From positions 1-41,981 of IMG/VR virus record IMGVR_UViG_3300031238_000156: DNA of 41,981 bases, one strand, 5' to 3'. Made by a program: the position numbers and the translations under genes. This stretch comes from a virus. This document shows, one piece after another, positions 1 through 41,981 of this stretch; the first letter of the stretch is position 1, and each line of letters opens with the position of its first letter. The notes under the pieces are model-generated. The model was not told the DNA's origin, did no database searches, and worked only from the letters and a program-made list of their open reading frames with translations.

Positions 1-243
1 GCCGCAGGAGAGGTAGGATCATTGGTCTACTTCTATCTTGCGCCCTGGCCGATTTATCGCATTGTGGCCTTTGTGGCACTCTTTATTCTCTGGAGTAACT
101 TTGCCTCTGCCCTTGCGCGCAATAAAACGACCAAAGAACAAACGGTGGAACTGTTTTCTACGATGCGTCCAAAGAAGCAGGAAGTGTCTTCTGATACGAC
201 TGCATACTTGGTGGCGCTACGAAAGACTTTCAAAAAAGACTAA
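1..243 (+). CDS. C-terminal part of a membrane protein, 5' end cut off
   Basis: The reading frame is open from the first base, so the gene probably starts before the window; an internal TTG at 22 is the first possible start but has no convincing ribosome site. The visible 80 residues contain one hydrophobic segment (about residues 8-33) followed by a basic, polar tail, which suggests a membrane protein ending in the cytoplasm. The stop overlaps the ATG of the next gene (TAATG), so it is translationally coupled to the glycosyltransferase and probably belongs to the same envelope or polysaccharide operon. Family not recognised. Confidence 0.55.
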   Translation, partial: AAGEVGSLVYFYLAPWPIYRIVAFVALFILWSNFASALARNKTTKEQTVELFSTMRPKKQEVSSDTTAYLVALRKTFKKD

Positions 244-1586
244 TGCGTGGTGCAAAAATCGCTGTCTATACAGCACTCTATATCGTGACGCTCTTTCTTG
301 CGGCGTCGTCCTTTCTGCTGCATGCACATACGATCACATCGATCTGGTTTATCCTTGTGCGTGCACTCATTGTATTCTTTGCAACGGTGTTACTGACAAA
401 GTACACGCTATACATGTTTATCTCTCCCTGGTTTCATGTTATGGGAAAACGTGAGCAAGTGCTTGTTGATCACTTTGTCCAGCAATATCATCCTTATGTC
501 TCGGTACTGATACCGGCCTGGAATGAAGAGGTAGGGATTTTGCATACCGTGAAATCCCTCCTCAAGAGTACCTACAAACATATGGAGATTATTATTGTCA
601 ATGACGGCTCAACGGATGGCTCGGATCGACTCATTCGTCGTTTCATTGAAAAGTACGAGCGTGAGCTTGATGGTGTGCATGAAGCAATCAAACTGGTGTA
701 CTGGTATCAGGAAAATGGTGGCAAAGGGGCCGCACTCAATACCGCACTCAAGTTGGCAAAAGGCGATCTTCTGCTTTCGATAGATGCGGATTGTCATGTC
801 CACGAATACGCAGTTGAGGCGTATGTCAACGCGTTTCGTAATCCTGCCGTGATGGCAGCAGTGGGCAATGTGAAGATTGGCAATGCGAAGACGCTTGTTG
901 GAACGGTGCAAGAGCTGGAGTTTTTGCTTTCATTTTACTTTAAACGCGCCGACAGCCTACTTAATACCATTTATATTATTGGTGGTGCAGCAGGCGCATT
1001 TCGCAAAGAAGTCTTTCAGCAGCTTGGTGGCTACAGTACCAAAAATATCACTGAGGATATTGAGCTTTCAGTCAGGATACAGGAAGCAGGAATGCGCATT
1101 GTGTATTGCCCTGATGCTATCGTCTATACAGAAGGGGCATCAACGCTCTATGGTCTGATGAAACAACGACTTCGGTGGAAGCGTGGAAGGTTTCAAACTT
1201 TTTGGGAACACAGGAGGCTCTTCTTCTCGCTCAAACCGCAGCATAATAAACTTTTGACGTGGCTGGTACTTCCGCTTGCGATCTTTGGGGATGTGCAACT
1301 TGGCTTTGAGCCGATCTTTATTCTGGTGCTCTACATCTTCTCGTTTCTGACGGGGGATATGTCAGCGTTTTTCTCAGGGATCATTGTCGTTGCGTTGATG
1401 TTTGCGATTCAATGGTGGGAAAGTCGAGAGCAGGGGAGTTATCTTCTTCTTGCTCCTATTGGCTGGTTACTTTTTTATCTGTGTACGTTTGTAGAAATAT
1501 ATGCGCTGATACAATCCATCTGGCTTTCGCTGCGTAAGAAAGAGGCAAGCTGGCAACGGTGGGCACGTAGCGGCGCGCTTGATTAA
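243..1586 (+). CDS. Membrane-bound family 2 glycosyltransferase (polysaccharide synthase type)
   Basis: 447 residues. Two hydrophobic segments lie at the N-terminus (about residues 5-25 and 32-60), then a GT-A domain, then a cluster of C-terminal membrane segments (about 340-430). The family motifs are visible: DGSTDGS near residue 121, the metal-binding DAD near 181-183, the TED acceptor/base motif near 270-272 and QRLRW near 308-312. The Q-x-x-R-W motif is characteristic of processive synthases such as those for cellulose, hyaluronan or poly-N-acetylglucosamine. It should polymerise a nucleotide-sugar at the inner face of the cytoplasmic membrane; the sugar cannot be told from sequence. The start is coupled by TAATG to the upstream frame. 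It looks like a host-type gene rather than a phage one. Confidence 0.9.
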   Translation: MRGAKIAVYTALYIVTLFLAASSFLLHAHTITSIWFILVRALIVFFATVLLTKYTLYMFISPWFHVMGKREQVLVDHFVQQYHPYVSVLIPAWNEEVGILHTVKSLLKSTYKHMEIIIVNDGSTDGSDRLIRRFIEKYERELDGVHEAIKLVYWYQENGGKGAALNTALKLAKGDLLLSIDADCHVHEYAVEAYVNAFRNPAVMAAVGNVKIGNAKTLVGTVQELEFLLSFYFKRADSLLNTIYIIGGAAGAFRKEVFQQLGGYSTKNITEDIELSVRIQEAGMRIVYCPDAIVYTEGASTLYGLMKQRLRWKRGRFQTFWEHRRLFFSLKPQHNKLLTWLVLPLAIFGDVQLGFEPIFILVLYIFSFLTGDMSAFFSGIIVVALMFAIQWWESREQGSYLLLAPIGWLLFYLCTFVEIYALIQSIWLSLRKKEASWQRWARSGALD

Positions 1587-1606
1587 AATAAGAAAGAGAA
1601 GAGTAA

Positions 1607-1963
1607 ATGATGATACAACAACCAATACAATTACGTTTGTCTGATGGTGAAACTTTTGATATCGTAATTAGCAGCGATCTTGATATGCAGCCTATCTTGG
1701 AGGCATTTGAGCGAATGCGCAAGGACACAGAATTTCTTTCAAAGAAAAAGTGTTGGCCGCTCTTTGGACGCTTACTGCGGCAGCATCTTTCTGCGGCCTG
1801 TGGAAAGATAGACTTTCAACCGCATGGTGAGTGGGCGCGAGACATATTGGTGCTTTCGCCAAGATATAACACAATTCCAGGGGTTACAATTCATGGGGTA
1901 ATCCGTTTGACGTTCCGTGAAGAATCGCCCTGGCTACTCCTTGAGCCAAAAAAGGGGAGATAG
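1607..1963 (+). CDS. Hypothetical protein following the glycosyltransferase
   Basis: 118 residues, not recognised. It begins 20 bases after the glycosyltransferase stop, preceded by a purine-rich AAGAGAAGAG stretch that can act as ribosome site. No signal peptide or membrane segment is evident. The N-terminal part looks like a small beta-rich domain and the centre holds two cysteines in a basic helix. The spacing suggests co-transcription with the synthase, perhaps as a small cytosolic accessory (compare the PilZ-like partners of polysaccharide synthases), but no RxxxR / DxSxxG PilZ motif pair is visible, so this stays a guess. Confidence 0.6.
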   Translation: MMIQQPIQLRLSDGETFDIVISSDLDMQPILEAFERMRKDTEFLSKKKCWPLFGRLLRQHLSAACGKIDFQPHGEWARDILVLSPRYNTIPGVTIHGVIRLTFREESPWLLLEPKKGR

Positions 1964-2023
1964 CTACTTTCATACTGCTTCTTCGTCTATGTGTGTGGAA
2001 ACTATTTTCGAAGGAGTCTTGTT

Positions 2024-2692
2024 ATGAAAGTGAAATTGCTCGCAGCCGTGTTGGTTGTGAGCTTTTTTCTGGCAGCGTTCACCGTCCAATTGACGCGAAC
2101 ACATGCCAGCCAACCACCGATTGCCATTATTGGCGGGGTGATGAATGCAAATGCAACCAGTCACATTACTATTCTCAGCGTGCCTGGGTCTCGCTCAGGA
2201 ATGGTAATCTTTTACCGGTGTAGTACCGGTTTGATCCGTACTGTTTATCCCAATCATAATGCAAATAGTTTGGGGCGCTATACGTGGCAGTGGGATAGTG
2301 GCGCACCTTGTCAAACCGGTGGCTATGCGCTTGTGCAAGTGAACTCACATGTGGGCTTTGGGTATATAACTGCACAGAAGCGTTTTAATATCCAGCCGCT
2401 CTTTGTGCCGACGCCTGTGCCGCCATCGCCAACACCCGCTCCAATACCTACGACACCGATAACGGGTGTGAATGGCAATCCTTGGGGCTATGATTTTGAT
2501 TCTTCAGGCAATCTCATTTTTAGTCCTCCAGGCGATTTCTGTGGACAGTACTTTTCTTGCGTGAGCTCTTTTTGGACAAGCGCCAACGGGTATGTTGCCG
2601 AATGCGCCAATGGTGTGTATACGCATAGTGGTGGAGTGCGCGGGGCATGTTCGCGTGATGGTGGCGTTTTACAAGCATTATATAGTCACTAG
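2024..2692 (+). CDS. Secreted protein with proline-rich linker and Cys-rich C-terminal domain
   Basis: The ATG at 2024 is chosen over an upstream in-frame GTG (1991) because GAAGGAG lies 8-14 bases before it and the product then starts with a classical signal peptide (MKVK, hydrophobic core, signal-peptidase-like THA-SQ). After a beta-rich domain (about residues 30-120) comes a Pro/Thr linker (about 127-148), then a 70-residue domain with conserved Cys (PPGDFCGQYFSC, GYVAECANG, GGVRGAC) ending in LYSH. The same C-terminal domain occurs in the next gene. Likely an extracellular wall-associated or adhesive protein; function unknown. Confidence 0.8.
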   Translation: MKVKLLAAVLVVSFFLAAFTVQLTRTHASQPPIAIIGGVMNANATSHITILSVPGSRSGMVIFYRCSTGLIRTVYPNHNANSLGRYTWQWDSGAPCQTGGYALVQVNSHVGFGYITAQKRFNIQPLFVPTPVPPSPTPAPIPTTPITGVNGNPWGYDFDSSGNLIFSPPGDFCGQYFSCVSSFWTSANGYVAECANGVYTHSGGVRGACSRDGGVLQALYSH

Positions 2693-2742
2693 TTTTTGGT
2701 GCCGCTCTTACGCGGGGCGGCACATCTGAGGAATATATACTT

Positions 2743-3381
2743 ATGAATCCCAATGATGATCATTTTATGGAACCGCATCCTTATACGGAAATGTATACTA
2801 TGCCTTCGTTTCAGCCAAAGAAGAAACGGAAGAAAAATCTCAAAGAAATTTGGAAAACCTCTGACACCGCAGGCAGGTGCGCGCTGGTTTCAACGTGTTG
2901 CATTGTTGTACTCAGCTTTTGCATCTTTACCGGCGCACTCTGGCTTTCGACCAAAGACGCGCCTGCTGAAAAAACAATTGTCCAGACGCGGGTGGTGACT
3001 GTTGCAACAACAGAGGTGCCAACGTCGCCTTCGCAGGCTCCACCGGTCGTAGTGCCTCCGACAGCCGTGGCAACAAGTGTTCCGACAGCGATACCGCCAA
3101 CAGTGACGCCTGTACCCACGAACACTCCTACGGTGCCAAAGCTTGCGGTCACGCCAACACCTGCAAGTGATGTAGCGAACTTTAGTTTTGATCCGACTGG
3201 TGGAAGTTTTATTACTAATCCTCCAGCAGATTTTTGTACCTATTATTCGTGCGCGTCTACCTTCTCAAGTGGCACAGGGTATGTGATCGAATGTGTTGAT
3301 CTCAAATACCTGTTAACCGGTGGGACAGTAGGTTCTTGCGCTGATCACGGTGGTGACTACCGTATTCTTTATAGTCATTAA
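2743..3381 (+). CDS. Membrane-anchored protein with proline-rich stalk and the same Cys-rich C-terminal domain
   Basis: 212 residues. A basic cytoplasmic N-terminus (KKKRKKN near 27-33) precedes one membrane segment (about 45-68), then a long Pro/Thr/Val stalk (about 90-142) and a C-terminal domain (about 146-212) that parallels the upstream protein: NPPADFCTYYSC, GYVIECVD, GGTVGSCADHGG, ending LYSH. The architecture is a surface protein holding a small disulfide-rich head away from the membrane. The two genes are adjacent, 50 bases apart, and look like divergent partners from a domain duplication, one secreted and one anchored. The domain's ligand is unknown. Confidence 0.78.
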   Translation: MNPNDDHFMEPHPYTEMYTMPSFQPKKKRKKNLKEIWKTSDTAGRCALVSTCCIVVLSFCIFTGALWLSTKDAPAEKTIVQTRVVTVATTEVPTSPSQAPPVVVPPTAVATSVPTAIPPTVTPVPTNTPTVPKLAVTPTPASDVANFSFDPTGGSFITNPPADFCTYYSCASTFSSGTGYVIECVDLKYLLTGGTVGSCADHGGDYRILYSH

Positions 3382-3387
3382 GAGAAA

Positions 3388-3735
3388 ATGAAAGATACAA
3401 CAAAAGCAAAAATAATGCAGGGGTGCTACGCCATTCCTTTTATCCTTCTTATCCTGGGATGCCTTGCGCTTATGGGATATAACATTGGACGCGGCATTCT
3501 AGGGGCCATTCTTCCCATAAACGGGCCAACCTGTAATGGGCAACCGATGGGCATTGGTGAAATTTGTACGGTCACCACTAATGGCTTCTCGCATGACTAT
3601 GGCTATCAGCAGCAGTTGATTAACCAGCAAAACGACCAGATCTTTCAACGTGTTTTCCTGGGGCTCATTGTCCTTGGCATACTTCTTCTCACGCTCTGGA
3701 TTATCAAGAAGAGTAGGGAAAAGAAGCATGTATAG
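3388..3735 (+). CDS. Small membrane protein with two transmembrane segments
   Basis: 115 residues with hydrophobic segments at about 13-38 and 88-107, separated by an extracytoplasmic loop containing two cysteines (near 48 and 57) and a Gln/Asn-rich stretch; the C-terminus is basic. It begins 6 bases after the previous stop, so it is probably in the same operon as the two Cys-rich surface proteins. The ribosome site is AGAGAAA only. Family not recognised. Confidence 0.62.
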   Translation: MKDTTKAKIMQGCYAIPFILLILGCLALMGYNIGRGILGAILPINGPTCNGQPMGIGEICTVTTNGFSHDYGYQQQLINQQNDQIFQRVFLGLIVLGILLLTLWIIKKSREKKHV

Positions 3736-3775
3736 GAAATTCGTCTGAAAATCTCGCGAAGAAAAAACTTCGTGC

Positions 3776-3781
3776 TATACT
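3776..3781 (+). promoter_or_regulatory. Extended -10 promoter candidate for the YccF gene
   Basis: TGCTATACT (TG-N extended -10 plus TATACT) lies 29 bases before the start of the double-YccF gene. No convincing -35 box is visible at 17 bases upstream, as expected for an extended -10 promoter. The same TGCTATACT occurs at 9674 and 11888. Confidence 0.4.
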
Positions 3782-3809
3782 TGAATAAACGCGTCCATAA
3801 GGAGAAACC

Positions 3810-4451
3810 ATGCAAGAATTTCCGCAACAACCGAATCAGACTACTGGGCAATCGTATCCGCAACAAGGATATGCACCGATGTACCAGTATCCACCGATGC
3901 CACCACAAACGCAGCAACAACCTGGGCAACCCTTTGCGCAACAGCCGTATTATCCGCCGCAGCCGATGATGGCAACAAATATGATGCAAACAAATGTCAA
4001 CGTGAATGTAAAGGCATCAGGGCCAGGATTTTTTGTACGAGCGCTCTATTTCTGCTTTGTGGGTTGGTGGGCAGGCTGGTTTTGTCTTAACCTCGGCTTT
4101 TTTCTTTGCTCGCTGATTATTACGCTACCAGCCGGTTTAATGATCTTAAACCGCATACCGCAAATTATGACGCTCAAGACAAAGGGAATAGAAACAAACG
4201 TGAACGTTTCTACGACATCGTTGCAAACTGGGAACAACTCCTTTATGCAGACGAACGTCAATGTCACTGTTGGAGGAACGGCACAACTGAACTTTCTCTT
4301 GCGCGCATTGTATTTCTGCTTTATTGGATGCTGGGCAGGATATATCTGGGCAAACATTGCATATGGGCTTTGCCTCACGGTTTTTCTTCTCCCTGTAGGG
4401 GTCATGATGTTTAATATGCTCCCAGCAGTTTTGACACTCAGAAAGAATTAA
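3810..4451 (+). CDS. Membrane protein with two YccF-like domains
   Basis: 213 residues starting 6-10 bases after a good AAGGAGA site. A Gln/Pro/Tyr-rich cytosolic N-terminus (1-50) is followed by a motif-rich membrane domain (about 71-125) with RALYFCFVGWWAGW and LPAGLMILNRIPQIMTL, then a spacer, then a second copy (about 165-211) with RALYFCFIGCWAGY and LPVGVMMFNMLPAVLTL. These match the YccF (DUF307) pattern of an aromatic G-W-W helix followed by LPxG and an N-x-x-P helix. Each copy is preceded by a QTNVNVxV segment, so the duplication unit includes that strand. YccF function is not established; a small integral membrane role is all that can be said. Confidence 0.75.
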   Translation: MQEFPQQPNQTTGQSYPQQGYAPMYQYPPMPPQTQQQPGQPFAQQPYYPPQPMMATNMMQTNVNVNVKASGPGFFVRALYFCFVGWWAGWFCLNLGFFLCSLIITLPAGLMILNRIPQIMTLKTKGIETNVNVSTTSLQTGNNSFMQTNVNVTVGGTAQLNFLLRALYFCFIGCWAGYIWANIAYGLCLTVFLLPVGVMMFNMLPAVLTLRKN

Positions 4452-4466
4452 ATAAGAAAATAATCC

Positions 4467-4503
4467 AAAGAGACATCTTTTTTGGGGTGTCTCTTTTTTT
4501 TTT
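4467..4503 (+). terminator. Intrinsic terminator after the YccF gene
   Basis: A 9-bp stem AAAGAGACA (4467-4475) pairs with TGTCTCTTT (4488-4496) and runs directly into a long T tract. It separates the envelope-type genes from the HTH/ParB operon. Confidence 0.85.
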
Positions 4504-4514
4504 GAAGAAAGGAC

Positions 4515-4544
4515 TTGACAGCGAGTCTTTTCACCTGTTATTCT
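4515..4544 (+). promoter_or_regulatory. Sigma-70-type promoter for the HTH/ParB operon
   Basis: A perfect -35 TTGACA (4515-4520) is followed after 18 bases by TATTCT (4539-4544), about 48 bases before the HTH gene start. It sits immediately after the terminator, so it opens a new transcription unit. Confidence 0.65.
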
Positions 4545-4591
4545 TACAACCAGAGCTTCAAACGTGACAGATCAAGACAAGGAAAAGAAGT

Positions 4592-4948
4592 ATGAATGAT
4601 GACCGTTATCAACTTGCTGTTGATACTGCCACAACAGAATATTACTATGATGATCTGCGTCGAGAGGAGCAAAATCGGGCGGTGCTCAGTCTTGAGCAGG
4701 TGGCAGAGTGGTTTGATGTCTCAACACGGACGATTACACGTCTCGTGGATACAGGAAGGTTGGTAGGGTTTCGTGTCGGGCGTGCACTGCGCTTCCGGCG
4801 CGTAGATGTGTTGCTGTATATTGAAGAGAATCGTATTCAAAAGAAAACGCCTGTGGAACGTGTCCTCGCTGAAGCACAAAAGCATCCAGAGCTTCTTGCC
4901 AGAATGCTTGAAGTACTGCAAGAAGAGGCGCGTTCCTCAAAAATGTAA
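4592..4948 (+). CDS. Excisionase-type helix-turn-helix DNA-binding protein
   Basis: 118 residues. The middle (about 31-80) is a MerR/excisionase-type winged helix: LSLEQVAEWFDVSTRTITRL then RLVGFRVGRALRFRRVDVLLYIEE, i.e. the recognition helix followed by the wing and the short closing helix seen in HTH_17 proteins. Sequence before and after is helical and charged. Such proteins act as Xis-like directionality factors, small transcription regulators, or plasmid replication/partition accessory proteins. It is first in a unit with the ParB-like gene (28 bases downstream), which favours a regulator or segregation role; no integrase is present in the window. Confidence 0.8.
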   Translation: MNDDRYQLAVDTATTEYYYDDLRREEQNRAVLSLEQVAEWFDVSTRTITRLVDTGRLVGFRVGRALRFRRVDVLLYIEENRIQKKTPVERVLAEAQKHPELLARMLEVLQEEARSSKM

Positions 4949-4976
4949 AGTGTCTTTTTGAATTGAAAGTGAAATT

Positions 4977-6404
4977 ATGCAAACACCGCAATTAGTGCAA
5001 GTTGATCCGCGCAAGATCAAGTTTACTGCCAAAAATCCACGTAAGCACCAGGGGGCTGAATTTGAGCGTCTTCGCCAGAGCGTGCGTGAGATTGGGGTGG
5101 TACAACTTCCCACCGTTCGCGTTCTCCCAGGAGACTTTTATGAGTGCATTGATGGTGAAGGGCGTATCCGTTCTTCGCTGGAACAAAATGAGAAGCTCAT
5201 TTGGGTGATCAGTTACGGTATCGTTGATGACAGCGAAGCCAATATGATGCTCCAGGCAGCGAATGCTGTCCGTGAATTTACCTTCCTCTCAGAGTGTCGT
5301 GGCCTCGCAAATCTCCACCGGCAAGGCACCTCCACACGAGAAATCAGTCGCGCTGTGGGCGTGCACTTTACAACGGTGACTGACTACATTGCCATTGGCT
5401 ACTTTCCTGATGATCTGCAAAATCGTATGCAGCAATATATGGTGAACGCCGTTCAAGATGAGAACGAACTTCAACTTAGTTGGTCAACGCTCAACAAAGT
5501 GCTGCCACTACGTGAATACAAAGCAGGACATACGATTGGTGAAGCAGGAACGCTTGATGGGGTCTATGACTACCGCGAGGTTGCCAAAGTTGTTGATTTG
5601 GTGATTGCGCGTGAGATTGTCACCAGAGAGCAACTGAATGCCTATATCGAACGCCGTCGTCGTGAAATCTTTGAAGAGCGTTTCGACAAAGAGTTGGCCG
5701 CAAAGCTAGCGCTGGAGATGGAACAGACGCGTCAAAAGTTGGAAGAACACTACGCACAGCGGTTAGAGGGTGCGCAAAAGGAAACGGCAACACGCTATGA
5801 AGCCCAAGTGGATGTGCTCAATAAACAGTACAAAGATCTTGAGGCGCAACATCAGCGTTTGGTCAAAGAGGTGGCACGCCGTCCTGAAATTATTGAGCAG
5901 CGCGAAAAAGAGCTTGCAGCAAAGTTACAAGAAGCCGCGCAAGAGCGCAACCGTTTTACCACGCTGCAAACAAAGTTGCAAAGCGAGATTGAGCAGTCTA
6001 AAGCGGAGGCCGCAAAGGCTATTCGTTCTCAGTTGGACGAAATGCTTGCGCAGCAGCGCACCGCAATGGACGCACAATTGGCAGAAACAAAAGCCAACAT
6101 TGAGTCCTATTACGCGCAGCGCGATGAACAGCGCCAACTTAAAGCAGAAATCTCTGTCCGGCAAGCGGTTGCGCATGGCACAGAGCTCTTGTCGCAGACG
6201 CAACAATCGTTTTTTCATCTCTTGTCGCCTGGATTTGTGAAGGGGATTGGATGGCTGTCTCAGGCGGAAATTGCTGGACTCTTAGCGCAAATCGTAGCGG
6301 TACAAGATACGCTCGATAGTGCGAAGCAGACTATTCAAGATGCAATGTCTCACCGAAGTACGGTGAGTGAAAGTGTCATCGAAGAAGGAAGTGTACGTGG
6401 CTAA
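4977..6404 (+). CDS. ParB-like nuclease-fold/HTH protein with long coiled coil
   Basis: 475 residues. The N-terminus (about 7-95) is a ParB/Sulfiredoxin-type domain: VDPRKIKFTAKNPRKH, LRQSVREIGVVQLPTV, IDGEGRIRSS. It is followed by a ParB-style HTH (about 110-140, STREISRAVGVHFTTVTDYI). Residues about 225-395 form an uninterrupted charged coiled coil, far longer than in chromosomal ParB (about 280-330 aa in total), and the C-terminus is a compact helical region. The canonical ParB arginine motif GERR is replaced by GEGR, so CTPase ability is uncertain. A segregation or centromere-binding role for a plasmid or phage-plasmid is the natural reading; a regulator is the alternative. No ParA is present nearby. 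Confidence 0.8.
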   Translation: MQTPQLVQVDPRKIKFTAKNPRKHQGAEFERLRQSVREIGVVQLPTVRVLPGDFYECIDGEGRIRSSLEQNEKLIWVISYGIVDDSEANMMLQAANAVREFTFLSECRGLANLHRQGTSTREISRAVGVHFTTVTDYIAIGYFPDDLQNRMQQYMVNAVQDENELQLSWSTLNKVLPLREYKAGHTIGEAGTLDGVYDYREVAKVVDLVIAREIVTREQLNAYIERRRREIFEERFDKELAAKLALEMEQTRQKLEEHYAQRLEGAQKETATRYEAQVDVLNKQYKDLEAQHQRLVKEVARRPEIIEQREKELAAKLQEAAQERNRFTTLQTKLQSEIEQSKAEAAKAIRSQLDEMLAQQRTAMDAQLAETKANIESYYAQRDEQRQLKAEISVRQAVAHGTELLSQTQQSFFHLLSPGFVKGIGWLSQAEIAGLLAQIVAVQDTLDSAKQTIQDAMSHRSTVSESVIEEGSVRG

Positions 6405-7182
6405 ATACCGAACAAAGACCTGGGAGACTGCTGACATTGCGTTGCAAAGTCTCTATGGCATTTCTCTCTATGATTCCTCCAAGATGCGTCCGTACTTCGG
6501 GTCAGCGGTGAAGTTCCCGCTGACGACTGGGCACTTTGGGACGCGTCATGAGCAAACAGAAGATAGAGGGCTCGTGGTCACCAATGTTGGGGCAGGCACA
6601 GAAGAATTACTTGCCCCAACTATTCTCAATCTCGCATGGCATTTTGGGTACATGCGTTGGGCAGTAGATAACCTTGCTGCTATTCTTCGCCAGAGTAAAG
6701 GGCTTATTCAGGCGCGCCATATAGATGAGCGCTTTTTTAATGGTGCAATGAATATCGCACGCGGTGAATTTGAGCATCAGCGATTACTCCCGTTGCGCAA
6801 AGCCTTAAATGATCAGCATATTCCACTTTACCTGTATTGCGTTCCCTCAGTTTCTATTGAGACCGAAATCACCACTGGCAAGCCGCTTATGGCGGAAGGT
6901 GATCGGGTACTGTGTGTGCTTCCTAAAACCGTCAAAACGGCGCGGGATTATGGGCTCACAGAGATGGAAATCAATGTGTTGGCACCACAGGTGGTCTGGC
7001 TCATTAAGACGCTCTGCTCAATGCATGCAATTCGTACCAGCGATCAACTGGTAGCCAATTTGGATGGATGGATTGAATATCTCAATCCAATGATCTTGGA
7101 ACAAATTCGTGAGGCCATCGGACAGGTGAATCCGCACCTGCTCTCAACAAAGGTCATGGCGCTGCTTCCGTCAGCTTCGTAG
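6397..7182 (+). CDS. Unknown protein translationally coupled to the ParB-like gene
   Basis: The frame is open from 6367, but a GTG at 6397 follows GAAGAAGGAAG at suitable distance and overlaps the ParB-like stop by 8 bases, so that start is preferred (261 residues). The protein looks soluble and globular, with no membrane segment and no recognised motif. The tight overlap says it is made with, and probably works with, the coiled-coil ParB-like protein. It might fill the partner slot normally held by ParA, but there is no Walker A motif (GKxGKT/S), so it is not a ParA-type ATPase. Confidence 0.65.
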   Translation: MAKYRTKTWETADIALQSLYGISLYDSSKMRPYFGSAVKFPLTTGHFGTRHEQTEDRGLVVTNVGAGTEELLAPTILNLAWHFGYMRWAVDNLAAILRQSKGLIQARHIDERFFNGAMNIARGEFEHQRLLPLRKALNDQHIPLYLYCVPSVSIETEITTGKPLMAEGDRVLCVLPKTVKTARDYGLTEMEINVLAPQVVWLIKTLCSMHAIRTSDQLVANLDGWIEYLNPMILEQIREAIGQVNPHLLSTKVMALLPSAS

Positions 7183-7191
7183 CAGCGCGGC

Positions 7192-7217
7192 GCGTACAAA
7201 GTGTGTGCTTTGTACGC
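7192..7217 (+). terminator. Hairpin after the ParB operon, possible weak terminator
   Basis: A perfect 10-bp stem GCGTACAAAG / CTTTGTACGC with a 6-base loop lies just after the stop of the coupled gene. The following sequence is T-rich but not a clean T run, so attenuation or RNA stabilisation is also possible. Confidence 0.5.
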
Positions 7218-7254
7218 TGTATTTCTTTAATTTTTAAAAATTAAGGAGGAACAG

Positions 7255-7404
7255 ATGAAAAAGATTGGATTGTTTTTCCATCGTCTTTTCTATCGATTCA
7301 CGCGAGCAGAACGCCTTACTGAACGAGAAGAAGCGTTCGTGCTTATCGTCTCACAGCAAGAAGCAAAGCCGTGGGCACAGGTCAAAGATGAACTAGGATG
7401 GTGA
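7255..7404 (+). CDS. Small basic protein, 49 residues
   Basis: A strong AAGGAGG site lies 5 bases before the ATG. The product starts MKKIGLFFHRLFYRFTRAER and ends AQVKDELGW; it is amphipathic and charged, with a weakly hydrophobic N-terminus. Its size and ribosome site support a real short gene. Not recognised. Confidence 0.5.
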   Translation: MKKIGLFFHRLFYRFTRAERLTEREEAFVLIVSQQEAKPWAQVKDELGW

Positions 7405-7407
7405 CGC

Positions 7408-7581
7408 ATGACGTTTCAATACTGCATTGACATCTTCGCGGCGCTTGCGGCGCTGTATGTGGGCCGAAGATTGTTTTATCCGTATCACTGCTCATGTGGC
7501 AAACGCATCTGGACAGGGCATGGTATCCTTCGTCATTTAAGTATGAAGCATTTATACGTTGATCCTCGTGGCAAAAAGTAG
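7408..7581 (+). CDS. Small membrane-anchored protein, 57 residues
   Basis: The ATG lies 4 bases after the stop of the preceding small gene, with GGATGG as a poor ribosome site, so coupling is likely. One short hydrophobic helix (about 6-20) precedes a Cys/His-rich stretch (YHCSCGKRIW ... GHGILRHLSMKHLY) that might bind zinc. Not recognised. Confidence 0.45.
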   Translation: MTFQYCIDIFAALAALYVGRRLFYPYHCSCGKRIWTGHGILRHLSMKHLYVDPRGKK

Positions 7582-7595
7582 AACAGGTATTCTTC

Positions 7596-7624
7596 TTGTT
7601 TTCTGAGTATTTTTTCAGTATACT
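7596..7624 (+). promoter_or_regulatory. Promoter for the methyltransferase gene
   Basis: TTGTTT (7596-7601), a 17-base spacer and TATACT (7619-7624) lie 39 bases before the start. The -10 matches the TATACT box used throughout the window. Confidence 0.5.
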
Positions 7625-7662
7625 TTAAAAAAGTTGCGAATATTCAGAAAGAAAAGAGGAAC

Positions 7663-8499
7663 ATGACAGAAAACACGTATATCTTCGATCCTGAGAGTGC
7701 GAATGAACTTGCACGTCTCATTACACAGAGCCACTTTTTCATTGAGATGTGCGGTGGCCCACTGGCAGGTATTGAAGAGCGCCCCAACATTCGCACCATT
7801 CTTGATCTTGGTTGCGGTCCTGGTGGATGGGTACTTGATGTCGCCTTTGCACGCCCTAAGTCAGAGGTCGCAGGCATTGATATCAGCAAGGCAATGGTCG
7901 ATTATGCGAATGCACGTGCCCTTTCGCAACAGTTAACGAACGCCAGTTTTGGTGTGATGAACATTACAGAGCCACTCGACTTTAGCGATGAAACGTTTGA
8001 TTATGTGCATATGACGCTGCTTTTTGCAGTTCTCAAACGCCATCAGTGGCTTCCGTATCTCAAAGAGTGTCGCCGCATTCTTGCCCCTGGCGGATTATTC
8101 CAGAGTATTGAATTTGTACACACCGTTTCCAATAGTCCAGCACTTCAGCGCGAATACGATTTAGTCGCGCAGTATCTTTTTGATACTGGATACGGTTTTT
8201 CCTCGACAGGCAGTACCGTTGGGGTCGCCACAGCGCTTCCACAAGTGCTTCGTCGCCTTGGCTTTACGAATATTCGGCAAAAAGCGTATCTCCAAGATTT
8301 TTCACAAGGCTCCGCTATGTGGGCAAACTTTTACCGTAATCAAGAAGTAATGAGTACAATGTTACTTCCCCTCTTCGTGAAACGAGATATGTTGACGCAA
8401 GAGGATGCTGATGCATTGCACCGCCAACTGATGTTGGAAATCATCTCAGACGACTTTACTTGTACCGGCTATTGCCATGGGGTTGAGGCAGAGAAGTAA
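7663..8499 (+). CDS. Class I SAM-dependent methyltransferase
   Basis: 278 residues with an AAAGAGG ribosome site. Motif I is clear (ILDLGCGPGGWVLDVA, about 46-61), followed by the acidic motif II (VAGIDISKAMVDYA, about 69-82) and the post-II strand (FDYVHMTLLFA). The C-terminal half, after a PGG turn (about 143-148), is the usual variable substrate-recognition part. It resembles the UbiE/MenG-like small-molecule methyltransferases; no NPPY or DPPY motif is present, so it is unlikely to be an N6-adenine DNA methylase. The substrate is unknown. It has its own promoter and converges on minus-strand genes. Confidence 0.85.
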   Translation: MTENTYIFDPESANELARLITQSHFFIEMCGGPLAGIEERPNIRTILDLGCGPGGWVLDVAFARPKSEVAGIDISKAMVDYANARALSQQLTNASFGVMNITEPLDFSDETFDYVHMTLLFAVLKRHQWLPYLKECRRILAPGGLFQSIEFVHTVSNSPALQREYDLVAQYLFDTGYGFSSTGSTVGVATALPQVLRRLGFTNIRQKAYLQDFSQGSAMWANFYRNQEVMSTMLLPLFVKRDMLTQEDADALHRQLMLEIISDDFTCTGYCHGVEAEK

Positions 8500-8507
8500 G
8501 GGGAGGC

Positions 8508-8565
8508 AAATAATTAATTATTTTTTCTCATTTGAGAATGTCTAAGAAAAAATAATTAATTATTT
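8508..8565. terminator. Bidirectional terminator: 21-bp perfect AT-only inverted repeat
   Basis: Bases 8508-8528 are the exact reverse complement of 8545-8565 (21 bp) with a 16-base spacer. Each arm ends or begins with a T/A run, so the structure gives a U tract in both directions. It sits between the convergent methyltransferase and the minus-strand membrane protein gene, where a two-way terminator is expected. Confidence 0.8.
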
Positions 8566-8571
8566 AGCGCG

Positions 8572-9183
8572 TTATTCTTCGTGGGGTTTGTTGTAGTAAT
8601 TGATGGCTCTTCTGTATTGCATGATAACAAGTACGAGAAGGACGAGCGTAATCCCCGCTTCGATTAAGAAGAGCTGGAAGAAGACGGTATCGATTTGATC
8701 TTCCCAGGCCACGGCGATGTTATTAATTGAGATACTGTAGGAGTGCTCGTGAGCCATGATGATTTGTGTTTGTAACGGGTCAACTGGCGTGTGATTGGCG
8801 ATGATTTTATTGGCTGCGACCTGAATGGGGATGTAGTCGCTATTGCTTTGGTTGACGAGTAGAATCACATTGTTTGGAGGATGGCGTGGCAAACGCAGAC
8901 TTGTGTCGCCAGTTTGCAATGCTTGCTGTGCCTTGTCAGCAGGTGGAATAGTATCTTGCAGTTCGCTAAGTGCCTGGGAGCGATCTTGTTGATTGGTATC
9001 GTATTGCAAGATGAGCGCATCTTTCTCGATGCGCTCACAGCGTGCACGTTGGAGTCCAATCTGATTCATGATATTGCTAGGGCTTCCAAAGATTACCCAT
9101 ACAGCCAGGAAGGCAAGTAAGAGTAAGAAGAGGACGCACTCAGTGACAAAGATGATGAACGTGTAGCGCTTATAATATTTCAC
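8572..9183 (-). CDS. Membrane protein with two transmembrane helices and an extracytoplasmic domain
   Basis: 203 residues, GTG start at 9183 supported by AGAGGTG about 7 bases upstream. Hydrophobic helices at about 9-34 and 166-187 bracket an approximately 130-residue extracytoplasmic region with a charged helical start (GLQRARCERIEKDALILQ); short cytosolic tails remain at both ends. This is the topology of a sensor or helical-bundle domain but no signalling output domain follows, so it is not a receptor by itself. It starts 12 bases after the upstream coiled-coil protein's stop and is in one operon with it. The pair may act at the envelope, e.g. in lysis or superinfection exclusion; that is speculation. 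Confidence 0.6.
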   Translation of the reverse strand: MKYYKRYTFIIFVTECVLFLLLLAFLAVWVIFGSPSNIMNQIGLQRARCERIEKDALILQYDTNQQDRSQALSELQDTIPPADKAQQALQTGDTSLRLPRHPPNNVILLVNQSNSDYIPIQVAANKIIANHTPVDPLQTQIIMAHEHSYSISINNIAVAWEDQIDTVFFQLFLIEAGITLVLLVLVIMQYRRAINYYNKPHEE

Positions 9184-9195
9184 AATGTTTCACCT

Positions 9196-9564
9196 CTAGT
9201 GGAGTAGGTGATTGGCGTATCCAATCAAAATGCCGATAAGGACAGCGATCACCGTTGAGATAATTCCCCACAAGACTTTGATTTGCAGTTTACTTAAATC
9301 TTCTTTTGTTTCGCTGTCGCGTTTTTTTGATTCGTTATCCTGGGTTGTGAGGGTGGTGCTCATTGTCTCTAGTTTTTCTTTACATCTGGTGATTTCGATT
9401 TCGATGCGTTGTACAATATCGTTGATGCGTTGAAGTTTTAAGTCGCTCTCGCGAGCCGGTTCGTAGAGGCTGAGTTGAGATTTCAGTTGAGTAAATTCTC
9501 TCTCCATGATTTCAATGCGATACAGTAGGGTTGCTACTGGCTCCTGTTGTATTGGCTGCTGCAC
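9196..9564 (-). CDS. Coiled-coil protein with C-terminal transmembrane anchor, possibly XhlA-like
   Basis: The frame is open to 9660, but a GTG at 9564 is preceded by AAAGGAG at about 10 bases, giving 122 residues; the longer form (154) from an ATG at 9660 has no ribosome site. After a Gln-rich start there is a long amphipathic coiled coil (MEREFTQLKSQLSLYE ... RINDIVQRIEIEITRCKEKLE), then a charged stretch and one C-terminal helix (WGIISTVIAVLIGILIGYA). Coiled coil plus tail anchor is the plan of phage XhlA-type holin accessory proteins, which are however usually shorter (about 80-90). No endolysin is in the window to support a lysis cassette, so this name is tentative. Confidence 0.5.
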   Translation of the reverse strand: MQQPIQQEPVATLLYRIEIMEREFTQLKSQLSLYEPARESDLKLQRINDIVQRIEIEITRCKEKLETMSTTLTTQDNESKKRDSETKEDLSKLQIKVLWGIISTVIAVLIGILIGYANHLLH

Positions 9565-9643
9565 CGTCCATGCACTCCTTTGAAGTAGCGGGGTAGACAC
9601 GGGAAAATGAGGATTTGGAGTGCGAACATTTGAGGTTGGCCCT

Positions 9644-9649
9644 AGTATA
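9644..9649 (-). promoter_or_regulatory. Extended -10 promoter, minus strand
   Basis: On the minus strand TGTTATACT (TG-N plus TATACT) lies upstream of the coiled-coil gene; no good -35. It overlaps the divergent plus-strand promoter at 9654-9682, so the two may compete. Confidence 0.4.
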
Positions 9650-9653
9650 ACAC

Positions 9654-9682
9654 ATGACAACTTCCTTTTTCTATGCTATACT
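9654..9682 (+). promoter_or_regulatory. Promoter for the tail appendage genes
   Basis: ATGACA (9654-9659, five of six to TTGACA), exactly 17 bases, then TATACT (9677-9682) with an extended TG. It points into the structural genes from 9779. Confidence 0.65.
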
Positions 9683-9778
9683 ACAGGCTACTGAGCCGCG
9701 CTCCACACTAATTTTTCACGCCTTGAAAGAAAAGACAAATCCCCACATTTTGTTTCTTTTTTTTACAAGGAGTGAAGA

Positions 9779-10630
9779 ATGCGCGAGCTACTCGTTGACT
9801 ATGCCCCGTATCACCGGTCTTCCGTGAAACCACAAAGCTACGAAGAATTTTGCGCCATGTATCCAGAAGGAAAGCTTGCTGGAATTTGGCGAATCTGTCA
9901 GAGTGATGCCAAAACAGGCGAAGTACAAAAAGAGCTCTGGACACCAAAAATCGTCACCGACAATGGGGCTGTTAATATCCTCGGATCGGCTATTGCCAAC
10001 GCCAGTAATGCGAGCCCCTGGAATGATATTCTTATTACCAACAATGATGGCTCGACCACGTTGACTACTGCACTGACGAATGGGCAGACCGGCGTCACCA
10101 GTCTTTCGGTTGCGGCCATTCCAGCCGCTATTCCTTCAGGCACGACGGTACAACTTGGCTTTGGAACGGGACAAATACAAAACGTTGTTCTTTCTTCGCC
10201 TGCCTCACAAGGCGCAACGTCGCTGACAGTCACCAGCTTTACCGCAAACGCGGCCTATGCCATTGGTTCCGCAGTGGTGCCGCAGCCCACGATTACTGAT
10301 AATCCGACCAACGGTAACTTGACGGCAAATGCGACCAGTCCACTCTCACAGTATAGCGGCGTCATTACCGGTGGTGGCTTTACCTATGCCAATACAACCG
10401 GCGCTGGAAATAGAAGTGTTGTAGTCTCATTTGTATTTAAAAACTCAACCAATGGCGGATCGACCACCAATGGAAACTATACAAGTTGTTGGTTAGTTAA
10501 TGTTGCCTCTGGTGCAGCAAATACTACTACTGGCATCTTTGTGGGTAATTACATTGATCATGCCGTGAACCAGCCCATGACCGTTTCAAACGTAAGTAAC
10601 CTGACAGCACAAATCACTATACGCATCTAG
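9779..10630 (+). CDS. Probable tail appendage or virion surface protein
   Basis: 283 residues, ATG after an ACAAGGAG site. A short helical N-terminal part (about 1-50) is followed by Thr/Ser/Asn/Gly-rich beta sequence typical of phage fibres: VTDNGAVNILG, ITNNDGSTTLTTALTNGQTGVTSLSV, GTTVQLGFGTGQ, and a C-terminal beta sandwich ending LTAQITIRI. No catalytic motif. It opens the block of receptor-interaction genes and shares the leader pattern (T-run then ACAAGGAG) with the gene at 12070, implying coordinated expression. Family assignment is by composition and context only. Confidence 0.65.
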   Translation: MRELLVDYAPYHRSSVKPQSYEEFCAMYPEGKLAGIWRICQSDAKTGEVQKELWTPKIVTDNGAVNILGSAIANASNASPWNDILITNNDGSTTLTTALTNGQTGVTSLSVAAIPAAIPSGTTVQLGFGTGQIQNVVLSSPASQGATSLTVTSFTANAAYAIGSAVVPQPTITDNPTNGNLTANATSPLSQYSGVITGGGFTYANTTGAGNRSVVVSFVFKNSTNGGSTTNGNYTSCWLVNVASGAANTTTGIFVGNYIDHAVNQPMTVSNVSNLTAQITIRI

Positions 10631-10675
10631 ATAAATAATATAAGAGCTAACACTGCGTTAGCTCTTATATGCAGT

Positions 10676-11905
10676 TTATGTACTTTTCTTCCAACCTTTA
10701 TATTGTCTGTACGCGCCACTATGGACAGAACTCATAGAGGCTTGGTCGAGTCCATGTTCTCTACAGAATTGCGTTAGATTATTCGTATTGTAAGTGATAC
10801 CGTTTGGATCGATGAAATTGTATTTTGGTTTTGGGGCTTCCTGGGCCAAACTTGACCAACCGCTATGCGTTCGCTTTTTACCGGTGTTCACTTTTGCCAT
10901 TCCAGAGTAATCAAGACTATGCTCGATGCAAAAATCTTTCAGTTTTGAAATGTCTCTGTATTCGGTGCCATCGGGAGATCGAAAGCCAGCGCATTGATAT
11001 TGTTTGAGAACTTGTGGCGGGTATTTTTGCCAACCGTCGTGTATACTTCTTCTCTCAAAAGCGACATCTGACATTGCTTTGGCATCAAGATTATGTTCTC
11101 GACAAAATGCGCTTAGATTGACAACTCTATGAATTTTTCCTTCTGGGTCTGTAAACTGGTAACGTGCCTCTTTTTCTGGGAGAGGTGGATAGCGCTTCCA
11201 GCCTTTGTGACTTGCAACTTTTCCTTGTGCGACGCAACAGAGCGCTGAGACGAGCAAACCATGTTCTTTTGCGAAACGCGTAAGATTTTTTACATCTTGA
11301 TAGATCGTTCCATCAGGAGCAATAAAGCCAGGGTACGTTTTTGCCTGGGCAGATTCTTTTCCCTTCCAATAGGCAAGTTTTTCGTGAGCCTCTGGCGTAG
11401 AAGTCGCTCTTTTGATACTCTCGCTGCGCTTTCTTCGCTCTTCTTGCGTATGAATGCGACCGGCATTAACAGTTTTGAGATGTTCAAATTTACCTTGCTT
11501 AACAAGTTCTTTTGCAAGTTTACTCCTTCTTGCTCTCCATTCTTTATCTCGAATATATCCACTTACACCTTCGCCACCAAATGTTTTATTGACCAGGGGC
11601 CATTTGTACACGGCTCCAAGATCGATGAACAACTTCTCTAGACTAAACGCGGCCTGTTCTGTGATGCCATCAGCTATTTTGACTTTGGTGATATTTCTTC
11701 CCTCGCGCCATTCTTTACGAATAATGCGGCAGGTAAGATGTTTGCACGTAGCGTGCTTTCGAGCGCAGTATTCGTGGCCGTCTATTCTCTTTTTACATCC
11801 TTTCCCAATATAAAAAGGCACAGTGCTTTCTCCTCGATAGAAAAAGTAGACATAAAAGATTGGTTCTGTGCGCATAATGCGCTTTTGTGCTATACTTGTA
11901 CTCAC
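10676..11905 (-). CDS. GIY-YIG homing endonuclease with four C-terminal DNA-binding repeats
   Basis: 409 residues, GTG start at 11905 chosen because GGAGG lies 9 bases before it. The N-terminal GIY-YIG nuclease is visible as FYVYFF ... FYIGKG (about 17-37), followed by conserved Arg/His positions and the domain-closing region with LVNKTFGGEG. After a basic NUMOD-like linker (about 145-175), four repeats of about 55 residues follow; each has F-x-x-P-[DE]-G-x-x-[YH], a helix like LTxFCREHGLD, and a closing GW, as in intron-encoded nuclease repeats (IENR1/NUMOD1). It is antisense within a tail-gene block and is probably a free-standing homing gene that spreads into phages lacking it. Confidence 0.88.
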   Translation of the reverse strand: MSTSIAQKRIMRTEPIFYVYFFYRGESTVPFYIGKGCKKRIDGHEYCARKHATCKHLTCRIIRKEWREGRNITKVKIADGITEQAAFSLEKLFIDLGAVYKWPLVNKTFGGEGVSGYIRDKEWRARRSKLAKELVKQGKFEHLKTVNAGRIHTQEERRKRSESIKRATSTPEAHEKLAYWKGKESAQAKTYPGFIAPDGTIYQDVKNLTRFAKEHGLLVSALCCVAQGKVASHKGWKRYPPLPEKEARYQFTDPEGKIHRVVNLSAFCREHNLDAKAMSDVAFERRSIHDGWQKYPPQVLKQYQCAGFRSPDGTEYRDISKLKDFCIEHSLDYSGMAKVNTGKKRTHSGWSSLAQEAPKPKYNFIDPNGITYNTNNLTQFCREHGLDQASMSSVHSGAYRQYKGWKKST

Positions 11906-11963
11906 GTTATTGATCCTCCATAAGATTTAATAATGTCGCGTCCAGAGGTGTTCTTGCGCCTGC

Positions 11964-11992
11964 TGGACAACCCTATATATGCGTAGTATACT
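11964..11992 (+). promoter_or_regulatory. Promoter with palindromic -10 region, for the 12070 gene pair
   Basis: TGGACA (11964-11969), 17-base spacer, TATACT (11987-11992). The -10 is inside a perfect 14-bp palindrome CGTAGTATACTACG (11982-11995), a possible operator. A further TGCTATACT occurs at 11888-11896. Confidence 0.6.
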
Positions 11993-12069
11993 ACGAACAA
12001 TACCTCAAGACAATGCAAATCTTCATGTGAAAAATCCTCTCAAACCCCCATTTTTTACAAGGAGTCTTT

Positions 12070-12258
12070 ATGAGCAAATACGTTGTGCTGACTGAAAAAG
12101 ATCAGACTATTCGTGGCGACCTGAATAACTTTGATGGCGTTGAAATGATTGGATCGGGCTCTGATTTTTATATCTGGAGTTGGACAAACCCTGATCCGAC
12201 CGATCTTTCTACGATTGAAGGCAACGCTGCCTATATTGGCACTGTTGAAATTAGTTAG
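12070..12258 (+). CDS. Small acidic protein, first of a paralogous pair
   Basis: 62 residues with an ACAAGGAG ribosome site. Its C-terminal half (WSWTNPDPTDLSTIEGNAAY) corresponds to the next gene's (WEWEDPDPTDLSNVEALADY), so the two are a tandem duplication. Short, acidic, beta-then-helix, no hydrophobic segment. Position before the tailspike suggests a virion-appendage accessory or folding factor; this is contextual only. Confidence 0.65.
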   Translation: MSKYVVLTEKDQTIRGDLNNFDGVEMIGSGSDFYIWSWTNPDPTDLSTIEGNAAYIGTVEIS

Positions 12259-12269
12259 GAGGTATAGCA

Positions 12270-12461
12270 ATGACACGCATTACCGTTGTGACCGCAGCTA
12301 TTGATGAGACGACTATTCAAGAAATCGGCGCACTGATCGGAACCAATCTTGTTGGTGCGCGCACTGATTTTACGGTGTGGGAGTGGGAAGATCCTGATCC
12401 GACTGATCTTTCGAACGTTGAGGCGCTTGCCGACTATAAAGGGCAGGTTGCCCTGAGCTAA
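12270..12461 (+). CDS. Small acidic protein, second of a paralogous pair
   Basis: 63 residues, 11 bases after the previous stop with a TAGGAGG ribosome site. Shares the F-x-[VI]-W-x-W-x-x-PDPTDLS-x-[VI]-E core and an ending Y-x-G-x-V-x-x-S with the first copy while the N-terminal thirds differ. Tight spacing indicates co-translation. Function unknown. Confidence 0.65.
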   Translation: MTRITVVTAAIDETTIQEIGALIGTNLVGARTDFTVWEWEDPDPTDLSNVEALADYKGQVALS

Positions 12462-12533
12462 TTTCTTTTTTTTACAAAAATATACATTCCTCTCAAATTC
12501 TTAGAAGTTTTCTAGCTTTTTGCGAGGATGTGT

Positions 12534-13967
12534 ATGGCTTTTACAGCGCTTGTCCCTCCCATTTATTACAATGCGAAACAATACGGCGCGGCTGGCGATG
12601 GTGTGACCGATGATACGACGGCCATTGCAGCCGCGATTACTGCTGCCTCTGCGGGTGGCACTGTTCTTCTCCCTGTTGGTACGTATCAAATATCTTCGCC
12701 ACTTTCGCTCTCTACCGCAAATACGCATATAGTTGGTGCAGGGCCAGGAACCATTCTGCGACCGACAGCCGGTTTTAGCGGTGCGCAAATTATCGGCATT
12801 ACGGCTGATGGTTGTGGGGTGCGTGATCTTTATATTAAGTATGCCAATTCTACCTCCTCTGGCAATCCAGCCGCTAATGGTATTGAAATAACCGGCGCAC
12901 GCATCGCATATCTTTCTGGCTTGCAGATCTATTATATGAATGGCTGGGCCATAGAGAGCATTGGCACCGCAGGCGTCAACAATGTGGCAGCTATCATGCA
13001 CGCGATCCACATCAATCACTGCGCACAAGGCATTCATATTAAGGGGGTGACTGGCTCAAACTTTGTTGGGCAAAATCTGCTCTCTGATATTCTCTTGGAA
13101 GTCATTGACAATGGTGATGGTTTTTTCTTGGAGGATATTAACGACTGTCAGTTGACCAATGTTGGAGGGGCCGTTGCCGGTGGCTCTGTATCCGGTTCCG
13201 CTATTCATATTAAGGGTGGAGCTAGCAACACCATAATAAATATTGACGTAGGTATGATCACGACCGGAACCGTGAGTCCAACAATTCTGGTTGAAACCGG
13301 AAGCGCTGATCCCAACAATATCACCTTTATTGGTGGTGTGGCACAAAACGGCAATCAGGCCGTACAGATTACGGCTGCGAATAATATTAAATTCACTAGT
13401 ATGCTCTTTAAACACTCGAATGCTGATGGTGTGAATATTTCAGGTACAGGTGGGCCAATTACGTTTAAAGACTGCAACTGGGCCACCAACAATCAGAGCA
13501 ATACGACTGCGTACGAAGTGAACGATAGCCAAAGCGCAGGAAACAGTTATTTTGAAGGGTGCATCTTTCAAAGCCCTGTTGGCTCTGGTGCAGGACTCGT
13601 CACGAACGCGATCAATGATACCAATCACAGAGGATATTTCTTTGGCTGTCATTTCGCAGGAACCGGTAACACGCCAAGCACTACGTTTGCAGGTACACCA
13701 CAAATTGTGAGGAGTTGCATTGGATATAATCCACGCGGATCTATCACACCGACTGCTATTGGTGCCTCACCTTTTACGGGAAACAGTAGCCAGAATGATA
13801 TTCAAATTATCTTCACGGCCATTAATACGATGACGGCATTTACTATCGGTGGTACAAACGTCGGCAGTGTGCCCACGGCAGGCGTACCGTATCGTGTGCC
13901 AGCGCGCCAATCTTTTGTCATTACTTATTCAGGTGCCGCGCCTACCTATATTTGGCTTGCCGATTAG
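12534..13967 (+). CDS. Pectate-lyase-fold tailspike, candidate capsule depolymerase
   Basis: An ATG at 12534 is preferred to the ATG at 12528 because GCGAGG lies 7 bases before it and only 2 before the other; product 477 residues. The N-terminus (YYNAKQYGAAGDGVTDDTTA) is the signature start of the pectate-lyase/glycosyl-hydrolase-28-like family (Pfam Pectate_lyase_3). The body is a beta-helix with repeating N-x-x-[FI] and GxxxxNxxI turns to about residue 400, then a small beta C-terminal domain (ITPTAIGASPFTGNSSQ ... AAPTYIWLAD). Such spikes bind and often cleave host surface glycans. Active-site residues cannot be assigned without a structure. Confidence 0.85.
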   Translation: MAFTALVPPIYYNAKQYGAAGDGVTDDTTAIAAAITAASAGGTVLLPVGTYQISSPLSLSTANTHIVGAGPGTILRPTAGFSGAQIIGITADGCGVRDLYIKYANSTSSGNPAANGIEITGARIAYLSGLQIYYMNGWAIESIGTAGVNNVAAIMHAIHINHCAQGIHIKGVTGSNFVGQNLLSDILLEVIDNGDGFFLEDINDCQLTNVGGAVAGGSVSGSAIHIKGGASNTIINIDVGMITTGTVSPTILVETGSADPNNITFIGGVAQNGNQAVQITAANNIKFTSMLFKHSNADGVNISGTGGPITFKDCNWATNNQSNTTAYEVNDSQSAGNSYFEGCIFQSPVGSGAGLVTNAINDTNHRGYFFGCHFAGTGNTPSTTFAGTPQIVRSCIGYNPRGSITPTAIGASPFTGNSSQNDIQIIFTAINTMTAFTIGGTNVGSVPTAGVPYRVPARQSFVITYSGAAPTYIWLAD

Positions 13968-13979
13968 AAGGGGTACTAC

Positions 13980-16900
13980 GTGAGTCTGTATTCGAGCACC
14001 GTTCTTGCTGATTCTCCTATTCGCTATTATCGTTTAGGAGAAACTTCCGGTACAGTCGCAACTGATCTTGGCAGTCAGGCACAAAACGGAACGTATACCA
14101 GCGTGACGCTCAATCAGACCGCACTCATTAAAGGGGATACTGATCCCTCAGTGCTCTTTAACGGGTCAAGTAGTAAAGTTGCGATCCCTACCACGAGTCT
14201 GCCGACTGGCGCTTCTTCTTGGACGATGGAAGCCTGGGTGAAAACACCCTCAGTGCTTCCTAGCAGCGGCTTTCCAACAGTGATGATGTTCGGGACCAAT
14301 AGTGGCGCAAATCAGGCGTCTATTGGCTACAATCAATCAACCGGTAAGTTTACCCTCTCCAGTTGGGTCGCTAACAATGTCAGCTCCGCAACCGTTACCA
14401 CGAGTACGCTTTATCATCTGGTAGGGACTTATAATGGGACAACCGCCATCTTCTATGTGAATGGCGTCTCTGCGGGGTCTGCTGCCTATGCGTATAGTAT
14501 TACAGCCAGTCTTGCTGATATCGGAACGGATACTACGGGCTCTGATTTTTGGAACGGGACGATTGATGAAGTCGCATGGTATTCCACCGTTTTATCCTCG
14601 ACGCAAGTCGCTCTTCACTACAATATAGGTATTGCAAGCCTGATGGCTTCGAGCGATGGTCTTTCTGCCAGCGACTCGATTACGTATAAAGCGCTCACTG
14701 CGTTGCCGCTCTATTTTACCAATACCGCAGGTTCCACGCTCGGCACGACGAGTCAGATGAGCATCACGCATGGCACTGATAACGTCAATGTGACGCAGCT
14801 CTATAGTCTTATAGGAACCTCCACGGCCTTTGGTGAAATTACCGCGCAAGGCACTGCCTCTGCCTGGGCTGCGTCAGGTTCTATCGGTTCTCCGACTGGC
14901 AAAGGGTTTATGCTGGAGACAGCAATTCTCAATCTCGTTGGTAATACCCTTGCAGCCGGTCCTTATACCGCGAACTTGCGTTTAAATACAGGGCACACCG
15001 ATGGCACGCTTATAGGGTCAGTAACCGGCTGCACGCTTCATTTTCGCTTGTATAAATATAATGGCGGGGTCTATACGCAGCTCATTGATATGTCTCTTGC
15101 TGGGCAGACGGTCAATGGTACAATTACCACGTATGCACTTTCGGGCACAACCAATGCCTCAACCACCTTTGTCTCTGGCGATCTGCTGTATGCTGATATT
15201 TGGGTCACGATTACCACCAATGCCGGTGGAGATGCCGCGCTCAACTTTCGCTTAAATCGTATCTCCACCAATAGCACTGGCGATAGTAACTTTGAGATCC
15301 TCACGACCGGATACAGTTCGGGGGTCACCACAGTTACGATGGCCTCGACTGATTCACTTTCGGTGAGTGATAGCTATCTCCTCTCAGAAACCCTTCAGCC
15401 AACAGAAGCGCTCACGGTGACTGAAACCCCTCTTTTGTCAGAGACTTCTTTCGCTACTGATTTACTCTGCGCTTCTGAAGCGCAGGCCAGTTATGCTGCG
15501 ATGATTCTTGCCGATAGTCCGAAGGCGTATTATCGTTTGAACGAGTCATCGGGCACCGTTGCCCATGATCTTACCAATAATAATCAACATGGCAAACTTT
15601 CAGGAACCTTTACGCTTGCGCAAACGGGGCTCATCGCTGGTGACAGTGACACAGCAATTCTCTTTGATGGCACAACCGGCGTCTTTAGCTTTCCCTATAC
15701 GCTCAACTATACTTCCTGGTCAGTCTTCTCGCTGGAATTTTGGATCAGCACCGCAGGCGTGAGTCAACATGTTGCAGTGACTTCAACGGGTACAACGACG
15801 CTAGTGTACCTGAACGGCGCGCTGACGACAGCAGGCACGAAAGCGCCCATAGAAATTGGCAGTATCTTTGATTTTGCAGGGAGTTATCTTTCTAGCATCA
15901 TTGACGAAGTCGCTATTTATCAAGCCATTTTGACGCCTGTCCAGATTGCCAACCATGCTCATGTGGCCGCGCCAACCTACGCGCTCATGAACACAACCTG
16001 GAATACGATTGAAAGTCTTCTGGTAAGCGATATTATTCCGCTGGTGATGGCATCAACGGATGCACTCAGTGCAAGCGATGGTTTCTTACTCACACAAACC
16101 GTGGCGCAAACGGATAGCTTGAGTGGCGCTGATACTTCTCTTTTCTCAGAAACTATTCAGCCAATAGATGCGCTCTCCGTGACTGAGACGCCGCTGCTTT
16201 CAGAGTCTATTCAGCCGGTTGACGCACTCAGCGTGAGTGAAGCCCCACTCTTATCAGAGGCCATACAACCAACTGATAGTCTGACACAAACGGAAGCACC
16301 ATTCTTTGTAGACACCGTATTCACCATAGAAAGTCTCACTGCTACCGATGCCGCGCTGTATGCATTCACTATTATAGAAACCGTAGTGCTTAGTATCGCG
16401 GATACGCCACTCTTTACAAAACAGACGCTCTTTGTTGATAATCTGGCGCAAACGGAAGCCTTGCTCTTCACAGAGAATACACTTTTTAGTGATGGACTCA
16501 GTACGGTTGAGAGCTTTAGTGAAACCACAAGTCTTGCGGTCAACGAAGCGCTCTCGGTGGTAGAAATACCACTTACCACGCAAAGCGTAAGTATTGCTGA
16601 TGGTCTGACACAGGTGGAGAGCATTGCCTACGTAGAAACGTTCTTACCCATTGATCCGGTCTCAGTGAGCGAGAGCATGTTCTTGTTTCCCACGCTCACG
16701 AGCCTGGATGTCTACTTTGTCACGGATTTTACCACTACTGGGCCAACGATCATTGAGCTACTCAGTGTGAGCGACCTCTCCACGCCAAGTCAGGTTTCTG
16801 TGGTGAGCGACGCAGTCACTATCAGCGATAGCGCATTCTTTGCCAGTACACCGCTCGCGGCAGAATTGCTTTCGGTCAGTGATGCATTCTTCACACAAGA

Positions 16901-18011
16901 GACGGCAACTGAAACGGCTCCCCTCAGTATCACCGAATTCTTCAGTGCAACCCCTGGTAGGGTGGAATTGCTCACGGTGAGCGAACAAACGCTGCTGAGT
17001 AGTTCTGTGATGGTGACAGAGAGTGCAGGGGTGCTCAGCGATCAGGAATACGCCAGTGAGACGACGCTTTTTGTAGACGCACTCAGTGTCGCTGAATCGC
17101 AACTGTACCCGATCACGGTCGCAGAAACTTCCGTGCTCTCGCTTGCCGACCAACCGCTTGCGATCATAACTGAGATTGAAAGTGCGCTCCTTTCAATTGC
17201 GGAAAGTATGGCGTTACAAAGGGCCGCGCTGGAAACAGGCGTACTCAGCGTCAGTGAAATCAGCCTGAATACAACCAGCGTCTTTGTAAGCGAGAGCAAT
17301 CCGCTCACTGAGACTGTGCTAGAGACTCAAAGCATCTTTGTTGCAGAGTCAACGCTCGTGATCAGTGATGGCTGTGCTGTACAAGAAGCGTTTGTCCCAA
17401 TTGAATCCCTGAGTATTACATCCTTCTGGAGTGCCAGTTTCTCGCGCATTGAGTTGCTCAGTATCACAGAGAGTGTTCTTGAGCAAAGCACCGTCTTTAT
17501 TGCTGAAAGTGTGACGCAGACCGACCAGATAGCGCTTGTTAGTAGCGCGCTCACGGTAGACCTTTTGAGTGCCAGTGATCGCGGTCTTATCACGCAAAGC
17601 GTTTTTATCTCGGAAACGCCAGTGCTGAGCGAAACCGTTCTTGAAACGCAAGCAGTTGCACTCACTGAAACGCTGAACACTACTGATGGCCTCCTGGTTT
17701 CGCGCACTGTACTCATACAAGAGCCACTTCAAATACAAGAGTCGCTTGCGTTGGTGGTGCTCTTTGTGATGCAGGAGCATCTGCTCATCACAGAGGTGCA
17801 TTTTGATCGGGCAACGACCACCATCACGGTGTATCTCGCAAGCATCGATATCTTGCACGCAACAGACCGACAGGCCAGTTTTAGTAGTTTTATCATTCCA
17901 ACAACTTCCAATAAACGTGCGCTCACGACAAGTAGTGGGCAACATATTTTGACGCTTGCGCCAGAGCATTCTGTCCTTTCTTTGCGCCAAAGCGAGCGTA
18001 TTCTTGAATAG
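13980..18011 (+). CDS. Giant LamG-domain surface protein with a long degenerate repeat region
   Basis: 1343 residues, GTG start after GAAGGGG. Residues about 10-220 are a LamG/concanavalin-like lectin (YYRLGETSGTVATDL, SWTMEAWVK, WNGTIDEVAWY); a beta module follows (about 235-435); a second LamG copy lies at about 507-665 (YYRLNESSGTVAHDL, SSIIDEVAIYQ). From about 680 to 1255 the chain is built of short repeats of roughly 19-22 residues with [DE]xLSVxExxLLSE-like units, hydrophobic/acidic and rich in Ser/Thr. A short basic C-terminus ends it. It looks like a fibre: repeat shaft with sugar-binding heads at the N-terminal end, or the reverse. Role in host attachment is inferred from domains and position. 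Confidence 0.8.
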   Translation: MSLYSSTVLADSPIRYYRLGETSGTVATDLGSQAQNGTYTSVTLNQTALIKGDTDPSVLFNGSSSKVAIPTTSLPTGASSWTMEAWVKTPSVLPSSGFPTVMMFGTNSGANQASIGYNQSTGKFTLSSWVANNVSSATVTTSTLYHLVGTYNGTTAIFYVNGVSAGSAAYAYSITASLADIGTDTTGSDFWNGTIDEVAWYSTVLSSTQVALHYNIGIASLMASSDGLSASDSITYKALTALPLYFTNTAGSTLGTTSQMSITHGTDNVNVTQLYSLIGTSTAFGEITAQGTASAWAASGSIGSPTGKGFMLETAILNLVGNTLAAGPYTANLRLNTGHTDGTLIGSVTGCTLHFRLYKYNGGVYTQLIDMSLAGQTVNGTITTYALSGTTNASTTFVSGDLLYADIWVTITTNAGGDAALNFRLNRISTNSTGDSNFEILTTGYSSGVTTVTMASTDSLSVSDSYLLSETLQPTEALTVTETPLLSETSFATDLLCASEAQASYAAMILADSPKAYYRLNESSGTVAHDLTNNNQHGKLSGTFTLAQTGLIAGDSDTAILFDGTTGVFSFPYTLNYTSWSVFSLEFWISTAGVSQHVAVTSTGTTTLVYLNGALTTAGTKAPIEIGSIFDFAGSYLSSIIDEVAIYQAILTPVQIANHAHVAAPTYALMNTTWNTIESLLVSDIIPLVMASTDALSASDGFLLTQTVAQTDSLSGADTSLFSETIQPIDALSVTETPLLSESIQPVDALSVSEAPLLSEAIQPTDSLTQTEAPFFVDTVFTIESLTATDAALYAFTIIETVVLSIADTPLFTKQTLFVDNLAQTEALLFTENTLFSDGLSTVESFSETTSLAVNEALSVVEIPLTTQSVSIADGLTQVESIAYVETFLPIDPVSVSESMFLFPTLTSLDVYFVTDFTTTGPTIIELLSVSDLSTPSQVSVVSDAVTISDSAFFASTPLAAELLSVSDAFFTQETATETAPLSITEFFSATPGRVELLTVSEQTLLSSSVMVTESAGVLSDQEYASETTLFVDALSVAESQLYPITVAETSVLSLADQPLAIITEIESALLSIAESMALQRAALETGVLSVSEISLNTTSVFVSESNPLTETVLETQSIFVAESTLVISDGCAVQEAFVPIESLSITSFWSASFSRIELLSITESVLEQSTVFIAESVTQTDQIALVSSALTVDLLSASDRGLITQSVFISETPVLSETVLETQAVALTETLNTTDGLLVSRTVLIQEPLQIQESLALVVLFVMQEHLLITEVHFDRATTTITVYLASIDILHATDRQASFSSFIIPTTSNKRALTTSSGQHILTLAPEHSVLSLRQSERILE
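16000..17760 (+). repeat. Degenerate tandem repeat array inside the LamG protein
   Basis: The coding sequence repeats a motif of about 57-66 bases encoding [DS]xLSVxExxLLSExxx. Early copies are nearly identical (for instance around 16160-16280, where the SE/IQP unit recurs three times), later ones have drifted. The biased codon pattern leaves long stop-free shadow frames on the minus strand. Confidence 0.75.
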
Positions 18012-18020
18012 AGGAAAACA

Positions 18021-18344
18021 ATGGCATCATTTACTTTACTTCAGTATCAAACTGATCCGCCGTATCAGCCAACGCTTTTGGATGATCAGGGAAATACGTT
18101 TGTCTATACAGGATATGCACCAACAAACTTCACGCTCAAGCTCTATAATGCGGTGAGCAATACGACCGTAATTGGAGCTGGAAGTTTTTCCGTGGACGTG
18201 GTAAATAATCAATTGGCTTATCAATGGGCTGCAAGTGATACAGATCAGGCTGGAGTCTGGACGCTTTATTTGAATGTGACCATGCTTTCCGGTTTTGAAC
18301 GTCGCTACGAAGATACGCTGTATATCGAGCCTGCGATTGCGTAA
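18021..18344 (+). CDS. Small beta-sandwich virion protein, resembling baseplate-upper (BppU-type) domains
   Basis: 107 residues, ATG after AGAGGAAA, 9 bases from the LamG gene stop. The chain reads as an Ig-like/jelly-roll domain: an initial strand, PTLLDDQGNTFVYTGYAPTNFTLKLYN, SFSVDVVNNQLAYQWAASDTDQAGVWTLYLNVTM and a final strand EDTLYIEPAIA. This is the layout of the N-terminal BppU-like domains in receptor-binding complexes, where it would anchor fibres to the baseplate. Identification is by pattern, without a search. Confidence 0.6.
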   Translation: MASFTLLQYQTDPPYQPTLLDDQGNTFVYTGYAPTNFTLKLYNAVSNTTVIGAGSFSVDVVNNQLAYQWAASDTDQAGVWTLYLNVTMLSGFERRYEDTLYIEPAIA

Positions 18345-18353
18345 AAGAAAAAC

Positions 18354-18382
18354 TTGTATTTTTCCCTGAACTTTAGTATACT
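18354..18382 (+). promoter_or_regulatory. Promoter with palindromic -10 for the head gene operon
   Basis: TTGTAT (18354-18359), 17 bases, TATACT (18377-18382). The -10 lies in the perfect palindrome TTAGTATACTAA, itself flanked by TTTCCCT ... AGGGAAA arms (about 18361-18389), which could form an operator or a hairpin. It is about 70 bases before the protease gene. Confidence 0.6.
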
Positions 18383-18450
18383 AAGGGAAACCTCTTCATA
18401 AATTCCTCATTCCAACCCAAATTACAACAAGTACATTTGGGGAGGAACAC

Positions 18451-20109
18451 ATGCCAGTCACCAGTGCACCACAAACAAAAGATATTGTGTTGCAAGAATT
18501 CAAGGCGCTTGACGAGACGAGTGGCTCGTTCGAGGGGTATCTCTCAGTCTTTGGAAACATCGACTCCTATAAAGATATCGTTGAGCCAGGAGCATTCCAA
18601 AAAACGATTAAAGATGCCACGTCGCGTGGTGGAAAATATTTATTTCCCGTCCTCTGGCAACACGATCCAAAGGAGCCGATTGGTGGCTTTACCAATATGA
18701 AGGAAGATGGTCGTGGACTGCGTGTTCAAGGACAGATCGATCTTTCCACGCCGCGTGGGCAGCAAGCCTATTCTGGCCTCCGTATGGGCTATTTGGACGG
18801 TTTATCTATCGGCTACGACACCATTAAACAGCGCTACAGCGGCGAGGTGCGTCACCTTCTAGAACTGCGTATGTGGGAAGGTTCTGTGGTGACGTTTCCT
18901 GCCAATGAGCTCACGCGGGTCACCAATGTGAAAGCGGCTTGCGGGTCAACGGATTGGCCGCTTGGCGAGCGCAACGCTCCGTGGGATGGTGCACGAGCAC
19001 ATCGTGAAATCCTTGCCTGGGCCACAAGCGAGAATGGCGATCTGGATACCGCAAAAATGAAGTCAGTGCACTTTTATGTGGATGATGAAAGTGATGACCG
19101 CGCTGGTGATTATAAAATGCCCTTTTGCTTCATTCGCAATGGCAATCCTGTTGCGATGCCAAAGGGCATTATGACGTGTGCCGCAGTTCTACAAGGCGCA
19201 ATGGGTGGTGGAGAGTTTGGAGATGCCGACGAAGCTATGAAAACGCGCATCGCCTCCTACTATAAAAAAATGGCAAATGAATTTAATGATAAAACCATTA
19301 CTGCTCCATGGGATAACGATAGTGCGGAAAAGGATGAAAAACTATCAATGCAAACAAAGCACGATACATCTCCACGTGATTTCACCTCTGTGCTCAATGA
19401 TCGCCAGCCAGATGAACTAACTGAAGAACTCTACGACCTCTTTGGTGCACTGATGACCAGTGTTTTTGAGCATCTACATATGGCAGGTGGTGACGCCAAA
19501 GCGGGGATCGAAGATTCGCTCAAACAGTTCGAGCAAGCTATTTTGGACTGGACGGATGAGGCAGTCAAAGCTGGAGTCGGTGACGAAGACGGCGATGATG
19601 ACGATGGCATTGGCGAGAAGAGTGATCATCCTACTGAGCAAAAGAGTATGACGATTGCGCACTTCACCTTCTCGACCAGGGCCATGAAGCAAGCACTTCG
19701 TGCTTATGTGAAAGAAGGCCGTACACTTTCTTCTTTCTCGAAAAATCGTATCACCAATGCGCTTGATAGTATTGCGGAAGCAGTACAAGAGTTGCAGAAC
19801 ATGCTTGAAGATAAAAATCCGTATAATCCTGCTGACGAAGACGAAGATGAGAAGCCGGATGTGCCCAACAGCGCAGCGCTTGATGATGCTCCGACCAAAC
19901 CAAATAGTCATCAAAAGGCTGAAGAGCTCCCAGTTGAGGAAGAGATTCCGACTGAACAAACGAAAGAGGAAGAAGCGCCTCTGATCAAAGAAGAAGAGTT
20001 TGAGGAAGAAGAGAAATCGAAGCCAGAAGAGGATTCTACTTCGATGGAAGATATTCGCAAATTGCTTTCTGAAATGAAAACGCGTATTCGTGAGCATAGT
20101 GAAGCATAA
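18451..20109 (+). CDS. HK97-type prohead protease fused to an acidic scaffold-like tail
   Basis: 552 residues with GGGGAGGA ribosome site. The N-terminal 160 residues are a family S78 prohead protease: YLSVFGNIDSYKDIVEPGAF, the catalytic histidine in LWQHD (H71), the catalytic serine in GLSIGY (S119) and the WEGSVVTFPAN region. A second segment (about 165-290: GARAHREILAWA, YKMPFCFIRNG, ASYYKKMANEF) looks like a separate domain found downstream of phage proteases. Residues about 310-552 are acidic, helical and low in complexity (EEEIPTEQTKEEEAPLIKEE), as expected for a scaffold that is digested during maturation. Stand-alone proteases are about 200 aa, so this is a long fusion. Confidence 0.9.
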   Translation: MPVTSAPQTKDIVLQEFKALDETSGSFEGYLSVFGNIDSYKDIVEPGAFQKTIKDATSRGGKYLFPVLWQHDPKEPIGGFTNMKEDGRGLRVQGQIDLSTPRGQQAYSGLRMGYLDGLSIGYDTIKQRYSGEVRHLLELRMWEGSVVTFPANELTRVTNVKAACGSTDWPLGERNAPWDGARAHREILAWATSENGDLDTAKMKSVHFYVDDESDDRAGDYKMPFCFIRNGNPVAMPKGIMTCAAVLQGAMGGGEFGDADEAMKTRIASYYKKMANEFNDKTITAPWDNDSAEKDEKLSMQTKHDTSPRDFTSVLNDRQPDELTEELYDLFGALMTSVFEHLHMAGGDAKAGIEDSLKQFEQAILDWTDEAVKAGVGDEDGDDDDGIGEKSDHPTEQKSMTIAHFTFSTRAMKQALRAYVKEGRTLSSFSKNRITNALDSIAEAVQELQNMLEDKNPYNPADEDEDEKPDVPNSAALDDAPTKPNSHQKAEELPVEEEIPTEQTKEEEAPLIKEEEFEEEEKSKPEEDSTSMEDIRKLLSEMKTRIREHSEA

Positions 20110-20117
20110 GGAGAACG

Positions 20118-20540
20118 ATGATGGCAAAGGCAAAAATTGACAATCCAAATGTGAACAACAATGGAACTGGAATGTGGGGCGCTGGTACTTCTGATAATGG
20201 AAGCACCTATCCTGGTTCTGGTAACCCGATGATTGGGAAGAATGCATTGGGGCTCGATACCGACAACGCAACGATCATTAAAGATTTTAATGGTGGAAGC
20301 GCATCCAGCAGCGGATCGAGCGGCGGCTCCAGCCCTGATCAGGGTACAGGCGCACCTAATCGTCCTAGCCCTGATCAGTCACTTATTGGGAAGGCGAATA
20401 CCAGCAGTCCTGATCAAGGCACTGGCGGCGCAAATAAGCCAACCCCTGACCAGAGTTTGATTGGAAGCAAAAGCGCATTCACCGCGCCAGTACGCAAGCC
20501 CACCCTTGGTGGGGTCGAAAAAGGCGTACAGATTCAGTAG
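20118..20540 (+). CDS. Low-complexity Gly/Ser/Pro protein with PDQ repeats
   Basis: 140 residues, ATG 8 bases after the protease stop with AAGGAGA. After an Asn/Gly-rich start it has two copies of a roughly 25-residue repeat, (S)SPDQGTGxxN[RK]P[ST]PDQSLIGxx, then a short basic end. Flexible, probably disordered. Location between protease and capsid suggests a minor head or assembly protein; no family is recognised. Confidence 0.6.
   Translation: MMAKAKIDNPNVNNNGTGMWGAGTSDNGSTYPGSGNPMIGKNALGLDTDNATIIKDFNGGSASSSGSSGGSSPDQGTGAPNRPSPDQSLIGKANTSSPDQGTGGANKPTPDQSLIGSKSAFTAPVRKPTLGGVEKGVQIQ
20332..20464 (+). repeat. Tandem repeat within the PDQ protein gene
   Basis: Two units of about 70-75 bases (starting near 20332 and 20407) each carry two cCCTGAtCA-like cores encoding SPDQ or TPDQ. 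Confidence 0.6.
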
Positions 20541-20687
20541 TGAGCAGAATTGGTGTCTTGGAGCCGGATCATACCACTCCTGACTGAAGAGAAGCCGAGC
20601 GACGATTAAAAAATCGATTGCATCACTTCGATGGTTTAGCACACCACTTGTGAAAAGACTTTTTTTTGAAAACAGGAGTAGTAGTTC

Positions 20688-22702
20688 ATGAGCGTTGATT
20701 TGAAGACCATGTACGAGGAAATGCGCTCGACATGGAGTGAAATGCAGAGCGTCGTAGACGTTCAAGATAAAGAGCTCAAGCAGCTTGGCAATGTTTCTGG
20801 CGAGACAAAGCAGCACATGGATCGCTTGAATGATCGTATTGGACACCTAGAGACAGCGATGGCACGTCCTGGCCTGGGCTCTCCGGCAGAGCGTGGCGAA
20901 AGCAAGAGCGAATCTAAGATGGCGCTTATTCAGGCACTTACCAAAGGGTATGGCTCTCTTTCTCGCGAACAAAAAGATCTGGTACCATTGGTCGGTCCTG
21001 GCGAAGTCAAAGTGCTGCAACAGGTGGATGACACTGGTGGTGGGTACGGCGTAACCGCTTTTATCGCACGCAATCAGAATTATTCTGTAGCAGTGCTTTA
21101 AGGGTTACACGAGCCGAGTGCTCACGGTAAATCTCGCTATATGCTGGAAACCCCTAAAGCCTTTTCTACTAACTAGGTGACAATGAAAAGGATGAATCCA
21201 AATGGATGAAATGGACAATCAGCAGGTAACTCCCGTAGAACTAGGATGGCTAGCAGGGATAATTGATGGAGAAGGTTATATTGGCCTTCGCCTGGATGAT
21301 CAAAAAGGTAGACAATATCGCAGCATACGACCAGAAATTCATGTATGCAACACAGAAGAGGTAATTGTTTTGATGACAGCCGATATTATGAAACGTTTAG
21401 GAGTCAATGGCTACATTCGCGCCGCAACAGGCAGAACTGGCGTCAAAGATAACTATCGCGTCACAATAAAACGTATGGCACAGGCGGTTATTCTTTTGAA
21501 AGCGATACAACCCTATCTTATCGGATCAAAGAAAGAACGAGCACGATTAATCATTCGATTTTGCGAATTGCGTCTTTCAAACCAGGGCATCAGAAATCCA
21601 AACATTGGAGATGGCAAACGCGGTGCAGGGCGTATTAAGCCGTACACCGAAGAAGAAATGGCTATCTTTGAGCTAGTTGGTCCTATGTCACGTAGAGGCT
21701 CCTCAGAGGCCACACGCGAGATGCAACGTCATAATAGTGAAATTTGGGCGATGATGGAGGCCCGTAAAGATGCGAGCTAAAACACGCCAACAAATAGCTA
21801 TAAACATACTGGTTTTCAGTATGTACGTTGTGAAGATATGGTCCGATCCTACGCGAAAGCGTAGGGCGGGGCGCGACTTAGCCCCAACTGACTTTGTGCA
21901 GGATATCATCAAACAGATCGTGCTGTATTCTCCTATTCGTGATATCGTAACGGTGAGACAGACCGAAAACAAATCGATCCTCTTCCCAACGCGTACCGCG
22001 ACCTTTGCCGCGTCCTGGGTTGCTGAGCAGGCCAGCCGCGCAGAGACGCAGGGGCTCAAGTACGGTCAAGAAGAGATCATGAGCCACGAGATGTATGCAC
22101 TCGTCTTGATCACATATGCTGATATGGAAGATGCGTACTTTGATATGGCACAGCAAATCCAGATGGAATGCGCTGAGCAGTTTGCAGTCACCGAAGGTGC
22201 AGCCTTCGTCAACGGTAACGGTGTCGGCAAACCAGAAGGGCTGCTTACCAATAGCAGTGTCAGTTACGTCCCTAGTACCAGCGGTAGTGCGCTGACGGCT
22301 GATGGCCTGATCACAACTGCCTATACGCTCAAAAGCGCGTACGCAAAGAATGCAACCTGGATTATGAACCGTTCCACCCTTGGGACGATCCGTACCCTGA
22401 AGGACTCGTACGGTCAATATCTCTGGCAACCTGGAATTGCCTCTGACATTCCAAATACGATCCTTGACCATCCCTACATGGAAACACCGGATATGCCGAT
22501 TGTTGCGGCCAATGCCTATCCGATCATGTTTGGGGATTTCAAACGTGCCTACGTCATCGTAGACCGCGTTCAGATGGTGATGACACGCTTAACAGAGCGC
22601 TACGCAGACCTGGGGCAGATCGGCTTTATCGCACGCAAACGTGTTGGCGGTCAAGTGGTATTGCCGGAGGCGATTCTTAAGCACAAAATCTCAGTTTCAT
22701 AG
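20688..22702 (+). CDS. HK97-type major capsid protein, split by a group I intron (join 20688..21045, 21876..22702)
   Basis: Exon 1 gives 119 codons plus one base and exon 2 completes a TAC codon, yielding a 394-residue protein. Residues about 1-60 are the helical delta-domain removed by the protease; the fold begins near the GGGY junction. Across the splice the chain reads DDTGGGY-LAPTDFVQDI, the normal start of an HK97 capsid body (GGYLVP-like), and exon 2 continues with SPIRDIVTV, NGVGKPEGLL, TLRTLKDSYG-like and the C-terminal YADLGQIGFIARKRVGG. Unspliced, translation would stop at 21101. CAGGAG precedes the ATG. A second possible junction pair (21041/21872) also satisfies the U/G rule but breaks the GGY motif. 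Confidence 0.9.
21046..21875 (+). other. Group I intron in the major capsid gene
   Basis: The 830-base insert starts after a U and ends in G as required. Conserved core elements are visible: GCTATATGCTGGAAAC (P3/P4 region, 21136 on), a P3 pairing GCTAT (21136-21140) with ATAGC (21794-21798), a P8 hairpin of 8 bp (21804-21811/21817-21824), the 3' P7 strand in GAAGATATGGTCC (TGGT 21839-21842 with GCCA 21786-21789) and a P9 hairpin CCTACGC-GAAA-GCGTAGG with GNRA loop (21848-21865). The endonuclease ORF sits in the P6-side insertion before P7. The P1 guide pairing could not be fixed by eye. Confidence 0.92.
21202..21780 (+). CDS. Intron-encoded LAGLIDADG homing endonuclease
   Basis: 192 residues with AAAGGA 9 bases before ATG. 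The LAGLIDADG motif is ELGWLAGIIDGEGYIG (about 13-28) with the metal-binding acidic residue in the GEG turn; only one motif is present, so it should act as a homodimer on a near-palindromic site. The middle carries NTEEVIVLMTADIMKRLGVNG and YRVTIKRMAQAVILLKAIQPYLIGSK, the usual second alpha-beta unit. It would cut intron-less capsid genes at the junction and so drive intron homing. It may also be a maturase, as some family members are. The frame ends inside the P3'/P7 side of the intron. Confidence 0.92.
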   Translation: MDEMDNQQVTPVELGWLAGIIDGEGYIGLRLDDQKGRQYRSIRPEIHVCNTEEVIVLMTADIMKRLGVNGYIRAATGRTGVKDNYRVTIKRMAQAVILLKAIQPYLIGSKKERARLIIRFCELRLSNQGIRNPNIGDGKRGAGRIKPYTEEEMAIFELVGPMSRRGSSEATREMQRHNSEIWAMMEARKDAS

Positions 22703-22835
22703 TATAATTGATGCATAACATGCAAAAGATGCATACATCAAAATAGCTATCAAAGTGGCTCCGCGAGCCAATCTATTGACCTTTAGGGTATACTTAGGAT
22801 AGAAATATTCTTTGTATATTCAGAAAGGAAACAAT

Positions 22836-23528
22836 ATGCCAAGATCGAATAAGCTTTATACTATCTTGTGTGAAACTTGCGGAGCCAGTGTTGAGACATA
22901 TGCGAAGCGCAGACGCTTTTGTGATACATGCTCAAGTAAACGGGAGCATGTACGGGAAGCTGGTTATGCCAAAAACTATCGCAAAGCGAATCCTGAAAAG
23001 ATTAAGCAAAACAACAAAGATTCATACGCTAAAAATCCTGAATACTATAAGCAGCATAATGCTGTATGGCGTAAAGAGCATTGGGAGAAGCGCAAGGCTG
23101 ACCACAAGCAATGGATTGAAGATAATCCTGAGCAGTGGAAAGAGCATTGTCGCAAAAACTATCGGTTGAACAAAGCGCCTTTTCGGGAAGAGCAAAATGC
23201 GCTGGCACGAGCCCGTTACGCGGCCAAGCCTGAGCTTTATCGGGCGACAAAGCGCAGAAACTTAGTGGCCTATCGTGCTCGCCTTGCGGGTGCCCCTGGT
23301 AACTGGACGAACGAGCAATTTGAGGAAGTATGCAATCAGCTTGACTGGTGCTGTTATTATTGTGGTGAGCAAGCAAACTGGTTTACTGTTGATCATATGC
23401 AACCTCTTTCCAGGGGCGGCAGTAATGATATCAGCAATATTGTTCCAGCGTGCAAATACTGCAATTTCTCAAAATGCGATAAAACGGCTGACGAGTTTCT
23501 TGAATATCTCAGAAATAAATCAGCCTGA
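22836..23528 (+). CDS. Free-standing HNH endonuclease with zinc-finger N-terminus
   Basis: The ATG at 22836 is preferred over an upstream start at 22812 since AGAAAGGAA lies just before it; 230 residues. The N-terminus has paired CxxC (CETCG ... CDTC) forming a zinc ribbon, then a long basic helical region (about 30-150) rich in Lys/Tyr/Asn, and a C-terminal HNH: CCYYCG, FTVDHMQPLSRGGSNDISNIVPACKYCN (D-H, N, and the second CxxC), about residues 170-215. The DH and N residues needed for catalysis are present. It lies directly after the capsid gene, an ideal niche for a free-standing homing nuclease. Confidence 0.9.
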   Translation: MPRSNKLYTILCETCGASVETYAKRRRFCDTCSSKREHVREAGYAKNYRKANPEKIKQNNKDSYAKNPEYYKQHNAVWRKEHWEKRKADHKQWIEDNPEQWKEHCRKNYRLNKAPFREEQNALARARYAAKPELYRATKRRNLVAYRARLAGAPGNWTNEQFEEVCNQLDWCCYYCGEQANWFTVDHMQPLSRGGSNDISNIVPACKYCNFSKCDKTADEFLEYLRNKSA

Positions 23529-23531
23529 TAA

Positions 23532-23577
23532 AGAAAAGCCAATGAAAGTAAAATAAAAAACTTTCATTGGCTTTTCT
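23532..23577 (+). terminator. Terminator after the HNH gene
   Basis: An 18-bp perfect stem (23532-23549 with 23560-23577) with a 10-base loop, beginning 3 bases after the HNH stop. The stem's end and the following sequence are T-rich (CTTTTCTCTT). Confidence 0.85.
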
Positions 23578-23769
23578 CTTAAAACATAAAGTCAGCGTAA
23601 GTTAACTTTTGATGCAATAATGCAGAGAGAAGCATTTGCGATAGACGCGTCCTTTTGTGCATTTAATGCGTAGATTGCAAGTGTTTGTATCAAATTTTGA
23701 CTATGTACCGTGTACTGTGTAGTGCCTTCGCTGTAGCACGTTCACTCAACTCTATTTAAATTTTCATTT

Positions 23770-23807
23770 CCCAGGATACAAAGTTAAAACGTATCCTGGG
23801 ATTTTTA
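23770..23807 (+). terminator. Intrinsic terminator upstream of the decoration gene
   Basis: CCCAGGATAC (23770-23779) pairs with GTATCCTGGG (23791-23800), followed by ATTTTTATTG. A GC-containing 10-bp stem with a T run is a standard terminator. Confidence 0.8.
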
Positions 23808-23883
23808 TTGTGAATTTTTCTATGGCTTGCAGGCGAAGAAATGGAGAAACCTCCATATACCCCACTGCAAGGATGGAGTCGAA

Positions 23884-24300
23884 ATGGCAAAGCGTGATTT
23901 ATATCACAATCTAGAATTGGCATCTGTTGCCGTTCCGGTGGCAGCGCATGCAGCCTCAATTACCCTCGGTTCTTCAACGACGATTGACACGTATGGGTAT
24001 CACGGTGTGGTGCTTGAAGTGATTGTTGGCGCAGTAACCGACAGCACTCATGCCCTCACTCTCTACGAGGCGGATACTGACTCGACCGGTAGTTATACAG
24101 CGGTTGCCGCAGGCGACATGCAAGGGGCGTTTCCCGCCAATGTGACAGCAAACACGAATGTGAAAGTTGGCTACATTGGGCAGAAGCGTTATCTGCGTGT
24201 ACCGCTTGTGTGGACGACTTCCGGCTCTGGTGTTGGCGGTGTCTACGGGGTCCAGGCGATCCTTGGTTACCCGATGCACAAACCTGCTCCAAATCCGTAA
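23884..24300 (+). CDS. Probable head decoration or fibre protein
   Basis: Start 23884 chosen for the AAGGATGGAG site; 138 residues. The chain starts MAKRDLYHNLELASVAVPVAAHAASITLGSS, then alternating beta strands (GYHGVVLEVIVGAVTDSTHALTLYEA, GQKRYLRVPLVW) and a conserved-looking LGYPMHKPAPNP end. Proteins with the pattern initial helix/strand, DTxGYxxV, and VGYxGxxRYLRV are commonly encoded directly after HK97 capsids as head-surface proteins. Role inferred from position and pattern. Confidence 0.68.
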   Translation: MAKRDLYHNLELASVAVPVAAHAASITLGSSTTIDTYGYHGVVLEVIVGAVTDSTHALTLYEADTDSTGSYTAVAAGDMQGAFPANVTANTNVKVGYIGQKRYLRVPLVWTTSGSGVGGVYGVQAILGYPMHKPAPNP

Positions 24301-24356
24301 GCGTTTGAGGAGAAGAGGGGCGCATGCTTCTCTTCTCACTATACGAGGAGAAAACC

Positions 24357-24809
24357 ATGAGAATTCGAATGCTTCAGACAACTACTGGTTCCTATGACGG
24401 AACACACACTAAAGAGTATGAGATTGGGCAAGAATACAGCGTTGGGCACGACCTCATCTCGAAAGACTTGGCAGCATCATTTCTCGCAAGTAATGTGGCT
24501 GTTGAGATACAGGAGACTGAGCCAAGAGAAGGACAGGTTGTTCCTCACCAATCGCTTCATGCAAGTTCTGTTGAAGAGGAACCTGCTGGAGAACCAACTC
24601 CAAAAAGTCCTGATTTTACAGCCAGACATGAGAACGCAGAAAATCCGGCTACTCCTGATTTTACAGCCAGACATGATGATGCAGGCAAGCCTAGTTCTAT
24701 GAGGGACTCCGGTTCTGCGACAAAACCCAATGCCGCAGAAAAACCGGATTCTATGGGGAAGCCGGATACTCAGGAAAAACCTAATTTTCCTGAAAGACCG
24801 AAAAAGTAA
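24357..24809 (+). CDS. Head-region protein with conserved N-terminal domain and repetitive tail (paralog A)
   Basis: Start 24357 selected for CGAGGAGA; 150 residues. Residues 1-50 (MRIRMLQTTTGSYDGTH ... LASNVAVE) match the next gene's N-terminus and resemble the small KVKLL-type proteins placed before head-tail connectors. The rest is a polar, Pro/Glu/Lys-rich disordered tail with two exact copies of PDFTARH, then KPDSMGKPD-like repeats. It has either lost or never had a folded C-terminal domain. Confidence 0.65.
   Translation: MRIRMLQTTTGSYDGTHTKEYEIGQEYSVGHDLISKDLAASFLASNVAVEIQETEPREGQVVPHQSLHASSVEEEPAGEPTPKSPDFTARHENAENPATPDFTARHDDAGKPSSMRDSGSATKPNAAEKPDSMGKPDTQEKPNFPERPKK
24608..24676 (+). 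repeat. 24-base direct repeat in paralog A
   Basis: The same 24 bases occur at 24608-24631 and 24653-24676, 45 bases apart (15 codons), encoding the duplicated PDFTARH unit. Recent slippage or duplication. Confidence 0.85.
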
Positions 24810-24857
24810 CACAGTGGTGGGGAGAGAAAAATCTCTCCCCACTAATGGGGATAATAC

Positions 24858-25163
24858 ATGAAAATTCGTATGTTGCAGACGACCAAGGGATCACCAAATG
24901 GAACGCATGTACTTGAATATAAAAAAGATGAAGAATATGTGGTTAGCGGCTATCCGCTCCCCTTTGAATTGGCTGAGTCATTTCTTCGCGCAGGCGCGGC
25001 GGAACAAGTTAAAGAAGCAGGTTACAACGCCCCTGGTCCTAACGAGTTCAAGAGTGACGAGAGCGGCACGTCCGACGTACCGGAAGGGGATGTACCAGAA
25101 GCGACTCCCAGGCGCGGTAGGCAGAAACGGGGCATGACTGACCAGATCGAAGTAGCGGAGTAA
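24858..25163 (+). CDS. Head-region protein, paralog B
   Basis: 101 residues, ATG preceded by a poor ribosome site (GGGGATAATAC). The N-terminus (MKIRMLQTTKGSPNGTH ... LAESFLRAGAAEQV) parallels paralog A over about 45 residues; the C-terminal half is acidic then basic (RRGRQKRG). Phages often encode such a small protein just before the connector. Tandem duplication is the simplest origin. Confidence 0.65.
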   Translation: MKIRMLQTTKGSPNGTHVLEYKKDEEYVVSGYPLPFELAESFLRAGAAEQVKEAGYNAPGPNEFKSDESGTSDVPEGDVPEATPRRGRQKRGMTDQIEVAE

Positions 25164-25167
25164 GGGT

Positions 25168-25821
25168 ATGACGGTTACTGTCGTTACTCCGATTACGCAG
25201 GAGCCACTGACCACACAGGAAGTACGCCAACATCTTCGCCTGGATTTCTCTGATGATGACAGCTACCTTGCCCTCATGATCAGTGAAGCGCGTGAATTTG
25301 GTGAGGCAGAAACACGACGTGCGTTTGCGCCACAAGGGCTTCAGGCGGTTCTGGAAATACCACTCATCCCTTCTGGGCCTCTTTCTGGTGGTGTTGGCTA
25401 CCGGCAAAGCCTGCTTGAAGTACCCCTTCCACCTGTGACTTCTATCGAAAGCATTGAAGGAGAAACCAGTCCTGGTATTTTTCAAGTGATCGATTCCAGT
25501 AACTATGTGGTCGATCTTTCGCAGCAGCCGTGTCGCGTGTATTTGCTGACTTCTGCGTACTCCTTTCTTGGGAGCCAGTGGACACTGTGGATTGGGCCAT
25601 ATAATCCACGTTTTCGGGTGAACTATCACGCAGGCTATTCGCTTACACAGTTTCCTTTCACGCTCAAGCGCGCCATGCTGGAGCTCATTGCCTATTGGTA
25701 TGACTACCGCGAAGGCAAAGATGACGCGCATGGTTCACATCAAAATACAGGCGGGAAAAATCCTGGCATGCCTCCTGGCATTCAGGATAAGTTTGAGAAG
25801 TATCGGGTGTATTACGGATGA
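25168..25821 (+). CDS. Head-tail connector, gp6-like DNA packaging adaptor
   Basis: 217 residues, ATG 4 bases after paralog B. The N-terminus is characteristic: EPLTTQEVRQHLRLDFSDDDSYLALMISEAREFGEAETRRAF, the helical gp6 core (about 10-55), followed by beta strands (VLEIPLIPSGPLSG, LLEVPLPPVTSIESI) and a C-terminal helix (LKRAMLELIAYWYDYREG). In HK97 this protein forms the ring beneath the portal. The C-terminus overlaps the next gene by 4 bases. Confidence 0.85.
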   Translation: MTVTVVTPITQEPLTTQEVRQHLRLDFSDDDSYLALMISEAREFGEAETRRAFAPQGLQAVLEIPLIPSGPLSGGVGYRQSLLEVPLPPVTSIESIEGETSPGIFQVIDSSNYVVDLSQQPCRVYLLTSAYSFLGSQWTLWIGPYNPRFRVNYHAGYSLTQFPFTLKRAMLELIAYWYDYREGKDDAHGSHQNTGGKNPGMPPGIQDKFEKYRVYYG

Positions 25822-26171
25822 CGAATAAAGCGCATTTGAATCCTGGCGAGATGACCAGATTTATCACGATACAAAAACCGGTAGACGCTCCTGATGGTGC
25901 GGGTGGAGAGACACGCACCTGGGCTACCTTTATTCGTGTATGGGCAAGTGTGGAGCCCAATTCTGGTTCAGAGACCTATTTTGCGCAACAGCTCTATCCT
26001 AAAGAATCCTATACCGTACAAATCCGCTATAAGACCGGCGTCGTTCCTGGTATGCGTATCGTGCTTGGTTCGCATATCATGCGCATCCATAGCATCATTG
26101 ATCTTTATCAGGAACACGCATTTCTCAAAATGAACTGTGAAGAACTGCAAGCAGAAGGGGCGGTGCACTAA
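25818..26171 (+). CDS. Head closure protein (head-tail adaptor, SPP1 gp16/HK97 gp7 type)
   Basis: 117 residues. The pattern LNPGEMTRFITIQKPV, DGAGGETRTWATFIRVWASVEPNSGSETY, TYTVQIRYKTG-like and MRIHSIIDLYQEHAFLKMNCEEL is the beta-barrel head-closure family: an R-I-T-I-Q start, a W-x-x-[VR]-[WA]-A-x-[VI] strand and an I-R-Y strand. It plugs the connector after packaging and joins head to tail. ATGA overlap with the connector and TAATG overlap with the next gene show tight coupling. Confidence 0.85.
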   Translation: MTNKAHLNPGEMTRFITIQKPVDAPDGAGGETRTWATFIRVWASVEPNSGSETYFAQQLYPKESYTVQIRYKTGVVPGMRIVLGSHIMRIHSIIDLYQEHAFLKMNCEELQAEGAVH

Positions 26172-26539
26172 TGCTTGAAGGATTAGACGCTGTTCTTGCG
26201 GCGCTCGACGCGGAACTGATCAAAGTCCAGCAGGGGGCAATGGAAGTCGTAGATGACACGGTCAACACTTGCACACAATTGTCGATTGATTATTGCCCTG
26301 TTGGCAAAACCGGACGGTTGCAACAAGCAATTACTAGCGATCCTGCAACACAGGTAGGAGACACGATTGTGGGCGCGGCTGGCATTCCTGATGGTGCTAC
26401 GACCTACCAAAACTTTGTCCACTTTGGTCACTTCACACGCAATCATCGCTCTTTCGTACCAGCCAATCCGTTTATCTCGCGTGCCTTTTTTGAGGTACAG
26501 CCAAGCTTCTTTTCGGACATGGAATCAATCGATCTTTAG
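26171..26539 (+). CDS. Tail-component protein, HK97 gp10-like
   Basis: 122 residues. It begins with a helical segment (LAALDAELIKVQQGAMEVVDDTVN), then CPVGKTGRLQQAI, which is the signature P-V-[RD]-T-G-x-L motif of the gp10 family, then VGAAG ... YQNFVHFGH and the FVPANPFISRAF end. These are typical for neck/tail proteins located between head closure and tail terminator. It follows the closure gene with a TAATG overlap. Confidence 0.85.
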   Translation: MLEGLDAVLAALDAELIKVQQGAMEVVDDTVNTCTQLSIDYCPVGKTGRLQQAITSDPATQVGDTIVGAAGIPDGATTYQNFVHFGHFTRNHRSFVPANPFISRAFFEVQPSFFSDMESIDL

Positions 26540-26548
26540 GAGCACACT

Positions 26549-26950
26549 TTGGGCACAGCAACGCAACAGATACAGCAGGCGGTTTATGGCGTTCTTTCTA
26601 CGGACGCCGCGCTACTTGCGCTGGTGCCTGGAATGTACGATGAAGTGCCAGAAAACAGGACGTTTCCGTATCTTGTCCTGGGGGATGCCACTGAGACACC
26701 ATTGGATACCTTTGCACGTAAGGGGCGCATTGCCACCATTACGGTCTCCATTTATTCTATGCAGAAGGGTTTCAAAGAGTCGCTCACTATTGCGGATCGA
26801 GTAGATGTGCTGCTCAATCGCAATAGCTTTAACCTCTCTACCTACGATACGGTTTACACGATGTATAAAATGCTTTCGACGCAACGTATGGGTGATGGGC
26901 TGACCAGAAAAGTAGACATCAAGTATGACGTATTTGCTGAGGAGCGCTAG
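26549..26950 (+). CDS. Tail terminator/completion protein (DUF3168-type), copy 1
   Basis: 133 residues with a rare TTG start (TTG GGC) after TTAGGAG. The sequence IQQAVYGVLSTDAALLALVPGMYDEVPENRTFPYLVLGDATETPLDTF ... ITVSIYSMQKGFKE is the DUF3168 pattern: an N-terminal helix, P-x-x-x-P-Y-[IV] strand and W/Y-S strand. It should cap the tail tube during assembly. Close paralog directly downstream. Confidence 0.82.
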   Translation: MGTATQQIQQAVYGVLSTDAALLALVPGMYDEVPENRTFPYLVLGDATETPLDTFARKGRIATITVSIYSMQKGFKESLTIADRVDVLLNRNSFNLSTYDTVYTMYKMLSTQRMGDGLTRKVDIKYDVFAEER

Positions 26951-27361
26951 GTGGGAACGGCCACGCTTCAGCTTCAAGAGGCTATTTATGCGTTTCTGGA
27001 GGCTGATACTTTCTTCGCTGATCACGGTTGTGCTGTCTATGATGAGGTGCCTGAAAACGCTGCATTCCCCTTCCTGGTGCTCTCAGACGGCATGGAAACA
27101 CCGCAAGATGTCTTCTCAGAAAAAGGGCGGTTGACGATCTTCAATATTCATATCTGGAGTATGGCGCAAGGGATGGAGGAAATGGAGGTGTTGTTTAACC
27201 GCGTGGACGAACTCTTACATTATAATTCAGCGCTGCCAGCGATGCCAGGATACGTGTTCATTTATGGGAAGCGAGACACGATGACCGTTCAGCGTGATAC
27301 TGATGGTCTCACGAGGCATCTGGTGGCGCGTTACGTTTTTCTTAGCGAAGAACGAATCTAG
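26951..27361 (+). CDS. Tail terminator/completion protein (DUF3168-type), copy 2
   Basis: 136 residues. A GTG start abuts the previous stop with no gap. It shares MGTAT at the start, DEVPEN-x-x-FP-[YF]-LVL and ETP-x-D-x-F with copy 1, and the same length and order of elements (YDEVPENAAFPFLVLSDGMETPQDVF, IHIWSMAQGMEE). Most tails need one terminator, so the second copy may serve a different interface. It ends 3 bases inside the minus-strand cassette. Confidence 0.82.
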   Translation: MGTATLQLQEAIYAFLEADTFFADHGCAVYDEVPENAAFPFLVLSDGMETPQDVFSEKGRLTIFNIHIWSMAQGMEEMEVLFNRVDELLHYNSALPAMPGYVFIYGKRDTMTVQRDTDGLTRHLVARYVFLSEERI

Positions 27362-27891
27362 CGTTGAAAGACTTCCTCATCATAGTGTTTCTGGATGGCC
27401 TCTCGGTAGAAGCGCACCACATCTTGTGAGATGGGCGCGAAGTGATGACAGTCCACTCCCACATTCAGGCTATTCACTTTTACCAGTTGCTTCTCGTGAA
27501 TATGTCCAAAGAGGGAAAAGATGCCTTGTGGACGATGACTTGGTTCGTGTACCAGGGCAATATGTTGAAGATCAAGCGTAAGCATGAGGCAAAATTCTTT
27601 ATAGATAGCGTAAAACGTTTCGCGCAGGGTATCGAGCGTGACCAATCCTTTCTCCAGATCATCTCGCTCATAGTTGCCAAAGAGTAGAGCGATGTCGCCA
27701 TTTAGACGACGGCTCACATTGTAGTTACCAAAGTCTCCCAGATGATAGACGAGATCGCCTGATTTGACCTGGGCATTCCAGTTGGCAATCATGGCCTCAT
27801 CCATCTCTTCAACACTTTGGAAAGGACGACGCGACAGATCAAGTGTGCGCTTGCTGCCGAAATGCGTATCTGCGGTATAAAAAATGTTCAT
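27358..27891 (-). CDS. Calcineurin-like metallophosphoesterase
   Basis: 177 residues. Metal-site motifs in order: DTH (D8, H10), LGDFGN (D53), GNYE (72-75), HEP (H115) and GHIH (129-132). The family's GNH is GNY here, so the usual catalytic histidine is replaced by tyrosine; activity may be altered. It overlaps the kinase-TIR stop codon by TAATG, with AGAGGAG upstream inside the kinase gene, so it is translated from the same mRNA. Substrate unknown; nucleotide or phosphoprotein phosphatase are both plausible. Its 3' end touches the 3' end of the tail terminator copy 2 (convergent). Confidence 0.88.
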   Translation of the reverse strand: MNIFYTADTHFGSKRTLDLSRRPFQSVEEMDEAMIANWNAQVKSGDLVYHLGDFGNYNVSRRLNGDIALLFGNYERDDLEKGLVTLDTLRETFYAIYKEFCLMLTLDLQHIALVHEPSHRPQGIFSLFGHIHEKQLVKVNSLNVGVDCHHFAPISQDVVRFYREAIQKHYDEEVFQR

Positions 27892-29243
27892 TAAAATTTC
27901 TCCTCTAGGACTTGATAGACGGTCAACCCAATCTCATTGAGCGCTTCGTCGCTGTAGCCGCTAGAACGTACAATTGGTTTGCGGTCCCTTGGGCCACCTG
28001 CATAATTTTTGAGGTAGAGATAGTTTTTTCCCCACTCACATTGTTTTCCATAGATAGGAACAACGAGTACTTCATCACGGTGATTGGTACGGTACTCAAT
28101 GGCTGTGTTCACAGCTTCGCTCGCATATTCGTTGGTAAGGATTGCCGGAGTACAGACAACCAGAATAATGCCGCTCTCGCGCATGATGCGTTCTACTTCT
28201 TTCACTGTTGGTGCGATGTATTCACAGGCAATGGTTTTGCCACGCATTTTTCCAACCAGGACAATTGATTTCTCAAGACGTTCCAAGAGCATTTTATCCT
28301 TCTCGGTTTTGCCGTCTAACATGGAGGAAATGAGAAACACGGTGGCATCAGCCTTTGGTGCGACAATCATTGGATTGCTGCGATAGTCATCGCGAATGCT
28401 GAGCAGTCGTGCCTGGACAGCGAAACTATCAGGTCGGTTCGCCTTGTCCAGCGTAATCATTTCTTCCACTAAGCGATTGAGACGCAGAAGCGCTGGATGT
28501 GTTACCTTTGGTAGTGACACAAACTGAAATGGGGCATCAGAAGGATCAGTGCCACTGAGTAAAAAATGAAAGAGCGCGCCAAGTGCATAGACATCACTCT
28601 TTGGTTCAGAGCCCTTTTTGTACTGCTCAGGGGCCGCATATCCAGGCGAGCCAAGAGCGCTGGTATCTTTGGTGTTGGCCGCAAAGAAGCGTGCAATCCC
28701 AAAGTCGATCAGACGTACTTCGTCCTCTGGCGTAATCATGATATTGGCTGGTTTGATATCGCGAAAGGTGATATTTTGAGTATGCAAGAAGGTGAGTACA
28801 TCGCAAAGCTGTGGGCCATAACGTAGCAGCGCAGCCAGATCAGGCGTGTGCATTACGTCTTCAAGCGTTTTGCCTTCGATATATTCCATTGCCAGATACC
28901 AACGTCCGTTTTCCGTGAAGTTCTCGTAGATAGCAGGTAGCATTGGATGACGAAGGTTTCCAAGTAGGCGCGCTTCATTTTTAAATGCGGTGACCGCTTT
29001 TTGATATTCCAGTCCAACCAGCGTGCTCTGGCTCATCTCTTTGATCGCAACGACACGATTGATGGTGCTATCCAGCGCTTTGTAGACGGCTCCCATACCA
29101 CCTTGTCCAAGAACACCAGTGATGAGGTACTTTCCAGCCAGGATACCGGTGAGATTTCCTGTGGCGGTAAGGGATGCACCGCACGTTTGACAATATTTCG
29201 CGGTTGCGCGTGCGGTTGTGGCACAACCAGGACAGGCGATCAT
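27891..29243 (-). CDS. Zinc-ribbon / Ser-Thr protein kinase / TIR-like fusion
   Basis: 450 residues, AAGGAGA before ATG. A zinc ribbon (CPGC ... CQTC, residues 4-21) is followed by an intact Hanks-type kinase (about 38-285): glycine loop GQGGMG (46-51), lysine K68 in VAIK, FRDIKPAN with D162 and N167, DFG (D180), and APE-like PGYAAPEQY. From about 300 to 450 is a TIR/SEFIR-like alpha-beta domain: VFLISSMLD, IVLVGKMRGKTIAC, ILVVCTPAILTNEYASEAVNTAI, VLVVPIYGKQCEW and LKNYAGGP. E376 or E372 may be the NADase glutamate. No transmembrane segment is present, so it is a soluble kinase. The combination suggests an infection-sensing switch; this is an inference. Confidence 0.88.
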   Translation of the reverse strand: MIACPGCATTARATAKYCQTCGASLTATGNLTGILAGKYLITGVLGQGGMGAVYKALDSTINRVVAIKEMSQSTLVGLEYQKAVTAFKNEARLLGNLRHPMLPAIYENFTENGRWYLAMEYIEGKTLEDVMHTPDLAALLRYGPQLCDVLTFLHTQNITFRDIKPANIMITPEDEVRLIDFGIARFFAANTKDTSALGSPGYAAPEQYKKGSEPKSDVYALGALFHFLLSGTDPSDAPFQFVSLPKVTHPALLRLNRLVEEMITLDKANRPDSFAVQARLLSIRDDYRSNPMIVAPKADATVFLISSMLDGKTEKDKMLLERLEKSIVLVGKMRGKTIACEYIAPTVKEVERIMRESGIILVVCTPAILTNEYASEAVNTAIEYRTNHRDEVLVVPIYGKQCEWGKNYLYLKNYAGGPRDRKPIVRSSGYSDEALNEIGLTVYQVLEEKF

Positions 29244-29265
29244 ATTTTTCTCCTTACATGCATGA

Positions 29266-29290
29266 AAGAGACGGCGCTTTACCGTCTCTT
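29266..29290 (-). terminator. Hairpin between the NUDIX and kinase genes
   Basis: A 9-bp stem CCGTCTCTT/AAGAGACGG with a 7-base loop lies just after the NUDIX stop and before the kinase ribosome site; the minus-strand sequence after it is TTTCATG. Possible partial terminator or mRNA processing element. Confidence 0.55.
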
Positions 29291-29305
29291 CTTTGTTTGA
29301 ACTTC

Positions 29306-29887
29306 TTAGGCAGCGCAGCGCGCCTTTAAGAAGGTGTATCCGATTAGTGTACCGCTATAGCGGCATTCCAGCATCATCTCTAGGGGTATCCACACGTTTT
29401 CTCCTGCCTCGCCCATCTCTTCGTTCATGTCTTTACCAGGAGTGATTCCGGTGACATCAGCGGTGTAGAGATATACCTGCTCGTTGGTCTGTGTACCGGT
29501 GATATATTTGGTTAAGAGCTCCACTTCGCGGATTACGTAACCGGTCTCCTCTAACACTTCGCGGATGGCGCAGGCGTCAATGCTTTCGCCGTCGTGGTCG
29601 ATACTTCCGGTCACCGGACAGCCGTAGTAATGAGAGTAGTCGGCACAGAGTGGCTGACAACGCAGGAGCACTTCGGTGCCGTTGTTACGGGTGAGGAGAA
29701 TACCAACGCTGTCGCGCCCACGACGCTCGGCGTAGGTGAAACCACCAGCCGTTTTATAAAGCGCAATCCACTTTGCGTCATGCACAAGGATTTTATTACT
29801 ATGCACCACAACCTGTTGTAGAAGCTTTTGCATGCTTTCCTGCGTATACTGCTGTCTTTTGTTCTTTTTATTTCTATGTTTGCCCAT
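29306..29887 (-). CDS. NUDIX hydrolase
   Basis: 193 residues, AAGGAG before ATG. A basic N-terminal extension (KHRNKKNKRQQ) of about 35 residues precedes the fold. The Nudix box is near 94-117: SIDHDGE ... REVLEETGY, i.e. E101, R109, E110, E113, E114 and G116 in canonical spacing; the box's leading G position is S95 (preceded by G94). The region before it (GCPVTGS) fits the usual P-x-G-G start. These enzymes hydrolyse nucleoside diphosphates linked to another moiety, e.g. NADH, ADP-ribose, NTPs or caps. Next to a TIR-type domain, a role in NAD or ADP-ribose turnover is attractive but inferred. Confidence 0.87.
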   Translation of the reverse strand: MGKHRNKKNKRQQYTQESMQKLLQQVVVHSNKILVHDAKWIALYKTAGGFTYAERRGRDSVGILLTRNNGTEVLLRCQPLCADYSHYYGCPVTGSIDHDGESIDACAIREVLEETGYVIREVELLTKYITGTQTNEQVYLYTADVTGITPGKDMNEEMGEAGENVWIPLEMMLECRYSGTLIGYTFLKARCAA

Positions 29888-29908
29888 TTGTTTGTTTCTC
29901 CTTGAATG

Positions 29909-29960
29909 TTTCGTTTATTTCTTCTACAGGAAGTATACGTCATTCGAGAGGAAACGTCAA
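29909..29960 (-). promoter_or_regulatory. Promoter and conserved leader for the NUDIX gene
   Basis: On the minus strand TTGACG (plus 29955-29960), 17 bases, TATACT (plus 29932-29937), then a 29-base block (29909-29937 including the -10) that recurs at 30664-30692 with a single mismatch. Ends shortly before the AAGGAGA site. Confidence 0.8.
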
Positions 29961-29963
29961 GGG

Positions 29964-30281
29964 TTATTTCTCTGTATTTTCAGAAACAGCTTCCTTTACG
30001 GCAGTGTAGGTTACATCGCAGTTGAGGTTAAAGAGTTCATTGTTGATCACGAGTAGTAGCATAGGGATGTAGCAGCGCCCCAGGAAAATGAGGGCAACGC
30101 TATCTCCCCACCGCAGGTAGTCATGGAGTTGGTTGATAATATCTGCTTGATCTATTTCTTCGTCAGGGGCATAGGTATTTTCAAAGAAGAGAAAGTTGGG
30201 ATCGAGTTGTTCTTGTAGATCTTCCTCGATACAATCGCGATGTTCTTCGTGCAGGCGCACGCCAAGTGAGATAGCTTTCAT
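29964..30281 (-). CDS. Small acidic hypothetical protein
   Basis: 105 residues with a strong CTGGAGGA ribosome site 6 bases before ATG. Acidic, with a single hydrophobic helix (about 61-82, DSVALIFLGRCYIPMLLLVI) that could be a buried helix or a membrane segment. It lies in the minus-strand accessory cassette and its 3' end abuts the NUDIX promoter. Not recognised. Confidence 0.55.
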   Translation of the reverse strand: MKAISLGVRLHEEHRDCIEEDLQEQLDPNFLFFENTYAPDEEIDQADIINQLHDYLRWGDSVALIFLGRCYIPMLLLVINNELFNLNCDVTYTAVKEAVSENTEK

Positions 30282-30326
30282 GCTGGTTCCTCCAGGTGTT
30301 GAATATAGGTTTCGTTATGAAAAATG

Positions 30327-30349
30327 GCCTCTCTTATAAAAAGAGAGGC
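30327..30349 (-). terminator. Terminator after the 30366 gene
   Basis: GCCTCTCTT / AAGAGAGGC with a 5-base loop. On the minus strand the hairpin is followed by CCATTTTTCA, giving a T run. Confidence 0.65.
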
Positions 30350-30365
30350 GCTGGACTGTTTTCTA

Positions 30366-30638
30366 TTATCGTGCACTTCTGCACAGGGCTTGAGCTTCTT
30401 TATAGATGGCACGAGCGGCCTCGCTGGATGCGTCTTTGATAATACGCTCGAAGTAACGGGCGCGCTCGCTTGCGTGATTGCTATAACGGTCGCTAGACAG
30501 TGCGCGTGCGATTTGTGCGCAGGCTTCGTTGTGCTCTTTGGGCGCGTCTTGCGCGAAACTTGCCAGGAAGAAGTAATCACGAATGCTGTTCAGGCTTGCC
30601 GGATTCAGGTCGAACTCTATTTTGAAAGTTTTGTTCAT
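30366..30638 (-). CDS. Small hypothetical protein, first gene of the accessory cassette
   Basis: The ATG at 30638 is chosen over upstream starts because CAAGGAGA precedes it at the same distance as for the NUDIX gene. 90 residues, helical, rich in Ala and Arg, with no membrane segment (MNKTFKIEFDLNPASLNSIR ... AIYKEAQALCRSAR). It is transcribed from its own promoter. Not recognised; its promoter match to the NUDIX gene argues that it is part of one regulon. Confidence 0.6.
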   Translation of the reverse strand: MNKTFKIEFDLNPASLNSIRDYFFLASFAQDAPKEHNEACAQIARALSSDRYSNHASERARYFERIIKDASSEAARAIYKEAQALCRSAR

Positions 30639-30663
30639 TTTTTTATTTCTCCTTGAATTTTGT

Positions 30664-30715
30664 TTTCGTTTATTTCTTATACAGGAAGTATAGCCTATCG
30701 TGCGTTTTACGTCAA
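30664..30715 (-). promoter_or_regulatory. Promoter and conserved leader for the 30366 gene
   Basis: On the minus strand TTGACG (plus 30710-30715), 17 bases, TATACT (plus 30687-30692), then the 29-base block (30664-30692) nearly identical to the NUDIX leader. It lies about 47 bases from the divergent plus-strand promoter at 30762. Confidence 0.8.
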
Positions 30716-30761
30716 GCATTTTTACGCCGTATTTTCAGATCGGGGAAAAACGCATTTTCTC

Positions 30762-30790
30762 TTGACGCGGGGCCAATTCTCTGCTAGTAT
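30762..30790 (+). promoter_or_regulatory. Promoter candidate for the tail tube genes
   Basis: TTGACG (30762-30767), 17 bases, TAGTAT (30785-30790). It is divergent from the accessory cassette and followed by two long hairpins. Confidence 0.5.
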
Positions 30791-30814
30791 AAGGGGTATC
30801 CACCTGTAAATAAC

Positions 30815-30868
30815 ACAAAAAAGAGAGAATTTGGAAATCGCAATCACCCCAAATTCTCTCTTTTTTGT
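30815..30868 (+). terminator. 20-bp perfect inverted repeat in the tail tube leader
   Basis: Bases 30815-30834 exactly complement 30849-30868, with a 14-base loop. The right arm contains CTCTCTTTTTTGT, so it can act as a terminator on the plus strand and its mirror on the minus strand. Confidence 0.7.
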
Positions 30869-30870
30869 AC

Positions 30871-30933
30871 CTCAAAGAAAAATCATCATGAAACAAAGAA
30901 AACGCAAAGACGAGATGATGATTTTTCTTTGAG
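30871..30933 (+). promoter_or_regulatory. 19-bp perfect hairpin overlapping the tail tube ribosome site
   Basis: Bases 30871-30889 exactly complement 30915-30933 (25-base loop). The right arm ends in CTTTGAG, and TTGAGGAG (30929-30936) is the ribosome site of the gene at 30946, so folding would partly hide it. Confidence 0.65.
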
Positions 30934-30945
30934 GAGTTGCACGAT

Positions 30946-31329
30946 ATGACCGCAATTGCAGGCTACGCCGGAAGTGTAAAAATTTCCACAAACGTCGTTC
31001 TTGAGATCGACAAATGGGATCTCAGTATTGACGCCGACATCTACGATACTTCTTCCTTTCCTAACGCCTGGAAAACCCAAATCCCAGGACTCAAAAAATG
31101 GTCTGGCTCTTTCAGTGGTCGTCAATACCAGGGAGACAGCACCGGACAGGCGCTTATACAGGCCGGACTCTTTGGCGGTACCAGCATTGCTCTTGCGCTC
31201 TTCACTGATGGGACGCATAACTATTCGGGAACCGCATTTATCAAGCAGATGAGCGTGAAAACGGCAGTTTCCGCAACAGTCGATGTATCCATATCCTTCG
31301 AGGGTAGCGGCACATTATCGTATACGTAA
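30946..31329 (+). CDS. Tail tube protein, shorter copy
   Basis: ATG at 30946 supported by GAGGAG; 127 residues. The core WDLSIDADIYDTSSFPNAWKTQIPG ... WSGSFSG and the ending SATVDVSISFEGSGTLSYT match the longer gene downstream. This is the pattern of phage tail tube or major tail proteins: a beta sandwich with D-x-x-x-[YF]-D and W-x-G-[ST]-F. Shorter than typical (about 130-200 aa), and the downstream gene has an N-terminal extension of about 90 residues. It stacks in hexamers to form the tube. Confidence 0.72.
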   Translation: MTAIAGYAGSVKISTNVVLEIDKWDLSIDADIYDTSSFPNAWKTQIPGLKKWSGSFSGRQYQGDSTGQALIQAGLFGGTSIALALFTDGTHNYSGTAFIKQMSVKTAVSATVDVSISFEGSGTLSYT

Positions 31330-31374
31330 GATGTATATAGGGCGTATACTGCATTCTTCCTTCAAAATATTCAT

Positions 31375-31412
31375 AAGAGATTAACGAAAATAAAAGACGT
31401 TAGTCTCTTTTT
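31375..31412 (+). terminator. Terminator between the two tail tube genes
   Basis: AAGAGATTAACG (31375-31386) pairs with CGTTAGTCTCTT (31398-31409, one G-U pair), followed by TTTGTGTTTT. Partial termination would make the first copy more abundant than genes downstream, as usual for a tube subunit. Confidence 0.75.
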
Positions 31413-31429
31413 GTGTTTTGGAGGCATTT

Positions 31430-32080
31430 ATGTCTGCTGTAAGTGGCTACAGGGGAAACGTTTATATCACGGCAACCCCTTCTGTTTCTTTTACCAATAT
31501 GGCGATGACCGATAGTGGTGATCATCAACACTACACGACGCCGTCTGGAACGTATACGCAGCGCTATTGGGATAACACGCAACCGCTCACGGTACAAACG
31601 TCGGCTACTGGCTCAGGTGGATGGGCAACCGTGACGAATTATACCGCGCAGTATGTTGGCGGAGCCCTGGTCTTTAGTGTTCCGAACACGAATACGTTTG
31701 TGCGCGTCTCAGGGAATTACTTTACCTATTCAGCGCTTGGTGATGGGCACAGTTGGGATCTTTCTATGGATAGTGATATCTATGATGCTTCGACCTTTAC
31801 GAATGCCTGGAAGATTCAAATCCCAGGACAGCTCAAGGCGTCTGGCAGCTTTGCCAAATTTTATAATGACGGCTCTTTTCTGAGTCTGATGAGCGCAGGC
31901 GCGCTGATGGTGTTTATTCTCTTTACCGATGCGCTATCAGGGCCAGCACCACAAAACGGGCCGCGCTACGAAGCATACGGCTATATCAAACAGGATCAAC
32001 TCAAGCAGGCCGTGAACGCGACGGTGGACGAAAGTCTCTCTTTCGAGATTACAAGCCAGCTTTACTATGTTGCAAATTAA
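31430..32080 (+). CDS. Tail tube protein, longer copy
   Basis: ATG at 31430 (GGAGG 5-9 bases before it), 216 residues. Residues 1-100 are an added Ser/Thr-rich beta domain (MSAVSGYRGNVYITATPSVSFTN ...); the rest parallels the first copy: WDLSMDSDIYDASTFTNAWKIQIPGQLKASGSF and the C-terminal NATVDESLSFEITSQLYYV. The two share a common start (SGYRGNVYI / AGYAGSVKI), so the long one could be an insertion derivative. It may be a minor tube subunit or a decorated variant. Confidence 0.75.
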   Translation: MSAVSGYRGNVYITATPSVSFTNMAMTDSGDHQHYTTPSGTYTQRYWDNTQPLTVQTSATGSGGWATVTNYTAQYVGGALVFSVPNTNTFVRVSGNYFTYSALGDGHSWDLSMDSDIYDASTFTNAWKIQIPGQLKASGSFAKFYNDGSFLSLMSAGALMVFILFTDALSGPAPQNGPRYEAYGYIKQDQLKQAVNATVDESLSFEITSQLYYVAN

Positions 32081-32092
32081 TTGGAGTAAAAC

Positions 32093-32616
32093 ATGAATTT
32101 ACGTGAGAAAATTTTTCAAACCAATGATCTACAAGAAGAAATGCTTGAAATTCCAGAATGGGAATGTAGCGTTCTGGTGCGTGCAATGACGGGCGCTGAC
32201 CGCGCACATCTGTTGCAACATGCCATGATGAAAAACGGGCAACCTGATCTTATCAAACTGTACCCAAATCTTGCGATTGCCAGCATGCGCGATCCTGAGA
32301 CCAAAGAACTTATTTTCAAGCCAGAGGATCGTGATCACTTGGCACTTAAATCAGGGGCGGCGCTAGAGCGTGTTGCGCAGGCCGCAATGAAAATCAATGG
32401 CATGTTACCAGAGCAGCTTAAAGAGGCAGAGCAAACTTTTTAGATGCCAACTCGGAGAAACGGCTCTACTTTGAGTTGGCACTTCGCTTAAAAAAGACGG
32501 TAAATGAGCTCTTGCTCGGTATGTCTTCGCAAGAGCTCACTGATTGGGCAATCTTCTTACGCATAAAAAATGACGAAGAAAAAGAGGCGATGGACAATGC
32601 AAAGCGAGGACATTAA
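32093..32616 (+). CDS. Tail assembly chaperone pair expressed through a likely -1 frameshift
   Basis: The 0-frame product (32093-32443) is 116 residues. At its end CAA ACT TTT TAG contains a T5 run; slipping back one base reads TTA GAT GCC AAC and continues LDANSEKRLYFELALRLKKT, NELLLGMSSQELTDWAIFLR and so on, giving 58 more residues to the stop at 32614-32616 (174 total). The second part has the signature of the downstream chaperone domain: F-E-L-A-L-R-L, x-V-N-E-L-L and M-S-S-Q-E-L-T-x-W. The gene position, just before the tape measure, matches the gpG/gpGT arrangement. The slip motif CTTTTTAG is not the classic X-XXY-YYZ. Confidence 0.85.
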
Positions 32617-32875
32617 CATCTTTCTTCTCCATGAGGGACAAATCTATACCTATACGCAAACCTTCCACGCCTGGGAAGATGACGATGGCGCGGTGGTGCG
32701 CACACCTTATGAAGTTGCCGAGTATCTCTATGAAGAAGGAAACTATGCCTGCGACTGCAACCGAAGCCTCTTTCTTGAGCAATATTGCGCAGTTGAGTTT
32801 CCTGACGCCTCAGAAGATGACTTTTGCCCACTGCCTTGCGGCGAGACAATTACGCTGATCAAGTTGGTGAAATAA
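32597..32875 (+). CDS. Small acidic protein overlapping the chaperone 3' part
   Basis: The frame is open from 32570; ATG at 32597 is preceded by AAGAGGCG. 92 residues, acidic with five clustered cysteines (YACDCNRS, EQYCAVEF, DFCPLPCGE), no hydrophobic segment. It overlaps the frameshifted chaperone in another frame and sits before the tape measure. Not recognised. Confidence 0.5.
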   Translation: MQSEDINIFLLHEGQIYTYTQTFHAWEDDDGAVVRTPYEVAEYLYEEGNYACDCNRSLFLEQYCAVEFPDASEDDFCPLPCGETITLIKLVK

Positions 32876-32926
32876 TTAATTTTCAAAAATAAATTCTGAA
32901 GAAACAAAAATAAAAATTAATTATTT
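32870..32926 (+). terminator. AT-only inverted repeat before the tape measure
   Basis: A 14-bp arm (32870-32883) is exactly complementary to 32913-32926. Its outer 12 bases AAATAATTAATT also start the 8508 repeat. It overlaps the stop of the small acidic gene and lies just before the tape measure start. Confidence 0.55.
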
Positions 32927-32929
32927 ATT

Positions 32930-35900
32930 TTGCGTCTACTTGTGGTCTGGAGGTGCGTTATTCCGCTCTTGGGCGAGCTGGTCGTAAATTTCAGCGCGAA
33001 CTTAACTGACTTCACCGCAGGTATTACGCAGGCGCAAACGCTGCTCACTGACTTTGGTACGCAGGTAGATGCGGTTTCGCAAAGTTTTAGCTCTACACTC
33101 TCCACCGCAGCCGCAAGTGCAGGAACGGCTGTTAGTTCTTCAGTGAGCAGCGCGGGTACTTCTGTTGCTTCTTCTAGCGCTTCGATGAATAGTGCGTTTA
33201 GCTCGGTCGTCTCTGCGTTTTCTTCTGCATCCTCTGGCGTTGCTGAATTTGCCACAAGCGTGATGGGAAGTTTGAGCGAGGCAGGGGCAAGTGTGGCTGA
33301 ATTTGCCTCTGGCATCGGAGAGAGCTTACAGGAAAGCTATCACAGTTTTGTCGATTTTGGCAATCAAATCGGTGAGACAGTGAACAGCTTAACAGAAATG
33401 CAGTTTGCCGGTTTCAAGATGGTGCAGGGGCTCGTTGCCAGTGACGCAGAGATGGAACAAACGAAGATTGCCTTCAAAACACTCCTTGGCTCTTCGCAGG
33501 CAGCAGGAACCTATCTCACGCAACTGTGGAATTTTGCCGCGAAAACGCCATTCCAATTTCAGAACTTAGCAGGCGCGTCTCAGCAATTAATTGCTTTTGG
33601 TTTTAAGGCAAAAGACACCATACCGGATTTAACGACGATGGGGGATGCGCTCAGTGCAATGGGACGTACGGATGCCGGATCGTTGCAGCAGATTGTGGGC
33701 GTGTTTGGCCGTATTCAGGCCGCGTCAAAGGTGAACGCGATGGATATGAACATGTTGACCTTCCTGGGCATTCCAGGGTGGAAATATCTTGCGCAAGCAA
33801 TGCATATGACGGTCACACAAGTACAAGAGCTTTCGCGCACCGGTAAATTGACTTCAGAGCAGGCAATTCCTGCTTTGATCTCTGGTATGCATCAAGCCTT
33901 TGGTGGCGCAATGGCCGCACAGGCCGTGACGTTTAATGGATTGCTGACCACGATTAAGGACAATTTGATTGCCGCGTGGCGCACCATCTCAGGGCCGCTC
34001 TTTGATCAGGCAAAGATGGCCTTAAAAGCCTTTGGCGATCTGGCAGGCTCTCCCGTATTTCAGAATTTTGCCAAAGTGATCGCAGGGGTACTTGCGCAAG
34101 GATTTGCCCTACTTGGCTCTGTCCTCAATTCCACCGTTGTTCCGGCATTTAAGACGCTCTTTGGTTTCTTTGGGCAAATCGCCTCTGTTGGTGGGAATCT
34201 GCTTCCGCACATGGACTTTACCAGTATTACGAACGGGGTGACGCAACTACGTGGTGCATTCGCAGGGCTGATTAGTTCCCTTACTGGATTGGTTGGGCAC
34301 TTTACTATGACAAAGGGCGCTGGAGACGGTTTGCGTGCTTTCATGGCGCAAGCGCTTGTGGGCGCAATGAGCATTGCAAGTGGGGTGATGCGTCTCTTTA
34401 CGCAAGGGTTACAAATTCTGACTGGTATCATCAATCAGCTTCGCCCAACACTACAGCAGGTCGCGTCTATTCTTTCTGGCACATTTGTGCAAGCGTTTAA
34501 TCAGTTGCGCACCGCAACCGGTTCTCAACTCAATGCTGGTTTTGAGCTCTTTGGTAACATCCTCAAGCAAGTTGGAGAGTGGGCAAAATCTTCTCTGGTG
34601 CCAGCGCTCCAGCAACTTCTTCCGGTGCTTGCACGCCTGGGTAGTTCTATTGTCTCCAATGTGGTACCAATCATGATCAACTTCCGTGATCTGGTGCTTA
34701 AAATTGCAGAAGTAGCGCTTCCCCCGCTCATGGGCATTCTCGGTTTTATCATTCCGGTGGCACTACGTCTGGCCTCAGTCATTGGTGGAATTCTCACTGG
34801 CGCATTTAATATCATCGGGCCAATCGTGGCTGGATTTATCTCTGGCTTAACGAAGATGATTACCTTCTTTCAGCAAAACGAAATTGCAGGGGCGCTTCTC
34901 AAAGGTGTTCTTATCGCGATTGCTATTCCGCTTGGTCTGCTTGCGATGGTGCTTCTCCCAATGCTGATTGCCGATATGGTTGGCTCTTTAATAGGGGCAA
35001 TTGTCGCCTCAGTTGGTGGTTTCTTTGCGATGGCAGGTGCACTCTGGACAGCAGCAGCAGGCATGATTGCGCTTACGTGGCCGATTTTGCTCGTGATTTT
35101 GGCAGTGGGTATTTTAATCGCGATTGTGGTGCTCGTTGTCCAGCACTGGAATCAGATTGTCGCTTTTTTCCAGGGGCTTTGGGCAAAGATCGTGGGCTTT
35201 TTCCAATCAAACGCCAATACGATTATGAACATTTTGAAAGTCCTGGGAGCAATTGCCCTGGTTGCTTTGACTGGCCCATTTGGCATTGCAGCGCTCCTTA
35301 TTATGACGCACATCAATCAAATCAAGCAATTCTTTAGTGACCTGGGCACGCATCTGCGCCAATTTGCGACCGCGACCAAGAACTTTGTGGGAGATAAATT
35401 TAACGATTTGGGCACAACCATGCGTACGGCTGCAACCAATACGAAGAACTGGGTAGGGGATCGTTTCAATTCGCTTGGCACAACGCTGCATGACGCAGGT
35501 GTCGGAGCCGTGAAGGCCGGTCAATGGATGTATCAGCATAACACCTACTGGAAAGCCGCTGTTGATGATGTGACGAAAGCTTTTAACGATACCAAAGCAA
35601 AAGTTATTCAGATTGCTGGAGATATCAAGACCGGTGTCGGAAACTTTTTTGATGGTTTAGGCACGCATCTGCGCGAAATCGCAACGAATATAAAAAATGA
35701 TGTGGGGGGCGCATTTGATTGGCTCGGTACGCATTTAAACGAGGCCGCAAACTTTGTCAAGACAAATGTTGGTAATGCCTTCGATTGGCTTGGTACGCAT
35801 CTACGGCAGATTGCTACTGATATCAAAAATAACGTTGGCAATTTTTTTAGTCAAATGGGAGAGAAAGTAAAATCAGTCATTGATGATCTCAAAATTGGGG

Positions 35901-36550
35901 TGGAGTACCGCTTTTTACAATTGGGGCAATTAGTCAATCAAGCTGTTGCGTGGCTTCAGGTCAATGTGATCTCGAAAGTACAGGCGATGGTGTCTGGTTT
36001 CCTTGATCGTATTGGGCAATTAAAGGATCAGGCGATTGCGCTGGTACAGGGCTTTGTCTCGAATTTTCTGGGCACCATTGGTGGTCTTGCAAGTCAACTC
36101 TGGTCGGCAGGCGCGAATCTGATTGGCATGCTTATCAGTGGCATTGAATCAAAACTTGGTGATCTTGCAGGAGCAGTAGGGCAAGCAGCAGGTAAGCTCG
36201 CGAGCATCTTAGGATTTCATAGTCCGACCGAGGAGGGACCAGGAAGTGATGCCGACACCTGGATGCCAAATCTCATGACGATGATGACGAGCGGTATGAT
36301 TGGGGGCATTCCTAATTTGCAAAAAGCGGCGCTGCTTGCCGCTTCCTCTGTACGCGGCGCGCTTTCGATGGCGCTTCCTATCTCCTCTTCTATTGGGGTG
36401 AACAGTTCCTTCTTTGCGCAAGGGGCGGCGAATGCCGCAAAATCAGGAACCGCCAATATTTATGTCCAGCTAGACAGCAAATTGATTGGACAGTCTGTAG
36501 GTCAACCAATTGCTGATTATATACGCGTGAAAACCGGAGTACACGTATGA
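32930..36550 (+). CDS. Tape measure protein
   Basis: About 1200 residues. The start is uncertain: in-frame TTG 32930, GTG 32942 and TTG 32969 are candidates, and GGAGG (32948-32952) would best serve a non-canonical ATT at 32960. Residues about 170-345 are the conserved tape measure domain: EQTKIAFKTLLGSSQAAGTY, FAAKTPFQFQNLAGASQQLI and MHQAFGGAMAAQAVTFNGLL. Hydrophobic helices lie at about 620-735. A repeat zone at about 800-980 has units of G-x-x-[FW]-x-x-LG-T-x-[LM]-[RNH]-x-x-A-T-x-[IT]-K-N. Its length should set tail length, about 0.15 nm per residue, i.e. near 180 nm. It ends with ATGA overlap with the next gene. Confidence 0.93.
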   Translation: MRLLVVWRCVIPLLGELVVNFSANLTDFTAGITQAQTLLTDFGTQVDAVSQSFSSTLSTAAASAGTAVSSSVSSAGTSVASSSASMNSAFSSVVSAFSSASSGVAEFATSVMGSLSEAGASVAEFASGIGESLQESYHSFVDFGNQIGETVNSLTEMQFAGFKMVQGLVASDAEMEQTKIAFKTLLGSSQAAGTYLTQLWNFAAKTPFQFQNLAGASQQLIAFGFKAKDTIPDLTTMGDALSAMGRTDAGSLQQIVGVFGRIQAASKVNAMDMNMLTFLGIPGWKYLAQAMHMTVTQVQELSRTGKLTSEQAIPALISGMHQAFGGAMAAQAVTFNGLLTTIKDNLIAAWRTISGPLFDQAKMALKAFGDLAGSPVFQNFAKVIAGVLAQGFALLGSVLNSTVVPAFKTLFGFFGQIASVGGNLLPHMDFTSITNGVTQLRGAFAGLISSLTGLVGHFTMTKGAGDGLRAFMAQALVGAMSIASGVMRLFTQGLQILTGIINQLRPTLQQVASILSGTFVQAFNQLRTATGSQLNAGFELFGNILKQVGEWAKSSLVPALQQLLPVLARLGSSIVSNVVPIMINFRDLVLKIAEVALPPLMGILGFIIPVALRLASVIGGILTGAFNIIGPIVAGFISGLTKMITFFQQNEIAGALLKGVLIAIAIPLGLLAMVLLPMLIADMVGSLIGAIVASVGGFFAMAGALWTAAAGMIALTWPILLVILAVGILIAIVVLVVQHWNQIVAFFQGLWAKIVGFFQSNANTIMNILKVLGAIALVALTGPFGIAALLIMTHINQIKQFFSDLGTHLRQFATATKNFVGDKFNDLGTTMRTAATNTKNWVGDRFNSLGTTLHDAGVGAVKAGQWMYQHNTYWKAAVDDVTKAFNDTKAKVIQIAGDIKTGVGNFFDGLGTHLREIATNIKNDVGGAFDWLGTHLNEAANFVKTNVGNAFDWLGTHLRQIATDIKNNVGNFFSQMGEKVKSVIDDLKIGVEYRFLQLGQLVNQAVAWLQVNVISKVQAMVSGFLDRIGQLKDQAIALVQGFVSNFLGTIGGLASQLWSAGANLIGMLISGIESKLGDLAGAVGQAAGKLASILGFHSPTEEGPGSDADTWMPNLMTMMTSGMIGGIPNLQKAALLAASSVRGALSMALPISSSIGVNSSFFAQGAANAAKSGTANIYVQLDSKLIGQSVGQPIADYIRVKTGVHV
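35340..35865 (+). repeat. Coding repeat in the tape measure gene
   Basis: Five to six degenerate units with LGT or LGTH cores (for example at 35341, 35408, 35476, 35656, 35723 and 35788) encode G-[FD]-x-x-LGTHLR-x-x-A. Expansion and contraction here would change tail length. Confidence 0.65.
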
Positions 36551-39500
36551 GTATGACTGTTACGATTGGCGGCGTCACCGTGAATGCCACCGTGGCTAGT
36601 ATTTCGATAGAAAACAGTATCGATGAACGGGCAACCGCAAGTTTTACAGTTTATGATAGTGGAGGGTCTAATCATTATACTCGTGGACAAACATGTACGA
36701 TTACCGATTCCACGCTTGGGCTCCTCTTTAATGGCATTTTGACGGACGCTGAAGAAACAAAGCTTATCCCTGGCAGCGATATTATGAGTAACATCAGTGC
36801 AGTTGATCAGCGTTATTTCTCAGACAATCGCTATTTTACTGATAACGAATATGTGGAACGTGCTTCTGGCGATATTGTGGCTGATGTTGCAACAAAGTAT
36901 CTCGTACCAGAAGGGATTGTTGCCAATGTCGCGATTGATCATGACAATAGTCAGGCGACGATGAGTACGGGCACACTTTCCAATACCACAGCTACGACGC
37001 AAGGGCTGACGCTTTCCCCCTCTGGCACAGAATTTAGTAAGACCGAAACTTCCACCGCTGATTTTAATACAGGGACGCTTAATGAAGTGGTGGGCAGTAA
37101 TAATTCTCTCGTGCTTGCCTCTACCAAAGCGATGAAATATACGGGAACGGTTGCCCCCAATATCTCCAGTAATGCGTACCTGTATACCATGATTGCAACT
37201 CCAAGTCTTGTCTTAGCGACAGGTGACTATCTTTCCTATGATATTTTTATTTCTTCTACGTCGCCTGTTATCTGTGGTGGCATCGATGTAATTGCGACCG
37301 ATGGTACCGCAGCACGCGATGTGACGTTGGTTGATCAATATGGGGTGAACATGCATCCAAATACCGATCTTTCTAATTATGCAAAGGATACATGGTATCA
37401 TCGAGAGATTGGTTTCAACAATCCTAATACAACGACCATGATTGGAAAAACGACAAGTCATGCGGTGATTGCTCTGGAAGGTGATACCGCAGGAACCTAT
37501 ACCATCTATGTGCGTAATGTGACGATTAAAAACAGTGGAGGAACCGTACGCGCTACGATCTTTAGTACGACCTATTCGAAGCATCAAGTTGTGGGAAATT
37601 CTGCGTATTACGGATATCAGCTCTCAGTGGTCACCGCGTACAATGATGTTGGGCAACGCATCTCGCCAGCCTATAGCATTTCAGCACCGGCCATTGCCAG
37701 CGATAGCCTTATTTCCTGGGTGACTCCTGACTATGTACAAAGCACCGCCAACTCAAATACCTATCTTCCACCCGTGACAGTGGAAACCTCTTTTGATGGT
37801 GGAGCAACATGGCAGGCGTGCAGCAATCATGCTCCTATTCCAAGTTTGCCTGCTGGATTTACCACCACAAGCCAGACGATTACCCTTAGACAGACGCTTG
37901 CGCTCGCTGGCCCAAATCCTGAGATTACACCGTCCATCTCCGATTGTACGGTAACGATCTCACCATCCTACACTGCGACAAAAACTGACCAGCACAACAG
38001 CGATAGCACTTCTATAGATTTTAGCGCAGGAACGCTTACGAATGTGTCCTACGTAAGTGGCTCAGGTGAGCAAATAACTGGTGCATTTTCAGCCTGGGGA
38101 TCGGGCTCCATTATTAATGTCAGCAACTCTGTAACAGGGCAAACAACCTTTGGAACTGGAACCGGAAATCCGATTGTATCGCTTTCCGGTGGGCAATTAC
38201 AAATACGTGAAGGCGCACCAACTACGCCTAATTTTGTTTCCAGCCGTTTTGATTTTGCAGGACAATGGCAGAATTTTATTCTAGAAATAGATATTGAATC
38301 GCAGGCGTCAGGCACATTTATGCCAAATGTGGTCTATAGAACGACCGGTTGGCAAAATGTGGATGATACCTACGCGTACACGCTTCAACTACAGGCAACA
38401 TCTATCGCACTCTATAAAGGAACAAATACCAGTTCCGGTGGAGGCGGTTCAACCTCGCTTGGCACGTCAGCAGGCACCATTAACTTTCAGGCGGGGCAGA
38501 TTTATCGCTTAAAGATGGTCATTAATGGGAATAGTCATCAGTTTTATATTAACAACATTCTTGAACTTTCTGTGACTGATAGTTCCTGGCCGAATGCTGG
38601 ATATGTGGGAGTGAGATTGTGGAATAATACGACGCCAAGACAATCAGCGTTTTATACCAATTTTGGCATTATGAGTAGTGCATTTGTAGGAACGCGGGTG
38701 CAGCCAGCGCTTTCGTTGAATGCACTTGGCTCTGTGTATAGTTCTCTTATCCAATGGAATAGCAGCGAGCCGACCAATACGGACATTGTGATTGAAGCAT
38801 CGATTGATGGCGGTTCCACGTGGCAAACCTGCACCAACGGGGGGAGTATTCCGCAGCTTCCTAATGGCACAAATGTCGTCGGGAAATCACTGCTGGTACG
38901 AGAAACACTCAATACACAGAATGCAAATGCAACGCCTACGCTTGAAGGAATTACATGGCTTGTCGTGGGAGCATATAATGCAACCGGTTTTCGCAACACT
39001 GTTTCCCTTGCGCTGAGCCCTGCTGTGCGCTGTGGTTCAACCAGTGTGACCTGGAATGCATATACGCCAACAAACACGTCTCTTTTAGTTTCAACAACAC
39101 TCAATGGACTTGTCTATACTCCTATTAGCACCTCTGGCGATCCTATCACGGGGCTTCTTACAGAGCCAGATCCGACTGTTGATCAATTCAACGTCAACAC
39201 GTCAGCCAACTATACCGCAACCTTTGGCACAGGCGGGGCGCTAGCAACGTCATGGTCGTATGATCTGGTGAACAGTCGTATTACTGCGCACAATGGCACA
39301 AACGCACTCTTTTTAGTCAATGCGTTAACGGCTATCGGCGACGTTGATATAATCGTTGATATGGACATTACGGATGCTGGTGGAGTTGTTTTTCACTACG
39401 TGAATGCATCAAATTATTATTTCGTGGTCGTCGGTGACTCTTCGAGTGCCTTTGCCACCAATGTACTCAGACTCTATAAAATGGCTTCCGGCACAATTAG

Positions 39501-40737
39501 TCAGTTAGCCACACAAAGTATCACATTTGCGCATGGCACGTATCATCGTATTCGCACCACGATGATTGGATCTTTGATCACGGTGTATTTTGATGGTGTC
39601 TCTACTATTACGTACACGGACGGTTCCCCACTTGGCGTAGGGCAAGTTGGACTCTCGAACTTCAATAATCAATCAAGATATTATCAATTTTGGGTGCAAC
39701 CGCAGGGCGTAGCGCTTACCACGCAAACAGTGGTGACAAAGGTTGTCATGACTTCTACCGATCCAACCGTGAGCCCTATCTTGACTGACCTCACGACTGC
39801 CGTCAGAAATCCGAATATTGACACGGGGGTGGTGATTCCGGTCACTGGATATCAATATCAAAATACCATCTCAGCACTCTTTGATGATCTGGTAAAAACC
39901 AATAACTTCTGGTGGGGGATTGATGTCAACAGAAATCTTCTCTTTCAAAATAGACCAGCCGTACTCTCACCATTTATTTTGCAATCCTCCGATCTGCTTG
40001 CACAGGCCACACCAAAATATAAAAATACCTCACCGCTCTATCGTAATAGACAGTGGATTTTGGGCGGTTTGGATACGACCACGCTGGTCACCGATACACG
40101 TATGGGAGACGGCTTTACGCAAGCCTGGGCATTGGCCTATGCGGTTGCAGATGTAACCGGCAGTACACCGGCTCCTGTGATTACGCGTAATGGGGTCACA
40201 CAGCAGGTAGGTGTCTCAGGTGTGGACACTGGTATGGATTTCTATTACGCAGCAGGAGACTCTACGATTGCGCAAGATCCTTCTGAGACACCACTTGGCA
40301 TTACTGACGCGCTCGTTGTTCAGTATTACGGACAGATACCGGTGGTGGTTTCCGCTGACAATACCGCAGCCCAAACGGCGCTTGCCGCGCTCCAGGGAGG
40401 GACAGGCATTGTTGAAGCCATTGAGACAGCAGCAGGGCTCAGTAAAAGCGCAGCACAGCAGTTAGCAAACGCACGCCTTGCACAGTACGCCATACTGACC
40501 ACAACGCTGACTTTTGATACGCTTCGTTCCGGCCTTGCAGCCGGACAGCAGCTCACGGTGTTTCTGCCGGAGCATGGTATTTTCGATGTGCAATATCTTA
40601 TTAGCAAAGTAACGATTAAACCACGCATTCTCGCAAGCGGGGTCGTCCAATATGTGAATACCGTGGAGGCAACATCAGGACCAAACGTGGGGAGTTGGAC
40701 AAAGTTATTTCTTGCGCTTGGACAAACCCCCCAGTAG
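36547..40737 (+). CDS. Very large tail hub/tip protein with inserted carbohydrate-binding modules
   Basis: 1396 residues. The N-terminus (about 1-130: VTIGGVTVNATVASISIENSID, ATASFTVYDSG) and the C-terminus (about 1095-1396: YQYQNTISALFDDLVKTNNFWWGIDVNRNLLFQNRP, LPEHGIFDVQYLISKVTIKP) resemble the two ends of a baseplate hub (Dit/Tal/gp44-like). The middle, about 950 residues, is inserted: beta modules with DGGATWQAC / DGGSTWQTC (near 415 and 765) and two concanavalin-like folds (about 531-708 and 878-1055) with YHRIRTTMIGS ... YFDG style strands. It should form the tail tip and recognise surface sugars. Assignment is by pattern. Confidence 0.78.
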   Translation: MSMTVTIGGVTVNATVASISIENSIDERATASFTVYDSGGSNHYTRGQTCTITDSTLGLLFNGILTDAEETKLIPGSDIMSNISAVDQRYFSDNRYFTDNEYVERASGDIVADVATKYLVPEGIVANVAIDHDNSQATMSTGTLSNTTATTQGLTLSPSGTEFSKTETSTADFNTGTLNEVVGSNNSLVLASTKAMKYTGTVAPNISSNAYLYTMIATPSLVLATGDYLSYDIFISSTSPVICGGIDVIATDGTAARDVTLVDQYGVNMHPNTDLSNYAKDTWYHREIGFNNPNTTTMIGKTTSHAVIALEGDTAGTYTIYVRNVTIKNSGGTVRATIFSTTYSKHQVVGNSAYYGYQLSVVTAYNDVGQRISPAYSISAPAIASDSLISWVTPDYVQSTANSNTYLPPVTVETSFDGGATWQACSNHAPIPSLPAGFTTTSQTITLRQTLALAGPNPEITPSISDCTVTISPSYTATKTDQHNSDSTSIDFSAGTLTNVSYVSGSGEQITGAFSAWGSGSIINVSNSVTGQTTFGTGTGNPIVSLSGGQLQIREGAPTTPNFVSSRFDFAGQWQNFILEIDIESQASGTFMPNVVYRTTGWQNVDDTYAYTLQLQATSIALYKGTNTSSGGGGSTSLGTSAGTINFQAGQIYRLKMVINGNSHQFYINNILELSVTDSSWPNAGYVGVRLWNNTTPRQSAFYTNFGIMSSAFVGTRVQPALSLNALGSVYSSLIQWNSSEPTNTDIVIEASIDGGSTWQTCTNGGSIPQLPNGTNVVGKSLLVRETLNTQNANATPTLEGITWLVVGAYNATGFRNTVSLALSPAVRCGSTSVTWNAYTPTNTSLLVSTTLNGLVYTPISTSGDPITGLLTEPDPTVDQFNVNTSANYTATFGTGGALATSWSYDLVNSRITAHNGTNALFLVNALTAIGDVDIIVDMDITDAGGVVFHYVNASNYYFVVVGDSSSAFATNVLRLYKMASGTISQLATQSITFAHGTYHRIRTTMIGSLITVYFDGVSTITYTDGSPLGVGQVGLSNFNNQSRYYQFWVQPQGVALTTQTVVTKVVMTSTDPTVSPILTDLTTAVRNPNIDTGVVIPVTGYQYQNTISALFDDLVKTNNFWWGIDVNRNLLFQNRPAVLSPFILQSSDLLAQATPKYKNTSPLYRNRQWILGGLDTTTLVTDTRMGDGFTQAWALAYAVADVTGSTPAPVITRNGVTQQVGVSGVDTGMDFYYAAGDSTIAQDPSETPLGITDALVVQYYGQIPVVVSADNTAAQTALAALQGGTGIVEAIETAAGLSKSAAQQLANARLAQYAILTTTLTFDTLRSGLAAGQQLTVFLPEHGIFDVQYLISKVTIKPRILASGVVQYVNTVEATSGPNVGSWTKLFLALGQTPQ

Positions 40738-40942
40738 AAGTCCTTAGAAGTAGTAGTAATAACTCTATATCTTCTATAGTATATATACCTTTTTCTTTTT
40801 TTGCGCTTACATAAGCTATATTGTCAAAAAATCAGACATTTATAAAAAATCTTCGATGAGTTTTCAGAAGAAAAACTCATAGGCAAAATCTTATAAAATG
40901 AAAGCAAATTGGCAATATGGTAAATGAAAGGAGAAAAAAGAG
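40738..40942 (+). other. AT-rich intergenic region before the primase
   Basis: It holds a 9-bp hairpin ATGAGTTTT/AAAACTCAT (around 40856-40880), several poly-T and TATA stretches, and an AAAGGAG ribosome site near 40928. No convincing -35/-10 pair of the TATACT type was found. It separates late tail genes from replication. Confidence 0.6.
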
Positions 40943-41872
40943 ATGAACACACGTGCTATCCTGGCGTATTATGATCTGCTTTCTGATGGATATGGCGGCG
41001 ATGAAGTCACCTTTTGCTGCCCATTTCACGGCGAACAAACGCCAAGTCTTAGTTTCAACACGCAAAAGAATGTTTTTTATTGTTTCAGTTGCGAAGCAAG
41101 TGGCGATTGTATCGATCTGGTACGCTCTTTAGAAGGATATAGCAGTGATATGCAGGCCATACGCAAGATTGCAAAGATCCTGCGTTCTCCTGATGCGGCG
41201 TCACATTTGCGGGTGGTGCCACAGGAGCGAGAATCGTATCAAGCAGCGCGTGAAAAAGCATTCACATTCTACAAGAGTTTACCCGCGATTGATTGGCTCA
41301 AGATTGCTTCCTCGTATCTCTATGAACGTGGATTTACCAGCCAGACGCTTACGCAGTGCGGCGTGAAGTATAACGCCAATTCCATCTATGCTTTGGTCAT
41401 TCCCCTGGTAGAACAGGGCGTGTTTTATGGGTACGTCACGCGGCGCATCGATCAGGTCAAGAGTCGCAAGTATCTCAATAATCGTGGCTATCCGCGCTCT
41501 GAAATACTCATTGGTAATTTAGTGCCAGACCGCGTGTTGGTGGTTGAGGGCATACTGGATCGTATGAAAGCTGTTCAGTATGGCGTCACCAATGCGACCG
41601 CGCTCTTAAATTGGAAGATCAGTGATGTCCAGGCGCGTAAACTGGCAGCAGTAGCAACGACCGTTGTCTGTGGCCTGGATAATGATGAGAAAGGGGAACG
41701 CGGCTACGAATATCTGTGCGCTGTAATGCGGCCATATGGAGTACCGGTTGTCCGTTTACCATTTCCCCCAGGAAAGAAAGATGTGTGTGATTTGTCGCGC
41801 AAAGAATTCCTTCTTGGATGGCGCGCAACAATTTTTCAAGAAAACAAAAATCTCGTACAAAAAGTTTTATAA
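40943..41872 (+). CDS. DNA primase (CHC2 zinc finger and TOPRIM)
   Basis: 309 residues, AAAGGAGA before ATG. The zinc site is CCPFH ... YCFSC (C26, H29, C47, C50), the DnaG-type CHC2 pattern, with EASGDCIDLV following. A linker leads to the TOPRIM domain (about 190-285): VLVVEGILDRMK, VCGLDNDEKGERGY (the DxD-like metal acids) and GKKDVCDLS. There is no C-terminal helicase-binding domain, and it is shorter than bacterial DnaG (about 580), so it is phage- or plasmid-type. It probably primes replication of this element itself. Separate transcription from the tail genes is likely. Confidence 0.9.
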   Translation: MNTRAILAYYDLLSDGYGGDEVTFCCPFHGEQTPSLSFNTQKNVFYCFSCEASGDCIDLVRSLEGYSSDMQAIRKIAKILRSPDAASHLRVVPQERESYQAAREKAFTFYKSLPAIDWLKIASSYLYERGFTSQTLTQCGVKYNANSIYALVIPLVEQGVFYGYVTRRIDQVKSRKYLNNRGYPRSEILIGNLVPDRVLVVEGILDRMKAVQYGVTNATALLNWKISDVQARKLAAVATTVVCGLDNDEKGERGYEYLCAVMRPYGVPVVRLPFPPGKKDVCDLSRKEFLLGWRATIFQENKNLVQKVL

Positions 41873-41898
41873 GTTCTGAAAAAACAAAGAATATAGTT

Positions 41899-41923
41899 AA
41901 TGAAGCTTGTAAAATGCTTCATT
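41899..41923 (+). terminator. Hairpin after the primase
   Basis: AATGAAGC (41899-41906) pairs with GCTTCATT (41916-41923). No strong T run follows, so termination is possible but not certain. Confidence 0.45.
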
Positions 41924-41981
41924 CAATGAGGTCAAAAGAATCCCTCGTTTTAAGTAGGATCATCAGTACCTCTACAAAAAT

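Follow-up and report, generated by a model that had tools for sequence, protein, structure and literature searches.

What is a block of five genes that point against their neighbours doing among the tail genes of a jumbo phage, and what might the kinase that it encodes act upon? The window analysed here is a 41,981-nt stretch of a 327-kb phage contig whose host is probably a member of the Chloroflexota. A preliminary description had read the block as a self-regulated module of an NAD-type TIR effector, a kinase switch, a phosphatase and a nucleotide hydrolase. Much of this was borne out, namely the kinase with its zinc ribbon, the TIR fold, the TAATG overlap, the NUDIX gene and the moron site; the NAD effector and the phosphatase as partner of the kinase found no support.

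Gene content, insertion site and promoters

ORF calls and family matches agree on five minus-strand genes with a tail terminator on one side and the tail tube on the other, confirming that the cassette is real. Its left flank is the second of two tandem plus-strand tail-terminator genes (26549-26950 and 26951..27361, both phrog_176; the second 41% identical to the first), the 3' end of which overlaps the end of the phosphoesterase gene; its right flank is the plus-strand tail tube (major tail protein) gene at 30946..31329 (phrog_1407, Phage_tail_2). Between them, all on the minus strand, lie genes for a 177-aa metallophosphoesterase (27358..27891), a 450-aa kinase-TIR fusion (27891..29243), a 193-aa NUDIX hydrolase adjoining it (29306..29887), and two proteins without assigned function, of 105 aa (29964..30281) and 90 aa (30366..30638). 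The last is listed among the ORFs as 117 aa from an earlier ATG; we prefer the inner ATG, which a ribosome-binding site precedes. GGAG stands 6-10 nt 5' of the ATG in all five genes, the kinase-TIR stop overlaps the phosphoesterase start in a TAATG at 27891, and there are hairpins between cassette genes. An Rfam search of the window gave no match. The same cassette is found at >99.9% identity in two further contigs, both of which are the same phage.

Consistent with a moron position, a relative of the phage has an empty site. Ten proteins of a Chloroflexota prophage in genome G285 match the structural region, and there the gap from terminator to tube is 4 bp and holds no cassette. As in other phage morons, the insert interrupts an otherwise contiguous operon and carries promoter-like sites on its own strand. 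These are two copies of a phage-wide putative promoter, TTGACG-N17-TATACT, one 44 bp before the NUDIX gene (29932..29960, minus strand) and the other 48 bp before the 90-aa gene (30687..30715, minus strand); position 30715, previously given as the end of the cassette, is the first base of the latter's -35 box, and no gene ends there. The 327-kb contig contains 26 copies of the motif, where 20 dinucleotide shuffles contain 0.05 on average. Two of the 26 fall in the cassette, with none in the rest of the window's head-tail block. In a wider list of 30 sites, the interval of G001 from 122,094 to 187,557 is empty apart from the same two. The cassette is probably transcribed from this sigma-70-like promoter of the phage, and so apart from the late tail genes; its expression may be early.

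The zinc-ribbon kinase and its TIR domain

The fusion protein consists of a zinc ribbon (C4, C7, C18, C21), a Ser/Thr kinase domain (residues ~34-290; Pkinase, 2.6e-40) and a C-terminal TIR (~300-450). The motifs of a Hanks-type Ser/Thr kinase are all there (Gly-rich loop, VAIK Lys, HRD Asp, DFG, APE): G46-G48-G51, F160-R-D162 and A204-P-E206 are present, and K68, E90, D162, N167 and D180-F-G are invariant across a 28-row alignment. The HRD motif reads FRD, as it does in the host kinases compared. With these motifs intact, the kinase looks active. The parts of the cassette resemble those of the host lineage, since the closest relatives of the kinase are zinc-ribbon kinases of Chloroflexota (46-52%) and matches to the TIR query are commoner in that phylum (18 of 400 genomes at 0.05, best 3.1e-6) than in Pseudomonadota (4 of 299, best 0.0026). 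At 0.01, the TIR query matched 13 of the 47 genomes in the class of G285.

The C-terminal domain (residues 301-450; 27894..28343, minus strand) is a real but divergent TIR. A profile built from nine other TIRs, eight of them retrieved by searching with the phage sequence, matched it at 1.2e-11, compared with 0.59 for the best of 2000 shuffles. Foldseek placed TIRs at ranks 1-4, with unrelated proteins appearing among its matches from rank 5, and the predicted model gave VIA Z scores of 10.7 to RPS4 and 10.1 to Cat1, with type II dehydroquinases near 9. A TIR profile with the phage sequence among its rows also had Cat1 as its top PDB match. The model is of low confidence (mean pLDDT 54; in the full-length model, the TIR part is <54 in every ten-residue block), and the Pfam TIR_2 match, at 0.01, is below cut-off.

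The active site is another matter. The column of the catalytic Glu is occupied by Ala377 in some alignments and by a gap in others, and the WxD/BB-loop stretch is shorter by six residues, its Asp among them, such that neither signature residue of a TIR NADase was found by alignment. In a 17-column gapless match to Cat1, A377 faces E74, which PMC12162218 places among the active-site residues, and the equivalent of D33 is deleted. The NAD-consuming effector proposed earlier finds no support, because the residues on which it would depend, E372 and E376, fall on the Glu column in no alignment made; a shift of helix C could still bring E376 near it. Among 25 other TIR hits, picked by their similarity to the phage TIR, 22 keep the Glu and three lack it. 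The alignments strongly suggest that the catalytic Glu is absent, and the domain looks catalytically dead. With the NADase residues seemingly lost, docking on host immune proteins, or sensing them, is a likelier role for the TIR than the destruction of NAD.

Relatives of the fusion and its neighbours

Scans of viral_contigs with the kinase-TIR, phosphoesterase, NUDIX and 105-aa proteins, which as single-protein scans reach close relatives only, recovered the full set in the same phage only. Two outcomes had been named as counting against the earlier description. One was that the genes never co-occur elsewhere and do not affect infection, of which these scans found the first part; the other was a fold other than TIR, which is not what the structure comparisons gave. 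The kinase-TIR scan returned four contigs (L004-L007) matched by the kinase alone. Likewise, 54 phage records match the kinase, and the matches among the 25 listed span at most query residues 7-318. One TIR scan of viral_contigs found a single relative (L137) and another found none; TIR domains are relatively infrequent in viral genomes, according to PMC9503650. In a genome scan, the C-terminal domain as query had no match, and four named Chloroflexota genomes gave no TIR match. The whole kinase retrieved at least 592 relatives; within the best 80 of these, the top C-terminal match (0.041) lay outside the kinase frame. Such genome scans miss distant fusions, as is shown by chromosomal ones that turned up later.

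These are six zinc-ribbon kinase-TIR-like proteins (L204, L205, L207, L208, L209 and L214) encoded by 5 of the 47 genomes in G285's Chloroflexota class. The family is new here; we found no published name for it, and none of the titles and abstract openings retrieved, from a mostly non-subscription literature, names a kinase-TIR fusion of bacteria or a pseudo-TIR of a phage. A standalone-TIR profile matched four of the six at 7e-10 or better, L214 at only 0.0031 and L209 not at all at 0.01; these two were counted as TIR-like through a family profile. That profile matched ten genomes, four of them (G130, G271, G114, G138) only weakly and in ordinary TIR frames; L206 (G250), which it matched, is left outside the six because its 244-aa open frame has no kinase. 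Family and phage protein share a zinc ribbon, a kinase and a C-terminal TIR-like region in the same order and lack the catalytic Glu, which is absent from all six chromosomal domains (in one by a gap), but the family continues into a further C-terminal region where the phage protein stops at the TIR. With the family TIR profile, the phage protein scores -0.4 bits and ranks 162nd among 1514 rows, no better than shuffles, and BLASTP of the phage TIR against the host kinase-fused TIR L178 gave no match. In a kinase tree containing at most 12 kinases from other collections, with L216, L178 and L171 left out as copies, the family forms its own clade with the phage outside; a single clade is not rejected (p-AU 0.366; bootstrap unsettled).

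Among the other products, the phosphoesterase matches phrog_547 at 8e-37 and Metallophos_2 at 8.4e-6, just under cut-off, and has the motifs D8-x-H10, G52-D53, G72-N73, H115 and G129-H130-x-H132. It had been proposed as the phosphatase of the kinase. Its best PDB match, aq_1665, reaches only 0.022. Four other viral contigs encode a relative (41-49%), in 10-kb loci (L028-L031) where none of the other four cassette proteins has a match at 0.01; the pairing is therefore unsupported, and we set it aside. Phosphoesterase matches occur in 6 of 400 Chloroflexota genomes. The NUDIX protein (Pfam NUDIX, 2.3e-14) has the NUDIX box ESIDACAIREVLEETGY, and its nearest PDB sequence is the ADP-ribose pyrophosphatase MutT (1e-4). 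The 105-aa protein has no match in Pfam, PHROG or NCBIfam and only a 0.0019, 16-bit match to PADLOC PDC-M20A; the 90-aa protein has none in PADLOC, PHROGs or NCBIfam and two below-cut-off Pfam matches (0.028 and 0.091).

Possible roles and known systems

Our leading, still tentative, reading is that the cassette of this jumbo phage supplies a kinase for host takeover or counter-defence, with a pseudo-TIR to direct it. We infer a counter-defence purpose and a joint action of the five genes as follows. Inserted into the tail operon and presumably read from the sigma-70-like promoter of the phage, the cassette would produce a kinase that the pseudo-TIR docks on host TIR-bearing immune complexes, or whose pseudo-TIR senses ADP-ribose-type signals. 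The kinase would then phosphorylate and disable host proteins, and the NUDIX and phosphoesterase would act on nucleotide signals or by-products. Sensing has precedent, in that TIR-class domains that have become inactive serve as nucleotide-binding sensors (PMC9503650).

Somewhat less probable is that the five genes are morons acquired separately and sharing no pathway, the kinase rewiring general host physiology and the enzymes serving nucleotide housekeeping. The solitary phosphoesterase relatives in four viral contigs, the separate promoters of the 90-aa and NUDIX genes, the intergenic hairpins and the lack of a second genome with the set in the scans made all fit this account, but the kinase-TIR and phosphoesterase are translationally coupled and three contigs of the same phage carry the block whole. 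It is unlikely that the cassette instead serves a prophage in defence or superinfection exclusion, the kinase-TIR sensing another phage and using phosphorylation to arrest the cell, a mode of action proposed for PD-T4-6 and similar defence kinases. PADLOC PD-T4-6 models do match the kinase (best 3e-56), the contig carries a ParA-type gene and, of the relatives found, a chromosomal prophage is the nearest; however, the match is confined to the kinase domain (residues 34-244 of 450, against profile positions 6-221 of 292) and takes in no TIR, models for kinases of other systems also match, and no active effector domain is present. That the kinase switches a TIR NADase effector, which the phosphatase and NUDIX help to control, is very improbable: this reading has the TIR fold in its favour, but we set it aside on the active-site alignments, with the Glu lacking in six chromosomal kinase-fused domains and kept by most other TIR hits.

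A dead-TIR kinase in a phage, together with a family in its likely host's class that shows the same loss, suggests that bacterial TIRs may dock or sense for kinases, beyond their role as NADases. In animals, MyD88-IRAK provides a link between TIR and kinase. We consider it a long shot that Chloroflexota have a counterpart, a TIR-to-kinase signalling that runs through dead TIRs fused to kinases, into which the jumbo phage breaks with a dead-TIR kinase that it assembled out of host parts.

Several known systems share parts of this design. Cat1 and other TIR NADases have the fold in common with the phage protein, which has no equivalents of Cat1 D33 and E74. GAP1-N2 systems (PMC7159879) include some with a zinc-ribbon kinase adjoining a PP2C phosphatase. 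The cassette resembles them in fusing an active kinase, here predicted from motifs, to a zinc ribbon beside a phosphatase gene; in contrast, its enzyme is a metallophosphoesterase and none of its five products matches a GTPase family. GUN4 proteins that carry kinase or TIR domains are also noted in that source. That phage kinases disarm defences is a recent finding: the JSS1 kinase is an early protein that does so by phosphorylation (PMC12345140). T7 gp0.7 and JSS1_004, to which we liken the fusion by description rather than by kinase sequence, likewise join a protein kinase to a second domain needed for counter-defence, and early expression is reported for them and presumed here. Their second domain is a host shut-off domain, whereas that of the phage kinase described here is a pseudo-TIR.

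The cassette in the phage genome

The window (41,981 bases, from an IMG/VR virus record) aligns, reversed, to positions 142,029-184,099 of a 327,295-base contig (G001) at about 99.9% identity or better. With a Terminase_6C-domain protein, DNA polymerase III alpha, a ParA-type ATPase, a thymidylate kinase and 11 tRNAs encoded on this contig, the window most likely comes from a jumbo phage. The same cassette is present in a third contig (L003), which over 11,635 bases differs from the window at five positions, all shared with G001 and all in the kinase-TIR gene within 280 bases (28164-28443). Two of the five alter the protein: L281I falls where the kinase domain ends, V294A in the linker ahead of the TIR. 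The clustering reads either as a variable spot or as a short tract of recombination. A hairpin at 24818-24842 has AAAA at its centre in the window but TTTT in G001, through either inversion of the centre or an effect of assembly, and near window 11400 G001 has about 90 extra bases, bounded by repeated GTGAGCCTCTGGCGTA, that the window lacks.

Other stretches of G001 encode a 441-aa protein with RRXRR (1.9e-69) and HNH domains (L014:11112-12437; G001 111112-112437), a make-up that we take to be that of IscB-type nucleases, and a helicase with an apparent intein (L023:9279-11855; G001 289279-291855), recognized by Intein_splicing (2.4e-8, just below the cut-off) and PT-HINT (1.9e-9). By eye, several proteins in L018 and L022 (G001 190-200 kb and 262-278 kb) share a recurring N-terminal motif resembling GRHDQRTHGNRF or YNPHHDHLGRFSTAGEAH and make up a multi-copy family.

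Gene and family calls confirmed that the five genes of the cassette (27358-30638, minus strand) run against the structural genes, flanked by two tail-terminator genes on one side and the tail tube gene on the other. The terminase gene of G001 (near 261 kb, outside the span 122,094-187,557 that holds the window) was used to search 301 genomes, 12 of which matched at 1e-5; G285, an 8.9-Mb Chloroflexota genome picked from the same phylum as the Anaerolineae locus L033, matched at 49% identity (E 3.6e-127). Ten proteins around the G285 terminase match window proteins at 24-43% identity, their partners including, by PHROGs, head maturation protease, major head protein, head-tail adaptor and Neck1; further PHROGs-named partners are tail terminator, major tail protein and tape measure. 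Gene order is not fully conserved relative to the window, since the counterpart of window 26171-26539, the Neck1-like gene, is placed elsewhere in G285. Because the G285 tail terminator (6922388-6922825) and tail tube (6921979-6922383) are only 4 bp apart, the phage cassette is, by this comparison, an addition to an operon that is otherwise tightly packed, which bears out the moron position proposed in the preliminary description. The window's two tail-terminator genes (26549-27361) lie in tandem and share 41% identity along almost their entire length; the related prophage yielded one match.

A TTGACG-N17-TATACT site precedes both the 90-aa gene and the NUDIX gene (n = 2). A consensus promoter scan alone gave no clear excess (9 sites vs 6.2 in shuffles); the strict form TTGACN-N17-TATACT occurs 26 times in G001, whereas 20 dinucleotide shuffles averaged 0.05 and never exceeded 1. 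Among a wider list of 30 G001 sites, the cassette's two are the only ones between 122,094 and 187,557. This pattern suggests that the cassette is expressed apart from the head-tail genes, with a timing that we infer. The kinase gene has no such site directly; the 62-bp gap between NUDIX and kinase genes contains a hairpin (-16.6 kcal/mol). On the plus strand, upstream of the tail tube, window 30762-30932 carries a promoter-like TTGACG-N17-TAGTAT, downstream of it a hairpin of 20 pairs that has a T run (30815-30868, -26.4 kcal/mol) and, directly before the tail tube ribosome-binding site, a second hairpin of 14 pairs (30876-30928). This element, which had no match in Rfam, may encode a short RNA or serve to restart late transcription.

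A kinase with a TIR-like C-terminus

The 450-aa protein has a Gly-rich loop, K68, E90, D162, N167, DFG and APE. Its best rows in eight genomes of G285's class are zinc-ribbon kinases at 46-52% identity, whereas the first two rows of a wide genome scan, run with another program, were at 41 and 43%. The intact motifs uphold the assignment as a Ser/Thr kinase. In a 49-row tree the phage kinase, on a long branch, groups with kinases of this class (35 rows, support 99/93). AlphaFold2 gave most of residues 34-290 a pLDDT of 70-95, with lower values at 181-200 and 241-250; its full-length prediction gave no resolved model of the C-terminal part.

Pfam on its own matched the C-terminus weakly (TIR_2, 0.01). 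Used as a query at 0.05, this region found matches in 18 of 400 genomes from Chloroflexota (best 3.1e-6) and in 4 of 299 from Pseudomonadota (best 0.0026), and at 0.01 in 13 of the class's 47 genomes. A profile of nine other TIRs (the standalone-TIR profile) matches it at 1.2e-11 (41 bits; best of 2000 shuffles, 0.59; next best of 398 G001 ORFs, 0.2), a value that flatters the link because the phage query had itself supplied eight of the nine rows. With the phage row included, the profile matched PDB TIRs, with Cat1 on top (1.2e-8); as a single query against the PDB, the phage C-terminus found no TIR. The isolated domain model was poor (pLDDT 54.4, three sequences), though TIRs took Foldseek ranks 1 to 4, with mixed hits below, and VIA-align gave Z 10.7 for RPS4 and 10.1 for Cat1, with dehydroquinases near 9.2. 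Profile and structural comparison, the latter at low model confidence, thus support the TIR-like C-terminus of the preliminary description.

In the excerpted account of Cat1 (PMC12162218), the residues listed for the NADase site are S7, H8, N9, N10, D33, S68 and E74, contributed by one TIR domain, together with K121 and Y122 from the next. A 17-column gapless match sets Cat1 SNEYLKSDWCWD-E74-LEQA against phage TPAILTNEYASE-A377-VNTA; other alignments have Ala377 or a gap at the E74 column, and none places there E372 or E376, on which the preliminary description expected protection or toxicity to depend. Six residues of the WxD/BB-loop stretch, including the D33 equivalent, are missing from the aligned phage TIR. 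The catalytic Glu is kept in 22 of 25 related TIRs (L112, L116 and L120 lack it). Since the Glu and D33 equivalents are absent from the alignments, the phage TIR is expected to lack NADase activity.

Chromosomal kinase-TIR-like proteins

G285 itself encodes two kinases with a TIR-like C-terminus, the second at only 0.0037, and a profile of both C-termini has matches across 10 of the class's 47 genomes. Five genomes contain six full open frames (two in G285, one each in G278, G346, G327 and G340), all with the order zinc ribbon, kinase, TIR-like region and further C-terminal region. The standalone-TIR profile matched four at 7e-10 or better and one at 0.0031, leaving L209 unmatched at 0.01. None has Glu at the catalytic column, where five carry V, A, Q, N and V and one has a gap. 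The phage kinase branches outside the single clade (98/100) that their kinases make up; a constraint joining them was not rejected (p-AU 0.366). Scored with a profile of the six TIR regions, the phage protein reaches -0.4 bits and ranks 162nd of 1514 rows, in the midst of shuffles, compared with 41 bits from the standalone-TIR profile. Two accounts are possible: very deep divergence of the phage copy, or two separate origins of the fusion that each lost the Glu. Next to one of the host fusions, inspection by eye showed neither a phosphoesterase nor a NUDIX gene.

Possible roles of the cassette

The phosphoesterase belongs to phrog_547 (8e-37), has the usual metal-binding motifs and has relatives at 41-49% in four other viral contigs, two of which carry a second, weaker copy next door. 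The NUDIX protein is closest to YtkD (3.4e-5) and AdpP (3.6e-5) in NCBIfam, both far below cut-off, and to the ADP-ribose pyrophosphatase MutT in the PDB (1e-4); NUDIX proteins are common in jumbo phages, occurring in 45% of them (PMC9503650). The 105-aa and 90-aa proteins are orphans in the databases searched, with no accepted family match.

Our tentative preference is for a kinase that a pseudo-TIR would steer to host TIR complexes or to their signals, accompanied by the adjoining nucleotide hydrolases (NUDIX, phosphoesterase); beyond the anatomy, we infer every step. That the genes are unlinked morons is possible but somewhat less probable. A defence serving the prophage is unlikely. An NAD-type effector, as originally proposed, is highly improbable with Ala377 or a gap at the Glu column and a shortened WxD/BB-loop stretch.

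For the pseudo-TIR-steered kinase, published excerpts offer comparisons. Inactive TIR-class domains are reported as nucleotide-binding sensors (PMC9503650). The early kinase of phage JSS1 phosphorylates and disarms several defence systems, and needs its second domain to do so (PMC12345140).
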